Assembly (NCBI GenBank): GCA_002162075.1
Contig: CP021423.1
Coordinates: 1,736,001-1,800,000, forward strand
Length of the DNA stretch: 64,000 bases
Direction: 5' to 3'
Origin: Armatimonadetes bacterium Uphvl-Ar1
Lineage (GTDB): Bacteria > Armatimonadota > Fimbriimonadia > Fimbriimonadales > Fimbriimonadaceae
The stretch's first letter is position 1. Each line of letters starts with the position of its first letter. Made by a program: the position numbers and the translations under genes. The notes beneath the pieces are model-generated. The model was not told the origin of the DNA, ran no database searches, and saw only the letters and a program-made list of their open reading frames with translations. This document shows, piece after piece, positions 1 to 64,000 of the stretch.

Positions 1-49
1 ACAAAATCAAATCTTGGCTTTCTGAATAGAAGAATCGAAGGAACCTCGG

Positions 50-55
50 TATAAT
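50..55 (+). promoter_or_regulatory. Perfect -10 box upstream of the first gene
   Basis: TATAAT lies 29 nt before the ATG at 85, and a strong Shine-Dalgarno AAGGAAGG sits at 71-78. This gene therefore has a normal leader, unlike many genes in the window. No convincing -35 box is seen at the right spacing. Confidence 0.5.
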
Positions 56-84
56 CACTGGCAACCTGCCAAGGAAGGCAACCC

Positions 85-345
85 ATGAAGCGACCAATCA
101 TCATCGCCCTCACCATCTCTTGCGCCATCACCACCGGGCTCATACTCTCAAAATCCTCTTGGGAAACTCTCCAAACCCAACGCCAAGCCTACAACGAAAA
201 AATCCAGGCATCGCGCAAAATCGAAACCGACCGAGCTGAACTTCTTAAGAAAACCGCTCAACTCGACTCACCCTACGGCAAAGAACAACGTGCTCGCGAA
301 CTCGGATACCGCAAACCGTACGAAAAGCCCCTCACTCTCGACTAA
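85..345 (+). CDS. Small membrane protein, FtsL/DivIC-like
   Basis: This 86-residue protein has one N-terminal membrane segment (about residues 5-22), a charged region likely to form a coiled coil (25-65), and a C-terminal block reading ARELGYRKPYEKPL. That order, and a block resembling the ARE-GY-KPGE end of septum formation initiators, is the layout of FtsB/FtsL/DivIC cell-division proteins, which hold the divisome together across the membrane. The similarity is by layout and a short motif only, so the role is inferred. The start is supported by AAGGAAGG seven bases upstream. The ComM-like gene follows 42 bp later on the same strand. Confidence 0.6.
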   Translation: MKRPIIIALTISCAITTGLILSKSSWETLQTQRQAYNEKIQASRKIETDRAELLKKTAQLDSPYGKEQRARELGYRKPYEKPLTLD

Positions 346-387
346 CCATCTCGGAACGACCCCCAGCCTGGGTAACCTCAAACGAAT

Positions 388-1895
388 ATGGTCGCCCAGG
401 CTCACGCCGCCACTCTTAACGGAATCGACGCTCTCCCAATAATCGTCGAAGTCGATCTCCGCGGCGGACAAGCCAAACTCCTCATCGTCGGACTCCCCGA
501 CAAAGCCGTCCAAGAATCCTCCGAACGCGTCGCCACCGCAATCCGAAACTCCGGACTCACCTTCCCCAACGGCCTTCTCGTCTGCAATCTCGCCCCGTCC
601 GACGTCCGCAAAGAAGGCTCCGGATTCGACCTCCCCATCGCCATCGCCATCCTCGCCGTCTCCGGGCAAGTCGCATCCCAAACCCTCCGCGAAACCCTCA
701 TCATTGGCGAACTGGGTTTAGACGGAAACCTCCGCCGCATTGATGGTGCTGTCAACATCGCCATCATGGCCCACCAACAAGGATTCAAACGCCTCATCGT
801 CCCCGAATCCAACGCCCCCGAAGCCGCCATCATCCCCGAGCTCGAAGTCTACGGCCTCAAATCCCTTCTCGATGTCGTCGAACTTCTCAACGGCTCAATC
901 CTTCACCAGCCTCATAAACTCCAAATTCAACCATCTGGTCAAGCTGACGAATACCCCATCGATTTCAGCGATGTCAAAGGCCAATCTCAAGCCATCCGAG
1001 CCCTCGAAATCGCCGCCGCCGGTGGACACAACATCCTCATGACTGGTCCACCGGGTTCCGGCAAAACCATGCTCGCCCGTCGTCTCCCCACCATTCTTCC
1101 CCCCTCACCCTCGAAGAAGCCATTGAAGTCACCCGCGTCTATTCTTCCGCTGGCGAACCTCGAGATACCAACGGCCTCGTCTGGCGACGCCCTTTTCGAT
1201 CCCCCCACCACGCCACCAGCTACGCTGCAATTGTCGGCGGCGGCAAAACCCCCAAGCCCGGCGAAGTCTCCCTTGCCCACAACGGCGTGTTGTTCCTCGA
1301 TGAAATGCCCGAATTCGGTCGCGATGTCCTCGAAGCCCTGCGCCAACCCCTAGAAGATGCCGTCGTCACCGTCGCCCGCGTCCAATCCACCCTCACCTTT
1401 CCCGCCGCATGTATGCTCGTCGGAGCGATGAATCCCTGCCCATGTGGGTTCAAAGGCTATCCCGAGGCCAACTGCATCGGGGCCGCCCAATGTCTCAAAT
1501 ACGGAGCCAAAATCTCCGGTCCCCTCCTCGACCGCATCGACCTCCACGTCAACGTCCCTCGCCTTAAACCCGAAGAACTCACCGCAATCCCCGCCGGATC
1601 ACCTAGCGCAACCATTCGCGAACGCGTCATCGCCGCCCGCGCTGCCCAAGCCGCTCGTCTCGGACCCGCCCGCACCAACGCCAGCATGACTCCTCGCGAT
1701 CTCAAAAGCCTCATCCAAATGGATGACGAATCCAAGTCCTTCATGCAATCCGCCGCTCACAAACTTAACCTTTCTGCCCGTGTCTTCGACCGCCTCCTCA
1801 AAGTTGCCCAAACCATCGCCGACCTCGACCACTCCCCCAAAATCACCCGCACCCACCTCGCCGAAGCCGTCCAATACCGCTCCACCAACGAGTAA
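388..1895 (+). CDS. comM: YifB/ComM-family Mg chelatase-like AAA+ ATPase (one-base frameshift)
   Basis: ComM is the hexameric helicase that promotes branch migration of incoming DNA in natural transformation. The N-terminal domain (residues 1-165) is followed by Walker A GPPGSGKT near residue 220, the Walker B-like LFLDEMPEF near 300, the NPCPCG motif near 349, and the C-terminal ATPase lid. The frame breaks in a C run at about 1099-1104: six C are present, and seven would restore PPLTLEEA and the family sequence from there to 1895. With one base restored the gene encodes 502 residues, the usual length. It is either a sequence error, which I think likely, or an inactivated gene. No dprA lies nearby. 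Confidence 0.9.
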
Positions 1896-1925
1896 CGAAA
1901 AAAACTCATAACGGGCTAAATCCCG

Positions 1926-1931
1926 TATAAT
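1926..1931 (+). promoter_or_regulatory. TATAAT box directly before a start codon
   Basis: TATAAT ends nine bases before the ATG at 1941, so transcription would begin almost at the start codon. It overlaps the right arm of a short inverted repeat (ACGGG, six bases, CCCGT). That repeat could end comM transcription or bind a regulator. Confidence 0.45.
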
Positions 1932-1940
1932 AACCTAATT

Positions 1941-3410
1941 ATGATGCGGATTAAGTCACTTCCCCTGCTGGCTGCGGTGCTTTTAGCAGGAACTGCATTG
2001 GCCGGTCCAAACACAACGAGAATTCTGAGCTTCGAATTCTCAAAATATGAATCTCTTGTTACAAGCCGATCGGATTTCGGCCTTTCAATACAATACGGCG
2101 GAGATGGCATCATTGCAGAATCCCCACGAGATAGTCGCGAGCGGCCCCATCCTAACTTTCTCCGAAATACAACTTTAGCCGTTATCGAAAAAACAAACGG
2201 CGAGATCGTCACCGCCCCGCTCACTCAAGGAGGACGCCGAGGCTTTGGGATTACCGCAACCGCAGTTTTTCCATCATTCGAGATTGACCAAGTAAGACAT
2301 ATTGGCATTAAAGAGGCGAGCCCGGGCTCTTCCCCCTCCATTAACGATTTCAACGGAATCAAGGTTATTGCGATTACTGAATCTGGAGCCAAACTCATCG
2401 TCCGGCGATTGCCGCAAATCCACCCGCTTGGAACGGTTGTACGCAGTGGTTATCGAGCATTCCCTCAACTTGGCACGATTGAAGCGCTCCCTCAAGTCTC
2501 TAAATACCGAGCCGTCATGGGTTTTGGAGACGGAATCAATAGTGATCGAAATCTGAAGATTGAATTGGAAGATATCCATGGCATTGTTAGCGGTGTTACG
2601 TTTGTGAGAGCCGCAGATAACCGAACGAGAGAAGTTGTTGGTTACTTTCCAATGACAATGAATCCCCAGTTATTACATAAAATCAACCTCCATCGGGGAT
2701 ACACTTCATACGGTCCGGGCAACGACGAATGCGAGCTAAGGTCGATGGCATTAAGCGGAGGAGACCCTGACCTTCCTGCAACCCCTCTCTATGAGTCAGG
2801 TCGCATGTCAGTCAAATTAGTCGATAAGCAATCTTGGCAAACACCCGTTCTAAATCTCAGAACTCTGCCTCGCAACATGAACGCACAGACAGTAACACTG
2901 ACTATTTACACAGGTGAAGACGACTTGCGAACTGAGTCAGCTGAAGTTTCGGAGACAAGCAGACTGATCTTAGAACTTGCCGGATCTCCCAATGGAGGAG
3001 CAAGGACCGTCTTAACGAAAACAGTTCCTGATGATAATGACATCAGAAGAGGAGCATTTAGAACGCGAACTGCTTGGAGTACAAACTTTGAATTTCAAGG
3101 ACCGACCTTTGCTCAGAATATTCAAGTGTTTGCATTGCAAACAATCATGGGGCGAGCGGGAACTGGCCCTCCATTATTAGCAACCTTAAGGGCCGATCTA
3201 TGGACTCTTGACGGAATGAAAATTCAAGCCAGAGACAGTCAAGGCAGGACAAGAAACCTCTACTCAAACTACCTAAGTGAAAAAATCGGCAGGAACATCA
3301 CGAAGTATGTAAACTTTAGTGAGTTCAACAGATACGTGAATACCCCGCTTACGGATGCAAGGCTCATCTCACCCATCGAACTACCCGCATTCCGCCCCGA
3401 CGGGCGATAA
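1941..3410 (+). CDS. Exported protein of unknown function
   Basis: I do not recognise this 489-residue protein. It starts with a clear signal peptide (charged MMRIK, a Leu/Ala core, and an ALA-G cleavage site near residue 22) and has no further membrane segment. The mature part alternates short hydrophobic and polar stretches, as in beta-rich secreted proteins, with many Arg/Thr residues. Codon use is mixed at the third position, unlike the C-ending codons of comM and ThuA on either side, which hints at a different history. Two ATG codons lie in tandem at 1941 and 1944. The TATAAT nine bases upstream suggests a leaderless or nearly leaderless message. Confidence 0.65.
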   Translation: MMRIKSLPLLAAVLLAGTALAGPNTTRILSFEFSKYESLVTSRSDFGLSIQYGGDGIIAESPRDSRERPHPNFLRNTTLAVIEKTNGEIVTAPLTQGGRRGFGITATAVFPSFEIDQVRHIGIKEASPGSSPSINDFNGIKVIAITESGAKLIVRRLPQIHPLGTVVRSGYRAFPQLGTIEALPQVSKYRAVMGFGDGINSDRNLKIELEDIHGIVSGVTFVRAADNRTREVVGYFPMTMNPQLLHKINLHRGYTSYGPGNDECELRSMALSGGDPDLPATPLYESGRMSVKLVDKQSWQTPVLNLRTLPRNMNAQTVTLTIYTGEDDLRTESAEVSETSRLILELAGSPNGGARTVLTKTVPDDNDIRRGAFRTRTAWSTNFEFQGPTFAQNIQVFALQTIMGRAGTGPPLLATLRADLWTLDGMKIQARDSQGRTRNLYSNYLSEKIGRNITKYVNFSEFNRYVNTPLTDARLISPIELPAFRPDGR

Positions 3411-3578
3411 CGTTCAATGCCTGGGCTCAGAGTCTAATTGACTACTAAAGCAACCAAAAGATGCCACCCTCACCCGCCCCGAAAACAACGGATTGGCGGG
3501 TGATCAGGCGGTGTCCTTGTTCCAAAAAGTAATGTATCAAAGTCCCCTCGAACAACCAGATATGCCAGACTTCTCTCT

Positions 3579-4268
3579 ATGCTCCTCGCCCTCCTCACCC
3601 TCCTCCCACCAACCCCCATCCTCATCTTCTCAAAAACCGCCGGATTCCGCCACGACTCCATCCCCGTCGCCATCCAAACTCTCCAATCCCTTGCCCCAGA
3701 CCACAACCTGACCATCACCGCCACCGAAGACGCCAACCAGTTCTCCCCCGACAACCTCAAAAAATTCCGAGCTGTTATCTTCCTCTCCACCACAGGCGAC
3801 ATCCTCAATCCCGAGCAAGAACAAGCCTTTGAAGCCTATATCAAGCAAGGCGGAGGCTTCGTTGGTATCCACGCCGCCGCCGATACCGAATATAATTGGC
3901 CGTTCTACGGCGAACTTGTCGGCGCATATTTCAAATCTCACCCCCACATTCAAAAAGCCACCATAAACGTCATCGACCAAGCTCACCCCAGCACAACCCA
4001 CCTTCCCACCAAATGGTCAAGAACTGACGAGTGGTACTGCTACAAATCCCTCCCCCCTACCACTGCCCGCATCCTCGCCAAACTGGATCCCAACACCTAT
4101 CAAGGCTCAACAATGGGCGAAAACCACCCCATCGCCTGGTGCCAAACCATCGCCAAAGGCCGCTCCTGGTACACCGGAGGCGGACACACCAAAGAATCAT
4201 TCGCCGAACCCGAATTCCGCCAACACCTCATCGGCGGAATCCTTTGGGCCGCTGGTATCAAAAACTAA
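3579..4268 (+). CDS. ThuA-like domain protein, exported
   Basis: The ThuA (trehalose utilisation) family has a glutamine amidotransferase-like fold and is common beside sugar-degrading genes; its reaction is not settled. Family signatures are visible in order: KTAGFRHDSI near residue 20, the F-STTGD strand near 68, GGGFVGIHAAADTEYNW near 95-110, the DEWY block near 150, and the C-terminal YTGGGHTKESF. The first 14 residues (LLALLTLLPPTP) look like a short export signal. At 229 residues it is full length for the single domain. It converges on the alkaline phosphatase gene, and the two overlap by four bases at their stops. Confidence 0.85.
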   Translation: MLLALLTLLPPTPILIFSKTAGFRHDSIPVAIQTLQSLAPDHNLTITATEDANQFSPDNLKKFRAVIFLSTTGDILNPEQEQAFEAYIKQGGGFVGIHAAADTEYNWPFYGELVGAYFKSHPHIQKATINVIDQAHPSTTHLPTKWSRTDEWYCYKSLPPTTARILAKLDPNTYQGSTMGENHPIAWCQTIAKGRSWYTGGGHTKESFAEPEFRQHLIGGILWAAGIKN

Positions 4269-5754
4269 ATCCAGTGCAAATCTGATTCCAATTCATACCC
4301 GCCACCCTCAGCCCGCTGCGCTTCCTCCAACGTCATAGAAGGATTTTTGAACTCAATCCCCCGCAAACTCAACAATTTCCCAAAGACTTCATAGTTCCGA
4401 ACCATCCCGTGGAACAACTCTGCCCCCGGCCCGAACGCACTGAGCAGAGTCCAATCACTCGTGTGGTTCCCGCTACTCCAACCAACCCCCGTCGCTGTCC
4501 CCACCGCCATCGAAAGAGCCGCCGTCGCAAACTTATAATTCCCAAATTCGCGCATCGGTGAATCATTTCCCCCTTTCAAACCCGCCACAATCATCGCTGC
4601 TTGATCCGTCGAAATCTCAACCCCCAACTTTGCTGCCGCCAGCGCCTGCACGCCCGCCGCATCCGCCGCCCGCAACTCCGGCAACATCCGCTCGTAACTG
4701 CTCGTCATTCCCATCAATCGGGTCAGACCATTCGTCTTCCCATATCCCGCCGGACCATTACTAATCCCCGGATTGGCATTCCCATGGTCGCTTGTCACCA
4801 CAACGAGTGTCTCGCCATCCTCTTCCGCAAATCGCATCGCAACATCAACCGCCGCCTCAAACGCCAATTGGTCATAGATCAAGCCCGCCAAATCGTTCGG
4901 GTGAGCAGCATGGTCAATCCGTGCCCCCTCCACCTGCAAAACAAATCCCTCACCACCTCCCTTCAGGCGGTCAATTGCCGATTTCGTCATCTCGGCAAGG
5001 CTCGGCACCTGCAGATCTAACCCTTCTTCATGCATCCGGTCAACCGAGAACGGCAACTGACCCTTTCCATAAATCCCCAAGAAGCGACGAGAATCATTCG
5101 CCCACATTTCATCCCGATTCTTCGCGACTGCATACCCCTTCGCCGCAAACTCTCCATAAACATCAATCTTGTCCGCCCGAAGTTCCGCCGAGAAAAATTC
5201 ATCCCCGCCCCCATCAAGACTTCGACTCCTCTCGTCAAGTACTGCCGCGCGATTTCCGGCTCTGCCGACCGCTTCGCCGAACTCACCGCAAAACCGCTCG
5301 GTGTCGCATGGGTAATCGTCGCCGTTGTCACCAAACCCCGCCGCATCCCCGCCTTCCCCAGCAAATCATAAAGCGGCGTCAATTCCCCAATCCCCGGCAA
5401 ATAGTTGATCGCCCCATTCAAGACCAAACTGCCACTTCCCCAACTTGTCGCTGCCGCCGCCGAATCCGTCATCAAAGAATTCAAACTCCGTGTGTCCATC
5501 ACTCCCTGCACAACATCCGGCCGCAGCATCAAAGTCCGCCAGGTTCCTCTCTCTCCAAAATTAACATCCTTAAACTGATCTGCCATGCTCGGCACCCCCG
5601 CACTCATCCCATCACTCACACAAAAAATAATATTCTTCGCGCGCTTTTCAATCGGACGAACAAAGCTCGCCATCCCCGGCAAACTCACGACCGTCGAACC
5701 AACAACCGCCCCTGCTCCCGCCAAAATCGAACGCCGCGAAATCTTGTTTGCCAT
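4265..5754 (-). CDS. Tat-exported alkaline phosphatase (one-base frameshift)
   Basis: This is a PhoA-type alkaline phosphatase that releases phosphate from monoesters outside the cytoplasm. A twin-arginine signal (SRRSILAGAG, residues 6-15) starts the protein. Metal-binding D48 lies in VSDGMS, and the nucleophile is S98 in TDSAAAAT. Further metal ligands sit in VEGARIDHAAH, VVTSDHGNANPG and SSGNHTSDW. The frame breaks at about 5202-5212 in a run of G on the coding strand. Adding one G gives MGGGDEFFSAELRADKIDVY and a 496-residue protein of normal length. TAGAAT lies six bases before the ATG, the leaderless pattern. Confidence 0.92.
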
Positions 5755-5825
5755 GACCTCATTCTACATGAGCCCACTAATCACCACCAAAACTTAACCA
5801 TCCCAGGTACCTTAATCCTATTCCC

Positions 5826-7432
5826 GTGAAGTTCGCCCTCACCCTTCTCACCGCCTTTCTTGCTTCTACTCTTCTCGCCCAAACCCCTACCCGAAAAATT
5901 CTCCTCATTCCCGTGGATGACCGCCCCGCCGTACACCATTTCGCCGCCATGATCGGGGACATCGCCGGAGTCGATGTCGTCACCCCACCCCTCCCGTTCC
6001 TCGGTAAATTCAAACAACCCGGCTCCCCACCTTCCATACTTGACTGGCTCAGCAAGCAAAACCTCAGCGAATACGAATCAGTCGTCGTATCCGCCGACAT
6101 GATTGCCTACGGTGGGCTCATCGCCTCCCGAACCGACAGATCGTCAGAAACCCTTGCCAAATCCCGACTCCGCGAACTCTGGCGCATCCGAAAAACCAAT
6201 TTCAAAACCCCCTTCTACGTCTTCAGCACTCTCACTCGAATCGCCCCCACCGCCGTCGCCGAGAACCGCACCTGGCGCCAAGACCTCTACTATTGGGCCA
6301 TCGCCCGCGAACAAGCCAAACTGTACAACGATCCCGAAGCAAAGCGCAAAACTGCCACCCTCGCAACGAAAATCCCCCCCGCCGAACTGACCCGCTACGA
6401 TTCCATTCGATCCCGCAACGTCAACATCCAAATTGAACTTCTCAAAATGACCTTTCACGGGGCATTCAATCACCTCACACTCGGACAAGATGACGCCGCC
6501 CCGTTGGACCTCACACCCGCGAAATCGCCTCTCTCAATCAAGAAGTTGATCGGCTCAAGCTCAAACCCCGAACCCAATTCTGCATGGGCATCGACCAAAT
6601 TTCCAACTGCCTGGTCAGCCGCGCCCTTTCCGACCAAGCCAAGTGGAAACCAACTGTCGCAATCCGATCTTCTGACCCCACAGGTCTCGATCAAGTCGCA
6701 GCCTATGAAACTGAGCCCATCCGCGAATCCCTCCAAGATCAATTTGAAACGAGCGGCGCAGTCGTCACAAATGAACCCACTAAAGCCGACTACATCCTCT
6801 ACCTCAATACTCCCAAGCGCGATCCCAACCAGTTCGATGCTTTCGTCCGCGAACTGTCCGCTTCCATCACGGCAGGCAAAAGAATCGCCATTGCCGACAC
6901 CAATCTCGGCTGGTCTGGAACCGCCGATCCCGAACTTTTCGATGCCCTCACCGCCACTCGTCAAGGGCCCCAACTCGTGAGCTATGCCGGCTGGAACACC
7001 GCCGGCAACACCATGGGCACCACAATCCCTGCCGCCAACGCTTACCTGATCGCCCTTCAAACCAGCGTCCCCGGGCTTCGCCGCGAAACCGCCGCTCGGA
7101 AATTCGTCCTTCACCGTTTGGTCACAGACTACTTCTACAATCGCTACGTCCGCCCCGAAGCCTATCGAATGATCGAACGGATGCAAGACGGCAACCGTGA
7201 AGAAATCTCCGCCGAAGCGAACGTTGAAATCGTCGAATCATATGTCAAGAAAGATATGACCGAACGACTTAACAAAACATTCCTCGACCAAATGGTTGCC
7301 AATCCTTTCCGCGTCCAAGAAAAAACCTATAACGTTGTCGCCCTACGCAATATCGTCGTCGAACTCCCCTGGCCCCGCGCTTACGAAGTCCATATCGACT
7401 TCGACCTCGACGTCCGCGAAATATCGAACTGA
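5826..7432 (+). CDS. DUF4127 family exported protein (one-base frameshift)
   Basis: DUF4127 proteins are secreted or cytoplasmic proteins of unknown activity. The family opening KILLIPVDDRPAVH is present right after a signal peptide (MKFALTLLTAFLASTLLAQ), followed by VSADMIAYGGLIASR, the ENRTWRQDLYYWA helix and LTLGQDDAAPFGPHTREI. The last of these is readable only if one T is added at 6504-6505. After that the frame runs to 7432, giving 535 residues. GTG is the start. It is divergent from the alkaline phosphatase, with a 71-bp shared upstream region. Confidence 0.88.
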
Positions 7433-7468
7433 GAATCCTCCACCACTCAATAGTTCTTCGCAAAAATT

Positions 7469-7512
7469 CCCCCTCTCCGTTTCAATGGAGAGGGGGCTAG
7501 GGGGTGAGGTAA
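7469..7512. repeat. Dispersed palindromic repeat, copy A
   Basis: CCCCCTCTCC, a nine-base spacer GTTTCAATG, then GAGAGGGGG forms a stem, and a G-rich tail ending GGGGTGAGGTAAC follows. Copies F (52074-52141) and H (59405-59442) share the central GTTTCAATGG. It fills most of the gap between the DUF4127 gene and the esterase gene and could act as a terminator. Confidence 0.8.
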
Positions 7513-7587
7513 CGAAGATATTCATCTCGACATAAAATCAAGAAGCGCGAATCGTGGCATTTGCCAAAGAAAAAGTAAAATAACTTC

Positions 7588-8225
7588 ATGCCCGCCGGAT
7601 TCATCTCCCACTCGATCGAAGGCAACGACTTCGTCATCTACACCCCCCGAAAAATCGAATCCCCCGCCCCCGCCATCCTCTTCCTCCACGGACGCGGCGA
7701 ATCCGGAACCGACGGCATCAAACAAACCGCAATCGGCCTCGGCCACGCTATCCGAATGCGCGCTGCCGACTGGCCTTCATCGTCATCGCCCCCCAAAAAC
7801 CCGATTTTGATTCCCTCTGGCCCGCTCACATCGAATGCATCAACCAAACCCTCGAATTCGCCGATTCAAATCACAAAATTGACCCCCATCGCCGCTACAT
7901 CACCGGGCTCTCCCAAGGCGGAAACGGAACCTTCGATCTCGCGACATCTCTCACTTGGCAATTCGCCGCCGCTGCTCCCGTGTGCGGGTGGATGGAAGAC
8001 CTCTCAACTGCCGCCAAACTCAAAGATATTCCCCTATGGGCTTTTCACGGTGATGCTGATCAAGCCGTCAAAATCGAAGATTCACGCCAAGCCGTTGCCG
8101 CGATCAATGCCGCCGGAGGCAAAGCCAAACTAACCGAATATCCTGGTGTCGGCCACAACTCCTGGGACAACGCCTACCAAAACGAATCCCTCGGAGCCTG
8201 GTTTCTCACTCATTCACTCGACTAA
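7588..8225 (+). CDS. Alpha/beta-hydrolase, phospholipase/carboxylesterase type (one-base frameshift)
   Basis: This is a small serine hydrolase (212 residues after correction) of the predicted-esterase group. The oxyanion-hole strand ILFLHGRGESG lies near residue 30. The nucleophile elbow is GLSQGGNGT, the acid Asp lies in FHGDADQAV, and the catalytic His is in GVGHNSWDNAY. One base is missing at about 7773-7776: reading DWPF-IVIAPQKPDFDSLWPA requires it, and the remainder then stays in frame to 8225. No signal peptide is visible, so it is probably cytoplasmic. The substrate cannot be told. It converges on glgP with only 8 bp between the stops. Confidence 0.85.
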
Positions 8226-8233
8226 CCACAACC

Positions 8234-10804
8234 CTAGCTCGGCTCCCACGCCACCAAACTCAACTCACTCGGAACATTCACGTCCTCATTGAACGGCACA
8301 ACCCGAACAATGTAACCCTTAGCTCCCGCATGTTCGCCAATCGCTTTCCCACGATAAACATGCACAAGCCCATGCGAATCCACATGCTCCAATTCCGCCA
8401 AATTCAAATCGACCAACTCTCGATTAGAAGTCACGCGACCGACCAAAACCTGAACCCGAACATCATCGGGCGACAAATCCCCCAGTTCGACTTCCGCATG
8501 AATCTCAAATCCCGTACCAAGTTTCAAAGCAGAACCAGCATCGTCCGAAACATGAGCCACTCGAACCCGATCCCACGCCGAAGCCACCCGGTCACGCCAG
8601 ACCAAAGCATGTTTCGCTCGCTCCAAGTCACTCCCCACCAGATTGTTAAACGACCGAGTCGAAGGAACATAGAATCGACTTGTATATTCCCGAACCATAC
8701 GCAATGTCGAAAAAGTTGGCGCCAACTCCGCCATGGACTTCTTCATCATTTCCAACCATTTGGTCGGCAATCCGTTGTCCGTTCGGTAATAGAAAGTCGG
8801 AGCGATCTCATGTTCAATCAAATCATAAAGTGAAAGAGAATCCAGCCAGTCCTGATGGTTCTCGTTCTCATCTTGCTCATTGTCTCCAATCGCCCAGCCA
8901 GTTCCAGACTGGAACCCTTCCGCCCACCAGCCATCCAAAATGGAACAATTTAATCCACCATTTGGCACAACTTTCATTCCACTTGTGCCGCTTGCCTCCA
9001 TAGGTCGTCGAGGATTATTGAGCCACAAGTCAACCCCCCGCACCATCTCGCGGGCAACGTTCATGTCGTAATCTTCCAAAAAGACCATCCGACCGCCACT
9101 CTCCTCCGAACGACAGAAATTCACAATGTCTTGGATCAATTTCTTACCACCATCATCCCGAGGGTGCGCCTTCCCGGCAAAAACAAACTGCACCGGACGA
9201 TCTGCATGGTGAAGCAATCGCTTCAAACGCTCAACATCCTTGAACAGCAACGTTGCGCGCTTATATGTCGCAAACCGACGCGCAAACCCAATTGTCAAAA
9301 TTCGAGGATCAAGCACATTGTTCGTGCGCTTAACGTCCATCGGGCTAGCCGTATTCATTGCCATCCGCTTTCGCAAATGTCGCCGCACAAATCGAACAAA
9401 ATCGCCCCGCTGATTGTCTCGCAGTTCCCAAAGGTCCAAATCCGGAATCTCATCAACCCGGCCCCAAACCCCGCGATCACTCATATCTTCCCGCCAACCT
9501 GACCCAAAGTGACGATCAAACAACTCAATCATCCTCTGACTCATAAATGTCCCCGTATGAATTCCGTTGGTCACACTTCCAATCGGCACCTCGACCAAAG
9601 GATAATCTGGCCAGCGATCGGCAAACATCTCCCGCGTTACCTCAGCGTGCAATTTGCTCACCCCGTTGACATAGTTGCTGTTCTCCATCGCCAATATGGC
9701 CATATTGAACGGCTCATTTTTGTTATCCTTATGAATCCGACCGTAGCGCAAAAACTGTTCAAACGGCATCCCCAAATCGCCAACTGCCTTGCTCACATAC
9801 TTCTCAAGCAAAGGACGTTGGAAAATGTCAAACCCCGCCGGTACGGGCGTGTGCGTCGTAAAAACGTTCCCACTCACCACGCACTGCCGGGCCGTCCGGA
9901 AGTCACAGCCGTGATCCGCCATGAACTGCCGCAACCGTTCCAAACTCAAAAACGCCGCATGACCCTCATTCATGTGGCAAGTCGTCGGCTTGATTCCTAC
10001 TTCCATCAGAGCCCGGAAACCACCAATCCCCAAAATAGACTCCTGCCGAATCCGCATCTCTTCGTCCCCGCCATAAAGCGTATCCGTAATCCCCTGATCC
10101 GCCGCGTCATTGTCCAGAACATTCGAGTCCAGCAAATACAAAGCAACACGCCCAACCTGCGCGCGCCAAATCTGGCAAGTCACCGTACGATCCGGAAATT
10201 CCACCTTCACCCGCTTCGGATTCCCCTCCGAATCTCGTTCCAGAACCAAAGGTAATCGATGGAAGTCGTACTGCGGATACCGCTCCGTTTGCCAATGATC
10301 ACTATTCAAAAATTGCCGGAAATAGCCCCGCGAATAAAGCAATCCGATCCCAACCAAAGGCACACCCAAATCGCTCGCCGCCTTCAAATGGTCTCCCGCC
10401 AAAACCCCAAGGCCGCCTGAATAAATCGGCAAGCACTCATGGATCCCAAACTCCGCACAGAAATAAGCAATCCGCGTCGTTTCCCTCTCACCCGGGAATT
10501 TCTGGTCAAACCAGTTGTCTCCCGCCATATAATCATCCAAATCCCGCTTCAAAACCCCCAGCTTCGCCAAATACACTTCGTCGGAAGCCAATTGCTTCAA
10601 CCGGTCATCGCTAATCCGATTCAAAAGCTCGATCGGGTTATGTTCCAAACTCGTCCAAAGCTCCCGATCCGCTTCCTCAAAAAGCTCTTGAGTTTCCGGG
10701 TGCCAAGACCACCGAAGATTCAGAGCCAAGGCTCGCAAGTCGGCTAACTTTTCTGGCAACTCGCGAAAAACTTCAAACGAATGGGCGTACTTCAAACTGC
10801 GCAT
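8234..10804 (-). CDS. glgP: Alpha-glucan (glycogen/maltodextrin) phosphorylase
   Basis: This GT35 phosphorylase cleaves alpha-1,4-glucans with phosphate to give glucose-1-phosphate. The 856-residue protein has the N-terminal DUF3417 domain of the long bacterial/archaeal type (residues 1-110, with NLRWSWHPETQELF). The core follows with AEFGIHECLPIYSGGLGVLAGDH, and the pyridoxal-phosphate lysine lies in ASGTSGMK. The C-terminal 150 residues form an extra domain typical of this subfamily. No regulatory phosphorylation segment is seen. It lies downstream of a GH65 enzyme on the same strand with a 74-bp gap, so the two may be one glucan or disaccharide phosphorolysis unit. Confidence 0.95.
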   Translation of the reverse strand: MRSLKYAHSFEVFRELPEKLADLRALALNLRWSWHPETQELFEEADRELWTSLEHNPIELLNRISDDRLKQLASDEVYLAKLGVLKRDLDDYMAGDNWFDQKFPGERETTRIAYFCAEFGIHECLPIYSGGLGVLAGDHLKAASDLGVPLVGIGLLYSRGYFRQFLNSDHWQTERYPQYDFHRLPLVLERDSEGNPKRVKVEFPDRTVTCQIWRAQVGRVALYLLDSNVLDNDAADQGITDTLYGGDEEMRIRQESILGIGGFRALMEVGIKPTTCHMNEGHAAFLSLERLRQFMADHGCDFRTARQCVVSGNVFTTHTPVPAGFDIFQRPLLEKYVSKAVGDLGMPFEQFLRYGRIHKDNKNEPFNMAILAMENSNYVNGVSKLHAEVTREMFADRWPDYPLVEVPIGSVTNGIHTGTFMSQRMIELFDRHFGSGWREDMSDRGVWGRVDEIPDLDLWELRDNQRGDFVRFVRRHLRKRMAMNTASPMDVKRTNNVLDPRILTIGFARRFATYKRATLLFKDVERLKRLLHHADRPVQFVFAGKAHPRDDGGKKLIQDIVNFCRSEESGGRMVFLEDYDMNVAREMVRGVDLWLNNPRRPMEASGTSGMKVVPNGGLNCSILDGWWAEGFQSGTGWAIGDNEQDENENHQDWLDSLSLYDLIEHEIAPTFYYRTDNGLPTKWLEMMKKSMAELAPTFSTLRMVREYTSRFYVPSTRSFNNLVGSDLERAKHALVWRDRVASAWDRVRVAHVSDDAGSALKLGTGFEIHAEVELGDLSPDDVRVQVLVGRVTSNRELVDLNLAELEHVDSHGLVHVYRGKAIGEHAGAKGYIVRVVPFNEDVNVPSELSLVAWEPS

Positions 10805-10878
10805 GGAATCACCCCTATTATTGACCGATTCCCCCGCTTATTTACGGGCGTCCCGATTTATTCACAAACTATTCATAA

Positions 10879-12404
10879 TCAGCGCAATTTCTTCCCGTCA
10901 TAAACAACCGAATACTCTTCTAGGTTTCCCCTAATTTCTAGCGTCTTACCATTCACCACGAGTTCCGCTCTGACCAACCCCCAATCTTCAGGAAGACAGG
11001 GCTGAACCGTCAACCAACCCCCTCCCACTAACTCCACCGCCACAACACTGTCCCCCGGTTTGTCATCCTGAATCCGCACCCCAAAAATCCCATAAATCGC
11101 CGCATTCACTGTCCCCGCCGCCCCGGTCAAAAAGTAACTCTCCCCCGTCCGTGGTTTCTCCCGGAACTCAACCGCCGGATTCTCAGTGTAGGGCCCCCAA
11201 CTCGCCTCCCAATCCTCGCCTGCTTCCTGAGCTAATCCCAACCTTGCCGCAACAACCGCATCAATCGCCGCGCTCATCGCTGGTCCAAATTCCGAATGCC
11301 GTCCCCGATACAGTTGGTACATCGCCCCCGCTTCAGGCTCAATATCCGGATGCTGAAGCGGAAACACCGCAAGCAATGCCGCCGCTTGCTGGTACTCATC
11401 AAAGTCATCCCCGTCAAATGTCGCAAACGTATCTCCCCGCCTCGGTAACTTCACCTTCCCCCTCGGCCAAACCTTCTCCCCAAACGCCCGCCGAATCGTC
11501 CAATCTGCAATCGCATTGGTGTAAAGGTCATTGTCCACCGTGTGCCATTCACTCGGACTGACCACCCCACGGAGCCCATAACTCCCATCCTCATTCTTGT
11601 CCATTCGCCACAAATAAAACGCCGCACATCCCCGAATCACTTCCTCCCCTTTCGCCTTATCAACCAATCCCAACTGAATCGCCCGATGCATCATCAAAGC
11701 CACCCCCCCCGTCACATGCATCTGATGCCGTGTATCCGGATTTGGCGACCGCTCCAATCCCGTCGCATCCGTTTCCCACGGAAACATCATGGGCTCCTCC
11801 CCTTTTGCCAGTGCAATAAAGTCCTCGACTGGCTGATGCCGTTTATCCCCCACAACCGGAAATCCCGACGCCTTCCACGCCCGGAAATTCTCCTGCGCCC
11901 CTGTTCTCTGACCCCAACGCAGTGCCGGAATCCGCCTCGCCACCTCAGGTTTCACCATAGCCAACGCGGGAAAAACCCAAACATCCGCATCCCAAAACAT
12001 ATGGAAGTTAAACCGGTCATTTGTCAGCCCAAATGGCGAAATCGGCCCCGACCGATACCCCGCTGCCAAGTTCGCCCCGAAACGCTCCAAAGGCACCTCA
12101 ACCTCCCAATTCTCAACATCCACCCAGTCCAACATCTCGACCAGTTCCCGACGCTCAATATCCGCCCGCTCGACCACTTTTTCCCCGTCCCACATCCAAC
12201 TCCGACCAACCCCCGTCGCCGGGTCAACCTCCCCCCAACCCCATCCCCAAACCAAGCTTCTGTCGAAGTTTCCATCTTATTTTCGCCCAGAACGCCACCA
12301 TCAGAATCCGATTGACAACCAAAAAGACTAGCAACCAACCCGACAACAAAAACCCCGTGACCCCATCTCCATCCCGAAAACCCGTTTAGCCCTATCCTCA
12401 CCAT
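10879..12404 (-). CDS. GH65-family lipoprotein, catalytic barrel only (one-base frameshift)
   Basis: GH65 enzymes are mostly inverting disaccharide phosphorylases or hydrolases acting on alpha-glucosides such as trehalose or kojibiose. The (alpha/alpha)6 barrel is recognised by FNFHMFWDADVWVFPALAMV, the PWETDATG block, HVTGGVALMM, and VVSPSEWHTVDNDLYTNAIA, whose Glu aligns with the catalytic acid. The N-terminal beta-sandwich usual in the family is absent, leaving 508 residues. The protein instead begins with a lipoprotein signal (VGLVASLFGC) in another frame. The frames join at about 12231-12245 in a G run. TAGAAT lies five bases before the chosen ATG at 12404. The phosphorylase or hydrolase choice is open. 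Confidence 0.82.
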
Positions 12405-12457
12405 TTTCAATTCTAACTCACCTGAGGATCACCAATCAGAAAACAACATCGTTTTTC

Positions 12458-12494
12458 CCTCCCCAATGAAATGGGGAGGGGTAAGGGGAGGGGC
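12458..12494. repeat. Dispersed palindromic repeat, copy B
   Basis: CCCTCCCC, AATGAAAT, GGGGAGGG forms a perfect eight-base stem followed by a G-rich tail (GTAAGGGGAGGGG). It lies between the GH65 and ThpR genes, 60 bp from copy C. Confidence 0.75.
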
Positions 12495-12552
12495 TAAAGA
12501 AGATCTATCAAATTGATTAATATCCCATGCGAAGAAATTAAAAAACAGAGAC

Positions 12553-12618
12553 CATCTCCCTCCCCTGATGGGGAGTGCCTGCCCCTGGCTTGAACAGGGG
12601 GGAAGGGGTGGGGAGACT
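12553..12618. repeat. Dispersed palindromic repeat, copy C (long form)
   Basis: TCTCCCTCCCCTGATGGGGAG is followed by a second hairpin arm pair (CCCCTGGCTTGAACAGGGG) and then the G-rich tail. The same two-hairpin layout occurs in copy F, so the family has a short and a long form. Confidence 0.7.
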
Positions 12619-12650
12619 TCGCTTCCAGCAACTCCTCGGTCAAAAGAACT

Positions 12651-13214
12651 TCAGAGTGCCACCAATCCAATCCGCCGAACAACCTCATACCGACCCTCCT
12701 CACTCGCCCAGACAACAACCTCCGAAACCGACCACTCCACCGACGTAATCTCCCCCAAAGCCGCCAAAGACCGCTTCACAATTTTTGCATTCGAAGGCAC
12801 CCCTCGACTCAACCGCGCAAAAGTCACATGCGGAGTGTAAGGCCGAATCTCTTGAACTGCCGAAAGCCCAAAGCACACATCATGAACACGCTGCTGCAGC
12901 TTCGCCAATTCCCGCCCCGCCGATCGCACACCAATCGCCAATACTTTCGGAACGTCGTCCGCTGGCAACCGCTTCAACCCGTCCAGCCGCACATCAAACC
13001 CCGATAAATCCATCCCCCCAATACGATCCCCAATCGCTACCATTGCCGCCTCGTCCGTGTCCCCACAGAAATACAATGTCAAATGCAACTTTTCCTCCTC
13101 AACCAAATGATAAACATCCCCCGCACGTTTCCCCAATTCACCCTGAACGCGCAAAACTTCCCCCTTCGCCAATTCCCCCAGCTCAATCCCAACAAAAAAC
13201 CGCCGCGCCATCAC
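12651..13214 (-). CDS. thpR: RNA 2',3'-cyclic phosphodiesterase (2H family)
   Basis: ThpR (formerly LigT, 2'-5' RNA ligase) opens 2',3'-cyclic phosphate RNA ends. The two HxTx catalytic motifs are present: HLTL at residues 44-47 and HVTF at 129-132. At 187 residues the length is that of the family. The first two codons are both ATG. It is divergent from the DUF4173 membrane protein gene. Cytoplasmic; no other RNA-processing gene is adjacent. Confidence 0.92.
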   Translation of the reverse strand: MMARRFFVGIELGELAKGEVLRVQGELGKRAGDVYHLVEEEKLHLTLYFCGDTDEAAMVAIGDRIGGMDLSGFDVRLDGLKRLPADDVPKVLAIGVRSAGRELAKLQQRVHDVCFGLSAVQEIRPYTPHVTFARLSRGVPSNAKIVKRSLAALGEITSVEWSVSEVVVWASEEGRYEVVRRIGLVAL

Positions 13215-13259
13215 CTCTCATTATCCCTGAGAACCAAGAAACCAACTCGTCAGATCACC

Positions 13260-14837
13260 TTGTCCAACCTTAAAATTGAGCGATCTACCGATAACGTTTC
13301 GACCTGGACCAAGTTGCTCCATCAAAACCCAAACGGCCCATCCCAGGGAACGCAAAACAACATCCCAACTGTTACACCCCCCAAGAGCCATGGACAACTC
13401 CCCCGAAAACTCTTCGCCGTTGCCACCGCCACCGCCCTTCTCACCGCCGCCCTGTTCTACCGAGCGGGACTCGGAATCAACCTCGCCCTCACCGGAATCC
13501 TCCTCCCCGCCCTCATTTTTGCGCTCCAAAAGAAATTCGACATCAAACTCTCCCGACCAAGCCAATTCTTTCTCGGCGTTGCCGCCATCTTCGCCATCCT
13601 CTTCGCTTTTCGCGCCGCCCCTGGTCTCCAAATCGCCAACGGGTTTGCCCTCATCGTCGCCCTCGGAGCATCCCTAGCCTCGGCCCGATCCGCATCGTTC
13701 GCCGACAAAAAACTTTCCCACTACATCATCCAGCCATTCGCCCAAATTCCCGCAACGATCCCCGCATTCGCCAAATTTTCCAAGCTAATAAAACCGCCCG
13801 CACGGGCTGAATCCCGAGCCCTTCCCGTCACTGTCGGAGCCATGATCGCAACCCCTCTCCTCATGGTCTTCGGTGGTCTCTTCTATAGTGCCGATGCCCT
13901 TTTCCGAACTCGCGTCAATCAAATCGCCACTCTGGACTGGAACCTCGCCGACGTCCTCGGTTTCACCTTCCTTGCCGCAACATTGCTTGTCTTCCTCGGC
14001 GGAGCATTCCACCGCTACTTCCTCCAACCCACCGATTACCTCAAAGAAGCTCACCCCGAATTCATCGGACCAACCACGCTCTACACCGCCAAATCAAAAG
14101 CCGCTCCCCTGCGCCTCGGCAACATCGAAATCTCGACCGTCCTCAGTACCCTCGTTTTCCTGTTCGCCGCGTTCATAGCCACCCAATTTGAAGCCCTCTT
14201 CGGTGGTACAAAAGTCATCACTGCCACCACCGGGCTCACAGTTGCTGAATACGCCCGCGCCGGATTCTTCCAACTCGTTTGGGTCGCCGCCCTGTCCCTC
14301 GTCACTATCCTCACGCTCCACTCACTTCAATCCCAAGCGACAACTCTCAACCGATGGCTCAGCCGCTCCCTCGTCGCCCTCGTTGGCTTAGTCATTGCTT
14401 CAGCCATCTTCCGAATGTCTGTTTACACCCAAGCCTTCGGGCTCACCGAACTCCGACTCTACACGACCGTTTTCATGGTCTGGCTCGCCATCGCTTTTGC
14501 GTGGCTCATTCCCACCATCACCGCAAACCGTCCTCAAAAATTCGGTTTCGGCACCCTCATCGCCGGATTCTCCGTCATCGCTCTCCTCAACGCCGCTAAT
14601 CCCGAAGCCCTGATCACCCGAACCAACCTCGCGAGCGCCAATCCCGATCTGGATTACATCGCCTCCCTCAGCTCCGATGCCGAGCTCGCATGGCGAACCG
14701 ACCATTCCCTTCCCGCCCTCACCCGCAAAACTCTGACAGATCGAGAACTTCGGTTTGCCGAACCCACCACTGACTGGCGAAACCAAACTCTCACCCACGT
14801 CCTGCTCAAAAACCAAACCCAGAAAGCAGTAAAGTAG
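13260..14837 (+). CDS. DUF4173 multi-pass membrane protein
   Basis: This integral membrane protein has about ten hydrophobic segments, beginning near 13420 (VATATALLTAALFYRAG). The DUF4173 signature region is recognisable by FYSADALFRTRV and the long loop around LKEAHPEF. The family often sits beside DUF4153-type proteins and has no known activity. The start is uncertain: no ATG lies in this frame between the divergent ThpR start and the first membrane segment. I chose TTG at 13260, with TTG at 13314 as the alternative. An ATG at 13083 would overlap ThpR by 130 bp and is less likely. Confidence 0.75.
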   Translation: MSNLKIERSTDNVSTWTKLLHQNPNGPSQGTQNNIPTVTPPKSHGQLPRKLFAVATATALLTAALFYRAGLGINLALTGILLPALIFALQKKFDIKLSRPSQFFLGVAAIFAILFAFRAAPGLQIANGFALIVALGASLASARSASFADKKLSHYIIQPFAQIPATIPAFAKFSKLIKPPARAESRALPVTVGAMIATPLLMVFGGLFYSADALFRTRVNQIATLDWNLADVLGFTFLAATLLVFLGGAFHRYFLQPTDYLKEAHPEFIGPTTLYTAKSKAAPLRLGNIEISTVLSTLVFLFAAFIATQFEALFGGTKVITATTGLTVAEYARAGFFQLVWVAALSLVTILTLHSLQSQATTLNRWLSRSLVALVGLVIASAIFRMSVYTQAFGLTELRLYTTVFMVWLAIAFAWLIPTITANRPQKFGFGTLIAGFSVIALLNAANPEALITRTNLASANPDLDYIASLSSDAELAWRTDHSLPALTRKTLTDRELRFAEPTTDWRNQTLTHVLLKNQTQKAVK

Positions 14838-14899
14838 CAAGGAGTCGATTTCTCCGCCCACTTTCGCAGGGAAAAATCGTAGACCAAGCCAAACTTCCC

Positions 14900-15505
14900 A
14901 TGGTGACCATCAACCTCCAGCAAGAACATCCCGGCCGCATCTACGACCTGATGTCCAACCTCGTCGTCCCGCGTCCCATCGCCTTCGTCAGTTCCATCTC
15001 CGCGACCAGTCACCCAAACCTCGCCCCCTTCAGCTACTTCAACATCGGCGGTATCAATCCCCCCTCACTCTCCATCTGCACCGTCCTCAGCCCCCAGTTG
15101 CAGCCGAAAAACACGTATGCCAACATCGAGTCCACCGGCGAGTTTGTCGTCAATCTTGTCACCCGCTCAATGGCCGACGGAATGAACCAAACCTCCCCCA
15201 ACTTCCCCGCCGAAGTAGATGAATGGCCCCTCTCCGGATTCACCCCAGCACCCAGCGATCTCATCGCTCCCGCCCGAGTTGCCGAATCTCCAGTTCAATT
15301 TGAATGCCGTCTCCACCAAACCATTCACCATGGAGACGGCCCCGGATCGTCACGCTACATCATCGGTGAGATCCTTCTCCTCCACATCAACCCAAACCTC
15401 CTCGATTCTGAACAAATCATCCCACCTAAACTCATCGCCCGGCTGGGCGGCCCCGAATACCTCGACCTCGCCACCCACTCCCGTTTCGAACTTCCTCGCC
15501 CATAA
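14900..15505 (+). CDS. Flavin reductase-like FMN-binding protein
   Basis: This 201-residue split-barrel flavoprotein belongs to the DIM6/NTAB flavin reductase-like group. It shows the conserved VPRPIAFVSSIS strand near residue 24, NLAPFSYFNIGGINPP at 40-55, and KNTYANIESTGEFVVNL at 70-86, the FMN-contacting blocks. Members reduce flavin or act as flavin-dependent oxidoreductases, and the substrate is not predictable. It appears to be a single-gene unit between DUF4173 and the convergent dps gene. Confidence 0.87.
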   Translation: MVTINLQQEHPGRIYDLMSNLVVPRPIAFVSSISATSHPNLAPFSYFNIGGINPPSLSICTVLSPQLQPKNTYANIESTGEFVVNLVTRSMADGMNQTSPNFPAEVDEWPLSGFTPAPSDLIAPARVAESPVQFECRLHQTIHHGDGPGSSRYIIGEILLLHINPNLLDSEQIIPPKLIARLGGPEYLDLATHSRFELPRP

Positions 15506-15595
15506 TTGTCACGGAGGCGATCCTCTTTGCCGAAAATCCCCTCGGGAATTCCTCGTTCAACGCAAAACTGGATCGGATCAAACAACCGGAGAGAA

Positions 15596-16252
15596 TTACC
15601 CCTCCGCCTTCACTCCAAATAACTTCCGACGCCCCCCGCCCGAAACTGGCTCAGCCACCGCTGCTTCCGGCTTCTTGAAAGGTAACGGAACCTCTTTCTT
15701 CACCGAATCCTCACTTTTGAGAGCTTTCTTTTCCTTTTTCTTCTCCTTCTTTACCGGCTTGTCTTCTTTGACCGAAGCCACCGGAGCTACCGCGCCTTTC
15801 ATCGCCGTAATCTGCGTCAGAACCGACTTCCACATCCAAGCCGACTTCTCATGCACGCGCAACCGACCAATCAGCAAATCTTCGCTCCCATAATCGTCCA
15901 AATCGTCCATCACGTCAATTTCTTTTCGCAACAACTCCGACATCGTCGAGTGAGCATTCAATAGCTCGGTGACCATCTCCTCGTCACTCGGTCCACCAAC
16001 TCCTTCCTTCAAACGAGAAAGCTTCAAATATTCCGCCATCGAACCCGGAGCGTCATGTCCCAATGCCCGAATCCGCTCGGCAATCTCATCTACCGCCAAG
16101 AAGAACTCGTTGTACTGCTCCTCCGTCAGCGTGTGGATCCCCACAAAAGAACCCCCCACAACATGCCAATGAACCGCCTGGGTCTTCAACATCAAAACGT
16201 AACTGTCCGCCAAAACCCGTCCCAAACTCTGCGCCGCTGCCTGCGTGTCCAT
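15596..16252 (-). CDS. dps: Dps ferritin-like protein with Lys-rich tail
   Basis: Dps dodecamers oxidise and store iron and protect DNA. The ferroxidase residues H28, H40, D55 and E59 keep exactly the 12-15-4 spacing of known Dps proteins. The four-helix core ends near residue 150. A tail of about 65 residues follows, first very lysine-rich (KEDKPVKKEKKKEKKALK) and then Pro/Ala-rich, which could bind DNA. AAGGAG six bases before the ATG and TATGAT just upstream make a clear start with a very short leader. It is divergent from ruvA. Confidence 0.92.
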   Translation of the reverse strand: MDTQAAAQSLGRVLADSYVLMLKTQAVHWHVVGGSFVGIHTLTEEQYNEFFLAVDEIAERIRALGHDAPGSMAEYLKLSRLKEGVGGPSDEEMVTELLNAHSTMSELLRKEIDVMDDLDDYGSEDLLIGRLRVHEKSAWMWKSVLTQITAMKGAVAPVASVKEDKPVKKEKKKEKKALKSEDSVKKEVPLPFKKPEAAVAEPVSGGGRRKLFGVKAEG

Positions 16253-16332
16253 GATCTCCTTAGTCTATCATAAGCATCACCTTAACACACCATCCCCCCG
16301 ACTCAATCACCAAAAAACACCTAGACATATGC

Positions 16333-16338
16333 TAACAT
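16333..16338 (+). promoter_or_regulatory. TANNNT box seven bases before ruvA
   Basis: TAACAT followed by seven bases and the ruvA ATG matches the leaderless-promoter arrangement seen elsewhere in this window. No Shine-Dalgarno sequence lies between. Confidence 0.45.
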
Positions 16339-16345
16339 CACACCA

Positions 16346-16945
16346 ATGATCGCCCGACTCCGCGGAGAAGTGCTCGAAGCCGAATCATCCCCCATCGTCG
16401 TTGACTGTCACGGCGTAGGCTACGAAGTCCATATCCCCCACTCCGTACTTGTCGAACACGGCATCGTCGGCACCCCGATCGACCTCTACACCTGCCTTGT
16501 TATCCGCGAAACCGATCACACCCTCTACGGATTCAGCAACCCACGGCAACGCCGACTTTTCGAAATGCTCCGCGAAGTCAAAGGCTGTGGCGCAAAAATC
16601 TCTCTTGCCCTCATCAGCACCCTCTCCGAAGGCGGTGCCGTCGAAGCCATCCTCACCCAAAACGCCAAAACCCTTGCCACCACCCCAGGAATCGGACCCC
16701 GACTCGCCGAGCGAATCGTCCTCGAACTCAAAGATAAAATCCTCGAACTCCAAATCGCCCCCATTCCCGGACGCGCCGCCGTCACCCCCGTCAAATCTAC
16801 TCCCAATGACGATCCCCTCGCCGAAGCTCTTCTCACCCTTGGCTACCGACGCCAGGAATTTGAAGACGCTGCCGCCATTGCCCGCGAACAATCTGCCGAC
16901 CTCAGCGAGCAAGTCCGAATCGCCCTGCGCAATCTCCAAAAGTAG
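16346..16945 (+). CDS. ruvA: Holliday junction branch migration protein RuvA
   Basis: RuvA binds four-way junctions as a tetramer and loads RuvB. The 199-residue protein has the N-terminal OB fold (MIARLRGEVLEAESSPIVVD), the helix-hairpin-helix pair (EVKGCGAKISLALIS and TPGIGPRLAERIVLELKDK), and the C-terminal RuvB-contact domain (ALLTLGYRRQEF). ruvB follows after nine bases, so they form an operon. No ruvC is in the window. Confidence 0.96.
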   Translation: MIARLRGEVLEAESSPIVVDCHGVGYEVHIPHSVLVEHGIVGTPIDLYTCLVIRETDHTLYGFSNPRQRRLFEMLREVKGCGAKISLALISTLSEGGAVEAILTQNAKTLATTPGIGPRLAERIVLELKDKILELQIAPIPGRAAVTPVKSTPNDDPLAEALLTLGYRRQEFEDAAAIAREQSADLSEQVRIALRNLQK

Positions 16946-16954
16946 AAGCCAAAA

Positions 16955-17979
16955 ATGAGCCGCAACGACCAAATCAACCCCGAACAAATCCCTGGCGAAG
17001 ATGAGCTCTCCCTCCGACCTCGTCGCCTCACCGAGTTCATCGGGCAAGAAAACATCAAAGGCAATCTCAGCATCTTTCTCCAAGCCGCCAAGCAACGAGA
17101 AGAACCACTCGATCATCTCCTCCTCTACGGCCCCCCCGGCCTCGGAAAAACCACCCTCGCCCACATCGTCGCCACCGAAATGGAGACCATCCTCCATGTC
17201 ACCTCCGGCCCCGCCATCGTCCGACCCGGTGACCTTGTCGGCATCCTCACCAACCTCGAACCCGGTGCTGTCCTGTTCATCGACGAAATCCACCGCCTCA
17301 CCCGCCAAGTCGAAGAAATCCTCTACCCCGCCATGGAAGACCGCAAAGTTGACATCATGATCGGTCAAGGACCTGCCGCCCGCAGCATCCGCCTCGATGT
17401 CCCCCCATTCACCGTCGTCGGAGCCACCACCCGCCAAGGCAACCTCACCGGCCCCCTCCGCGACCGTTTTGGCATCGTCATGAACTTCGGCTTCTACGAC
17501 CACGAAGCCCTCAACCATATCGTCCGCCGATCAGCAACCATCCTGGGAATCGCAGTTGATGAATCCGGCGGCCAAACCATCGCTAAACGCTCCCGAGGTA
17601 CCCCCCGCATCGCCAACCGCCTCCTCCGAAGAATCCGCGACTTCGCCCAAGTCGACGGGCACAGCGTCATCACCGAACCCATCGCCGACCGGGCTCTCGA
17701 CGCCCTCGGCATAGACGACCTTGGCCTCGACAACCTCGACCGCCAAGTCCTCGAAAGCATTATCAAAAAGTACAAGGGCGGCCCCGTTGGCCTCGAAACC
17801 ATCGCCGCCTCAACCGGCGAAGATTCCGGCACCATCGAAGATGTCTGCGAACCGTTCCTCCTCCAATGCGGCCTCCTCGCCCGAACCCCCGCGGCCGCGT
17901 CGCCACCGACCACGCATTCCGCCACCTCGGCCTCACCCCTCCCAAATCCTCTCCTGATCAAACCTTGCCGCTAGATTAG
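16955..17979 (+). CDS. ruvB: Holliday junction helicase RuvB (one-base frameshift near the end)
   Basis: RuvB is the hexameric AAA+ motor of branch migration. Walker A GPPGLGKT lies at residues 59-66, Walker [10 protein letters not shown] near 108, and the sensor and winged-helix domains follow ([13 protein letters not shown]). The frame slips at 17886-17890: one added C turns an alien Ala/Pro-rich tail into [16 protein letters not shown], the expected RuvB C-terminus, and moves the stop to 17979 for 341 residues. Because RuvB is normally conserved and intact, this frameshift is good evidence that the assembly has single-base deletions. Confidence 0.95.
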
Positions 17980-17982
17980 TTC

Positions 17983-18036
17983 GCCCCCCTCTCCCTAAAT
18001 TCTTTTAGGGAGAGGGGGGTTGGGGGTGTGGGTCTC
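17983..18036. repeat. Dispersed palindromic repeat, copy D
   Basis: CCCCCCTCTCCCTAAA, a few bases, then TTTAGGGAGAGGGGGG forms a stem of about 16 bp with a TTGGGGGTGTGGG tail. It occupies the whole gap between the convergent ruvB and sufD genes and may terminate both. Confidence 0.8.
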
Positions 18037-18043
18037 AAAAATT

Positions 18044-19345
18044 CTACATCTCGCCCAAATCAATCCCCAACTTCGAATAGAGCCGACGCTCCAGCCGCTC
18101 CCGAACAACATCGTCCGAAATCAATTCCAAAACCTCCGCCGCGAACGCATAAACCAAAATCGCATCCGCCGTCGCCTTCGGAATCCCCCGAGAACGCATA
18201 TAAAACCGGAACGTCTCCTCAATCTGACCAACCGTCGCCCCGTGCGTACATTTCACATCATCCGCAAAAATCTCAAGCTGCGGCTTACTATTAATCGTCG
18301 CATCTCGCGATAACAGCAACGCCTGATTGGTCTGCTTCGCATCCGTCTTCTGCGCATCCTGATGAACAAAAATCTTCCCGTTAAAAACGACCGTCGCCTT
18401 GTCATCAATAATCTGCTTATAAATCTCAAACGAATTGCAATTTCGCAAAGCGTGATCAAGCTTCGTGTGGTTATCAATCACCTGCTCGCCCCGTGCCACA
18501 ACCACCCCGTCCAGCCGGGTCGTGATGTGCTCGCCGTTCAAATCAATGTTCTGATCCAAACGCCCAATCGAACCGCCAAACGCCAAATTGTAACTCCGGT
18601 ACTCGCTCTCGCCCGCCTGCTTCGTCTCCCACAGCGCAATGTGATAAGAATCCAGCGACTCATCCTGCAACCGCACATGCTCCAAATTCGCATGCTTCGC
18701 CACAAAAACTTCCGTGACCGGTATCGTTAAATTCGTACTCGATCCGTCCGAGCAATACTGCTCCACAATCTTCGCCGTTGAATTCTCTTCCGCTACGATC
18801 AAAATCCGAGGCGCTATCACCATTCCCTCGCCACTCGTCACATGAACAATCTCAATAACCGGAGCAACCGCTGCACCTGGTCGAAGGTGCAAATACACCC
18901 CGTCAACAAAAACCGCCGAGTTCAAAGCCGCAAACGTGTGGTCGTCAATCGCCGCAATCTTCCCGAGGTATTCCGCAACTTCCGGCTTCTCATAAATTGC
19001 ATCCCGCAACGACATCAATGTCAAACCACTCGTCGCTGGAACATCACTTAAATTCCGATCAAACCGACCGTTCACCAAAACAACCCGAATCGTCGTCTCC
19101 GCATAGTAAGTCGGATCCTCACCAAAAACCGCCGGCCCCGGCTCACCCGGATTCCAATTCACCCCTGCGACCGAACGCAATGAAGTGTATTTCCACTCCT
19201 CATTGCGCATCGTCGGCACGCCCAAAGCCGAATGAATCTCCGCCCCCCGATCCCGCAACTCCACCAACCAACTCGGCTCCTGGTCACGGTTCACCGCCGC
19301 CAAAACCGAGCCAATCTGACTCTCATAAATCAATGCTTTACTCAT
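18044..19345 (-). CDS. sufD: Fe-S cluster assembly protein SufD
   Basis: SufD is part of the SufBC2D scaffold that builds Fe-S clusters. The protein has 433 residues. The N-terminal MRNEEWKYTSLRSV block (near residue 45) is typical, and the right-handed beta-helix core ends in the family signature (CTHGATVGQIEETFRFYMRS). The C-terminal helical AADAILVYAFAAEVL motif is also present. sufC lies 4 bp upstream on the same strand, so the two are co-transcribed. Confidence 0.95.
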   Translation of the reverse strand: MSKALIYESQIGSVLAAVNRDQEPSWLVELRDRGAEIHSALGVPTMRNEEWKYTSLRSVAGVNWNPGEPGPAVFGEDPTYYAETTIRVVLVNGRFDRNLSDVPATSGLTLMSLRDAIYEKPEVAEYLGKIAAIDDHTFAALNSAVFVDGVYLHLRPGAAVAPVIEIVHVTSGEGMVIAPRILIVAEENSTAKIVEQYCSDGSSTNLTIPVTEVFVAKHANLEHVRLQDESLDSYHIALWETKQAGESEYRSYNLAFGGSIGRLDQNIDLNGEHITTRLDGVVVARGEQVIDNHTKLDHALRNCNSFEIYKQIIDDKATVVFNGKIFVHQDAQKTDAKQTNQALLLSRDATINSKPQLEIFADDVKCTHGATVGQIEETFRFYMRSRGIPKATADAILVYAFAAEVLELISDDVVRERLERRLYSKLGIDLGEM

Positions 19346-19349
19346 TAGA

Positions 19350-20108
19350 TCAAACCCCTACCGTCTCTTCGAGCCAGCCGTAACCCTTCTCTTCCAATTC
19401 CAAAGCGAGGCTCTTATCGCCGCTTTTCACAATCTTCCCGTTCATCAAAATGTGAACATAGTCCGGCACAATGAAGTTCAACAACCGCTGATAGTGAGTC
19501 ACCACCACAAACGAACGCTCCGGACTCCGCAAAGCATTAACCCCCGCCGCAACCGTCTGCAACGCATCGATGTCCAACCCTGAATCCGTCTCGTCCAGAA
19601 CACAAAGCGAAGGCTCCAAAACCGCCATCTGAAAAATCTCGTTCCGCTTTTTCTCCCCGCCCGAAAATCCTTCGTTCACACTCCGGGTCAACAACTCATC
19701 CTTTAAGCCCAACTGCTTAACCTTCTCTCGGATGTACTTCATAAAGTCCATCGAGCCCATCTCAGATTCCCCATTTGCCGCCCGCTTTGCGTTCAAAGCC
19801 GCTCGCAAGAAGTAAGTATTCGAAACCCCCGGAATCTCCACCGGATACTGAAAAGCCAAGAAAACCCCCTTGTGCGCCCGCTCTTCCGGCTCAAGCTCAG
19901 TCAAATCTTCGCCCCGGTAAACAATCTCCCCGCCCGTGACCTCATAATCCTCACGCCCCGCCAAAATGTTCGCCAACGTGCTCTTCCCGCTCCCGTTCGG
20001 CCCCATGATCGCGTGAACCTCGCCCGGCTTCACCGTCAAATTAATCCCTCGCAAAATCTCTTTGCCATCCTCGGCAACCTGGGCGTGCAAATTCTTAATC
20101 TCAAGCAT
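19350..20108 (-). CDS. sufC: Fe-S cluster assembly ATPase SufC
   Basis: SufC is the ABC-type ATPase of the Suf system. Walker A MGPNGSGKST lies near residues 35-44. The Suf-specific FSGGEKKRNEI signature and Walker B LCVLDETDSGLD are clear, and the protein is 252 residues long, as expected. It is the first gene of the pair. The usual upstream partner sufB is absent; a short repeat and Rhs debris start 110 bp upstream instead. TAGAAT lies 11 bases before the ATG. Confidence 0.96.
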   Translation of the reverse strand: MLEIKNLHAQVAEDGKEILRGINLTVKPGEVHAIMGPNGSGKSTLANILAGREDYEVTGGEIVYRGEDLTELEPEERAHKGVFLAFQYPVEIPGVSNTYFLRAALNAKRAANGESEMGSMDFMKYIREKVKQLGLKDELLTRSVNEGFSGGEKKRNEIFQMAVLEPSLCVLDETDSGLDIDALQTVAAGVNALRSPERSFVVVTHYQRLLNFIVPDYVHILMNGKIVKSGDKSLALELEEKGYGWLEETVGV

Positions 20109-20220
20109 GATGTCCCCCCATTCTACGACCCCTTACACGTCCCATTGGCGATGACCTAGAACAATCTGGACAAAAATGTGCAGAATGACCCACTCAGCAA
20201 CGCGGGAGAGACAGACCCCT

Positions 20221-20262
20221 TTAACCTCGTCATCCCAGCGAAGGCTGGGAACCATCCCTCGA
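20221..20262. repeat. Short CATCCCAGCGAAGGCTGGGA-type palindromic repeat
   Basis: CGTCATCCCAGCGAAGGCTG continues with GGAACCATCCC. Its core CCCAGC-GAAG-GCTGGG is a hairpin resembling the intergenic CGTCATTCCCGCGAAAGCGG type found in many bacteria. It lies exactly where Rhs fragment 1 breaks off, so it may mark a recombination point. Confidence 0.6.
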
Positions 20263-20266
20263 CTAG

Positions 20267-20396
20267 TTCAGATCAAGCGTCGCACAAACAGAATCCAAAT
20301 TGTCACAGTGATAAGACAAATAGCCCGAAGCACCGCTCTCAGCAATCACCTCACCATCAACACTGAAGTAGTTCGTTACACCCATTAGCTTATTCT
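20267..20396 (-). pseudogene. Rhs core fragment 1
   Basis: Reading leftwards from 20391 gives MGVTNYFSVDGEVIAESGAS and continues to TLD, about 40 codons, then an early stop. It is nearly identical to the start of the Rhs piece at 22975 (same ATG and same preceding AAGCTA). It is cut off at the adjacent palindromic repeat, so it is a relic left by duplication or recombination rather than a gene. Confidence 0.8.
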
Positions 20397-20755
20397 CTCT
20401 CATCCAGTCCAGCGTCTCGAAGTTCTTTTTCAATAAGCGGAATAAATCGTTCTTGGGTTGGAAGAAACCATGTCATGGTAACAAAAGCGATTACAAAAAC
20501 AAGGATCGCTAGCTCAACATGTGACAAAAAGAATATGCAAAATGCTAAACAGGAAGGTAACATAAGTATAAAATTTGTTATGACTTGTTTAAACGAGTCA
20601 GCTTTCTTAATGCCGTCAGGAAAAAGAGCATAAGTCGCTGCATAAGCCCACCATGACTTCCCGGGCTCCTCGAACAGTTCTTTCATCATCAATGCCAATG
20701 CGATTACAACCAGAACTCTGACCAGGCAATATAACAAAGGAGATCGGTAGTTCAT
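20390..20755 (-). CDS. Orphan small membrane protein in Rhs debris
   Basis: This 121-residue protein has three to four predicted membrane segments: LVRVLVVIALALMM, ILMLPSCLAFCIFFLSHV and AILVFVIAFVTMTWF. I do not recognise a family. It lies between two fragments of Rhs core, the place where Rhs C-terminal tips and their immunity genes are stored, so an immunity or tip-associated role is a context guess. Base composition is clearly more AT-rich than the flanking suf and regulator genes. Its stop overlaps the start of Rhs fragment 1. Confidence 0.55.
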   Translation of the reverse strand: MNYRSPLLYCLVRVLVVIALALMMKELFEEPGKSWWAYAATYALFPDGIKKADSFKQVITNFILMLPSCLAFCIFFLSHVELAILVFVIAFVTMTWFLPTQERFIPLIEKELRDAGLDERE

Positions 20756-20857
20756 GTTTCTTAGTTATTCACCCTTTCCGTCACGGAATCGTTGGTCATT
20801 TTACCTCAAGCCAATTCGCTCGGGGTCTTCATCAATTCAAAACAGATTACAAAAATC

Positions 20858-21085
20858 TCACTTTCCCCGAAAGAGGTGTTTGAGGGAAAAAACCAGCACT
20901 ACCACAGACGCTATCCCAACACCAGAGGCAATAACTCTCGCTTCGACTTCATTCCGCTCATGAAATGCCACCCATCGCCCTTCCACAAAGCTAGAAATGC
21001 AGATTGCAATCATTAGTATGCAGAGCAATATAGAAAGCGCATATAAATAAATATCGGAAACCTTCCTCATTGAGTTATCAGCCAA
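20858..21085 (-). CDS. Orphan two-helix membrane protein in Rhs debris
   Basis: This protein of 75 residues has two hydrophobic helices (YLYALSILLCILMIAICISS and ASGVGIASVVVLVFSL) joined by a short charged loop. No family is recognised. Placement directly after Rhs core fragment 2 on the same strand fits an immunity-like gene of a lost Rhs tip. AT-rich compared with the wider region. Confidence 0.5.
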   Translation of the reverse strand: MADNSMRKVSDIYLYALSILLCILMIAICISSFVEGRWVAFHERNEVEARVIASGVGIASVVVLVFSLKHLFRGK

Positions 21086-21128
21086 CTATCTGTATAACCA
21101 TAAGCCATCTGAATTGCCACCTCTGAAC

Positions 21129-21425
21129 GTTCCCCCATCCCAAACAAAAGTCGTCACAGCACCCGTCTGAGAGACCTCACGACGCTTCAAACCATCGCCA
21201 GAGTAAGTATACGTCACTTTCTTCGAAACAAGATGATCCGTGTGAACATGCAACCGGTTCCCTTAATCATCGGTCATCGATGTATTCTCATTCTGAGAAA
21301 CAACCCAGCCCACAATCGAAGACAAGTTGCCATTCAAGTCATAACTGAACGTGCAGAGCTTACTCGCCTGAACAGTCGTCACAACCCGCCCCGCAGCATC
21401 AACCGACGTCAACAGCGTATTCGCA
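21129..21425 (-). pseudogene. Rhs core fragment 2
   Basis: Reading leftwards gives a VDAAGRVVTTV-type piece, then SYDLNGNLSSIVGWVVSQNE, NTSMTDD, a stop codon, and GNRLHVHTDHLVSKKVTYTY followed by SGDGLKRREVSQTGAVTTFV. This is the YD-repeat core of an Rhs protein. It matches the piece at 22999-23215 at most positions, but carries an internal stop and ends abruptly on both sides. It is a second relic of the same Rhs gene. Confidence 0.8.
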
Positions 21426-21435
21426 CAGAATATCC

Positions 21436-21954
21436 TTAGAAACCTCTTTCACGGCAAAGTTGTTCCAAATTTGAACCTGGCTCAGAATTCAAGCACATTT
21501 CACCAACTTCCTTATAGAACTTAGGAAATTCCCCATTGTTCTTCTGCGCGAATGATAAAACAAATGCAGTAAGTCCTGAATATTTATCCGGGTATTGAAG
21601 CACAACACTGAAGGAGGATGGACTGGTATCGTTGAACAAAAGTGCTTCCATAGCTAATATGTCTATCATCTCATCAATTAGAGTTTCATCCTTTCCGTCT
21701 GATGGAAGACTGTAAATCTCTTCGGTTCTCGATAGAAACAAAGACCGATAATACTCAGGTTTCGAAATGAGTGTCTTTCCAAGCTTCTCCGCAGAATCGG
21801 TAGATGCTTTGTGAAGTTCACGTCGAAGTGAGTTTATATTCTGCAGCTTACTACTCGCTTGGTGTTCAGCCTTACATCCGTGCAGCACTAATGCTAAAAC
21901 TACAACCAAGGCGATTCGGATAGTATAGACTTTTGTCGCAGACTCACTTCTCAT
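21436..21954 (-). CDS. Lipoprotein next to the Rhs C-terminus
   Basis: A 172-residue protein with a lipoprotein signal (VVVLALVLHGC, Cys near residue 27) and a helical, charged mature part. No family is recognised. Its start overlaps the end of the Rhs C-terminal tip by 11 bases on the same strand, the position of an immunity gene in Rhs systems. A lipid-anchored immunity protein is plausible, but this rests on position alone. AT-rich composition matches the neighbouring Rhs tip. Confidence 0.6.
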   Translation of the reverse strand: MRSESATKVYTIRIALVVVLALVLHGCKAEHQASSKLQNINSLRRELHKASTDSAEKLGKTLISKPEYYRSLFLSRTEEIYSLPSDGKDETLIDEMIDILAMEALLFNDTSPSSFSVVLQYPDKYSGLTAFVLSFAQKNNGEFPKFYKEVGEMCLNSEPGSNLEQLCRERGF

Positions 21955-23215
21955 ATGGTTTCTCCACCGGGAACTCTATACCTTTTTTGGGGACTAGCGG
22001 ATCTCGTCGTTGAACGGCATTTTGCATGTGCTTTAATGTTCCCCAAACCGCTTCCTCTTGACATCGCTGCTTACAACGATCTCGCAGTTTCTGGCATTTC
22101 GAGTCATACCGACCTCCCAAATGTCCATATACGGTCGAAGTTGCTGCATCACAACACTGATCGCACTTCGCACGATTGAAAATATGAGTAGCACGACCTG
22201 GTTCAACTCGACGACCGATTGGCTCACTAGTTGGCATGTATGTTGGCCATCCCCCACCCACACAAGCTTCAATCGCGCCCGGATACTTCTCAGCTGTACA
22301 CTTTGGTGCACACCAACTTTCAGTCTTTTCTGGTGGAGGATGATTCGGCGCAATTTGCCCACCACCAGGGGGAGGCATCCACGGCCCATCTCCGGGTTGT
22401 CCCTTACACTCGATATAGTAGGCTCGAGCCATCATTGTGCAATTGTTACGACAGTTTTCGTCGCTAAGCCAACCACCCGCGTAGCACCAATTACAATAAG
22501 TATAGATGTAGTGATTCCTATCCTTTCCGCACGGATCAAAGCCCTTTCTCAAGGGACTCGGCTCATTGACCCACGACTGTTTCATCCCCCAGTAATCCAC
22601 CCCCGTCATCACCCTGTTCTCCACATACCCATACGCCATCTCAGAGGGCCAAAGAGGATCAACACTCGTCCAATTCCCAAGTATCGCCGCATAGTGACGA
22701 GCACGAACATAGTAACTCAGGAACTTACGAGTCAGAGCTATCGCAGAATAACCCCAAGAACCACACCACTGCAAACGACGATCCTGAGCACCAGCACCCG
22801 TCGCACTCCAAAGCTCACCAAAAGGCTTGTACTGGTACTGATGAACCAAGGCTCCACTGGAATCAAGCGTTGCACAGACAGAACCCAAATTGTCACGGTG
22901 ATACGACAAGTAACCAGAAGCACCGCTCTCAGCAATCACCTCACCATCAACACTGAAGTAGTTCGTTACACCCATTAGCTTCGATCCTGCAAATACTCAC
23001 TCCCATCCCAAACAAAGGTCGTCACAACCCCCGTCTGAGATACCTCACGTCGCTTCAAACCATCGCCAGAGTAAGTATACGTCACTTTCTTCGAAACAAG
23101 ATGATCCGTGTGAACATGCAACCGGTTCTCATAATCATAGGTCATCGATGTATTCTCATTCTGAGAAACAACCCAACCCACAATCGAATACAAGTTGCCA
23201 TCAAAACTACTGTCA
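21944..23215 (-). CDS. Rhs C-terminal piece with Cys-rich tip (truncated, frameshifted)
   Basis: Rhs proteins are polymorphic toxins: a YD-repeat shell encloses a variable C-terminal toxin. Here only the last part of the shell remains (SIVGWVVSQNENTSMTYDYE, TYSGDGLKRREVSQ, then YYVRARHYAAILGNWTSVDP and AYGYVENRVMTGVDYWG). A tip of about 210 residues follows. The tip has some 20 cysteines in CNWC, CDQCC and similar pairs and no nuclease motif I know. The frame shifts by one base near 22975-22980: one C added before CTAATGG restores it. The 5' end is missing beyond about 23215, so the locus cannot make a full Rhs protein. Confidence 0.75.
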
Positions 23216-23225
23216 AGATAAGAAT

Positions 23226-23257
23226 TTGCCCCTCGAACTTGAAAATTCAAGGGGCGC
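23226..23257 (-). terminator. Terminator after the NTF2-like gene
   Basis: On the minus strand GCCCCTTGAA, a short loop, then a matching arm ending GGGGC is followed by AAATTCTT. It lies 25 bases past the stop of the secreted NTF2-like gene. The T-run is weak. Confidence 0.5.
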
Positions 23258-23281
23258 AATTGGCTTGCCTGTCTACAGCTC

Positions 23282-23866
23282 CTAAGGATTGTAAGGCAAT
23301 GAGGAGTGGTGCAAGACGATTCGTAGGTTGCCTTTATCGTCTTTCTTGAAGCCCCACGTCTTGTCAACCGTGGTGACTTTGCCAGAGGCGTCGGTCAGCA
23401 TGACATTGCCCATCGTGATCGCCATGTCACCACTAATGAAAACTGCCGCGTTTTTGAACTCATACTTTTCCCAACCCTTCAATGCAAAGCCTGTGTCTGT
23501 TGGAAACTCCTTGTCCCCGCCCACGAAGTAAGCCAACGCACCTTGGCGAGTTGTTCGGAAGACTTGATTCCCAGATGTGAGGGTCGGCTTGAAGAGGACC
23601 GGGCCAATGTTATATCCATATGCTAAGTCGAGGACGGATTCTGCGGTCGCTTTTGCCTTCGTGAACCCACCAGCCTTATAGTCGCTCGAAATCTGAATCA
23701 GGGCGGCTCCCCATGCCTTTTGCGCGGCTTCAACTTCTTCTGCCGTGATGTTGGTATTGGTGACGGCCTTACCAAAGGCTTCTCCTGTTTGGGCGTTGAC
23801 AGCGGCTGCGGCTAAAACGGTCAATAGCAACAGCGAACCTCTTCTGTGAATGGTGTTCATTTTCAT
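23282..23866 (-). CDS. Secreted NTF2/SnoaL-like protein
   Basis: This 194-residue exported protein has a signal peptide (RGSLLLLTVLAAAAVNAQT) and a mature domain of about 150 residues. The mature part resembles the secreted family often misnamed phosphoribosyl-AMP cyclohydrolase, with an NTF2-like fold (LDLAYGYNIGPVLFKPTLT, EYKF-type GWEKYEFKNAAVF, TTVDKTWGFKKDDKGNLRIV, ending LHHSSLPY). Its function is unknown. The start at 23866 is chosen because AAGGAAAC lies just upstream and the signal peptide follows. An upstream in-frame ATG at 24010 would bury the signal peptide. Confidence 0.75.
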   Translation of the reverse strand: MKMNTIHRRGSLLLLTVLAAAAVNAQTGEAFGKAVTNTNITAEEVEAAQKAWGAALIQISSDYKAGGFTKAKATAESVLDLAYGYNIGPVLFKPTLTSGNQVFRTTRQGALAYFVGGDKEFPTDTGFALKGWEKYEFKNAAVFISGDMAITMGNVMLTDASGKVTTVDKTWGFKKDDKGNLRIVLHHSSLPYNP

Positions 23867-24447
23867 CTTTCGTTTCCTTGTTTGGGTACCAATCTTTTGC
23901 CCTGACTTCCTTTCCAATGGCGACATGATCACGTGGATTCCACAAATGAACTTGCTTATGCCTGAGTCGAGCCGACTTCGATTGGATTTCGGGGTACTAC
24001 GCACGCCCATTTAAAGAAATTTCCACCCTCGGGACCTGTCAAAAAAAACCCTCTGGACTCAGTTCCCGAAGTCTTGAGCAGCTCTCCCATTTGCTCGTGA
24101 AAAAACCCCAACTTATATCCTCGCATCTTGGATGTAACTAGAGTATGCAAGCCCCATTTCAATGCAGTCACAAACTCAGAGCTTTACCCAGCTTCATAAG
24201 ACGTCCCCAATGCACCCCACGATCATCCTGACTTCAAATACCAAAAACATGTTCGTCCCCCAATATCTTCGAACTGAGAATAGTGTTCTGAAATACTGAT
24301 AATGAAACAACGGTGAGGTCGTGCCAAATCATGCTGACTTGACTAAGCTCGCTATCGGATCACTGGTCATCAAACCCCGCCGACTCAACCCAATTCGGAT
24401 ATGATCAGGAAGACTCAAAAGAGAATCTGAGTCGCTGAGAAACGCGG
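23867..24447. other. Gap of 580 bp without a convincing gene
   Basis: Between the divergent NTF2-like and SARP-like genes I see no convincing coding region. A 71-codon open frame on the minus strand (23956-24171) lacks protein-like character. TATGAT at 24399-24404 could be a -10 box for the regulator, giving a leader of about 43 nt. Confidence 0.5.
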
Positions 24448-26958
24448 ATGACCAGCCACACCCCGAGTCAAAACTCAAAGGAGATCACCAATCACATTTG
24501 GAGAATTCAGCTTTTTGGTGGTCCCATTCTTCACTCTGCAAATGGCACCCAGCAAACTCGGTTTAGATCAAAAAAGGTCGCAACACTGCTTTCCTACCTT
24601 GCAATCCACTTCGAGCAACCCTGCTCCCGGGAAGCTTTGATTGAAGCGCTGTGGCCCGACGATCCAAATCCAGATGCACTTCCAAATCGATTCCGCGTTA
24701 CCCTCGCGTCCTTAAGGAGACAATTGGAGCCTCTTGGCTTGCCCTTCGGATCCGTTCTCGATACCTCAGTTGCCGATTGTGTTTCGCTCCGAAAAGGCGC
24801 AACAACTTGCGACCTGGCCGATTTTGAAACAATGTATGCGCAAAAAAACTTGAACGCAGCCTCCGAACTACTTCATTCGCCCCTCCTGCCTGGTATCTAC
24901 GACGAGTGGGTTTCGGAACACCAAACCCGGTTCAACATACTCATTGGCGAGCTCGCAGATATACGAGCAACCCGCGAAGCTGAAACTCCCCAATCAAGCG
25001 CGCTTGCAAATTCAAATAGCAGTTTGAGCGGACTTCCTAGCTTCCTCACCGAATATATACCAAACCAATCGGTTCTATCTCAGATTGCCGTGATCCTCAA
25101 ATCAAACCGCTTGCTGACCATCACCGGTACTGCCGGAATCGGCAAGACAAGACTCAGCATTGAAGCGGCCCGAATGAGCGAAGTCAATTCCCTATTCGTT
25201 CCACTGTCCGATTGCGCAACCATTGACGAGTTTTACGAGGCCATTCTCAAAGCTCTTGGAACCGGTACTCAAAATCCAAAATCTGCTGGGGAGCAATTAC
25301 TCGATGCACTCAAGAACTCGGGCCCCATACTCATAATCCTCGACAACATTGATCATCTGGTCGACCAAACCAGCGAAATTTTAAGTGTTGCACTTGCTCA
25401 AAATCCTCAGCTAACCTGTATCACCACGTCTCGCCAAACACTAGAAATCCCCGGCGAAGTGGCATTCCGACTCGAAACCCTCCCAATTCCGGCAGACTAT
25501 CCGGCAGCCGTTACTGAACTCCTCGATTATCCAGTAACCGCCCTATTCCTATCCAGAATCAACCAGTCGCGTCCTGACTTTCGACTTCGCGAATCTGATA
25601 TTCCATTGATTGTTGAGATTTGCGCCCGACTCCAAGGACTCCCTCTTGCCATCGAACTAGCTGCTGCCCAGATCGCAACGCATTCGCTCTCTGAAATACT
25701 GTCTCACCTGAGCCAAAATTTGGTCGAGCTGAAGTCGAGGCAGCGAACACTATCCCCCAAACACCGTTCCCTTCGCGCGGCTCTTCAAAGTAGCTTTGAT
25801 GACCTCAGCCCCGAACTGCTCAACTTTCTCGGGCAGCTTGCGTGTTTCTGGGGAGGCTTCACCCATCTCGCAGCTCAAGAAGTTACGGCAAACTCCAACG
25901 CACAGTCCCATATCTCTGAGCTAGTCCATCGCTCACTCATCAATGCCCAAATTGACATTCAACCAACGCGATTTTATTTCCTAGAGTCTGTCCGACAAAT
26001 TGCGCAAGAACAGCTATCGCCAGATCAGCTAGAACTTATCATTGAAAGTCATAGGAACTACTTCTTGCGAAAGGCTTCCGAGGTTGACGAGGATGCAATG
26101 GAAACCCTCGAACCCCACGATCTTGATAAGCTCAATATCAATGCGGCTTTCCATAATCCTAACCCAAACACCGAACTCTACTGGAAGGCGCGAATTGGTG
26201 CAATCTCTCACGCCAACCTAAGAGGGAACTATATCATTGGGATGAGGCATATCAGAGAAAGTCAAATTCATCTCAAATCTATTCCTAATCACCATCTTAG
26301 GCGAGATTGGATTGTCTCATCATTGCAGATTTTTCCTGACGTGAACCTCTTTGAAGAAGCCGAACAGTATGTCAATCAGCTCCGCGAAATTTCGGTTGAA
26401 GCAAGCGACTTGAAAGCCGAATTTGAGTACAGGATCAACTTAGGGTTAATCAGATCCCGGCAAGGATTTTTTATCGAAGGAATCAATTTGCACGAAAGCG
26501 CACTTCAGTTGGCAAATGAAACGAAAGAGATATCTTGGATTCAAAGCGCAGTCGCCCATCTGAGTGGTTCGCTTCACTCTTTTGCCCGAACACTTGAAGC
26601 CAACGACCCCGAAAGAGCAAAGGCACTGCTCCGGGCGAAGGACTTAGCCAACCAACTAGCGCAGACAGTTTGTCCGGCTTCCAGAAGGTATCCCCTCGCT
26701 TTCCTCCTTCTCGCCGTTGCTGAATACTATCTGGGTGACTTCTCCTACGCAAAACTGAACTTTCAAATTGCGTTCGATTCTGCCATTGCCCTCCAACGCC
26801 AAACTATTCAAACGTACTGTACATATTTCATGTCAAAGATCGCCTCACATCAGGGTGATGATTCACTTGCCGAAGCTTATTGGCTGGAATTTTCAGATCT
26901 AAAGAAGCAAACAGGGTTCAACCTGACCGGAAATATTTGGAACCGCAAAAATACTTGA
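24448..26958 (+). CDS. SARP/AfsR-like transcriptional activator with NB-ARC and TPR-like region
   Basis: This 836-residue regulator has an N-terminal winged-helix domain (RIQLFGGPIL to SLRRQLEPLG, residues 20-95), a BTAD-like helical segment (DLADFETMYAQKNLNAA), and an NB-ARC/STAND ATPase. The ATPase shows Walker A GTAGIGKTRLS near 227, Walker B LIILDNIDHL near 294, and CARLQGLPLAIELAAA near 392. A helical repeat C-terminus follows. Such proteins are ATP-switched activators, often placed beside the genes they control. Nearby same-strand genes encode a PEP-CTERM and a large lipoprotein. Codon use is less C-biased than in housekeeping neighbours. Confidence 0.88.
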   Translation: MTSHTPSQNSKEITNHIWRIQLFGGPILHSANGTQQTRFRSKKVATLLSYLAIHFEQPCSREALIEALWPDDPNPDALPNRFRVTLASLRRQLEPLGLPFGSVLDTSVADCVSLRKGATTCDLADFETMYAQKNLNAASELLHSPLLPGIYDEWVSEHQTRFNILIGELADIRATREAETPQSSALANSNSSLSGLPSFLTEYIPNQSVLSQIAVILKSNRLLTITGTAGIGKTRLSIEAARMSEVNSLFVPLSDCATIDEFYEAILKALGTGTQNPKSAGEQLLDALKNSGPILIILDNIDHLVDQTSEILSVALAQNPQLTCITTSRQTLEIPGEVAFRLETLPIPADYPAAVTELLDYPVTALFLSRINQSRPDFRLRESDIPLIVEICARLQGLPLAIELAAAQIATHSLSEILSHLSQNLVELKSRQRTLSPKHRSLRAALQSSFDDLSPELLNFLGQLACFWGGFTHLAAQEVTANSNAQSHISELVHRSLINAQIDIQPTRFYFLESVRQIAQEQLSPDQLELIIESHRNYFLRKASEVDEDAMETLEPHDLDKLNINAAFHNPNPNTELYWKARIGAISHANLRGNYIIGMRHIRESQIHLKSIPNHHLRRDWIVSSLQIFPDVNLFEEAEQYVNQLREISVEASDLKAEFEYRINLGLIRSRQGFFIEGINLHESALQLANETKEISWIQSAVAHLSGSLHSFARTLEANDPERAKALLRAKDLANQLAQTVCPASRRYPLAFLLLAVAEYYLGDFSYAKLNFQIAFDSAIALQRQTIQTYCTYFMSKIASHQGDDSLAEAYWLEFSDLKKQTGFNLTGNIWNRKNT

Positions 26959-27058
26959 AGACAACTCCCTGCTGCACTTAAATTAATTCCTGGCTAATGC
27001 CATCAACTCACCATAGGTTTAATCGCTCGGGCTTTTCCCTAGAGCGAGGAAGGAAATC

Positions 27059-27649
27059 ATGTCTCAAAACACCCCGTCAATCGCTCGCCTTTTTGCGTTA
27101 ACACTAGCATGTGCAACCGTCACAACATCCTTGGCGCAAATAAACGTCGCCGCTTCCGCAAACGGAGGCGTAGGATCCCAAAGCTCAGTGTGGGCGGCCC
27201 AAGCAACCCCCGACAAAGGTAACGACGGCAATAGAGATGGTCGTTGGAGTTCTCAGTCGGTAATGCACACAAATTTTGAATCTGGAGCCTGGTACAAAAT
27301 TGAATTTGCCTCTGCTTCTTCAATTTCTCAAATCAACGTTTTCAATCGAACAGACATTTTCATGGAACGGCTCAGCCCTTTTTCCGTCACCCTGTCGCTC
27401 AATGGCAACACGGTCTGGAGTGCGACCAATCAAACATTTGTGCAAAACATCAATGACGGCAACCCATTTGCATCAGGCATGAGCTTTGATTTCAATTCTG
27501 TCATGGCCGACTCGGTGATGGTTCAACTTGATAGAACCGAATACCTTCACCTGGCTGAACTCGAAGCAATCGAAGCCGTTCCAGAGCCCGGAACAATGCT
27601 CATTTTGACCGCCGGCGGAGTGGCCCTATTCAGAAGACGAAAGGGCTAG
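27059..27649 (+). CDS. PEP-CTERM protein with discoidin/fucolectin-like domain
   Basis: Exported 196-residue protein. A signal peptide (to SLAQ, residue 25) precedes one domain resembling the F5/8 type C or fucolectin fold (VAASANGGVGSQSSVW, GDGNRDG-type GNRDGRWSSQ, HTNFESGAWYKIEF, INVFNRTDIF). Such domains bind sugars. It ends in a PEP-CTERM sorting signal: VPEPGTMLI, a hydrophobic stretch and RRRKG. Exosortase cleaves such tails and attaches the protein to the surface or matrix. No exosortase gene is in the window. GAGGAAGGAAATC before ATG gives a strong ribosome site. Confidence 0.87.
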   Translation: MSQNTPSIARLFALTLACATVTTSLAQINVAASANGGVGSQSSVWAAQATPDKGNDGNRDGRWSSQSVMHTNFESGAWYKIEFASASSISQINVFNRTDIFMERLSPFSVTLSLNGNTVWSATNQTFVQNINDGNPFASGMSFDFNSVMADSVMVQLDRTEYLHLAELEAIEAVPEPGTMLILTAGGVALFRRRKG

Positions 27650-27738
27650 CCATCAACCTGCTCGCGATCCTATTGCATGGCTAATGCATAACGGCTATCG
27701 TCAACGTAATTCAACGAACTAACTAGGACAAATAACCA

Positions 27739-29865
27739 ATGAAACAGTGCTTAAGCAAACTATTCATGATGATGATTGGAGTATTAACTGCCCTGATCGT
27801 CATTGGATGCGGTGGGGGAGGCGGAGGAGCAGCTTCCACCACCCTGCCACCTCTCCCAAACTTCATTAATGGGAGTGTTACAGAGGCAGACCGGACTCGA
27901 GTCATCAGCGAAGTAACGACTTTCTTCAAAACCGTTTCGACTCAGTCCGATGCTATGCAGCAAGTCGCAAATTTCATGAAGTCCAAACCAGAAATTGTCG
28001 CAACAGAAATCAGTAAAAGTGGCGATGCTGTCGGATGGTTCAAAGACGGCATTAAGTACATGGTGCTCAACTCTGCCTCACGCAGCGGAACGCGAGGGAG
28101 GATACTTCAAACTCCTACTTCTCGACCAATTCTCGATGCAAATTCAAGGTCATTACCAGGTGCAAACAAGGCTTATCTCGTCCACATCGATGTAGCTAAC
28201 CTCACCAACAGCACTGCCACAATTGACCCGGTGCTGACCCAGCGAGGTTACGATACGATTCAATTACCTGGAGCAATCAGTGACTTCGCCCAAATTCAGA
28301 ATGCAGGCGTTCTCTATATCAATACACTGGGCTCGTATTCCCGGGACAGAAATGAAGAGGAACGAACCTGGTTCATGACTGCAACGCAAAACTCTATTAG
28401 TAACTACCAACTTTACAAGGACGAAATCGAAGCCGGAACAATATGCCCTGTGACATATATCGTAGACCCAACTGCTGAACAACGGACCTACGAAGAGGGA
28501 TTTATGGTGAGTGACCAGTTCCTGAAAGATTCAGGAATATCATTTAGCTCAAAGGCAATTTGGATAAACGAGGTCATGTTCGGTGCCCAAGAGTCGATGA
28601 TACAAACCGCATACAGTTTCGAGGGGCTTGAATCATATTGGGGTTGGAGTGGCGAATACTATAGCTCGGAAGCGGCCGAAACAACACGATTCGTTTTTGC
28701 TCGTTTTCTCGGAACTCCTGTAGAGCCCGAAGACGACTTGCCACCCTACACCGTTGGCGAAATTCAAAGTGACATTGGTACGACTAATCGTGCTTCTGGC
28801 CCTCGCAAAATGAATGAGTCTGACCTCAGCATTTTCTCAAAATTTTCTGGATACACAAGTAACGATAATTCTGATTCTGAACTGACAATGATCCCATCAA
28901 TAAGATCAGCCGTTCTCGACAAAGTTGAAAATACGATGGAGATCGAAGGATTCTTCGGCAGTGAATCCGGCGCCGTGACGATTGATGGCAGCACTCTCAA
29001 CGTCCTGAGCTGGACTCCAAAAAAAGTAATTGTTGAAGCACCATCAGCGACAAAAGGCGTGATCGTTCTCCGCTCACTCGGCGCACCTTCAGCATCGGGT
29101 CAATTGCTCAGTAAGCGGTTTGATTGGGAAGACATCGTTTTCAGCATCAATCCCGGCGTCATTACACTTCAGAAACGAGAATCGAAAACGTTTACCGCGA
29201 GTTCAACTGGCAGCCCCGTTCCAGCCGGTGCAACATACAAATGGACGGTCACAGGCGAAGGTTTGGTAAATGGATCATCGACATTTACCGGACCAGACAC
29301 AACCGTTACTTATCAGGCACCGAACGCAGAAAGAAGCGACATTCTTAAAGTCGAAGTCTTCACGGCGAGCGGACGAAAACTCGGAGAAGCGTTTTCAGAT
29401 ATCGGCGTCGGAGAAAATCGAATTTTCTACTTCGCTAGCGGATTGACAAACTATCCAAATCTCAATGGAGAACACGTCTTTGCCGACGGCGAGGGCTTCT
29501 TAGTCAGAGGTCAAACGACCGACTTATATGAGTTCGACTACAACTGGGACAACGTCAATGAATTGCCACGGGTAGTGTTGTCCCTTGAAGTTCCCGCGAA
29601 TACTGTGCTCGCTGCGGGCCAAACATACAACTGGACGTCAGTACTCGGAGTTGGATATTCATTTGGCACTACCGAGAGTCTAACTGAGCCGACACTCACT
29701 GGCATCCTCCTGAGCTATGGCAGAGAGGGCCGAATGACAATCACCTCTGCCATCAGGAACCCCGACGGAACCCAAAGAGTCGCCTACCAATTCCTCATCG
29801 GACCGGAATCAGAGCCAACTACAGTCGGTACGGGTTCCATCCTTATTCGGGATGTGAGCCCCTAG
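27739..29865 (+). CDS. Large surface lipoprotein with IPT/Ig-like domains
   Basis: A 708-residue protein with a lipoprotein signal (ALIVIGC, Cys near residue 24) followed by a poly-Gly spacer (GGGGGG). Residues 60-320 form an unrecognised domain, with a segment resembling a predicted peptidase or adhesion module (RTWFMTATQNSISNYQ, EAGTICPVTYIV). Near 390-460 an IPT/TIG-like fold appears (IEGFFGSESGAVTIDG, VIVEAP, GVIVLRS). An Ig-like segment at 470-545 follows (TASSTGSPVPAGATYKW). Probably a cell-surface protein; function unknown. It lies 90 bp after the PEP-CTERM gene and ends in a strong terminator. Confidence 0.72.
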   Translation: MKQCLSKLFMMMIGVLTALIVIGCGGGGGGAASTTLPPLPNFINGSVTEADRTRVISEVTTFFKTVSTQSDAMQQVANFMKSKPEIVATEISKSGDAVGWFKDGIKYMVLNSASRSGTRGRILQTPTSRPILDANSRSLPGANKAYLVHIDVANLTNSTATIDPVLTQRGYDTIQLPGAISDFAQIQNAGVLYINTLGSYSRDRNEEERTWFMTATQNSISNYQLYKDEIEAGTICPVTYIVDPTAEQRTYEEGFMVSDQFLKDSGISFSSKAIWINEVMFGAQESMIQTAYSFEGLESYWGWSGEYYSSEAAETTRFVFARFLGTPVEPEDDLPPYTVGEIQSDIGTTNRASGPRKMNESDLSIFSKFSGYTSNDNSDSELTMIPSIRSAVLDKVENTMEIEGFFGSESGAVTIDGSTLNVLSWTPKKVIVEAPSATKGVIVLRSLGAPSASGQLLSKRFDWEDIVFSINPGVITLQKRESKTFTASSTGSPVPAGATYKWTVTGEGLVNGSSTFTGPDTTVTYQAPNAERSDILKVEVFTASGRKLGEAFSDIGVGENRIFYFASGLTNYPNLNGEHVFADGEGFLVRGQTTDLYEFDYNWDNVNELPRVVLSLEVPANTVLAAGQTYNWTSVLGVGYSFGTTESLTEPTLTGILLSYGREGRMTITSAIRNPDGTQRVAYQFLIGPESEPTTVGTGSILIRDVSP

Positions 29866-29873
29866 CACCAAAT

Positions 29874-29904
29874 GCCCTCCGGCCCTGCAATGGGGCCGGA
29901 GGGC
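29874..29904 (+). terminator. Strong intrinsic terminator
   Basis: GCCCTCCGGCCC, loop TGCAATG, GGGCCGGAGGGC is a perfect 12-bp stem starting nine bases after the lipoprotein stop. The following AACAATAAATTT is only moderately T-rich. Confidence 0.75.
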
Positions 29905-30013
29905 AACAATAAATTTCCCATGAGCTGATTGCTTTCGAAAGAAATTCAATCGGGCACTAACATCGAGTGAGAATTCGTCACCTCGTCTCCGCGGGGAGTA
30001 AACTCACACCTGT

Positions 30014-30964
30014 ATGATCGCCTCGGCCCTTCTCGTCCTCATTACCCTCGTCCCATCCCCAATCGAAGCCAAACTCGCCGCACTCGAGAAAACCAACAAA
30101 TGTGAAATCGGCGCCGCAATCGTCACCCCCACCGAAACCCACTTTTCACGCAAAAACGAGCGATTCTCCCTCCAAAGCGTCATGAAAATGGTCGTCTCCA
30201 TGACCGCTCTTCACCTCGTCGAAAGAGGAAAATGGAAACTCGATCAACCCTTCACCTTTCGATTTTCTGACCTGAGTATTTCCCATCAACCCCTCTCCGA
30301 TGAACTCGGAAACCGCAATTCCATGACGGTCACTCTTGACCAACTCATAGAACTTTCAACCACCGAGTCGTGCAGCGCATCCGTTGATTTTATGATCAGG
30401 AAAATGGGGGGAACCAAAGTTGTCAATGAATTCCTGAAGAAGCACGACATCAAAGGCATGTCAGTGGACCGAGAAGAACGCGAACTCCAAACAAACGTCG
30501 TCGGCCTCACATGGCGACCCGAATTCGTTCACATCGACAAACTCGAAGCCGCCAAAAAACAAATCTCAGAAGACGAACAACACAATGCTTACCGGAGGTA
30601 TCAAATCGACCCACGTGATACGACGACCCCCGCTGCCATGGCCGACCTCCTCAAAAAGCTCGTCCAGGGCAAACTCCTCTCCCCAGAACACACGGCTTAC
30701 TTTATGGGAGTCATGGAACGCACCCAAACCGGTCCCGATCGGCTCAAAGCGGGTGTTCCAGACGGTTGGATTCTGGGGCACAAAACCGGAACCAGCTCGC
30801 GTAGCCGAGGAATCGCCTGGGCAACTAACGATGTCGGCTACGTCCGCAATGAATCTGGAGAGTGGAAAATCATCGTCGCACTGATCAGAAACTCTAAGCA
30901 AACGTACGAAGTCCGGGAAGCAACCATCCGGCAAGTTGCTGAAGTTGCATTTGAGACCAACTGA
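30014..30964 (+). CDS. Class A beta-lactamase homologue with altered SDN motif
   Basis: This is a secreted 316-residue serine beta-lactamase-fold protein with a signal peptide (MIASALLVLITLVPSPIEA). The catalytic S55-V-M-K58 is the SxxK motif. The omega loop DREEREL supplies E155 in the place of Glu166, and HKTGTSS is the KTG motif. The SDN motif reads S119-C120-S121, so Asp and Asn are replaced. Compared with TEM-type enzymes there is an insertion of roughly 20 residues before the TTPAAMADLL helix, as in the A2 subclass. It may be a true lactamase of odd specificity or a related hydrolase. TAAACT lies nine bases before ATG. Confidence 0.85.
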   Translation: MIASALLVLITLVPSPIEAKLAALEKTNKCEIGAAIVTPTETHFSRKNERFSLQSVMKMVVSMTALHLVERGKWKLDQPFTFRFSDLSISHQPLSDELGNRNSMTVTLDQLIELSTTESCSASVDFMIRKMGGTKVVNEFLKKHDIKGMSVDREERELQTNVVGLTWRPEFVHIDKLEAAKKQISEDEQHNAYRRYQIDPRDTTTPAAMADLLKKLVQGKLLSPEHTAYFMGVMERTQTGPDRLKAGVPDGWILGHKTGTSSRSRGIAWATNDVGYVRNESGEWKIIVALIRNSKQTYEVREATIRQVAEVAFETN

Positions 30965-30965
30965 C

Positions 30966-31415
30966 CTAATTGCGGGGCCGACGCTTAGGCCCCTCCATCA
31001 CCCGAACAATCGTCCGCGCCTCAACGCTCGCGTTATTGAAACGTGCCATACCCACAGCCTGACGGATCAAATCAAGTATCGCTGGAGTCTCTAAATCTTC
31101 AACATGGTTTAGTCGTATATGACGAATTCTCGCCCCGGTACCCTTGAGCAACCCTTCGGGATCATCCAGCGATGCTCCATCTGAGAATCCAATGTTGACG
31201 TACTTTGTATAAGCCGGTAAATGAATAAAGTGATCACGGTTCTTTTCCGTGAACCCATAGGCAACCCCAACCGCATTGGTCGCATCCCAAACGGTCTCAA
31301 TACAAGGAGGGAGCAATTCCACCAGCCGATTCCGGAGCCCCCGAGCCAACAGTTGTGTCTCTGCTGGGTAAGGGGCCAAAAACTCGACATATTCAATCGG
31401 TTCAGCCAATTCCAT
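30966..31415 (-). CDS. DUF1801 domain protein
   Basis: A 149-residue cytoplasmic protein of the DUF1801 family (YdhG-like fold). Its core reads LVELLPPCIETVWDATNAVG, YGFTEKNRDHFIHLPAYTKY and VNIGFSDGASLDDPEGLLKG, with the conserved HIRLNHVED stretch near residue 100. The family has no assigned biochemistry. It follows the VOC gene by three bases on the same strand, so they are co-transcribed. It converges with the beta-lactamase gene. Confidence 0.85.
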   Translation of the reverse strand: MELAEPIEYVEFLAPYPAETQLLARGLRNRLVELLPPCIETVWDATNAVGVAYGFTEKNRDHFIHLPAYTKYVNIGFSDGASLDDPEGLLKGTGARIRHIRLNHVEDLETPAILDLIRQAVGMARFNNASVEARTIVRVMEGPKRRPRN

Positions 31416-31418
31416 TGC

Positions 31419-31790
31419 TCAAAGATACCGGGCCACGCTGAAAGTGTTACCTTCACAGTCTTTCACCCGAGCGATATCACAAACCGTCGGAATAGTCACT
31501 TTCGGCATCGTCACTTCCCCGCCATTCTCAAGAATCAACTCCACAACCCGATCAACGTCATCCACCGCAATCGAACACTCAAAGTTTCCAATCAATGTCG
31601 GAAACGGCTCATCCTGCTTTTGCTGGATCGCCGCATGGAGTTCGCCGACTTTACCAAGATAAAACCCCGGAGGACCCCAAGCCTCAAAGTTCCATCCAAA
31701 AACCTCACGATAGAACGTCAAAGCTCGCTCGCAGTCAGTCGCGTTAATCGCGAAGTGAGAAAGTGTGTTGAATCCATTTGTTTCAGCCAT
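31419..31790 (-). CDS. VOC-fold (glyoxalase-like) protein
   Basis: This 123-residue vicinal-oxygen-chelate protein is made of two beta-alpha-beta-beta-beta units: FNTLSHFAINATDCERALTF to the first strand set, then ECSIAVDDVDRVVELILENG and VKDCEGNTFSVARY. It resembles the small lyase/dioxygenase-like proteins often carried with AraC regulators. The metal ligand pattern is partial (H, E), so activity is unsure. The start at 31790 fits the family and has TAGACT seven bases upstream, a leaderless arrangement. It is divergent from the AraC gene. Confidence 0.82.
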   Translation of the reverse strand: MAETNGFNTLSHFAINATDCERALTFYREVFGWNFEAWGPPGFYLGKVGELHAAIQQKQDEPFPTLIGNFECSIAVDDVDRVVELILENGGEVTMPKVTIPTVCDIARVKDCEGNTFSVARYL

Positions 31791-31845
31791 AAAAAAAAGT
31801 CTAGCCGTATTGATCAATGTCAACATAATCCATAATGGTCAAAAA

Positions 31846-32591
31846 ATGTCGCATTTACGACAGTCTTCAGAGAGCGATGTGCTCGTTCGATTCTGGTCAC
31901 TCGATCACCACCGAGCCGAAGAAATTCTGTGGCTTACAAGCTCATGGCCAAAACTCGTCTACTGTCTCGAAGGAACAATCCAAGTAACAACCCACTCCAC
32001 CCTCCACTTACTCCCACCAAACCGCGCGCTTTGGATCAAATCCAATGAACCCAACCCCGCACGCACACTTGGAAAAGCCAAAGTTCGAACACTGTTCTTT
32101 TCTCCAGAAATAGATATCGACAATCCCCCCAAGTTCTCCAAATCCGACCGCTCTTCCGAGAACTGATTGCGGAAGCCTGTCGCATCGGCCCTTTGAATCG
32201 TTCAAAGCCAAGTCACGCATCTCTTTCCAACCTTCTCGTTGAAGAGATCACCTCCGCTCCGACCCAATCAACCAGTATCCCCATGCCGCGATCAGAGTGG
32301 CTCAATAACTGGAGCGTGCAGTACTTGAAAGACCCTTACCTCCCGTTGCCAAATCACTTTTCGCGGCGAACAATTGAACGACTTTTCCTAAAAGAAACAA
32401 ATTTAACTCTTGGCCAATGGTGCCAGCTTGCTCGCGCCATTATCGGATTTCAATCAATCTCCGAAGGACGAACGGTTATCGAAGCATCCGTTGATGCAGG
32501 ATTCACTACGCCAAGCGGTTTCATCCACGCATTCCGAAAACAATTTGGCAAAACCCCCGGCCAAATCTTGAAAACAAATCCCCGTGTTTGA
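31846..32591 (+). CDS. AraC-family transcriptional regulator (one-base frameshift)
   Basis: A regulator with an N-terminal cupin sensor (RFWSLDHHRAEEILWLTSSW, CLEGTIQVTT, LLPPNRALWIKS) and a C-terminal pair of helix-turn-helices (HFSRRTIERLFLKETNLTL and EASVDAGFTTPSGFIHAF, then FGKTPGQI). One C is missing in the run at 32125-32130. Adding it gives DNPPQVLQIRPLFRELIAEA and a continuous 248-residue protein. It is divergent from the VOC-DUF1801 pair with 55 bp between starts and probably controls them. Confidence 0.87.
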
Positions 32592-32607
32592 AGGACAAGC
32601 GGGGGCT

Positions 32608-32784
32608 CTAATTTTTAGAATTAACGTGCAAATGATTAATCCAAAGCACGATCCACCCAATCGGCACGATCAGAATTGCTCTTAGAATTATTACGAAAAT
32701 CGCCCCAAGCCACCAAAAAATTGATATCCTACAACCCCTCCAACCGCTCCTAAAATGATTGGAGGCGCGCTGACACAGCCGCAT
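32608..32784 (-). CDS. Possible small membrane protein
   Basis: A 58-codon frame with a strongly hydrophobic C-terminal half (ISIFWWLGAIFVIILRAILI, then VPIGWIVLWINHLH). The N-terminal half is unlike protein in this frame. A neighbouring frame reads APPIILGAVGGVVGYQFFGG, and one G added near 32703-32706 would join that to the hydrophobic end. It is therefore either this short protein or a frameshifted one of similar size. No family recognised. Confidence 0.35.
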   Translation of the reverse strand: MRLCQRASNHFRSGWRGCRISIFWWLGAIFVIILRAILIVPIGWIVLWINHLHVNSKN

Positions 32785-32828
32785 CCTCGTTGGGCACTCT
32801 CAAAACTTGTCAAACCCGATCAACCCTC

Positions 32829-33293
32829 CTAATTATCCGGCGTCTCATGCCCCATCAAATGCCGAACCGAATACATCTGCCCCGTGTGATATGCCGTATG
32901 GAACGCCATATACTCCACTAAATACCCCCAGGTCCAATCATCTCGCGCCGAACTCGTCGCCGACAAATCAGGCCGATCCGCCAAAAATTTCGCCTTCGCC
33001 AATTCATAAATCCGCTTGACTTCCCCATAAACTCCCTCCGCCCCCAAATCCAAAACCAACGGATCATCAATCGTGTGCGGATAGTAGCGAGTGCTTTCCA
33101 CCCGCAAAGGACTTTCAAAGTCCTCCAGAAAGTAATTCCCAAACGCACACCCAACGTGCGACGCCAACTCCCCAACACTCAGCAATCTCGGATCCGCCCG
33201 CACCCAGACGTCGGCGTCAGCCAGCCCTCCAAACGCCTCCCCCATCTCCCAAATCGCCGAATCCACCGCCGCAAACGCTTCTTCGTGAGTCAT
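32829..33293 (-). CDS. DinB-like four-helix protein
   Basis: A 154-residue protein with the DinB/YfiT layout: four helices with His residues positioned to bind a metal (the LASHVGCAFGNYFLE helix near residue 45, and EYMAFHTAYHTGQMYSVRHL near 128-147). The HxxxH pair near the C-terminus is the clearest signature. Relatives include thiol-dependent S-transferases, and the substrate here is unknown. It stands alone. Confidence 0.82.
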   Translation of the reverse strand: MTHEEAFAAVDSAIWEMGEAFGGLADADVWVRADPRLLSVGELASHVGCAFGNYFLEDFESPLRVESTRYYPHTIDDPLVLDLGAEGVYGEVKRIYELAKAKFLADRPDLSATSSARDDWTWGYLVEYMAFHTAYHTGQMYSVRHLMGHETPDN

Positions 33294-33342
33294 GCTAAGA
33301 GGCTACCCTGACCCTCAAGTCACGCTAACATTAAAAGTTCAA

Positions 33343-33393
33343 CCCACAAACAAAAAAAACCGCCCAATCGGACGGTTTTAGGTTCAAATTCGA
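33343..33393. repeat. Left copy of a tRNA-flank duplication, with terminator hairpin
   Basis: AAAAACCGCCC, AATCG, GACGGTTTT, then AGGTTCAAATTCG matches the sequence just downstream of the tRNA-Lys gene at 35232-35272 almost base for base. As a hairpin (AAAACCGTCC..GGGCGGTTTTTTTT on the minus strand) it is an intrinsic terminator. Here there is no tRNA beside it. Confidence 0.7.
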
Positions 33394-33491
33394 GGTTGAC
33401 CTTTATGGCAAAGATCAACAGTTCGTGCAGGATCAGTTGTGGGAGCTTTGCGTTGAGGCGAAGGCGCCGATTATCTCGGCGTGGACTTGAA
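33390..33491 (+). pseudogene. Short 3' coding remnant
   Basis: A frame entering from the repeat reads FEVDLYGKDQQFVQDQLWEL and CVEAKAPIISAWT before a stop. Its amino-acid makeup looks like genuine protein (acidic helix, then a hydrophobic end), but there is no start or upstream part. I take it to be the end of a gene cut off at the repeat. Family not recognised. Confidence 0.35.
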
Positions 33492-33571
33492 TAAGCAATC
33501 CCCCAGCTTTGGAGGCAATCATTGCTTTTCTTAAAGCTGAAGAATTTTTTCGGCATAATACTGAAATTACT

Positions 33572-35017
33572 ATGGAAAAAAAGCCGCTGTGGATCAACGC
33601 CGCTCCACTGGGTGCTGCTCTCGTAATCTGGATTGCACTGACCGGATTTGAACCTGAACAGAGAACTGTCGGTACAATTTTCGCGCTGACGGTTGGGCTT
33701 TGGATCACGGAGACTGTGCCGCAAGCCGTTACCGCACTGATCAGTTCGGCTCTTCTCGTACTTCTTGGCGGGCTCAAAGAAAAAGACGTCTTTGCCGCCT
33801 ATGGCGACCCGACGATTCCGCTGTTTATCGGCAGCTTTATCTTGGCCAAGTCCATGGAGATATCGGGGCTCGGCAATCGATTCGCTTTGATCATTCTCAG
33901 CCGAAAAGGTTTTACTAAATCTCCCGCGTTGCTTTTACTTGCGCTCGGCGGGATCTCGTGTGCGATTTCGCTTTTCATTTCTAACACTGCCACGACGGCT
34001 ATTCTTCTGCCCATTGGGCTAAGCATGCTTGGTGCTTTAGGAAACGATCATAAGGGATCGACCTATGCGATAGCGGTTATGCTAATGCTGACCTGGGGTT
34101 CAAGCGTTGCGGTTGGAGTTCCTGTCGGAACACCACCCAATCTTATTGGCATGGATATGATTGAGCAGTCGACCGGCACCCGGATCACATTTCTCCAATG
34201 GATGACATTTGGTATGCCCATTACCATCGCAATGCTCTTTGCTTGCTGGGGGGTACTCCGGATGCTCTATGGGAAACAAGCCCCCGATACAGCACCAGCG
34301 ACTGAGACCGCAAGAGTGAGCCTCGCGGCTCTAGGTGCGCTTACTCTTCCTCAGCGAAACACCCTCATCGCATTTGCCGTTGCACTCGCATTGTGGATCC
34401 TCCCCGACTTCATGGGAGTTGCACTTGGAAAGGATCACGAAGTAGCGACATGGGCTGTCAAAGCGATTCCCCCAAGTGTTGCAGCTCTAGTGGCGACATC
34501 CCTACTGTTTGTGCTTCCGAACAGCGATCCCGAAACTCGAATGACCTGGCAAAAAGCGACGACTATCGACTGGGGAATTATATTGCTCTTCGCCGGTGGG
34601 ATCGCGCTCGGTCAAGCAATGTTCCAAACAGGACTGGCAAAGGAGTTGGGAACGATGGCCGCTCAAGCTTCCGGGGCAAACAGTATCTGGACTATCACTG
34701 CACTATGCACGGCAGCAGCAATCATTTTGAGTGAACTTGCAAGCAATACGGCAGCGGCAACCACATTGGTGCCGGTTTCGATTGGATTAGCGCAAGGAGC
34801 CGAAGTTTCGCCGATCGCTCCAGCATTGGGGGTTGCGCTTGGAGCGAGTCTGGGATTCATGTTGCCCGTTAGCACCGCTCCAAACGCCATTGTTTACAGC
34901 TCCGGGTTAGTCCCTCCTAAGGAAATGATGAAAGCAGGTGTGCTCCTCGATATTGTCGGCTTCCTGGTCACCGTCGCAGGGCTCTACCTGTTCTTGCCGC
35001 TGGCAGGGCTCAATTAG
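33572..35017 (+). CDS. SLC13 (DASS) family anion/sodium symporter
   Basis: Members carry dicarboxylates, citrate or sulfate with sodium through the inner membrane. The 481-residue protein has about 11 hydrophobic segments and both repeated SNT signatures: SNTATTAILLPI near residue 138 and SNTAAATTLVPV near 392, with the ligand loops VGTPPNLIGM and STAPNAIVYSSG. Start 33572 places MEKKPLWINAAPLG at the N-terminus, while an upstream in-frame ATG at 33509 adds an atypical leader. Codon use is visibly less C-biased than neighbours, and the gene sits between two copies of the tRNA-flank repeat. Confidence 0.9.
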   Translation: MEKKPLWINAAPLGAALVIWIALTGFEPEQRTVGTIFALTVGLWITETVPQAVTALISSALLVLLGGLKEKDVFAAYGDPTIPLFIGSFILAKSMEISGLGNRFALIILSRKGFTKSPALLLLALGGISCAISLFISNTATTAILLPIGLSMLGALGNDHKGSTYAIAVMLMLTWGSSVAVGVPVGTPPNLIGMDMIEQSTGTRITFLQWMTFGMPITIAMLFACWGVLRMLYGKQAPDTAPATETARVSLAALGALTLPQRNTLIAFAVALALWILPDFMGVALGKDHEVATWAVKAIPPSVAALVATSLLFVLPNSDPETRMTWQKATTIDWGIILLFAGGIALGQAMFQTGLAKELGTMAAQASGANSIWTITALCTAAAIILSELASNTAAATTLVPVSIGLAQGAEVSPIAPALGVALGASLGFMLPVSTAPNAIVYSSGLVPPKEMMKAGVLLDIVGFLVTVAGLYLFLPLAGLN

Positions 35018-35117
35018 AAATGCACGCCTCGGTCAACATGATTGTAGAAATCGTGGATGCCAAGTGAGAAAAATGCAATCCGTCACTTTTAAAGTCAAAA
35101 GTTTTTAGATTTCCACC

Positions 35118-35231
35118 ATGATCGCGACTGTTTTGACTCAGGAGCCTTCAAAAGTCAGTTTCTTCAAGGCTGTTGAAAACGTATCGAATTTCTCATCTGT
35201 CAACAATGCTACCAAACATTCGGTATCCTAA
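35118..35231 (+). CDS. Possible 37-codon peptide
   Basis: ATG at 35118 opens a frame starting MIATVLTQEPSKVSFFKAVE and ending at the right repeat copy. The composition is protein-like but there is no clear ribosome site or family. It may be the 5' stub of a gene truncated at the repeat. The rest of 35018-35117 shows nothing. Confidence 0.25.
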   Translation: MIATVLTQEPSKVSFFKAVENVSNFSSVNNATKHSVS

Positions 35232-35272
35232 CAAAAAAACCGCCCAACGGGACGGTTTTAGGTTCAAATTCG
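35229..35272. repeat. Right copy of the tRNA-flank duplication; tRNA-Lys terminator
   Basis: AACAAAAAAACCGCCC, AACG, GGACGGTTTT, then AGGTTCAAATTCG. On the minus strand this is the intrinsic terminator of tRNA-Lys (AAAACCGTCC..GGGCGGTTTTTTT). The left copy lies 1.9 kb away beyond the SLC13 gene. Confidence 0.75.
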
Positions 35273-35348
<76 letters not shown>

Positions 35349-35404
35349 ACGATGAACAAAAAGATACCCAAAACAAACCCAAGTCCCAAACTAAACTCCG
35401 ACCA

Positions 35405-35929
35405 GTGACCCAAATCCGACTCGCCACCCCCCAAGACCAACCCCAAATCATTACTCTCGTTCAAACCGTATATCAAGAATTCAACTTCGGCTGGGATCCC
35501 GAAGGCTATCACAAAGACCTCTATAACATCGCTGGACACTTCCAACCCCCCAACGCATTCTGGGTCGCCGAAGAAAACAACGAAATCGTCGGATGCATCG
35601 GCCTAGAAATCTTCCCCGCTCTCCCCGGCGAACCCAACCAACTGACAACCCAAAGCGGACAAATCCGAATCGCGACCGCCGACTGCGAACTCGTCCGGCT
35701 CTATGTCAATGCCAACCAAAGAGGCAAAAAGATCGGCCTCCAACTCTGCCAAACCTGCATCGCCCATGCCCAGTCACAGAACTGCTGCGTCATGGAAATC
35801 TGGTCGGACAAAGTTCTTCACCAAGCCCACCGGCTATACCAGTCTCTGGGCGCAAAAATCATCGGCGAACGCCTCTGTCCCCCGCCGGACGAAGACCCCG
35901 AATGGGGAATGATCCTAACTCTCGGCTAA
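35405..35929 (+). CDS. GNAT family N-acetyltransferase
   Basis: A 174-residue acyltransferase with the GNAT order: N-terminal IRLATPQDQPQIITLVQTVY, the beta-strand FWVAEENNEIVGCIGLEIFP, the VRLYVNANQRGKKIGLQLCQ acetyl-CoA loop (R/Q-x-x-G-x-x type) and the MEIWSDKVLHQAHRLYQSLG helix with the final YQSLGA motif. The start is GTG at 35405. The translin gene follows 10 bp later on the same strand. The acceptor is unknown. Confidence 0.87.
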   Translation: MTQIRLATPQDQPQIITLVQTVYQEFNFGWDPEGYHKDLYNIAGHFQPPNAFWVAEENNEIVGCIGLEIFPALPGEPNQLTTQSGQIRIATADCELVRLYVNANQRGKKIGLQLCQTCIAHAQSQNCCVMEIWSDKVLHQAHRLYQSLGAKIIGERLCPPPDEDPEWGMILTLG

Positions 35930-35939
35930 ACTCAAGCGT

Positions 35940-36560
35940 ATGTCCTGGGATCAAACCATCAACCAACTCAAGTCCGAAATGGACGCCAAACACGCCGCCC
36001 GGGAAGATGCCCTCAAAGCCGCACGATCCCTCATCCAAACCTGCAGCAAATGCATCAAGACGATCCATCGCAACAACTTCGCCGAAGCCCAAAATCTCCT
36101 CAACCAAGCCTACGAACAAGCTGCCGAAGCTCGAATCCAGGTCAACGAACACCCCGAAATTGAATACGCTGGCTATCTCCAAGATGCCGAAAAAGAACTC
36201 GTCGAAGCCGCAGGATGCCTTGCCCTCGCGCAAAATCAACCCCTACCCACCTACCAAGACCTCAACGTCAATGCCACTAGCTACCTTAACGGTATGGGGG
36301 AATGTGCCTCCGAAATGCGCCGATTTGTCCTCGACCAAATGCGAGCCGGAAACCTGCCTGAAGCCGAGCGCCTCCTCTACCACATGGAAGAAATCTACGA
36401 CGACCTCACAACCTTTGACTACCCCGACGGCCTCACCGGCGGATTACGCCGAACGTGCGACGCTCTACGCGCTGTCATCGAGCGAACTCGGGCCGATCTC
36501 ACCCTCACAAAAATCCAACACGACCTCATCACTGAACTTAAAAATGCGAAAAAAGCCTAA
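35940..36560 (+). CDS. Bacterial translin family protein
   Basis: Translin is an all-helical protein that in eukaryotes, with TRAX, forms the C3PO endoribonuclease; translins also occur in archaea and some bacteria. The 206-residue sequence shows the family pattern: CSKCIKTIHRNNFAEAQNLL near residue 35, YAGYLQDAEKELVEAAGCLA near 77-96, ATSYLNGMGECASEMRRFVL near 112-131, MEEIYDDLTTFDYPDGLTGG and the LRRTCDALRAVIERTRADL end. An RNA-binding role is inferred. TAAACT seven bases before ATG suggests its own leaderless promoter. Confidence 0.85.
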   Translation: MSWDQTINQLKSEMDAKHAAREDALKAARSLIQTCSKCIKTIHRNNFAEAQNLLNQAYEQAAEARIQVNEHPEIEYAGYLQDAEKELVEAAGCLALAQNQPLPTYQDLNVNATSYLNGMGECASEMRRFVLDQMRAGNLPEAERLLYHMEEIYDDLTTFDYPDGLTGGLRRTCDALRAVIERTRADLTLTKIQHDLITELKNAKKA

Positions 36561-36604
36561 TCTGTACAAAAAAGTATTGTTTCCTGGGTAATGTCAGTGA
36601 TGCT

Positions 36605-36979
36605 ATGAAGCAAGAATCGCATCCTGAGCCTTCAACTCAGGTCTGCCCGTTCTCTGGCCACAACCCCAGCCTCAGCGCAGAAAAAAAAGCCGCCGCCGGA
36701 TTCGTCGCCGTCAACTATATCGACTGTAAACCCCACTATCAAGAGCGGTTCGAGTGCCTCTTTTGCACCCGCGCCCGCGCAATCGACCGATTGGAAGGGT
36801 TCATCGGCATGCACGTCCTCAAGTGCCACAAAGAAGGCGAACCCTATCTCGTCGTCAGCTATTGGAAAGATGAGGCAAGCTTCAACGCTTGGGTGGGATC
36901 ACCCGAATTTCTGGAAGGTCACAAGCGAGGGTTCGAAGATCTCCCTGAAGCCAAGCGGCGCGGCGAAGAACCCCCATGA
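36605..36979 (+). CDS. IsdG/HmoB-like antibiotic monooxygenase-fold protein
   Basis: A 124-residue ferredoxin-like alpha+beta barrel of the ABM type: FVAVNYIDCKPHYQERFECL, the RAIDRLEGFIGMHVLKCHK strand pair, YLVVSYWKDEASFNAWVGSP and FLEGHKRGFED. Heme-degrading IsdG/HmoB proteins share the late Trp and His seen here. A 30-residue N-terminal extension carries CPFSGH, possibly a heme or metal contact. The next gene encodes a c-type heme protein, which fits a heme-related role but does not prove it. Confidence 0.8.
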   Translation: MKQESHPEPSTQVCPFSGHNPSLSAEKKAAAGFVAVNYIDCKPHYQERFECLFCTRARAIDRLEGFIGMHVLKCHKEGEPYLVVSYWKDEASFNAWVGSPEFLEGHKRGFEDLPEAKRRGEEPP

Positions 36980-37070
36980 CCAGCGACTTCAAAACCTACT
37001 CCATTCTCACAGATTGAGGAACTGAATCTATTGGCCCTCGTGTACGTCAAAGTGAAAACGAGGGCAAAAT

Positions 37071-37697
37071 ATGAAACTCTTCATCCTCCCAATCATCGCC
37101 GCTGGTGTGGCGACCGTATCCGTCACGAGCCCCGCTCCAAGTGCCGATGATCTCCAAGCCCAAAGATTCTTGGCCGAAGCCGATACCATCCTCAGCATCT
37201 ATCCTGATGATAACAATTTTGGAGTAAGCAGACTGCCGGCCATGCATGGTAGAAATTATTTTGACAATCGCAAGCCGGTTGAAAAACCATGTGCCGAAGC
37301 ATGGGGAAGCTTGGAAAACTCCAACTACCTCGCACTCAAATCTTGGGGACAGTTTGATAAAAATGGCGTACCCCAAAGAGACTCCGTGATGTCCGGACAC
37401 TACCAATTAAACTGGAGTCCAATCACCGCAAACGACGAATCAAGCCAAAACCTCAACAATTATCATAACGCAGAAGAAAGGTTCCATCGCGAAATTGGAC
37501 CAAGAGCAGCCGCTGCTCTATATAATTCCGGTGAAAAAATATCCCGACTTGAATTCCAGTATGTCAAAGAACGAGCCGTCCTCGATCTCCGTGCAATTTA
37601 TCCCTCGAGCAAGGCCTGCCTCAGCTGTCACCAGGATGTCCAGCCCGGAAAACCCATCGGAGTTCTTGGCCTCCTCCGACTTCCCAAGCAAAAGTAG
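37071..37697 (+). CDS. DUF3365-like exported c-type heme protein
   Basis: A 208-residue exported protein (signal peptide MKLFILPIIAAGVATVSVTS) with one heme-binding CLSCH near residue 183. The preceding block REIGPRAAAALYNSGEKISR and the ending GKPIGVLGLLRL resemble DUF3365/Tll0287 heme-sensor modules, in which a single c-type heme is bound by CxxCH. It probably acts outside the membrane as a redox or gas sensor or as a carrier. No cytochrome c maturation gene is in the window. Confidence 0.75.
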   Translation: MKLFILPIIAAGVATVSVTSPAPSADDLQAQRFLAEADTILSIYPDDNNFGVSRLPAMHGRNYFDNRKPVEKPCAEAWGSLENSNYLALKSWGQFDKNGVPQRDSVMSGHYQLNWSPITANDESSQNLNNYHNAEERFHREIGPRAAAALYNSGEKISRLEFQYVKERAVLDLRAIYPSSKACLSCHQDVQPGKPIGVLGLLRLPKQK

Positions 37698-37749
37698 TCC
37701 CAAAACGTACGAACAAAACAATTCTTGAAGTTCCCAAACAACATCAAAA

Positions 37750-37786
37750 TTAGTTTGAGATGACCCAGGATTTTAGGTCAAACTAA
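37750..37786. promoter_or_regulatory. Inverted repeat upstream of the tricorn-like gene
   Basis: TTAGTTTGA (37750-37758) and its exact complement TCAAACTAA (37778-37786) are separated by 19 bases and end eight bases before the first ATG. The spacing places half-sites 28 bp apart, nearly three helical turns, as expected for a dimeric repressor site. It could also be a cruciform. Confidence 0.45.
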
Positions 37787-37793
37787 CTTTGGT

Positions 37794-40700
37794 ATGATGA
37801 TCCTGCCAATTCTTCTCGCGTCCACCCAATCAGCTTTTGATGCTGGACCAAACCCCCTTCTTCTCCAACAGCCAACTCTGAGTTCATCCAGCATTGTCTT
37901 CCAGTTCGCTGGTGATATCTGGAGTGTCCCGCGGTCCGGCGGTGATGCCGTCCGCCTAACAACCTTCCCCGGCACGGAATCAAGCCCCAAGTTCTCGCCG
38001 GATGGAAAAACAATCGCCTTCACCGCCGCATACGACGGCAACACCGATGTTTATGTCATCGAGGCAAACGGGGGCTCACCAAAGCGAATCACATTCCATC
38101 CCAGCTCCGATCAGGTCCTCGGCTGGACTCCCGATGGACAGTCCATTATCATGGGCTCCACAATGCTCTCCAACACCCAAGCCCCACGAATGTTCACCGT
38201 GAGCGCAAAGGGCGGAGTGCCAAAGGCCCTTCCCTTCCCAATGGGAACCATGGCATCCATGTCCCCAGATGGGCAGCAACTCGCTTATGTCCCCGGATTC
38301 AAATGGCAGGATGGGTGGAAACGATACAGAGGCGGTCAAGCATATTCCATCTGGATCGGCAACATGTCCGACTCTAAAGTAGTAGAAATCCCCCGCAAGG
38401 GCTGGAACGATCAGCAACCCATGTGGATCGGAGACAAAGTGTTCTATCTCTCAGACCCAGCTGGTCCGATCGGCCTCCACAGTTACGATATCAAATCCAA
38501 GAAAGTCACGGCTGAAGTTCCCGGCACTGGATTCGATATCAAGAGTGCAAGTGCTGGCCCGGGTGCAATCGTCTACGCCAAACTCGGCTCGGTTCACCTC
38601 TTTGACCTCGCAACGCGTAAATCAACCGAAGTCAAAATCAACGTCCGAGGCGATTTCCGCGAGACCCGGCCTGCCTTCAAAACTGTCTCCAACAACCTCT
38701 CTGGCATCAATATCTCTCCCAACGGTCAACGCCTCATCGCCGCCGCCCGGGGATGGATTTTCACCATCCCCGCCGCCAAAGGCGATACTCGAGTCCTCCA
38801 CGAGCAACAAGGTGTCCACCGCCGCGATCCGTCCTGGTCACCCGATGGCAAAACCATCGCTTACATAACCGACCAATCCAAACGGCAACAACTGGCCCTC
38901 ATGGATGTCACAACAAACACGGAAAAACTCGTTGACCTCGGCGAATCTCCCGCTTACTACTATGCGCCAACCTGGTCACCCGACTCAACAAAAATCACCT
39001 ATTACGACAACCGAAATCGAGTCTGGATGCACGATGTCGCAACTGGCGTAAACACCGAACTAGACCGGGGCACCTACACCGACCCATACGTTAACTTCAC
39101 CGCTCGATGGTCACCAGATTCCAAGTGGATCACATGGGCGCGCGATCTCGATAGCCACATGCAGGCTATCTTCGTGTACAGCGTCGAATCAGGCAAGAAA
39201 ACCCAAATCACCGATGGTCTATCCAACGCCAAGAATCCGATATTCGACCGCGATGGCAAGCACCTCTATTTCTATGCGAGCACCAACACTGGGCCAGCCC
39301 TGAGTTGGCTCGATATTTCGTCGTTCACTAATCCCATAACGACAAGCAGCGTCTATTGCGTGGTTCTCCGGAACGACCTCCCCAACCCGCTCCACCCAGA
39401 AAGCGATGAGGACGGTCCAAAGCCAACTGCCCCCGCCACACCGCCCGCAACTGAAGCCCCGCGCACGGGAATTGACCTTGAAAACATCGAGCAAAGAATC
39501 ATAACTTTGCCGATGCCGGAAGGCAACTACCTTGGGCTGGAGGCCGGTCCAAGCGGCTCTTTCTTTGCGACCATCGCTCCCCAAGGTGCTGGCCCGCAAA
39601 TTCTCAAATGGAACATGGCGACTCGATCCGCAAATCCGTTTGCCAGCGGCAGTGGAATCACCACCACCCCCGACGGAACAAAGGGACTGCTCAGCGGAGC
39701 CGGATTCCAGATCGTCAACACCATGGCCCCCGCCGCCCCTCCCGGGCCGGGAGTTTCACTCGCCAACATGCGCGTAAAAATCGATCCAAAAGCCGAATGG
39801 CGCAGCATGTTTGACGAAATCTGGCGCAACCAGCCAATGCTAATGTACGCCGCCAACTACCACGGCCTGAACGCCGAGGAAATGCGCCAACGGTACGCCC
39901 CATTCGTGGATGGCGTCGCAACCCGCAACGACCTCAACTACCTCTTCACTGACATGATCGGCGAAGTTTCCGTCGGGCACATGTGGGCTGGCGGCGGCGA
40001 CATTCCGGGGACACCAAGCGTAGGGGGTGGCCTTCTGGGCGCCGACTACAGCTTTGAAAATAGCAAGTACCGGATCACTCGCATCTACGATGGCGAACGA
40101 TGGAATCCCGGCCTCTACGCCCCTCTCGCTCAGCCAGGTCTCAATGTCAAAGTCGGCGAGTACATCATCGCGATCGATGGCAAAGAACTTCTCGACACGG
40201 GTGACATCTACCAATTGCTCGAAGGCCGATCCGGTCGCCAAGTCAAAGTCAAAATCGGACCCAACCCCGACGGTTCAGGATCACGAGAAATCACCGTCGT
40301 CCCCGTCGGAAGCGAAATCGCCCTCCGCAATCGTGCATGGGCCGAAGACAACCGCCGCTATGTCGCCAAGATGACAAACGGTCGCGCCGGATATGTACAT
40401 GTCCCCGACACCGGGGGTGGCGGATGGGAAAGCTTCACCCGCTACTACTATGCCCAAAACGACAAAGATGGAATCATCGTTGACGAGCGGTTCAACAACG
40501 GCGGTTTGATCACCGACCACCTCATCTACGAAATGACCAAAACGCTCGATGCGGCCTTCACTCCTCGCGATGGCAAAGACTGGCCCACCCCAGGTGCCGC
40601 CATCTACGGCCCCAAAGTGATGCTCGTCAACGAGTTTGCTGGTTCCGGAGGAGATATGTTCCCCTGGCTCTTCAAACACAAAAAAATCGGCCCCGTCATT

Positions 40701-41003
40701 GGGAAAAGAACCTGGGGCGGTCTGGTTGCATCTTTCGGATTCGGCTTGGTAGACGGCGGAAACGTAAACGCCCCGAACTGCGCTTTCTACAATCCCGCCA
40801 GCGGAAAGTGGGAAGTCGAAGGATACGGCGTTGATCCCGATCAAGTTGTTGAACTCGATCCCTACCTCTGGCGACAAGGGAAAGACTCTCAACTCGAAGC
40901 CGCTATCGCCGAAATCAACAAGCAACTCGCCAAATACAAACGGCCTGAGCTCAAGCGTCCTGCTAATCCCGATAAATCAAAAGTCGGCAGCGGCGGATTC
41001 TAA
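37794..41003 (+). CDS. Tricorn-like S41 protease with beta-propeller and PDZ domain
   Basis: A 1069-residue protease related to archaeal tricorn. A short export-like N-terminus precedes WD40-like TolB repeats (residues 25-510, with SPKFSPDGKTIAFTA and SPDSKWITW type motifs). The C1 helix domain (RSMFDEIWRNQPMLMYAANY near 665), a PDZ domain near 775-840 and the S41 catalytic domain follow. The nucleophile Ser is in NEFAGSGGDMFPW near 949, with upstream EVSVGHMW holding the Ser-His pair and the late VEGYGVDPD Glu/Asp region. It degrades peptides. ATG occurs twice (37794, 37797). A hairpin terminator follows. Confidence 0.9.
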   Translation: MMILPILLASTQSAFDAGPNPLLLQQPTLSSSSIVFQFAGDIWSVPRSGGDAVRLTTFPGTESSPKFSPDGKTIAFTAAYDGNTDVYVIEANGGSPKRITFHPSSDQVLGWTPDGQSIIMGSTMLSNTQAPRMFTVSAKGGVPKALPFPMGTMASMSPDGQQLAYVPGFKWQDGWKRYRGGQAYSIWIGNMSDSKVVEIPRKGWNDQQPMWIGDKVFYLSDPAGPIGLHSYDIKSKKVTAEVPGTGFDIKSASAGPGAIVYAKLGSVHLFDLATRKSTEVKINVRGDFRETRPAFKTVSNNLSGINISPNGQRLIAAARGWIFTIPAAKGDTRVLHEQQGVHRRDPSWSPDGKTIAYITDQSKRQQLALMDVTTNTEKLVDLGESPAYYYAPTWSPDSTKITYYDNRNRVWMHDVATGVNTELDRGTYTDPYVNFTARWSPDSKWITWARDLDSHMQAIFVYSVESGKKTQITDGLSNAKNPIFDRDGKHLYFYASTNTGPALSWLDISSFTNPITTSSVYCVVLRNDLPNPLHPESDEDGPKPTAPATPPATEAPRTGIDLENIEQRIITLPMPEGNYLGLEAGPSGSFFATIAPQGAGPQILKWNMATRSANPFASGSGITTTPDGTKGLLSGAGFQIVNTMAPAAPPGPGVSLANMRVKIDPKAEWRSMFDEIWRNQPMLMYAANYHGLNAEEMRQRYAPFVDGVATRNDLNYLFTDMIGEVSVGHMWAGGGDIPGTPSVGGGLLGADYSFENSKYRITRIYDGERWNPGLYAPLAQPGLNVKVGEYIIAIDGKELLDTGDIYQLLEGRSGRQVKVKIGPNPDGSGSREITVVPVGSEIALRNRAWAEDNRRYVAKMTNGRAGYVHVPDTGGGGWESFTRYYYAQNDKDGIIVDERFNNGGLITDHLIYEMTKTLDAAFTPRDGKDWPTPGAAIYGPKVMLVNEFAGSGGDMFPWLFKHKKIGPVIGKRTWGGLVASFGFGLVDGGNVNAPNCAFYNPASGKWEVEGYGVDPDQVVELDPYLWRQGKDSQLEAAIAEINKQLAKYKRPELKRPANPDKSKVGSGGF

Positions 41004-41024
41004 GCCTCCAAAACTCTACTTTGA

Positions 41025-41052
41025 CCGCCCAACGCTATCCAGCTTTGGGCGG
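41025..41052 (+). terminator. Terminator after the tricorn-like gene
   Basis: CCGCCCAA, an 12-base loop, TTGGGCGG makes an eight-base GC stem 21 bases past the stop, followed by CATTTGTCT. T-run is short. Confidence 0.55.
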
Positions 41053-41138
41053 CATTTGTCTAACTTAACATTGTTAAAACTTCCTCCATCTGTAAACCGT
41101 ACCGACAATTTTCAACTTCCTGCTTTGATCTCCATCGG

Positions 41139-41144
41139 TATAAT
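41139..41144 (+). promoter_or_regulatory. TATAAT box ten bases before the next gene
   Basis: A perfect -10 box ends ten bases before the ATG at 41155, so the transcript would start within a few bases of the start codon. Confidence 0.45.
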
Positions 41145-41154
41145 TCGCTAGGAA

Positions 41155-42183
41155 ATGGAAGCTGTCCTTCAATTTCTCGGCGCCCTGTGCCTTGTTCTCG
41201 TAGTGATTGCAATTGGCGGATTCATTTATGTTCGCTATAAATTTCGAAAGCTTTCGAAGGAACTCATCGAGAACGTCGTCAACATGGGCGGAACACTTCC
41301 CCCCATCAGTATTTCCCTAGAGCCTATCGAATCAATTCCTTGGCCGGACACCGCAGAAGTCGACGCCACGATCAGACAGCTGAGAGAGTTTGGGTTTGAA
41401 GAAGTCGGCTCTTATTTTATTACAAATCTTCCCAATACATACGTCCTCGGCATGGCCGATCCTGTCCGCAACTATTGGGCCGCCCTTACGACTCACCCAG
41501 CCGCACATCTCATGGTTGATCTCGCTTGTGAGGATCAAAACGGAAAACGTCTAAATGTTGCAGACAGTGGCCATGAACCAAATCGAAACAATGAATCAGA
41601 GCAGATAATCCGATTGCCTGGCGCAACCGTGGGAACTCTCTACACGACATTGCAACAGCACCGACCTGAAAATATCCAAGAGATCATTCCCACCGAATTT
41701 CCCCAATACTTCGAACTTATTTACCGCCGATCAATGGAGAGGCGTTATATAACTGGCGAGATCAGCGTAGACCATATTGACTTCGTCGAGGAGCTCACAC
41801 AGAGTCAAGTAGATCCCGCAACTCTTGAGTTTCTTAAGCAGAGCAACCTCCTTCCAAAACCCGATGACAGAGACATCATTATCGAAGAATTACAAGAGAG
41901 AGTGACCGCTAAATGGTGGGAGGAGTTTGGAGATCGCTTACTTGTTATAACAGATCAAATGGAACCACTTGAGATAGTGGAGGCAATGGACAGCAGTTGG
42001 GATGGATGGAACACCAAAGGTGGCCTGGAGCGAGATGCAGATCGCCACGCACCGAAAAAAGGGCGAGAGCTCTTCTGGTCGTTAGTTAACACCCTTGGCC
42101 ACAACGAACAATTCCAAATTCATGAATCCGTCGAAACTCCCATCCCTGCCGATATCATTGTCGGACCAGAATGGACTGATTAA
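41155..42183 (+). CDS. Membrane-anchored protein of unknown function
   Basis: The protein has 342 residues. One N-terminal membrane helix (LGALCLVLVVIAIGGFIYV, residues 8-26) is followed by a basic stop-transfer (RYKFRK), placing the large soluble domain in the cytoplasm. The domain is acidic and helix-rich, with no motif I know. Codon use is mixed, unlike the C-rich genes around it. Its stop overlaps the convergent GDPD stop by four bases. Confidence 0.65.
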   Translation: MEAVLQFLGALCLVLVVIAIGGFIYVRYKFRKLSKELIENVVNMGGTLPPISISLEPIESIPWPDTAEVDATIRQLREFGFEEVGSYFITNLPNTYVLGMADPVRNYWAALTTHPAAHLMVDLACEDQNGKRLNVADSGHEPNRNNESEQIIRLPGATVGTLYTTLQQHRPENIQEIIPTEFPQYFELIYRRSMERRYITGEISVDHIDFVEELTQSQVDPATLEFLKQSNLLPKPDDRDIIIEELQERVTAKWWEEFGDRLLVITDQMEPLEIVEAMDSSWDGWNTKGGLERDADRHAPKKGRELFWSLVNTLGHNEQFQIHESVETPIPADIIVGPEWTD

Positions 42184-42950
42184 TAACTCCCCAACTGTTC
42201 ACGAACATGGTTCGGTGAGTCAGTAATGATAAAGTTCACTCGAAGTGACTTTAACCGATCAACTTCTTCACCTGGCGGAACCGTCCATACAAAAAGCGGT
42301 ACTCGATCACGACGCAAAAACGCCGCTAATTCCGGAGTTACATTACGATACTGAAAGCCAACCGCATCGGCCCGGCAGTCAATCTTCTTGCCGAGCATTT
42401 CATCAAATTTATCCGGCGCATAAGCTCCCGCCACCAACCACACCGCCGGAATATCCGCGGCCAGTTCCTTGGACTGCTTCACAAAATCCGAGTTAAAACT
42501 AAAGATGATCGTTTCACGCTCAGTCCCGGCTCGCAATACTTCCTGAATCACGGCCGGGACAACCCCTTTTCCGTCCTTAATCTCGATGACCTGTACGACC
42601 TTGCCCCTTAACACCTCAATGTATTCACGCAGAGTTGGCACCCCAATCTTCTTGAGTTCTTCCACCGTCATCTCCGCCACGACCCCATCCACCGGAAAAG
42701 TCCGCTTCAAAGTCTTGTCTTGGATCACCATCGGGACCCCATCTTTGCTCATATGGATGTCACACTCCGCCGCCATCGCCTGGCTCTCTACCGCTTTCTC
42801 AAAAGCCGGAAGCGTATTCTCTGGCGCGTAATCCGCCGCCCCTCTGTGCCCTACAACGAGAGTCTTATTCCAGCTCTGCCGAATCACATCACCGGCACTC
42901 AAATTCGACTCACTCATCACCGCCAAAGCCACCAAACTCGTTAAAGTCAT
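42180..42950 (-). CDS. Glycerophosphodiester phosphodiesterase
   Basis: GDPD enzymes split glycerophosphodiesters to glycerol-3-phosphate and alcohol. The 256-residue TIM barrel begins with GHRGAADYAPENTLPAFEKA (catalytic H35, R36, metal-binding E44). AECDIHMSKDGVPMVIQD follows (E-x-D metal ligands and a second catalytic His replaced by Q, as IQD), then VIEIKDG. The usual HD after VVMHD reads IQD here, which could lower activity. The first 20 residues are hydrophobic at the start (MTLTSLVALAVM) and may be an export signal. The esterase gene lies 37 bp upstream on the same strand. Confidence 0.85.
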   Translation of the reverse strand: MTLTSLVALAVMSESNLSAGDVIRQSWNKTLVVGHRGAADYAPENTLPAFEKAVESQAMAAECDIHMSKDGVPMVIQDKTLKRTFPVDGVVAEMTVEELKKIGVPTLREYIEVLRGKVVQVIEIKDGKGVVPAVIQEVLRAGTERETIIFSFNSDFVKQSKELAADIPAVWLVAGAYAPDKFDEMLGKKIDCRADAVGFQYRNVTPELAAFLRRDRVPLFVWTVPPGEEVDRLKSLRVNFIITDSPNHVREQLGSY

Positions 42951-42987
42951 CGCCCGTCAAGACTTGCCCAACAACGTTAAGCCAACG

Positions 42988-43827
42988 TCAAGTCCCAACC
43001 AAAAACTTCAAACACATGTCAATCCTTCCCGACCAAGCCCGTTCGTTGTGGCCCGTTCTCGATTCCTCATAGTAAATCAAATCCTGATTCTCAATGAACC
43101 CTTTCTTCAGCAATTCTTCCCTCATTGCGCGGACTGGTATCAACATTTGTTCCCCTTCCGCCATCCCCATGTCCATCCAAATCTTCACCTTTGGCTTGAC
43201 CGACCAATCAGCGACCTGCTTGATCTGCCACCCTTCCGCCCACCAAAAACTCGGCGACATTACACCCGCAAGCCCAAACTTTTCCGGGTGCTTCGTCGCG
43301 AGGTGAAAAGAAATCAACCCGCCCAGGCTCGAACCCACGATTCCCGTCTCCGACCCCTTCCCTGAACTCGCGTAGTTCCCCTGAACCCACGGCATCACTT
43401 CCTCCATCAAATACCGCCCGAATTTGTCACCTTGCCCCCCGATCTCGCCCTCATTTGAAATCCTCGAAACCGGTGTGTATTCATTAAGCCGCTCCGCCCC
43501 CGCGTTGTCAACCGCCACCAGAATGATCGGCGGGATCAATTTCGCGTTGACCATTGCCTGCGCTGCCTCATCTGCTCGCCATTCCTGAGTCGGAATGAAG
43601 CTCCTCGCCCCATCGAAAACATTCTGCCCATCCAGCAGATAAATCGTCGGATATCCCCCCGGCTTTTTGGCATCATATCCTGGCGGCAACCACACCGAAA
43701 TTGTCCGTTCACGACCCAATATTTCGCTCTTCATCCCTTCGTGAACCCGAATATCCCCTGTCAAGGTCGAAATCCGCCCCGAATCCTGAGCCGCCAAAAC
43801 CAAAGCTAAAGCCGAAGTCAACATCAA
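42988..43827 (-). CDS. Secreted esterase of the IroE/Fes-like fold
   Basis: A 279-residue putative esterase (alpha/beta hydrolase) with a signal peptide (MMLTSALALVLAAQ). Landmarks are the RTISVWLPPGYDAKKPGGYP strand, YLLDGQNVFDG, the nucleophile elbow VGSSLGGLISFHLA and the C-terminal His in RTGHNERAW. The acid is probably the Asp in the MDMGMAEGE strand. It may hydrolyse siderophore or carbohydrate esters. Its start overlaps the stop of the upstream metallopeptidase by four bases, so the two are translationally coupled. Confidence 0.85.
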   Translation of the reverse strand: MMLTSALALVLAAQDSGRISTLTGDIRVHEGMKSEILGRERTISVWLPPGYDAKKPGGYPTIYLLDGQNVFDGARSFIPTQEWRADEAAQAMVNAKLIPPIILVAVDNAGAERLNEYTPVSRISNEGEIGGQGDKFGRYLMEEVMPWVQGNYASSGKGSETGIVGSSLGGLISFHLATKHPEKFGLAGVMSPSFWWAEGWQIKQVADWSVKPKVKIWMDMGMAEGEQMLIPVRAMREELLKKGFIENQDLIYYEESRTGHNERAWSGRIDMCLKFLVGT

Positions 43828-44815
43828 TTCGATTCTACCGCCGCCTCAAACGCCCGCAAAAACACCTCGTCCTCCCCCATCCCAAATACCTCCCTGAGCG
43901 CCTCATCTTCATCACTCTGACCCGTCACCCGCATCGCAATTTCCTTCCAAGTTGAATTATTCGCCATCGCCCGAGCAACGTCTCCCAAAGCGGAATCACC
44001 CCTCAATTCACCCAGATACTGCCCAATCAAACCCGCTTGCTCATAAGCCCGCCAAAGTCCCTCACCCGTCGCACCTCGACGGTCCCCCACAAACGCTTCG
44101 CTCAACTCATCCGGCCCCATCCAGATCGGTGCGCCCTGCTTCAACTCCGCCACATACCGACCATCAACGTCTCCACCCATCCGCATCGCAATCGCTTCCT
44201 CCAGCCACATCCCCATCCGCCCTTGAGCGAGGTTCAAGTTGACAACGTGTCCAAACTCATGCCGCAATCCATTCCGGAAATGGCCCTCGTTCCGCATCAA
44301 ACCCAGCGGCAATACGACCTTGTCATAAGGCACCTTATCCACACAAAAGCCGTGACGATACGGCGTCCAGGGCGCATCGCTCTCTGGCACCATCAGCGAA
44401 ACCAAAACCTTCTCCTCTGGCTCATACCCCAACCTCTGACAAACCGCCTCAAACTCAGCTCGAACAGCCTCCACCAACCACTCCCAACTCGATTCCTCCA
44501 GCTCCGAGGGTGCCTCTACCATCAAAACTTCCGAAATCTCACGGATCTCCCCGTACTCCCTGGCGCGCCACTCCGCCTCCACCATGCGGTAAGTGTGAGT
44601 CCCAAATGCGCCATCCCCACCCCCAAAGAGAGCGCATGATCAAACGCCTCCCGAAGGCGATCCTGATAGTACAAGTCCAATACGGTTTGCCATGCCGCAC
44701 TCGCCCCCGCCCCGCCGTACCGCCCCGTCATCAAATCACTATTCACCGTCCCCAAATCCTTCGGATCCATCCCCTTCCTTACGCCAAATCGAGGGAGATC
44801 AGTCGCACCATCCAC
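43824..44815 (-). CDS. HEFGH zinc metallopeptidase (one-base frameshift)
   Basis: The conserved part carries LRHEFGHVVNLNLAQGRMGM followed by WLEEAIAMRMGGD, the HExxH plus downstream Glu pattern of peptidase MA-type gluzincins. The open frame from 43824 begins only at MVEAEWRAREYGEI. A frame ending AFDHALSLG lies just upstream, and one G added in the run at 44620-44624 joins them as LGGGDGAFGTHTYRMVEAEW, giving 330 residues. The N-terminal 70 residues resemble a TPR-like helical segment. The true start upstream of 44815 is unsure. Coupled to the esterase gene. Confidence 0.75.
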
Positions 44816-45002
44816 ATTTCGTCGCCCCCTCTATGCATCGCTGAAGTGCCTCAGTTGCGAAGTCAGACATCTTGTCCATCCCGTTGAACTGCTTCAACAT
44901 TTCTACACAACAGGGGCAAGACAAACAGAGCCGAAAAACGAAAATCCTAAAAATTACCAATTTCGCCAAAATGACACCAATACAATCACCCGCCACCACC
45001 AC
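44799..45002 (-). CDS. Possible small membrane protein with Cys cluster
   Basis: A 67-codon frame with one hydrophobic helix (GVILAKLVIFRIFVFRLCLS) followed by CPCC and later C-x9-C-x2-C type cysteines. It overlaps the end of the 33-residue frame upstream and the first codons of the metallopeptidase. It may be a real fourth member of the small-protein cluster or the N-terminal part of a frameshifted metallopeptidase. No family recognised. Confidence 0.3.
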   Translation of the reverse strand: MVVAGDCIGVILAKLVIFRIFVFRLCLSCPCCVEMLKQFNGMDKMSDFATEALQRCIEGATKCGWCD

Positions 45003-45055
45003 GACTGCTCATAATCCCGTTCCCGCCAATACTCCCGCTTCTGCTTCCTAGCCAC
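44954..45055 (-). CDS. Trp-rich 33-residue peptide (small cluster, third frame)
   Basis: GTG at 45055 opens MARKQKREYWRERDYEQSWW, which continues WRVIVLVSFW to a stop. A very basic N-terminus precedes four to six tryptophans and a short hydrophobic end. The start overlaps the previous stop by eight bases, the arrangement of translational coupling. It may be truncated by a further missing base, because the next frame continues with a membrane helix. Confidence 0.4.
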   Translation of the reverse strand: MARKQKREYWRERDYEQSWWWRVIVLVSFWRNW

Positions 45056-45212
45056 GCCCTGTCACCGCAACTACCATACCAACAATCCCCACAATGCCAA
45101 CGATCCCCCAAAATAAATAATCCGCCAACCGCACCCACTCCCAAACCCGACGAATAAAATCACAAACCCCCTCCCAAAAATCACCCACAACTTCGATCAA
45201 AGAATCCTTCAT
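45048..45212 (-). CDS. Trp-rich 54-residue membrane protein (small cluster, second frame)
   Basis: The protein begins MKDSLIEVVGDFWEGVCDFI and has an amphipathic stretch with regularly placed Trp and acidic residues (DFIRRVWEWVRLADYLFWG), then one glycine-spaced membrane helix (IVGIVGIVGMVVAV). Its ATG overlaps the stop of the first frame (ATGA), so the two are coupled. Layout is the same as in the first frame: acidic amphipathic helix, WLW/LFW, then membrane helix. No family recognised. Confidence 0.5.
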   Translation of the reverse strand: MKDSLIEVVGDFWEGVCDFIRRVWEWVRLADYLFWGIVGIVGIVGMVVAVTGRG

Positions 45213-45358
45213 ATAGAACTATGCAGGTGAAAAAACATCCAGCAACCAAAGATACTCAAACAAAGAGAGAACCAAAGCCAATCGAAATCGTCTCGTACTT
45301 GCTCCCACATAACTTCCAAATTATCAACAAACTTATCAAACCAGGTTCTTTCATCCAT
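45209..45358 (-). CDS. Trp-rich 49-residue membrane protein (small cluster, first frame)
   Basis: Begins MDERTWFDKFVDNLEVMWEQ, continues VRDDFDWLWF and then a membrane helix (SLCLSIFGCWMFFHL). The pattern of Trp and Asp in an amphipathic helix followed by a transmembrane segment repeats in the next frame, to which it is coupled by an ATGA overlap. It is divergent from DUF2071. Frames this short can arise by chance, but three coupled frames of like design argue for real genes. Confidence 0.5.
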   Translation of the reverse strand: MDERTWFDKFVDNLEVMWEQVRDDFDWLWFSLCLSIFGCWMFFHLHSSI

Positions 45359-45416
45359 GTTGTTAATACGTACTTGAACCTCGTCAATGAGTCAAAATTC
45401 CCGAGTAGCACGATAA

Positions 45417-46154
45417 ATGAACGACGACTGCCAAGCCCTCGCCCAGCTCCAAATCCGGCCCAACCAACGCCCCTTCATGCGCCAATCCTGGCAAAACCTC
45501 GCCTTCTTCCATCGAAAATTCGACCCCGACATCATCGCCCCACTCATCCCCAAACCTCTCACTCTGCACACTCACCAAAACAACGCCTACATCGGGTTCG
45601 TCCCTTTCGTCATGGCCAACGTCCGCCTCGCCGGACTCCCGCCCTTACCCAGCCAACGCCGTTTCCTCGAAACCAATATCCGCACCTATGTCCTCGACCC
45701 TGAAGGCCGGCCCGGCGTCTATTTCTTCTCTCTAGATTGCACCGACCCCCTCAGCATCGCCTTTGCCCGTTCACAATTCGGTCTGAATTACCTCTCCGCC
45801 CACCTCACCATCAACCAAACTCAAGATCAAATCACATACGCCGGAACCCGCACGCACCACCCCCAAGCTGCATACCGAGCAACCATCCACATCAACCAAG
45901 AAGCAACCCCCGCCCCGATCAACTCCCTCGAATTCTGGCTCCTTGAACGCTATCTCCTGTTCGCCTTCCGGAAAGGCAAACTCCTCACTGGGCAAGTTCA
46001 CCACAACCCCTACAAAATCTTCGCCCCGGCCAATCCCATTTGCCTCGAATCCATGATCTCCGCCACCACCCACCTCCCCCACCACACTCACTGGGATAGC
46101 ATCCTCTATTCCCCCGGCGTCGATGTCGAAGTCTTCCGCCCAATCCTCACCTAA
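45417..46154 (+). CDS. DUF2071 family protein
   Basis: A 245-residue YqjF-like protein. Signatures: RPFMRQSWQNLAFFHRKFDP near the start, IIAPLIPKPLTLHTHQNNAY, the IGFVPFVMANVRL strand, and FLETNIRTYVLDPEGRPGVY followed by FFSLDCTDPLSIAFAR. The late LLERYLLFAFRKGKLLTGQV and HHNPYKI are also typical. The family binds hydrophobic ligands (acetoacetate decarboxylase-like fold), role unknown. It converges on the epimerase gene with a four-base overlap. Confidence 0.87.
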   Translation: MNDDCQALAQLQIRPNQRPFMRQSWQNLAFFHRKFDPDIIAPLIPKPLTLHTHQNNAYIGFVPFVMANVRLAGLPPLPSQRRFLETNIRTYVLDPEGRPGVYFFSLDCTDPLSIAFARSQFGLNYLSAHLTINQTQDQITYAGTRTHHPQAAYRATIHINQEATPAPINSLEFWLLERYLLFAFRKGKLLTGQVHHNPYKIFAPANPICLESMISATTHLPHHTHWDSILYSPGVDVEVFRPILT

Positions 46155-47094
46155 CCCCGCATCCGCCGTACCAAATCCCGCGACGCATCCCTCCAATCCG
46201 AATACCGAAAAAGAAATCCCGCATCTTCCAGCCGGCGCGGAACAACCCGCCGACTCTTCAACACCAATTCGCTCTCCGTTTGCATCACCAAACACCCCAA
46301 CTCGATCATCCATTCCATTGCCGGTAATCCAAAGGAAACTCCCCACGCCTCCCTCATCATCCGAGCAAATTCCTTCTGCGGCAGCGGCCCAGGCGAACAA
46401 ACATTCACTGCCCCCTCCACCTCCTCATCGATCAAAAACTGAATCGCCCGCGCAAAGTCATCTTCGTGAATCCAAGAAACATATTGCCTTCCATTCCCCA
46501 GCTGACCCCCAAGCCCCCGCCGTGTCAACGCCGAGAAAACCGCAAAAACACTCCCCTCATCTGGAGACATCGTCATGGCACTCCTCAGCGCCACCTTCCT
46601 CACCCCTGGAGTTTCTGCCGCCCAAAGCGCGTCTTCCCATGCCTTTGCAATCGCAATGCTCGCCTCCCATTTCGCCGGAGACCCCGGTTCGCCCCCGCCC
46701 AAAATGCCATCAATTTCATCATTTGCCGCATCAAATCGGTGCGCATAGATCGTCGCTGTACTCGACTGCAACCAAACCCTTGGCGGAACAACGCGTAGCC
46801 CAATCGCTTCACCGATAATCGCCGTGGATTCCACCCGCGAATCCATCATCTCTTTCAGATTCTCCGCGTTGTAGCGGCAATTCACCGTCCGCCCCGCCAA
46901 GTTGATCACCACATCCGCCCCGTCGAGCTCCGCAACCCAATCCCCCAAAGTCCGACCATCCCAAGCGACAACCCGGCACCCTTCGGCCTCAAAACCGACC
47001 GCGAGAGAATCACCACCTCATCCCCACGCCCCAGAAACCACCTCCGCAAAATCGCCCCGACATCGCCGCTGCCACCAGGGATGACTATTTTCAT
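46151..47094 (-). CDS. SDR39U1/YfcH-type NAD-dependent epimerase (one-base frameshift)
   Basis: Rossmann-fold TIGR01777-like protein with N-terminal MKIVIPGGSGDVGAILRRWF and INLAGRTVNCRYN, the SSTATIYAHRFD catalytic region, and a C-terminal DUF1731 segment (ESELVLKSRRVVPRRLEDAG) that is characteristic of YfcH. One base is missing near 46995-47003: restoring it gives SRVGFEAEGCRVVAWDGRTL and a 314-residue protein. ATG at 47109 is an alternative start. Its substrate is unknown. Divergent from DUF1990. Confidence 0.85.
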
Positions 47095-47125
47095 TTTTTT
47101 CTGAAACATATGATACTATAAAGCC

Positions 47126-47650
47126 GTGGAAAAAGAAATATTTCAACCCCAACTAACTTGGGATCCACAAATAGGCGGAAAACACTCCCCCGTTATTTTT
47201 AGGGACAATATTACACGCTCCCTCGGTCAAGACCCCACTGGACAAAGATTCCAAAAAGTCACTCGCCAAATTCTGGCTGGGAATTACTACCCCGCCGACG
47301 CCGTCGAATTTACCCCGACAAAAATCCCCCTCCAAGCTGGCACTCGAATCCTTCAACGTGCTCCCATCATCCCAGGCCTCAAATGGCCAGTCGCCACATC
47401 CATTGTTGAAATTTTCATAGCCGAACTAACCCAAGACTCGCTCCACATTGGCTACGTCACGACCGAACGACACCACGGTCGAGGCATCTGGGAAGCCAAA
47501 GTCACACTCCTCCCTAACAATGAACTTCAGATTAGGGTCTGGAGCACCGCCAGTCCAAACTCAATACTATTCTGGCTCGGCCTCCCCTATGCGAGATTCC
47601 TCCAACTCCGCGCCCGACGCCGTGCAATTGAAGAATTCCGAAAGCTCTAA
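47126..47650 (+). CDS. DUF1990 family protein
   Basis: A 174-residue protein with the DUF1990 pattern: a short N-terminus, FQKVTRQILAGNYYPADAVE, the GTRILQRAPIIPGLKWPVAT strand, and IGYVTTERHHGRGIWEAKVT with the conserved GH-E-GE-like core. The C-terminal FLQLRARRRAIEEF helix is also typical. Function unknown; plant and bacterial members are common. The start is GTG with TACTAT six bases upstream, a leaderless arrangement. The paralogue A gene follows 30 bp downstream. Confidence 0.83.
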   Translation: MEKEIFQPQLTWDPQIGGKHSPVIFRDNITRSLGQDPTGQRFQKVTRQILAGNYYPADAVEFTPTKIPLQAGTRILQRAPIIPGLKWPVATSIVEIFIAELTQDSLHIGYVTTERHHGRGIWEAKVTLLPNNELQIRVWSTASPNSILFWLGLPYARFLQLRARRRAIEEFRKL

Positions 47651-47680
47651 ACTCAAAACCCTCAGGCACAATTCATCATA

Positions 47681-48313
47681 ATGAGTATCAAAGTGTCCCA
47701 AAAATTCGACGAACATGCTATCCGCGAAATCCTCCGCCGCGCCGAGGAAATCCACATCGGTGCCCCCCAACAGGACGACACCGAAGCCAAAGCAATCATC
47801 AAAGCCGCCGAAGAAGCCGGACTTCCCCGAGCCGCCGTCGAACAAGCCCTTCAAGAACGCCTCGCCCAAGTTCAAGCCACCACCACGCCCGGCGAATTCT
47901 TGTTCGCACCGTCTGCAGATGGCAAACTCTACGTTGCCGAACTCATCTCAAGCAACGGAGCAACAACCCGAGCCAGATTTCTCAACGGAAGTGACATTTC
48001 CGTCCCCACCTCTCAAACCCAGCCCGCAAACTTTCTCCCTGGTTCAAAAGTTTATGCAAACTGGCCCAGCTTCGGATGGTGGAATTGCACCGTCATCAGC
48101 TTTGATAAATCGAACCGACTCCTGCGCCTCTCCGACGGCTGGGGCAACGAAAAATCCTTCCCTCTCGCCGAAGTGCGCATCAATCCCCCTGTCCAAGCCA
48201 ATTCAAAGTTCCACAAAGACTTGATCTATTTCTGGGACAACTACAAGATGCAACTCATGATCGCCGTCGGAGTCGGACTCTTTGTTTTCATCATGATTCT
48301 CCGTAATATCTGA
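47681..48313 (+). CDS. Tail-anchored protein, paralogue A (helical domain plus Tudor/KOW-like domain)
   Basis: Unrecognised 210-residue protein in three parts. A helical domain (residues 8-62) reads REILRRAEEIHIGAPQQDDT and EEAGLPRAAVEQALQERLAQ. A compact beta domain (75-160) with FLNGSDISVP, GSKVYANWPSFGWWNCTVIS and SDGWGNEKSFPLAEVRI looks like a Tudor or KOW barrel. A C-terminal membrane helix (MQLMIAVGVGLFVFIMIL) makes it tail-anchored. A paralogue of the same design lies at 49953, with an amidohydrolase gene between. Function unknown. Confidence 0.65.
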   Translation: MSIKVSQKFDEHAIREILRRAEEIHIGAPQQDDTEAKAIIKAAEEAGLPRAAVEQALQERLAQVQATTTPGEFLFAPSADGKLYVAELISSNGATTRARFLNGSDISVPTSQTQPANFLPGSKVYANWPSFGWWNCTVISFDKSNRLLRLSDGWGNEKSFPLAEVRINPPVQANSKFHKDLIYFWDNYKMQLMIAVGVGLFVFIMILRNI

Positions 48314-48351
48314 GCCGCAGGTAAACAACCTCACTCATAATAATAGGACAC

Positions 48352-49806
48352 ATGATCCCCGCCCTACTCGCCCTCGCCTCGCCGTGGAGCACCCTCATCA
48401 TCGGCGGAACCATCATCGATGGCACGGGTTCCCCCGCTTACAAAGCAAACCTCCGGATCCAAGGCGACCGAATCATAGACATCTCGCCCAACCTCAAACC
48501 CCTGCCCGACGAAACCGTCATATCCGCCCAGAATCTTGTCGTCGCTCCCGGTTTCATTGACGCCCACTCCCACGCCAGCGGCGGAATTGAAGAAGACCCC
48601 TTGGCCATCTCCCAAATCACCCAAGGCATCACCACCGCTGTCGTCGGTCAAGACGGCTACTGGGAAAAACCCATCCAAGAGTTCTTCCAGGATCTCAAAG
48701 CCTCCAAACCCGCAATCAACTTCGCCGCATTCTCTGGCCACGGTGGAATCCGCTCCAAAGTAATGGGCGACGACTACAAACGAGCTGCCACCCCCGCCGA
48801 AATCTCCCAAATGACTGAACTCGTGCGCAGCGACATCAAGCACGGAGCAATCGGCCTTAGCACCGGACTGGAATACGACCCCGGATACTACAGCACGACT
48901 GAAGAAGTCATCGCCGTTTCCCAGCCGCTTCAATCCGCCAACGCCCTCTATATCTCCCATATGCGAGACGAAGGCGATTTCATTATCAAAGCCATCGAAG
49001 AACTGCTCACAATCGGAAAAGCCAACAAAATACGAGCCCAAGTATCACATATCAAACTCGGCACCGCCTCCGTCTGGAACAAATCAAGCAGCATAGTCGC
49101 CCTTCTTCGCGCCAACCGCACTCAAGCCGACATCTACCCATACACCTACTGGCAATCCACCATCGCCGCCCTCAGTCCGAGCCGCAACTGGGAGGACCGC
49201 AAAATCTGGATCAAAGGCCTTGCCGATGTGGGCGGCCCCGCCAATGTCCGCCTCACCCGATTCACCCCCGACCCATCTTGGCAAGGCAAAACTCTCGACG
49301 AACTCAGCCGCACCTTCAAAAAAGACCCGATCACCCTCATCCAAGAAATCCTGAACCGCACCAAAGACGGACAAGGATCGCAGTCCGTTGTCGTTACCGC
49401 CATGCAAGAATCCGACCTCGAAACATTCATGAAATCTCCAAACATCATGTTCTGCTCCGATGGCAGCATCGGTGGCTCCCACCCTCGCGGAGCCGGATCG
49501 TTCCCTCGATTTCTCGGTCGCTACGTCCGCGAACGAAAAACCCTCCCCCTCCCCGAAGCCATCCGCAAGATGACCTCCCTAACCGCCCAAGCGTTTCAAC
49601 TCCGCGACCGGGGTCAGCTGAAACCCAATTACATTGCTGATATCACCATTTTTAATCCAAAAACAATTAAAGATAACGCCACCCCTACCAATTCAACCGC
49701 TCTCAGCGAAGGCGTCATTCACGTTATCGTTTCCGGACAAATCACGCTGAAAAACGGCAAACCCTCCGGTATCCGCAACGGTCAAATCATTCGCCGTAAT
49801 GAATAG
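48352..49806 (+). CDS. N-acyl-D-amino-acid deacylase (D-aminoacylase) type amidohydrolase
   Basis: A 484-residue member of the metal-dependent amidohydrolase group that frees D-amino acids from N-acyl forms. The urease-like small beta domain begins LIIGGTIIDGTGSPAYKANL, and VVAPGFIDAHSHASGG supplies the first two metal His. The middle has the family motifs AIGLSTGLEYDPGYYSTTEE and YISHMRDEGDFIIKAIEELL, QVSHIKLG, and CSDGSIGGSHPRGAGSFPRF. The first 12 residues may be an export signal. It stands between the two tail-anchored paralogues and is probably co-transcribed with the first. Confidence 0.9.
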   Translation: MIPALLALASPWSTLIIGGTIIDGTGSPAYKANLRIQGDRIIDISPNLKPLPDETVISAQNLVVAPGFIDAHSHASGGIEEDPLAISQITQGITTAVVGQDGYWEKPIQEFFQDLKASKPAINFAAFSGHGGIRSKVMGDDYKRAATPAEISQMTELVRSDIKHGAIGLSTGLEYDPGYYSTTEEVIAVSQPLQSANALYISHMRDEGDFIIKAIEELLTIGKANKIRAQVSHIKLGTASVWNKSSSIVALLRANRTQADIYPYTYWQSTIAALSPSRNWEDRKIWIKGLADVGGPANVRLTRFTPDPSWQGKTLDELSRTFKKDPITLIQEILNRTKDGQGSQSVVVTAMQESDLETFMKSPNIMFCSDGSIGGSHPRGAGSFPRFLGRYVRERKTLPLPEAIRKMTSLTAQAFQLRDRGQLKPNYIADITIFNPKTIKDNATPTNSTALSEGVIHVIVSGQITLKNGKPSGIRNGQIIRRNE

Positions 49807-49952
49807 CCCCTAGCTTCCCGAAGAGATCGTAGTCTCAGTCGCCTTCTCAGCTGCATCTCGAGTAAAGGTGAAGTTGACCAATCTGTAGCCACAGTAAATC
49901 TGCCATAAAGCCACTTTTGAATCCTTTTGCGCTCTTCTGAAGTAATTCACTT

Positions 49953-50551
49953 GTGGGTGAGTTGAACGAAAACGAAGTCAAAGCAATACTGAAACGAGCA
50001 GAACAAATCCATAGTGGAGAGATATCCGGTGATCAGTCGGAAACTGCAGCACTTTTGATAGCAGCGGAAGAAGCTGGCCTACCGCGGGAGGCCGTGGAAC
50101 TTGCACTCCAGGAGCGACTGAGTTCTCAGCCACTCTCCTGTGATACAGGCGATCTCGTTTCGCCCCGCGACCGGATGGAAAAATGTATGTTGCGAAGGTC
50201 GTTCTTGCAAAGAGTTCTGTCATAAAGGCCCGATTCTTAAATGGTTCGGAACTGACTCTTCCTGCAGAAAAAGTTGTCAAAGCAGATTTCCAAATAGGGT
50301 CGAAAGTGCAAGCGTTATGGCCAGTTCACAATTGGCATATGAGTACAGTCATCGCATTTGATCAAGAAGAAGGAACCGTGAAATTATCCGATGGATGGGG
50401 TTTTACCAAAACATTCCCCCTGTCTGAAATTCGACTTCCTCGACAAAGAAATTTACACAAATCGCTGGCGGCATTTTGGCAAAAAAATTACACTTACTTT
50501 CTTGCCGCAATTGGAATCATAATTTTAGTGGTTCTGTTAGTGAAAAAATAA
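49953..50551 (+). CDS. Tail-anchored protein, paralogue B (one-base frameshift)
   Basis: Same three-part design as the protein at 47681: VKAILKRAEQIHSG and EEAGLPREAVELALQERLSS, then KARFLNGSELTLPAEK, GSKVQALWPVHNWHMSTVIA and SDGWGFTKTFPLSEIRLP, and a C-terminal membrane helix (YFLAAIGIIILVVLLV). One T is missing at 50158-50160; adding it gives DLVFAPRPDGKMYVAKV and 199 residues. The two copies share roughly half their residues while their codon use differs strongly (this one is AT-richer). The start is GTG. The kinase gene follows immediately. Confidence 0.65.
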
Positions 50552-51364
50552 ATGCTTCCGAAGAAATTCCGATCTTTCGCCCAATCCCACAATTTCACCG
50601 TCATCGAAGAGCTTCCTCGGGGCTACTGCTCGCGCATCTTTACTGACGGAACACGGATTCTCAAAGTTCCGTTCCAAGGTGAAGAGCAAACCTCCGGTGC
50701 ACGAGCCGCCATCCTCATCCAACAAGTGAACGGCCCCAAAATTTACGCCCATCACGAACCAACCGGCGCACTCATCATGGAACGCATCCCCGGCGGTCAA
50801 TCCCTTTTGACTACAATCGTGTCAAATGAAATTCCCTCCCCAAGTATGGGGAGGGTGAGGGAGGGGTTGCCCGCCGACCCCATGAACATGAGTGACATCC
50901 CGATTTTCATCCCGCTCGCCCAAGCAATGTCCACTCTCCCCGCCACAAACTTCCCCTTACTCGCGAATTTCTACAAAAACCCACCCAAAATCGCCAAAAA
51001 ACTCATTGAAACCACGCCAAAACACGTCTTCCTTCACGGCGACCTTCACCACGAAAATATCCTTTTCGACGAAAGAACATCTACATATCGCCCGATCGAT
51101 CCCAAGGGCCTCATCGGTGACCCCAATTTCGAACCAGTCGCCTTTCTCCGCAATCCCATCCTCACCCTACCAGACAACCCAAACTTGTACAAATTCACCC
51201 GAGACCGAATCATCTGTATCAGTAACGCACTGAATCTTGACCCTTTCCGAATCGCCGCCTGGCTCTATGTAGACCGATATTGCCACCTCCAAGAAGACCC
51301 CAACCCCCGCTGGCAATCCGTCCTGCCAACGTTCAACCAACTGATGACGGACTTCAAAATGTAA
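50552..51364 (+). CDS. APH(6)/streptomycin-kinase-like phosphotransferase carrying an in-frame repeat
   Basis: A 270-residue kinase-fold protein of the aminoglycoside/hydroxyurea resistance family: the ATP-binding FTDGTRILKVPF strand, catalytic FLHGDLHHENILFDE near residue 162 and the characteristic YRPIDPKGLIGDPNFEPVAF with the FLRNP end. Residues 95-107 (IPSPSMGRVREGL) are encoded by a palindromic repeat inserted without breaking the frame, between the N- and C-lobes. The substrate is unknown; resistance cannot be assumed. Confidence 0.85.
   Translation: MLPKKFRSFAQSHNFTVIEELPRGYCSRIFTDGTRILKVPFQGEEQTSGARAAILIQQVNGPKIYAHHEPTGALIMERIPGGQSLLTTIVSNEIPSPSMGRVREGLPADPMNMSDIPIFIPLAQAMSTLPATNFPLLANFYKNPPKIAKKLIETTPKHVFLHGDLHHENILFDERTSTYRPIDPKGLIGDPNFEPVAFLRNPILTLPDNPNLYKFTRDRIICISNALNLDPFRIAAWLYVDRYCHLQEDPNPRWQSVLPTFNQLMTDFKM
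50833..50870. repeat. Dispersed palindromic repeat inside a coding sequence, copy E
   Basis: CCCTCCCC, AAGTAT, GGGGAGGG, then TGAGGGAGGGGTTGCC: same stem and G-rich tail as the intergenic copies, closest to copy B. It lies wholly inside the kinase frame and adds 12-13 codons without a stop. Confidence 0.8.
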
Positions 51365-51373
51365 ACTCCCCAA

Positions 51374-51747
51374 ATGCAAAAAGTCCAGCCCGAATCTATC
51401 CCCGTCCCCGCCGGGCACTATTCCCCGCCCTCGTCCACAACGGCACGGTCTATGTCTCCGGTCAACTCCCCCTCAAAGAAGGTAAGCCCATCTCCGACGA
51501 CATCACGGACCAAACCAACCTCTGCCTCGAACAACTCCAAAGCATCCTCACCTCCGCTGGCTCAGATAAAGCCCATGTTCTCAAACTCAACATCTACATT
51601 TCAAACATCGAACACTGGCCCGCTGTCAACGCCTGCTGCCGAGAATTCTTCGCCGATCACCGCCCCGCCCGCGCCATCATCCCCGTCCTCCCCCTCAACC
51701 ACAACTGCCTCATCGAACTCGACTGCACCGCCGCAACAATCCCCTAA
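51374..51747 (+). CDS. RidA/YjgF family enamine deaminase (one-base frameshift)
   Basis: RidA proteins hydrolyse reactive enamines/imines from pyridoxal-phosphate enzymes. The open frame before the shift gives MQKVQPESIPVPAGHYSP, and the remaining NGTVYVSGQLPLKEGK, TNLCLEQLQSILTSAGSDKA and HVLKLNIYISNIEHW, FADHRPARAIIPVLPL follow in another frame. The catalytic Arg lies in RPARAIIPV and the substrate-binding Glu in LIELDCTA. One C is missing at 51423-51426; corrected length is 124. TAAACT sits six bases before ATG, though the kinase gene ends just upstream. Confidence 0.9.
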
Positions 51748-52016
51748 CGCCCCCGCCTCTGCAACTCCTGACTCAACGCCTCAATCGGCTCCTTCAACGC
51801 CTCGATCCCCTGCAAAGGCTTCAGCACCCAAATCAACCCCGATACCAAAACGGACGCCCCCACCGCAAAACTAAACCCCTGCACCAGCCCATTCCGAACC
51901 TGGACACGCCAATTATTCCCAAACTTCAATTGCCGCTCCATCAGCTCATTGTTTGCCCTCAGCGCCTCCGTCAATTGCCGCGCCAACTCCCGGTCCAATA
52001 TCGGTTCGTGTTCCAT
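51744..52016 (-). CDS. DUF5665 small membrane protein
   Basis: A 90-residue protein: helical N-terminus, FGNNWRVQVRNGLVQGFSFA near residues 32-51, a single membrane helix (AVGASVLVSGLIWVLKPL) and a charged C-terminal helix. This is the DUF5665 pattern. Function unknown. Its end overlaps the convergent RidA stop by four bases. Confidence 0.75.
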   Translation of the reverse strand: MEHEPILDRELARQLTEALRANNELMERQLKFGNNWRVQVRNGLVQGFSFAVGASVLVSGLIWVLKPLQGIEALKEPIEALSQELQRRGR

Positions 52017-52073
52017 AGCCCACCCTTCCTAACGTTCGACTCCCACCATCCGATGCAATCCACGGAAGCCTAC

Positions 52074-52141
52074 TCCCCCTCTCCGTTTCAATGGAGAGGG
52101 CCTGTCCTCGACTCGATAGGGGAGGGTTAGGGGGAGAGGTA
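52074..52141. repeat. Dispersed palindromic repeat, copy F (long form)
   Basis: CCCCCTCTCCGTTTCAATGG continues AGAGGG, then a second module CCTGTCCTCGACTCGATAGG and the tail GGAGGGTTAGGGGGAGAGGT. The first stem equals copy A. It lies in the 320-bp gap before the ABC transporter, in which I see no gene. Confidence 0.78.
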
Positions 52142-52208
52142 ACAGATTCCCATGCATGCGGGGAACTTACCGAGAGCATGAGGTGAACCGTTCACAGCAG
52201 TGTTCGGT

Positions 52209-52246
52209 TCCCCCTCCCCCTTTGGGGGAGGACTTAGGAGGGGGCC
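52209..52246. repeat. Dispersed palindromic repeat, copy G
   Basis: CCCCCTCCCCCTTTGGGGGA followed by GGACTTAGGAGGGGG: the short form with a TTT loop. It is 67 bp from copy F. Nothing else is visible in 52017-52340. Confidence 0.7.
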
Positions 52247-52340
52247 ATCAATGGGGAAACAAAAGAGATAGCACCACCAAAAATGCAACACCAAATCCCC
52301 TTTCTCCCCCCAAAAACTCTGTCAACATAAAGCAATCTCC

Positions 52341-54121
52341 ATGACCCAAGCCGGACTCCCATGGCTGTGGCACTACGCCCGCCCCCACCGACCCAAAATC
52401 ATCGTCTCCTCCATCTACGAAACCCTCGGCAAAGTCATGGATGTCGCCCCCGAAATCCTCATCGGCATCGCCATCGATGTCATCGTCAAGGGCCAAGATT
52501 CCATGTTCGCCACGGTCTTCGGAATCACCGATAAGTGGCACCAACTCCTGATTCTCGCCGGCATCAACCTCGTCGTCTGGATGCTGGAAAGCCTCTTCGG
52601 CTACCTCTCCGCCACCGCCTGGCGCAACCTCAGCCAAACCATCGAACACGAAATCCGCACCAAACTCTACGCCCACGTCCAAAACCTCGAAGTCAGCTGG
52701 TTCGAAGACAACTCGTCCGGCGGACTCCTCAGCATCCTCAACGACGACATCAACCAGCTCGAACGATTCCTCGATACCGGCGCATCAAGCTTCATCCGCC
52801 TGTTCTGGAACATCATCCTCGTCGGTGCCGTCTTCGCCGCCAGTTCTCTCCTCGTCACCGCCCTCGCCATGATCCCCATCCCCATCATCGTCTGGGGCAG
52901 CATTTTCTACCAAAAACGGCTCAAACCCCGCTACACCAAAGTCCGCGAAGCCGTCGCCGGACTCAGCAGCACCCTCTCCGCCAACCTCGGCGGAATCACC
53001 ACCATCAAAGCCTTCACCTCCGAATCCCGCGAAGCCGAACGCCTCGCCACCGTCAGCAACGAATACCGCACCGCCAACCAAGAAGCCATCAAGTTCTCCG
53101 CCGCATTTGTCCCCCTCATCCGCATGGGCATCCTCACCGGGTTCACCGGCACCCTCCTCGTCGGCGGATGGCTCGCCTCAATGGCACCCTCAGCGTCGGA
53201 ATCTATTCCGTCCTTGTCTTCATGACCCAGCGCCTCCTCTGGCCCCTCACCAGCCTCGGCGAAACTCTCGACCAGTTCCAACGCTTCCTCGCCAGTACCC
53301 ACCGCATCCAAAACCTCTTCGACACCAAACCCCAAATGGTCGAAGGTCAAAAACCCCTCCCCACCCCCATCCAAGGCGAAATCAACCTCCAAAACGTCAC
53401 CTTCAGCTACATCGCGGGCACCCCCGTCCTCAAGGGCGTTTCGATGCACATCCCCGCCGGCGAAACCCACGCCATCGTCGGCGCCACCGGCTCCGGAAAA
53501 TCCACCATCATCCGCCTCCTCCTCCGGTTCCACGATCCCATTTCCGGGCAGGTCACCCTCGACGGCCTCCCCCTCACCGATCTCAGCTACTCCGCCCTGC
53601 GCGGCGCAATCGGCTTTGTCAGCCAAGATGTCTTCCTCTTCCACGGCACCGTCCGCGAGAACATCGCCTATGGCAAACCCGACGCCTCCACCGAAGAAAT
53701 CGAAGCCGCCGCCCGCTCCGCCGAAGCCCACGAGTTCATCCTCGCTCTCCCCAACGGCTACGACACCATCGTCGGCGAGCGTGGCCAAAAACTCTCCGGC
53801 GGTCAACGCCAACGCATCTCCATCGCCCGCGCAATCTTGCGGGATCCTGCGATTCTGGTTCTGGATGAAGCCACCAGCGCTGTGGATAACGAAACCGAAG
53901 CCGCCATCCAGCGGTCACTCGCCGTGGTCACCAAAGGCCGCACCGCCGTCATGATCGCCCACCGGCTTTCAACGATTCGGGATGCCGATAAGATTTGGGT
54001 TCTCGAAAACGGCGAGATCATCGAATCCGGCACACACGACGAGCTCACATCTCAGTCTGGGCTTTATGCGGCTTTATGGCGTGTACAGACAGGAGCAACT
54101 TCTGGTTTAATCTCTACATAG
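52341..54121 (+). CDS. ABC exporter (permease-ATPase fusion, one-base frameshift)
   Basis: An MsbA/LmrA-like half-transporter. Six membrane segments span residues 20-300, with the typical [20 protein letters not shown] and [20 protein letters not shown] cytoplasmic loops. The nucleotide-binding domain has [20 protein letters not shown] near residue 380, [20 protein letters not shown] (Q-loop), [19 protein letters not shown] and [20 protein letters not shown]. The frame shifts by one base near 53176-53178; adding C gives [20 protein letters not shown] and 593 residues. It needs to dimerise. Exported substrate unknown. Confidence 0.93.
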
Positions 54122-54122
54122 A

Positions 54123-54833
54123 ATGAGTGGTTACAAACATATTGAAACCCCTGAAGCAATGCTTTGGCGATATATAACGCTGGAGCGCTTTTATGAACTT
54201 CTTCAATCATCCTCATTACACTTCACACACCCTAGCGGATTTGAAGATCAGTTCGAGTTCAGCTTACCGACATCTCAAATTATGCTACTTAACTCTATTC
54301 CTGGTGAAATTGGAATTGAACATCGAGAGTTCTATAGAAAAACTGAATCGTTCCCTATTGGTGTCGTGTGCTTTCACATCCGCGATTACGAAGATTCACT
54401 TATGTGGGCCACATATGGTTCAGAGAAAGGTGTCGCTCTAGTCACGAAAACGTCGCTAATACTTAATTCACTTCGTGAATCTGGTCATACGTTAGTAAGA
54501 ATGGGGAATGTAAATTACGTAAACTACGATGATCCAGAACTTGGCGAACTTAACAACTTATACGATCGAATTTTGCACAAAAGAAAATTTTTTGAATCTG
54601 AAAGGGAAGCAAGACTTATCTTGGTTCACGTAGAAGACGATTCAGATCGCGTTACTAGGACAGGTTGTGGATTTCTGGCAAACCTAGAGTCTCTTAGTTG
54701 GATACAGGAAATTGTAATCTCTGCGGCACTCAAAGGAGATATAGATTCAATTCGCGAAAAAGCTGAAAAGGTAGGTCTTAATGTCCCAATCCGAGTTTCT
54801 GCTCTGTCTGAAAAACCGCCTCACATAGAATAG
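54123..54833 (+). CDS. DUF2971 family protein, AT-rich
   Basis: A 236-residue protein with the DUF2971 pattern: AMLWRYITLERFYELLQSSS, LHFTHPSGFEDQFEFS, VVCFHIRDYEDSLMWATYGS and EKGVALV. The family's activity is unknown and it is often found in mobile or defence-linked settings. Base composition is much more AT-rich, with codons ending in A/T, than the ABC gene that ends one base before it. This points to recent acquisition. Its 3' end overlaps the convergent small gene by 13 bases. Confidence 0.8.
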   Translation: MSGYKHIETPEAMLWRYITLERFYELLQSSSLHFTHPSGFEDQFEFSLPTSQIMLLNSIPGEIGIEHREFYRKTESFPIGVVCFHIRDYEDSLMWATYGSEKGVALVTKTSLILNSLRESGHTLVRMGNVNYVNYDDPELGELNNLYDRILHKRKFFESEREARLILVHVEDDSDRVTRTGCGFLANLESLSWIQEIVISAALKGDIDSIREKAEKVGLNVPIRVSALSEKPPHIE

Positions 54834-54979
54834 TCACTATCGTTTGATGATTGGTAGGCATGAATAATTCTAAGAGTTCCTGATAGTCTTTCGCTAGCTC
54901 GCTCACGATCCGCTCCTATAATCGCCGTCACGGCCGCCACCCGCTCCTCCGGCGTCATCCGCCGCAAAGACATCCGCAT
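54821..54979 (-). CDS. Small helical protein, downstream paralogue
   Basis: A 52-residue protein, MRMSLRRMTPEERVAAVTAI followed by IGADRERASERLSGTLRIIH and AYQSSNDSDYSM. It shares LRRMTPEERVA, and an R-x-S-x-T-x-RII..QS ending, with the small protein upstream of the nucleotidyltransferase gene, and about 34 bases are identical between the genes. Its ATG overlaps the nucleotidyltransferase stop (TGATG), so it is probably translated with it. Role unknown; an antitoxin-like partner is possible. Confidence 0.5.
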   Translation of the reverse strand: MRMSLRRMTPEERVAAVTAIIGADRERASERLSGTLRIIHAYQSSNDSDYSM

Positions 54980-55446
54980 CAAGTCCCCGGCAACTCCCCG
55001 ATCTGCTCTCGCAGTAACTCCAAATCCAGCAAGTCCTTCGCTCGGCCCGAAGCCCGCTTCGTCAAAACATAATCCTTCAGAGACAGCACCTTCACCCGCA
55101 AACCCGACAACTCACCATCAATCGTCCGCCCCGTCGCCGTCTCCCAATCACACCCATCCAAAAACGTCAGAATGTCCACCCGCCGTGGAGGAATCCCCAG
55201 TTGCAAAAGCCGCTTGTCTTCCGTCAACTGCCGCGCCGCCTCGTCCCCCATCGAAATTCCAAACTCCTCCAACGCCTCCCGAACACGCCGGGCATTTTCC
55301 TCCGACCGTGAAACCCAAAAGTCAATATCTTCGGTGTAGCGTGGCTGGGCATGAAACGCCAACGCATACGAACCAACAATCAAAAACTCAACTTTGTGAG
55401 CAATCAATAATTCGATAAGTTCTCGAAATTCGTCCGGAATCTCCAT
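54979..55446 (-). CDS. Nucleotidyltransferase (MNT/AbiEii-like)
   Basis: A 155-residue minimal nucleotidyltransferase-like protein: LIAHKVEFLIVGSYALAFHA near residue 15-34, the RYTEDIDFWVSRSEENARRV block with the two catalytic Asp (E-D-I-D), then the PPRRVDILTFLDG strand with the third Asp. The C-terminus VLSLKDYVLTKRASGRAKDL and DLLDLELL is typical of the DUF6036 type. Such proteins often act as nucleotide-adding toxins or antitoxins with a small partner. Start 55446 is preferred over 55470. Confidence 0.82.
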   Translation of the reverse strand: MEIPDEFRELIELLIAHKVEFLIVGSYALAFHAQPRYTEDIDFWVSRSEENARRVREALEEFGISMGDEAARQLTEDKRLLQLGIPPRRVDILTFLDGCDWETATGRTIDGELSGLRVKVLSLKDYVLTKRASGRAKDLLDLELLREQIGELPGT

Positions 55447-55585
55447 CTTTCGTCCACCCCGAAATCGCAAACGCCAACGCCACCCGCTCCTCCGGCGTCA
55501 TCCGCCGCAAAGCCTCCCGCGCCGCCTCATCCGCCGCTTCCACCGTTTCAAAAACCCGAACTTCCCCCCGTTCCACATCCCCCAT
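55388..55585 (-). CDS. Small helical protein, upstream paralogue
   Basis: A 65-residue protein, MGDVERGEVRVFETVEAADE, then AAREALRRMTPEERVALAFA and ISGWTKDGDSGRIS-type C-terminus. It overlaps the nucleotidyltransferase start by 59 bases, unusually far, so a missing base in the overlap or a later true start is possible. In known pairs a small protein with a (S/T)PEER helix precedes such nucleotidyltransferases. It is a paralogue of the gene at 54821. Confidence 0.6.
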   Translation of the reverse strand: MGDVERGEVRVFETVEAADEAAREALRRMTPEERVALAFAISGWTKDGDSGRISRTYRIIDCSQS

Positions 55586-55655
55586 TTTACCCCGCCCCAA
55601 ACGCCAAAAAAGCGGGGCAATCTTCACCAGATCACCCCGCCCACCGAACCCAAAG

Positions 55656-56474
55656 TCAGTTCTTACTCACCGGCCAAGTCAGAGTCGCCGCCGTGTCAAT
55701 AATCTTGGTCTGGCCCGTACCGTCCGCCGCCATCCGCCAAATATCCCCATCCGCCACATAAACAATCGTGTTCGCATCGCGGAAACTTGGCTGACCCTCA
55801 ATCGCCGCCGTATTCGCCAAAATCCCCTCGTCCGTTCCGTCCGCATCAATCGTATAGATGTCGTCGTTCCGAGTGAAAACAAATGAGGCCCCATTCGGGC
55901 TCCAGCGCATATTCGTTGAATCAATCGTATTCGCCGTCACCGCAAACAGTGAGCTCCCATCCAGATTCATCGTATAAATCCGCCGAAAACTTGACGGAAC
56001 GTAATCAATCGCAATCTTTGTGCCCTGGTCGTTCACATCAATATCTTGGATACCACCCCCAAAGTTGCCATCAAACAAATCTCCCGAAACTCCCGTCCCG
56101 TCCGGATTCACGGACCGAACCTTAAAGCCCGTTGTCGAAATCCCATAAATCTTCGACCCATCACCGTTCCAGTCCCCATTCCGGAACCCCGTCAATGTCG
56201 TCAAACCCGTTCCGTTCGCATTGATCAAATACAACTGGTTGTTGGATACAAACAGAATCTGCGATTTATCTGGACTGAGCCGCATCCGCGACATCCCCGG
56301 ACCAGTCCCCGAAGTAAAGGCATTCCCCGTCGGAAAATCCTCCCGCACCAAAGTGAATCCGTTACTCGCATAGTAAATAAAATCTGATGGGCTCGAAGAA
56401 CCACCCCCTCCGCAACCCGCCACCATCAACCCCGCAAAAGCCAAACCGAAAAGTGAAACGCGTGCTGTTTTCAT
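55656..56474 (-). CDS. Lipoprotein with TolB/WD40-like beta-propeller
   Basis: A 272-residue lipoprotein: signal with lipobox FAGLMVAGC, a poly-Gly spacer (GGGGSSS), then about six blades of TolB-like repeats (RMRLSPDKSQILFVSNNQLY, LINANGTGLTTLTG, VNPDGTGVSG, YTMNLDGSSLFAV, RWSPNGASFVFTRNDDIYTI, IWRMAADGTGQTKI). Probably a periplasmic or surface binding protein; function unknown. It follows prfC on the same strand with 53 bp between. Confidence 0.8.
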   Translation of the reverse strand: MKTARVSLFGLAFAGLMVAGCGGGGSSSPSDFIYYASNGFTLVREDFPTGNAFTSGTGPGMSRMRLSPDKSQILFVSNNQLYLINANGTGLTTLTGFRNGDWNGDGSKIYGISTTGFKVRSVNPDGTGVSGDLFDGNFGGGIQDIDVNDQGTKIAIDYVPSSFRRIYTMNLDGSSLFAVTANTIDSTNMRWSPNGASFVFTRNDDIYTIDADGTDEGILANTAAIEGQPSFRDANTIVYVADGDIWRMAADGTGQTKIIDTAATLTWPVSKN

Positions 56475-56527
56475 ACCCCCAGGGTAACACACATCCCCCG
56501 CAAATGTTACAGTAATTACAAAATCAA

Positions 56528-58132
56528 CTACCCGCGCGGTGCCCGCTCCAGCAGCTTCGCCGCTTTCAGCTTCCCTTGCAAGTTCCCCACTTCATACTCC
56601 GACCCAAACAGGAACGCTGTCCGCCCCTCACTATCCAAAACCCGCTTGCAACCCGTCGGCAAATAAACCCCCGTTAATTCACCCAAATCCCCCTCAAACC
56701 ACCGAATCAACCGCTGACTCATCACGCCAAAATCCGTCTTCACCCCATATTCAGCCTCCAGGCGGAACTTCACAACCTCAAACTGGAGCATCCCAATCGC
56801 CCCCAAGATGTACTGCTTCGTATCAGATCTCGGATCAGAGTAAAGCTCCACGAGCCCCTCAGCCGCGAGCTGCAAAACCCCCTTGTCATAATGCTTAAAC
56901 CGCGACGAATCGTAGTTCGTCAAACTCGCAAAAATCTCCGGCGTAAAGGCCGGAACCTCCGCATATTCCACCTTATTCCCCGTCGTCAAAGTATCCCCGA
57001 GGAGCAAAAATCCCGGGTTCGGAATCCCAATAATATCCCCCGGAAACGCCTCCTCAATAATCTCCCGGTCACTCCCAAAAACCCTCTGCGGGCGCGACAA
57101 CTTCAGCTTCTTCCCACTCTGAACGTGGGTCACTTCCATGTCTTTCTCAAAGACCCCACTCACAATCCGAATAAACGCAATCCTGTCCCGGTGTTCTGGG
57201 TTCATATTCGCCTGAATCTTGAACACAAACGCCGAAAACTCGTCTTCCGTCTTGGTTACTCCCCCCGCCACATTCTCCCGCCCATGCGGAGCCGGCGCAA
57301 TCCCCACAAATGAATTCAAAAACGCCTCAACCCCAAAATTCGTGAGCGCCGAACCAAAGTACATCGGCGACTGCTTCCCTTGTTTCACCAGTTCAAAGTC
57401 AAGCTGATCATGCGCCACATCCAGCAATTCAATATCATCCATCAACTGCGCGTAGTTCTTCTCCCCCAAAACCTCTCGCGCACGCGGATCATCAATGTGA
57501 ATCGAATCCGTCTCCACCTTCTTCGCCCCCCGCGCTCCCCGCTGATAAAGCGAAACCGTCTTGCTCGCCCGGTCATAAACCCCCCGGAAATCGATCCCCT
57601 CTCCAATCGGCCAATTCATCGGCACACACGTCATCCCCAGCGCCTCGTCAATGTCTTCCATGATCGTCAGCGGCCCCAGACCATCGTGGTCAAGCTTATT
57701 GACGAATGTGAAAATTGGTATCCCCCGATCCGAACAGACCGTGAACAACTTCCGTGTCTGCGCCTCCACACCTTTTGCATAGTCAACAATCATCACCGCA
57801 CTATCCGCCGCTGTGAGCGTACGATATGTATCCGCACTAAAATCATTATGCCCCGGCGTATCAAGCAGGTTCAACATGTACTCCCGATACGGGAACTGCA
57901 ACACCGTCGAAGTAACAGAAATCCCCCGCTGCTTTTCCAGTTCCATCCAGTCCGAAGTCGCCTTTTTGCCGCTCGACTTCGCCTTCACTGAACCAGCACT
58001 CTGGATCGCCCCGCTATAAAGCAACAGTTTTTCTGTCAAGGTCGTCTTCCCTGCGTCCGGGTGCGAAATAATCGCAAACGTCCGCCGCTTTTCGACCTCA
58101 ATCCCAAAACTCCGCTCCATTGTTGAACTCAT
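56528..58132 (-). CDS. prfC: Peptide chain release factor 3
   Basis: RF3 is the GTPase that recycles RF1/RF2 from terminated ribosomes. The 534-residue protein has G1 SHPDAGKTTLTEKLLLYSGA, switch I ATSDWMELEKQRGISVTSTV, G3 LLDTPGHNDFSADTYRTLTA and G4 FVNKLDHDG. Domain II follows (ANMNPEHRDRIAFIRIVSG) and then the RF3-specific C-terminus with YGVKTDFGVMSQRLIRW. I chose the start at 58132 (MSSTMERSFGIEVEKR) because the frame further upstream has no family match. GGTGAGG lies nine bases before it. Confidence 0.95.
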   Translation of the reverse strand: MSSTMERSFGIEVEKRRTFAIISHPDAGKTTLTEKLLLYSGAIQSAGSVKAKSSGKKATSDWMELEKQRGISVTSTVLQFPYREYMLNLLDTPGHNDFSADTYRTLTAADSAVMIVDYAKGVEAQTRKLFTVCSDRGIPIFTFVNKLDHDGLGPLTIMEDIDEALGMTCVPMNWPIGEGIDFRGVYDRASKTVSLYQRGARGAKKVETDSIHIDDPRAREVLGEKNYAQLMDDIELLDVAHDQLDFELVKQGKQSPMYFGSALTNFGVEAFLNSFVGIAPAPHGRENVAGGVTKTEDEFSAFVFKIQANMNPEHRDRIAFIRIVSGVFEKDMEVTHVQSGKKLKLSRPQRVFGSDREIIEEAFPGDIIGIPNPGFLLLGDTLTTGNKVEYAEVPAFTPEIFASLTNYDSSRFKHYDKGVLQLAAEGLVELYSDPRSDTKQYILGAIGMLQFEVVKFRLEAEYGVKTDFGVMSQRLIRWFEGDLGELTGVYLPTGCKRVLDSEGRTAFLFGSEYEVGNLQGKLKAAKLLERAPRG

Positions 58133-58198
58133 CTGAACCTCACCGATTATGCGGTAATTTTCCTTCTTCCCCGGGGTCCAACTCGCCAAACCTTCGCC

Positions 58199-58204
58199 TA
58201 TAAT
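58199..58204 (+). promoter_or_regulatory. TATAAT box six bases before the selenoprotein-candidate gene
   Basis: A perfect TATAAT with six bases to the ATG at 58211, the clearest case of the leaderless arrangement in this window. Confidence 0.5.
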
Positions 58205-58210
58205 AAACCT

Positions 58211-59401
58211 ATGCTGATCGCCCTTACTGCCGTCCTTCTCACGCAAATCAGCCCCGGCCCAAGCCACATCCCCACCGCACAAAACTACCGCGATTACCTC
58301 GCCTTCGTTCAGCCCAACGCTGCCGAAACCAAATACAAAGACATTGCTTGGCGCAACACATTCTGGCCCGCTGTCCAAGAAGCCAAAAAACTCGGTCGCC
58401 CTATCCTGTTCTGGACAATGAACGGGCACCCCCTCGGCTGTACGTGAAACAATGGCGTCCGCGGACGTCAGTTGGTCTGGTCAGACCCGGAAATCATCAA
58501 ACTCAGCACTCAATTCGTCACCGTCGCCGACGAAGTCTATATGCTCTACCCCGAGGATCAGTGGAACCTCGACCGAGTCAAGAACGACCCCGCTCACCTC
58601 TTTTTCAAGAAATTCGGCGAGAGCGTTCCCAAAGATAACTGGAACCATCCCGGCACTAAACAAGGCGTCTACATGATGGGCCCGAACGGCGAATACCTTG
58701 AAGCCAAATTTGCCGCTGCCGCCAACCCAGCCGATATCCTCGCCCGGATGAAACGCGCCCTCAACCGTTGGGAAACCATCAAAGCTGAAAAAGGCTACCA
58801 AGACCTCCCCATCCCCGCCGTCAAACCGACTCACCCACCAGAAATCACCGGCCAACTGATCTTCCGCGTCAATTCTCGCGACCTTCCACGTGGCAACGGC
58901 GACCAATCCGGTCTGCGAATCACCCCCGCCGAGCAACGCCAATCCCAAGGCTGGCCGGATTTCACCAAGTGGGCTTGGAACGAATCATGGGTTGGCCTGC
59001 CAACTACCCAGAGTTTCGTCCCCAAATCTAACCAATCTGAGGAAGTGAACCAACGCGATCTCCGGGCCATCGCCCGTATTGCCCTCCTCGACAACGTCCG
59101 TGGTCAAAACCCTGAATGGCGCGAGCAAGATATCAAGTCAATCACCCTCACAATGCGCCGAATCACAACCAAAAACGGCCTCCAAACTATCCAATACACT
59201 GGAAAAGCAACGATCTCCGACGGCAACAAATCCTATTCGCCAACTTGTTATGGCGAAGGAATTTTCAATCCAGAAACCCAGCGTTTCAATTCCCTGGATC
59301 TCGTCTGGATCGGCCCCCGATCCGGTGCTGCCCAGTTCAACCAACGAGAAGAAGACCAAGGCCCCGCCCCCATGGGCATCACCCTGAGCCTATTTCAATA
59401 G
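58211..59401 (+). CDS. Probable selenoprotein: exported thioredoxin-fold protein with Cys-Thr-Sec (in-frame UGA)
   Basis: One frame runs 58211-59401 with a single UGA at codon 79. Before it: a signal-like MLIALTAVLLTQ, the YKDIAWRNTFWPAVQEAKKL helix, and GRPILFWTMNGHPLGCT; then UGA; then NNGVRGRQLVWSDPEIIKLS and the FVTVADEVYML strand. This is a thioredoxin-like beta-alpha-beta with C77-T-U79 at the redox-motif position, and DPEIIKL continuing as in thioredoxin_7 proteins. Unlike the other broken genes here, the frame itself is not shifted. A hairpin with a G-led loop follows the UGA at bacterial SECIS distance. With Sec read the protein has 396 residues; the 200-residue C-terminal domain is unrecognised. 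A nonsense mutation is the alternative. Confidence 0.7.
58474..58487 (+). promoter_or_regulatory. SECIS-like hairpin
   Basis: GGTCT, loop GGTC, AGACC starts 26 nt after the UGA at 58445-58447, putting the loop 31 nt from it; bacterial SECIS loops lie about 16-37 nt away and begin with G. The loop GGTC recalls the E. coli fdhF loop. A second palindrome (CGTCCGCGGACG) lies between the UGA and this hairpin. Confidence 0.5.
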
Positions 59402-59404
59402 GAT

Positions 59405-59442
59405 TGCCCCCTGTCCGTTTCAATGGATAGGGGGTGAGGTCA
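59405..59442. repeat. Dispersed palindromic repeat, copy H
   Basis: GCCCCCTGTCCGTTTCAATG continues GATAGGGGGTGAGGTCAT. Same GTTTCAATGG centre as copies A and F, with matched changes in both arms (CTGTCC/GGATAG). It starts four bases after the selenoprotein-candidate stop and could terminate it. Confidence 0.75.
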
Positions 59443-59523
59443 TTAGCATCCCGGGCACATACCCCTGTTCATTCCCTCAATTCCTTAACCAAAATGCCCT
59501 TTTCAATCCCCGCACAACTGACG

Positions 59524-59529
59524 TAAACT
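59524..59529 (+). promoter_or_regulatory. TAAACT box six bases before the next gene
   Basis: TANNNT with six bases to the ATG at 59536, as at 58199 and 51362. Confidence 0.4.
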
Positions 59530-59535
59530 AAGTCT

Positions 59536-62402
59536 ATGATCACTGCAACTGTCCTGCTCGCCAGCCTCATAACCGCGCAGAACAACCCGCGGGTTCAAGC
59601 CGATTCGTTTTCTCTCGAAATTCCTCAAAAGTACCGTCACCAGGTCAAAACGACAAGCATTTTCCTAACGCAGTCAGCGGGAATGAACTCAACCCGAATT
59701 GGGTTCACATTTGAAGGGAAGGTCGCCGATCCTCAAGCCCTCCACGAGCGACTCTGGACAAAAAATGCTTCAGGATGGAGTCCCACAAATGTCACCCCCG
59801 ACACGAAGCTCGAAATTGGATCCGCCGTGCTTCTCCATCGATCCGGAACCCTCACCCTCCGAGATACAAAACGATTCGACAGCACCCTTGTATTAACAAC
59901 CCCAGATGGGAGCATCAGCGCATCCGTAACTGCAACCGACTCTCAAAGAGGCATTGAAGGTCTCGCCGACACAATCCAAATGCTGAGAACTGTTCAAACC
60001 GCCAGCGGAGCCATTGCCACGGGCAAACCAGCAGAAACCACGTCGGGAACAAACTCAAGCTCAAATACCGGCACCAATACCGGGACAAATTCAGGGTCAA
60101 CTTCGACATCAACCACCACTACTACGCCCCCCACAACGAAGCCCACCGAAACAAAGCCTCCGGTGACAACACCTCCTCCCACTTCGGCGAAGGACGTTTT
60201 TCCACTCATCAATCCCGATGAAGTCGCTCGAAATGCTCGCCTCATCCGGATTGCTGAAGCTCTTTATCCGCCAGACCCAACTTCTCTCACCGAAAATCAA
60301 GCCTCTGCACTCCTGCAAGAAGCCGTGGAACTGTGCGGCTTCACGCTCCGAAATCCAAACTGGCAAATTGTCAAAAACCCTCCAAAAGACCAAGCCATCG
60401 GCTTGGCTGTCGAAACCTCGGACATTCCCCGTGTTGCCACCCTGTTCACGCAAGGAGCAACTGTTAACTATGCAGATTGGACTGCCGCTCTCGATCAATC
60501 CTGGAGCAAAGTGGTACCAAATTTCAAATCTGCTGAATACATGACCGATTTCATGTATTCAGGAAGAATTCACCCATCCGCCGGATACCGTTCACTCCGG
60601 CACTTCATCAAACAACTCTCCGTTCACTCGATGAACGGAGTACTCATTTCCGACGATAACGCAAAACTTGACGCCATTCAACTCTTCCTCCTGACCAGAT
60701 TGGTCACCGAAGTTGTCCTCCATCCGCTACGCACCGAAGTAGAAAAAGCAAAAACGCTTGAACAACCCCAAACGCATCCTCAACTTCTCGCTTCGAATGC
60801 CTCTTTCACAATTACGCAAGCGGGTGCATTTTCAGGATGGACTGAAGACTTTGCCTCCTACGCCTCTGGTCAATACTTCAACAAAGTTCGAGATATGGTC
60901 ATTGAAGCCCTTGATCCACTCAATGGCTCAGACAAAATCGACAAACTAGGAAACTTTGCTGATGCCGCCGGAGCCATCGGATCCATCATAAAGTTCATTT
61001 GCTCCTATGCCTACCTCACAGGCGAACTCAAAGTCCTCCCCCAGGAAATCCTCTCACCCGCCGCATTGAAGGAGACGGTGGTGAAGAACGAACCATGCAA
61101 GCCAAGTTCATGATCGATGGTTCAAAAATCCAAGACTTCCTCAAGGAGAATCGCCTCATTCTGAACTCTATCACCGGCGGAACCCTCGATTTTGATTCAC
61201 CCAAGACCAGCCCAATAACCGGACGACATCAATGGGAAATCGAACAAGACCGATTCAGCTCTGACAACTTAGCCGTAACCGCAGTGCGTGGCACCGGTGA
61301 TTTCAGCAAGCTTCAAACCGACGAAAACGGAATCACTAAGCTTACTGTCGAAGGGGCACGCCGCCGAAAGCCGCTCGACCGACGTCTTCTCATTCCCTAT
61401 ATTCGGAGAGTCCGCGTCATCGTAACACCGCAAATCAAAGAAACCGAAATGCGACAAGATATCCTCGACGCGTTCACGACATCGTCAGGAATCCGGGGAC
61501 TCACCCCCGGCAAAGTCAGTGCTGGACAAGGCGGCCCGAATGCACTCATCTCCGCCATGAATGCGACATTCGAAACCCTCTACCGCATGAATTGGGCCGG
61601 TGGGCGCTATGTCATCCTTGAAGTAAAAGACTTTATTGAAGCGAACGCCATCGCTTCAGTAAAACTCAATTTCAACTATGATCGCTCATATCACGAATTG
61701 CAGTTCAACTACCAAGCATCGGGCAATGGCAAACTTGAGTCGGATGCAATGCTGATGGGAATCTCTGACTTTGAAGGCACAGGCGGATATCCACCCGGAT
61801 TCACTGAAGAAATGCTGAACGATTTACCCCCGGACATGCGCGCACAATTGCAAGCCGAGATAGACAAATGGCGAAAGGAACAGGCCAATCCCGATAAAGC
61901 CAGCCTCATCGCGACCTATCTCGGTGGAGGCGAACTCCAAACGTCAATTCTTCATTCGCAAGAAGTCAATGGCTTTGAAAGCGATGGGAAACACGATCCC
62001 GGCGGAAACTTCTCCGCAAATGATGAAACGAGCCTCAACCCAACAAAACCTGTCAATCTAAATACTGACAATACCGCGCTGATCATATCGCTATTCAAAA
62101 AGAAAAATGAAGCAAGTGTTTCGTTTGATTTTGGTGAAATGGCGAACTACAAATCCCAGCGGACGGGACGAAAAGGGTTTCCCCCAGTCGCTGAGTTAAA
62201 GGGTATCAATTGGCGCACTGGCCTCGAAATTGAAGGGGAAAGTACTCCTTTCAAAACCAGCCTCACATCCAAAAAAACAACCCACGGAACCACTCTCTAT
62301 GAGGGTTTTGTCAGTCGCCATCTAACATTCAATAAAGAGAGAATCGGACGCGTCAACTTCGATTGGAAACTCGAAATCAAAGATCCGACTCCGCCAAAAT
62401 AA
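59536..62402 (+). CDS. Large secreted protein of unknown function with Thr/Ser/Pro linker (one-base frameshift)
   Basis: I do not recognise this 955-residue protein. A signal peptide (ITATVLLASLITAQ) leads to an N-terminal domain of about 140 residues resembling a PsbP-like or DUF1795 lipoprotein module (FSLEIPQKYRHQV). Next comes a long Thr/Ser/Pro-rich linker (residues 165-215), then a helical region and, after the frameshift near 61085-61105, a beta-rich C-terminal half with ILEVKDFIEANAIASVKLNF and repeated GGG turns. The two frames join naturally around KVLPQEILSPAALKE. Probably an extracellular multidomain protein. The phosphoesterase gene follows 45 bp later. Confidence 0.7.
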
Positions 62403-62446
62403 CACCCAACACCTCCTTAACAATCAGCCAAGGTAAAACCAGCTCC

Positions 62447-63976
62447 ATGCTCAGACGCGACTTCCTCGCCGGAACCGCCGCCCTTGTCAGCGGCCTCACA
62501 TTCGGAAAAGTCAACCTCAACTTCCCCACCCAAACCCAAACCGCAAAGGGCCGAGTCACCAACGCAAAAACCGGACAGCCCCTCCCCAACGTCCGCATCA
62601 GTAACGGCATAACTGTCACCAAAACCAACCGCAACGGCGAATATCAACTCCCCGTCACCGATGACACGATTATCCATGTCGTCAAGCCCCGGGGGTTCAA
62701 AACCCCCGTCACCGCAAACCAAATCCCCCAATTCTTTTACATCCATAAGCCCAACGGTTCTCCTGCCACAAAGTACGAAGGCGTCAAGCCCACCGGCCCT
62801 CTTCCAAGCTCGATTGACTTCGCCCTCACCCCAGAATCCGAACCCGACAAGTTCCGCATCGTGATGTTCGGCGATCCCCAACCCCGCAACCAAACCGAAA
62901 TCGACTACATGTCTCACGACGTTATCGAACAAGTCATCCGCGACGCCGCCGACCAAGACTGCAAATTCGGCATCAGCCTCGGTGACATCATGTTCGACAA
63001 CCTTGAGTTCTATGAGCCGCTCAATCAATCCATCGCCAATATAGGCCTCCCTTGGTACAACGTCCTCGGCAACCACGACCTAAACTTCGATGCCCCCGAT
63101 GACGATTTGAGTTCCGAAACCTGGCAACGCATTTATGGCCCCCGTTACTACAGTTTCGACTTCGGCCCCGTCCACTTTGTGATCCTTGACGACATCAAAT
63201 ACAACGGACGCGAAAAAGGAGGCTACACCGGCGAACTCGGATACCAGCAACTCACCTGGCTCCGCAACGACCTCAAACACGTACCTGGCGACCAACTGGT
63301 TGTCGTATGCATGCACATTCCTCTCGGCGGAATTTCCGACCAAAAAGAGTTCCTCGAAGTGATCAAAGACCACAAGCACACGTTCTCACTTTCCGCCCAC
63401 ACCCACCTCCAACGTCACGATTGGTTTGGCCCCCAAAATCATCACCACCTGAACCATGCAACCGTTTGTGGATGCTGGTGGGGCGGTGCTCCTGATGAAC
63501 GCGGAATCCCCCACGCCACCATGTCCGACGGTGGCCCCAACGGATATAGCATCATCGAATTCAACCGCAACGATTACAAAGTCACCTTCCGCCCCGCTTC
63601 TCGACCGATGGACGAGCAAATGGCCATCTACCTCCCCGAAGTCATTGAATCCGCAAAGTCCGCCGAAGCTGAACTGGTCATCAACGTCTTCGCTGGTTCA
63701 ACCAAATCAACGGTCGAAGCGAGAATCAACAATGCAGAGTGGCGGGCCATCCCCAATGTTCCCGGCCTTGACCCCTACATCCAGCGGATCAAAGAACTGG
63801 AAGCCTCGGAAAAGCCCCCCCTCGGACGCAAAGTCGCTGGCCCCAATCCCACACCACATATCTGGAAAACCACCCTCCCCGCAAATCTCCCCGTCGGAAC
63901 TCATCGACTCGAAGTCCGGACGACGGACATGTTCGGCCAAACTTACCGCGACTACCGCACTTTCCGCGTGAGTTAA
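62447..63976 (+). CDS. Tat-exported calcineurin-like metallophosphoesterase
   Basis: A 509-residue secreted phosphoesterase with N- and C-terminal accessory domains. A twin-arginine signal (MLRRDFLAGTAALVSG) precedes a carboxypeptidase-regulatory-like domain (GRVTNAKTGQPLPNVRISNG). The metal-binding order is intact: IVMFGDPQPRN, ISLGDIMFDNLE, NVLGNHDLNF, VVVCMHIPLGG and SLSAHTHLQRH. The C-terminal 100 residues form the MetallophosC domain. AAGG lies 14 bases before ATG at 62447, and the twin-arginine motif follows directly, which decides the start. A phosphatase role matches the alkaline phosphatase elsewhere in the window. Confidence 0.92.
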   Translation: MLRRDFLAGTAALVSGLTFGKVNLNFPTQTQTAKGRVTNAKTGQPLPNVRISNGITVTKTNRNGEYQLPVTDDTIIHVVKPRGFKTPVTANQIPQFFYIHKPNGSPATKYEGVKPTGPLPSSIDFALTPESEPDKFRIVMFGDPQPRNQTEIDYMSHDVIEQVIRDAADQDCKFGISLGDIMFDNLEFYEPLNQSIANIGLPWYNVLGNHDLNFDAPDDDLSSETWQRIYGPRYYSFDFGPVHFVILDDIKYNGREKGGYTGELGYQQLTWLRNDLKHVPGDQLVVVCMHIPLGGISDQKEFLEVIKDHKHTFSLSAHTHLQRHDWFGPQNHHHLNHATVCGCWWGGAPDERGIPHATMSDGGPNGYSIIEFNRNDYKVTFRPASRPMDEQMAIYLPEVIESAKSAEAELVINVFAGSTKSTVEARINNAEWRAIPNVPGLDPYIQRIKELEASEKPPLGRKVAGPNPTPHIWKTTLPANLPVGTHRLEVRTTDMFGQTYRDYRTFRVS

Positions 63977-64000
63977 GTAGCCAGCTCAGACTCAACTCTA

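Follow-up and report, generated by a model that had tools for sequence, protein, structure and literature searches.

An in-frame UGA that almost certainly encodes selenocysteine in a thioredoxin-fold protein of a seemingly undescribed Armatimonadota family

In the genome of Armatimonadetes bacterium Uphvl-Ar1, a gene that looks interrupted by an in-frame UGA is almost certainly not broken and, judging from sequence comparison, this UGA almost certainly encodes selenocysteine (Sec) in a redox protein that is probably exported. The gene lies in the window analyzed here, a stretch of 64,000 nucleotides of contig CP021423.1. Taken as a whole, we hold with high confidence that this is a selenoprotein of a seemingly undescribed Armatimonadota family, with a UGA that would be read by SelB and a product that would act as an exported thiol/selenol redox enzyme. 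The preliminary description of this DNA had proposed a selenoprotein, and the proposal is now supported by the Sec machinery of the host, 71 family copies with TGA, selection on both sides of the codon and a downstream hairpin. Armatimonadota thus gain a selenoprotein family that occurs across the phylum, often in several copies, and seems not to have been described before.

The reading frame across the UGA

The frame has 396 codons, starts with the ATG at 58211 and ends with the TAG at 59399-59401, and its sole in-frame TGA is codon 79 (Table 1). The preliminary description had reported one frame broken only by the UGA at 58445-58447; on re-reading, these coordinates were found to be correct and the residues around codon 79 are the ones it quoted (GRPILFWTMNGHPLGCT-U-NNGVRGRQLVWSDPEIIKLS). 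By codon-usage score on both sides, the codon 79 site ranks first among all TGA-bridged pairs of open frames in the window, and the otherwise open frame across the UGA is more than chance. Comparison with three relatives gave dN/dS values of 0.04-0.07 upstream of the TGA and 0.06-0.09 downstream, which by this estimate means strong purifying selection before as well as after the codon. Ordinary gene calling splits the window gene into a stub of 78 residues and a second fragment downstream, and therefore the family is probably misannotated in most of the genomes that carry it.

Table 1. Features of the gene and of its predicted product, in window positions
Feature	Position	Strand	Basis or remark
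Selenoprotein gene (396 aa via one UGA read-through), almost certainly intact	58211..59401	+	putative export signal, thioredoxin-fold domain, beta-rich C-terminal domain
Hydrophobic N-terminus MLIALTAVLLTQISPGPS, probable export signal	58211..58264	+	read from sequence, judged by eye
Thioredoxin-fold domain, residues 40-196	58328..58798	+	AlphaFold model, VIA-align
Redox motif Cys77-Thr-Sec79-Asn-Asn-Gly-Val	58439..58459	+	
UGA codon 79, almost certainly read as selenocysteine	58445..58447	+	TGA there in 71 distinct family copies; aligned with first Cys of CxxC in 3f9u
First hairpin after the UGA, GGCGUC-CGCG-GACGUC	58454..58469	+	conserved in close homologues; loop nearer the UGA than the usual bSECIS range
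bSECIS-like hairpin GGUCU-GGUC-AGACC	58474..58487	+	G-led loop 31 nt past the UGA; GGTCT 58474-58478, GGTC 58479-58482, AGACC 58483-58487
Gln151-Gly152	58661..58666	+	invariant Gly where thioredoxin folds have cis-Pro
Beta-rich C-terminal domain, residues 205-396	58823..59398	+	AlphaFold model

Distribution of the family and the residue at the Sec position

A first homologue search with the read-through protein against 61 relatives gave full-length matches with frames broken only by TGA, and the same TGA is found in every close homologue. For the phylum, a profile made from 28 members was searched against 291 Armatimonadota genomes, of which 63 contain family matches. Among the loci that were read, TGA stands in frame at the codon 79 position in 71 distinct copies, which answers the question of homologous codons raised in the preliminary description. 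The TGA copies are spread over many families of the phylum and are retained by all deep paralogue groups, with identity to the window protein going down to 19% among aligned Sec copies. Motifs of these groups include GHPLGCTU-NNGVRGR (the group of the window gene), GHPTGCTU-NNGQADKR, GHPMGCTU-NNGLWDRR and FGDPRGHCU-QNGVKTR. Outside Armatimonadota no match was found among 397 relatives, at least 106 of which lie beyond the 291 phylum genomes, a sample that is less than a full survey.

The host genome contains three family copies with three different motifs. Its two paralogues of the window gene, likewise read as selenoproteins, are located on the chromosome at 1155653-1156765 on the - strand (L088, motif GHPTGCTU-NNG) and at 1877787-1878983 on the + strand (L106, motif FGDPRGHCU-QNG).

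In the copies that were read, the residue at the Sec position is Sec in 71, Cys in one full-length copy and Ser or Asp in four. The full-length homologue (L109) has a CDDC in which a Cys takes precisely the place of Sec, and Cys is also aligned with Sec in distant single-domain relatives of the thioredoxin-7 type (L038 and L039). The four Ser/Asp copies (L037, L040, L112 and L116) have a motif without Cys and form one clade that adjoins the group of the window gene (support 100/99). A tRNA-Sec was not found in three of their four genomes (G031, G152 and G170), while G012 has one. These four copies look like redox-dead descendants.

Selenocysteine machinery in the host and the phylum

The complete 2.99 Mb chromosome that carries the window gene also carries a tRNA-Sec (73.9 bits, anticodon TCA), SelA (430 bits; cut-off 268), SelB (351.7 bits; cut-off 242) and SelD (348 bits; cut-off 125). 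Thus all four components that the preliminary description named as a genome check are present, with the proteins above curated cut-offs. The SelD gene of the host (L050, chromosome 2772333-2773256) has an in-frame TGA of its own and therefore SelD is probably a selenoprotein too.

Across the phylum, tRNA-Sec is found in 44 of the 50 genomes with a TGA copy as compared to 110 of the 241 others (Fisher p = 1.6e-8, which overstates independence because the counted genomes are related). In the six other TGA-copy genomes the search detected no tRNA-Sec; five of these are 73-88% complete and one (G074) is 97% complete, in about 620 contigs. Altogether tRNA-Sec was detected in 154 of 291 Armatimonadota genomes and selenocysteine use is therefore widespread in this phylum. 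A few genomes, such as G050, G122 and G195, have two tRNA-Sec matches.

RNA hairpins downstream of the UGA

In the published bSECIS model the loop lies 16-37 nt after the UGA, with a G in the first two loop positions, a stem of at least 4 bp and an energy of -7.5 kcal/mol or lower, and some bSECIS elements lie outside this model (PMC13188914). The hairpin GGTCT-GGTC-AGACC, with its G-led loop 31 nt after the UGA, is found as the preliminary description had given it, and 15 of 16 close homologues keep it intact. When it was assessed by the published model, its loop distance, loop G and stem length agreed with the bSECIS geometry, but its energy of -4.7 to -5.0 kcal/mol falls short of the limit. 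For the window gene alone, the hairpin energy is not unusual against synonymous shuffles (z -0.89).

In the family, the best hairpin of bSECIS geometry in the 60 nt past the UGA was compared with 100 synonymous-codon shuffles per gene, and the same scan was run in 22 control windows elsewhere in these genes. Next to the UGA, z averaged -1.76, as compared to -0.35 to +0.35 in the control windows, and -7.5 kcal/mol was reached by 46% of the family copies, as compared to 1-17%. The plain folding energy of the 42 nt past the UGA gave a weaker signal than the hairpin of SECIS geometry, with a mean z of -0.61, the lowest of the 23 windows.

In a subgroup with its loop ~19 nt past the UGA, five of six stem pairs have changes on both sides and there are 14 compensatory double-change cells where 4.9 are expected, a number reached in 0 of 1000 shuffles. 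In the subgroup of the window gene (16 distinct sequences) covariation tells little, as the stem hardly varies: 16 of 16 have the codons GTC for Val, TCA for Ser and GAC for Asp. TCA makes up just 13% of the Ser codons in these genes, and it is fixed at this place because the stem requires that rare codon. Codon-level conservation over codons 1-16 past the UGA is 0.83 as compared to 0.58 in other amino-acid-invariant columns (p = 6e-5). The first hairpin shows a similar preference, with the Gly codon GGA in 14 of 16 sequences and a usage of 16%. We favour the GGUC-loop hairpin over this first one as the SelB contact because it follows the distance and loop rules.

Compared to the described bSECIS elements (PMC13188914), the family hairpins are alike in having a G in the first two loop positions and a loop 18-35 nt past the UGA. 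They differ in the subgroup of the window gene, where the stem is only 5 bp with about -4.7 kcal/mol and is preceded by a second conserved hairpin.

Predicted structure of the protein

The hydrophobic N-terminus suggests that the product is exported, and more typical signal peptides are seen in homologues L025 and L027. The AlphaFold model, made with 28 aligned members, has a mean pLDDT of 88.6 and a pTM of 0.86. In VIA-align, residues 40-196 of the model matched 3f9u with Z 12.5 (rmsd 1.8 Å over 105 residues), ERp19 with Z 11.3, AGR2/AGR3 with about 10.9 and DsbD-gamma with about 9.7, and the thioredoxin-like unit that the preliminary description had recognized around the UGA is in agreement with this model. 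When the profile is aligned with 3f9u, Sec79 is matched to the first Cys of C-V-N-C and, in the model, it stands immediately before the helix that starts at residue 80. Where CxxC has its second Cys, the window protein has Gly82. It had been suggested that the UGA, two residues past a Cys, is at the redox-motif position; this holds for the position, with the refinement that Sec itself, and not Cys77, takes the place of the nucleophilic Cys of CxxC. Cys77 is common in the family and not universal, as is seen in the GTTU and GMTU variants. The cis-proline that faces the active site in thioredoxin folds is absent, and the invariant Gly152 is aligned instead with the proline of 'AQPFYV' in 3f9u, which is at the thioredoxin cis-Pro place.

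Residues 205-396 form a beta-rich domain that is mostly confident in the AlphaFold model. No Pfam family was matched by this domain alone, and its best Foldseek match was no better than E 0.26. In VIA-align its best Z was 6.6, with various beta barrels (OmpA, avidin and others), a value within noise.

Discussion

Based on the data above, the following mechanism can be suggested. SelB with Sec-tRNA-Sec would read the UGA as selenocysteine, and the exported product would be a putative thiol/selenol redox enzyme with a fold of the thioredoxin-7/DsbD-gamma/AGR class. In this enzyme, Sec79 is predicted to cap the N-terminus of the first active-site helix, the usual place of the nucleophilic CxxC cysteine, and would attack the substrate, for which a disulfide, a sulfenic acid or a peroxide are candidates. 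The selenenyl-sulfide may then be resolved by Cys77 (CxU) or, in paralogues without Cys77, by a partner thiol, and the C-terminal beta-rich domain is probably used for recognition or localisation.

It could be argued that the TGA is a true nonsense mutation or a wrong base call over a normal sense codon, as the preliminary description mentioned other interrupted genes in the assembly of the window. However, a base error is untenable because dozens of genomes that were assembled independently have TGA at this very codon (71 distinct copies), and the conserved TGA in the homologues together with low dN/dS on both sides, including strong purifying selection downstream, and the RNA-level constraint past the TGA leave this explanation with a negligible probability. 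A second alternative is ordinary read-through or reassignment of the UGA (by a tRNA-Trp-like suppressor, for example), or two proteins with a programmed stop. From the sequence of the window gene alone, read-through is not separable from selenocysteine, and a product ending at residue 78 would be the default if Sec is limiting. Yet tRNA-Sec, SelA, SelB and SelD are all in the host, the family tracks tRNA-Sec and the hairpin has bSECIS geometry. Moreover, the site is the redox nucleophile position, with Cys there in distant relatives and in one full-length homologue, and a programmed stop would end the protein midway through the thioredoxin fold, which makes a decoding without selenocysteine very improbable. 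A selenoprotein that is not an oxidoreductase, in which Sec binds a metal or acts as a selenium/sulfur carrier, can also be proposed, considering that the resolving Cys is missing in some paralogues and that the invariant Gly152 replaces cis-Pro. In thioredoxins cis-Pro shields the active site from metals, and losing it can permit metal binding. Against such a role, the Sec site is where thioredoxin folds have their redox nucleophile, and redox roles are thought to be held by most selenoproteins (PMC13188914); we consider it rather unlikely.

The last alternative regards novelty, namely that these proteins are a divergent branch of an already named selenoprotein family, Trx7/PDZ (NF041199) or VPGUxxT (NF041382 and NF041383). 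All have a thioredoxin-like N-terminal domain, and some of our members show marginal, sub-threshold matches in the thioredoxin part (best E 0.0045 for NF041383, 0.07 for NF041382 and 0.2 for NF041199). But the cut-offs are 275-350 bits and the members scored reach only ~10-14, none of the three models is matched by the window protein, its C-terminal half resembles none of them, and the Sec motif is CTUNNG, not VPGUxxT or CxxU. A branch of a named family is therefore quite unlikely. In NF041199, catalogued as a CxxU selenoprotein (PMC13188914), Sec is similarly inside a thioredoxin-7-type domain, whereas the window family has CxU, no recognised PDZ-like part and ~10-13 bits against a cut-off of 300. 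The VPGUxxT families likewise bear Sec in a thioredoxin-like N-terminal domain, with the weak similarity of some members located there, and differ in the motif and in the C-terminal half.

The window protein itself has no match in Pfam or NCBIfam (E up to 1) and none in PHROGs; Pfam Thioredoxin_7 (PF13899) was matched by four of the 28 members at E up to 1, with a best E of 2.3e-4. As compared to the Thioredoxin_7/DsbD-gamma/AGR2-AGR3-ERp19 class and 3f9u, the thioredoxin fold of residues 40-196 is similar (VIA-align Z 9-12.5), as is a 'W(S/T)DP' segment past the active-site helix, and Sec79 is at the first Cys of CxxC. In contrast to them, CTU-NNG of our family has no second Cys three residues on, Gly152 stands for cis-Pro, and the window protein has an extra beta-rich domain of 190 residues and, as a whole, no significant Pfam match. 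Among the 119 prokaryotic selenoprotein families catalogued in 2026 (PMC13188914), none has the motif and architecture of this family, and in the literature searched we found no relevant work on Armatimonadota or Fimbriimonas selenoproteins. From these comparisons the selenoprotein family, spread across the phylum Armatimonadota, appears to be undescribed, in line with the preliminary description; novelty is judged here from Pfam, NCBIfam and the 2026 catalogue, and single members may already be annotated as Sec proteins in deposited records.

Another question is raised by the dominance of Sec in this family. We tentatively suggest, with a little less than even confidence, that it is a near-obligate Sec family, in which the active site, with its CxU or CU motif and Gly for cis-Pro, is adapted to Sec so that Cys seldom takes its place; lineages that lose selenium use would abandon the redox residue for Ser or Asp, and the protein would take another role. 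If true, near-obligate Sec families would be systematically overlooked by searches for Cys/TGA pairs, which are the basis of much selenoprotein discovery. Prediction methods that depend on homologues with Cys are blind to a ratio such as 71 Sec to 1 Cys, and the family offers a test, set up by nature, of the tasks for which Cys does not suffice in a thioredoxin fold.

Within the flanking DNA that was read, the gene neighbourhood, considered as a clue to function, was found conserved only at the copy of the nearest relative, where both RF3 and the downstream genes recur. The gene of peptide chain release factor 3 (RF3; window 56531-58129) is divergent and adjoins the UGA-recoding gene, in the window as beside the copy of the nearest relative, which is probably a coincidence. 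Downstream there are two long genes (window 59536-61110 and 61089-62399) that belong to no Pfam family and are 83-86% conserved in the nearest relative (L010).
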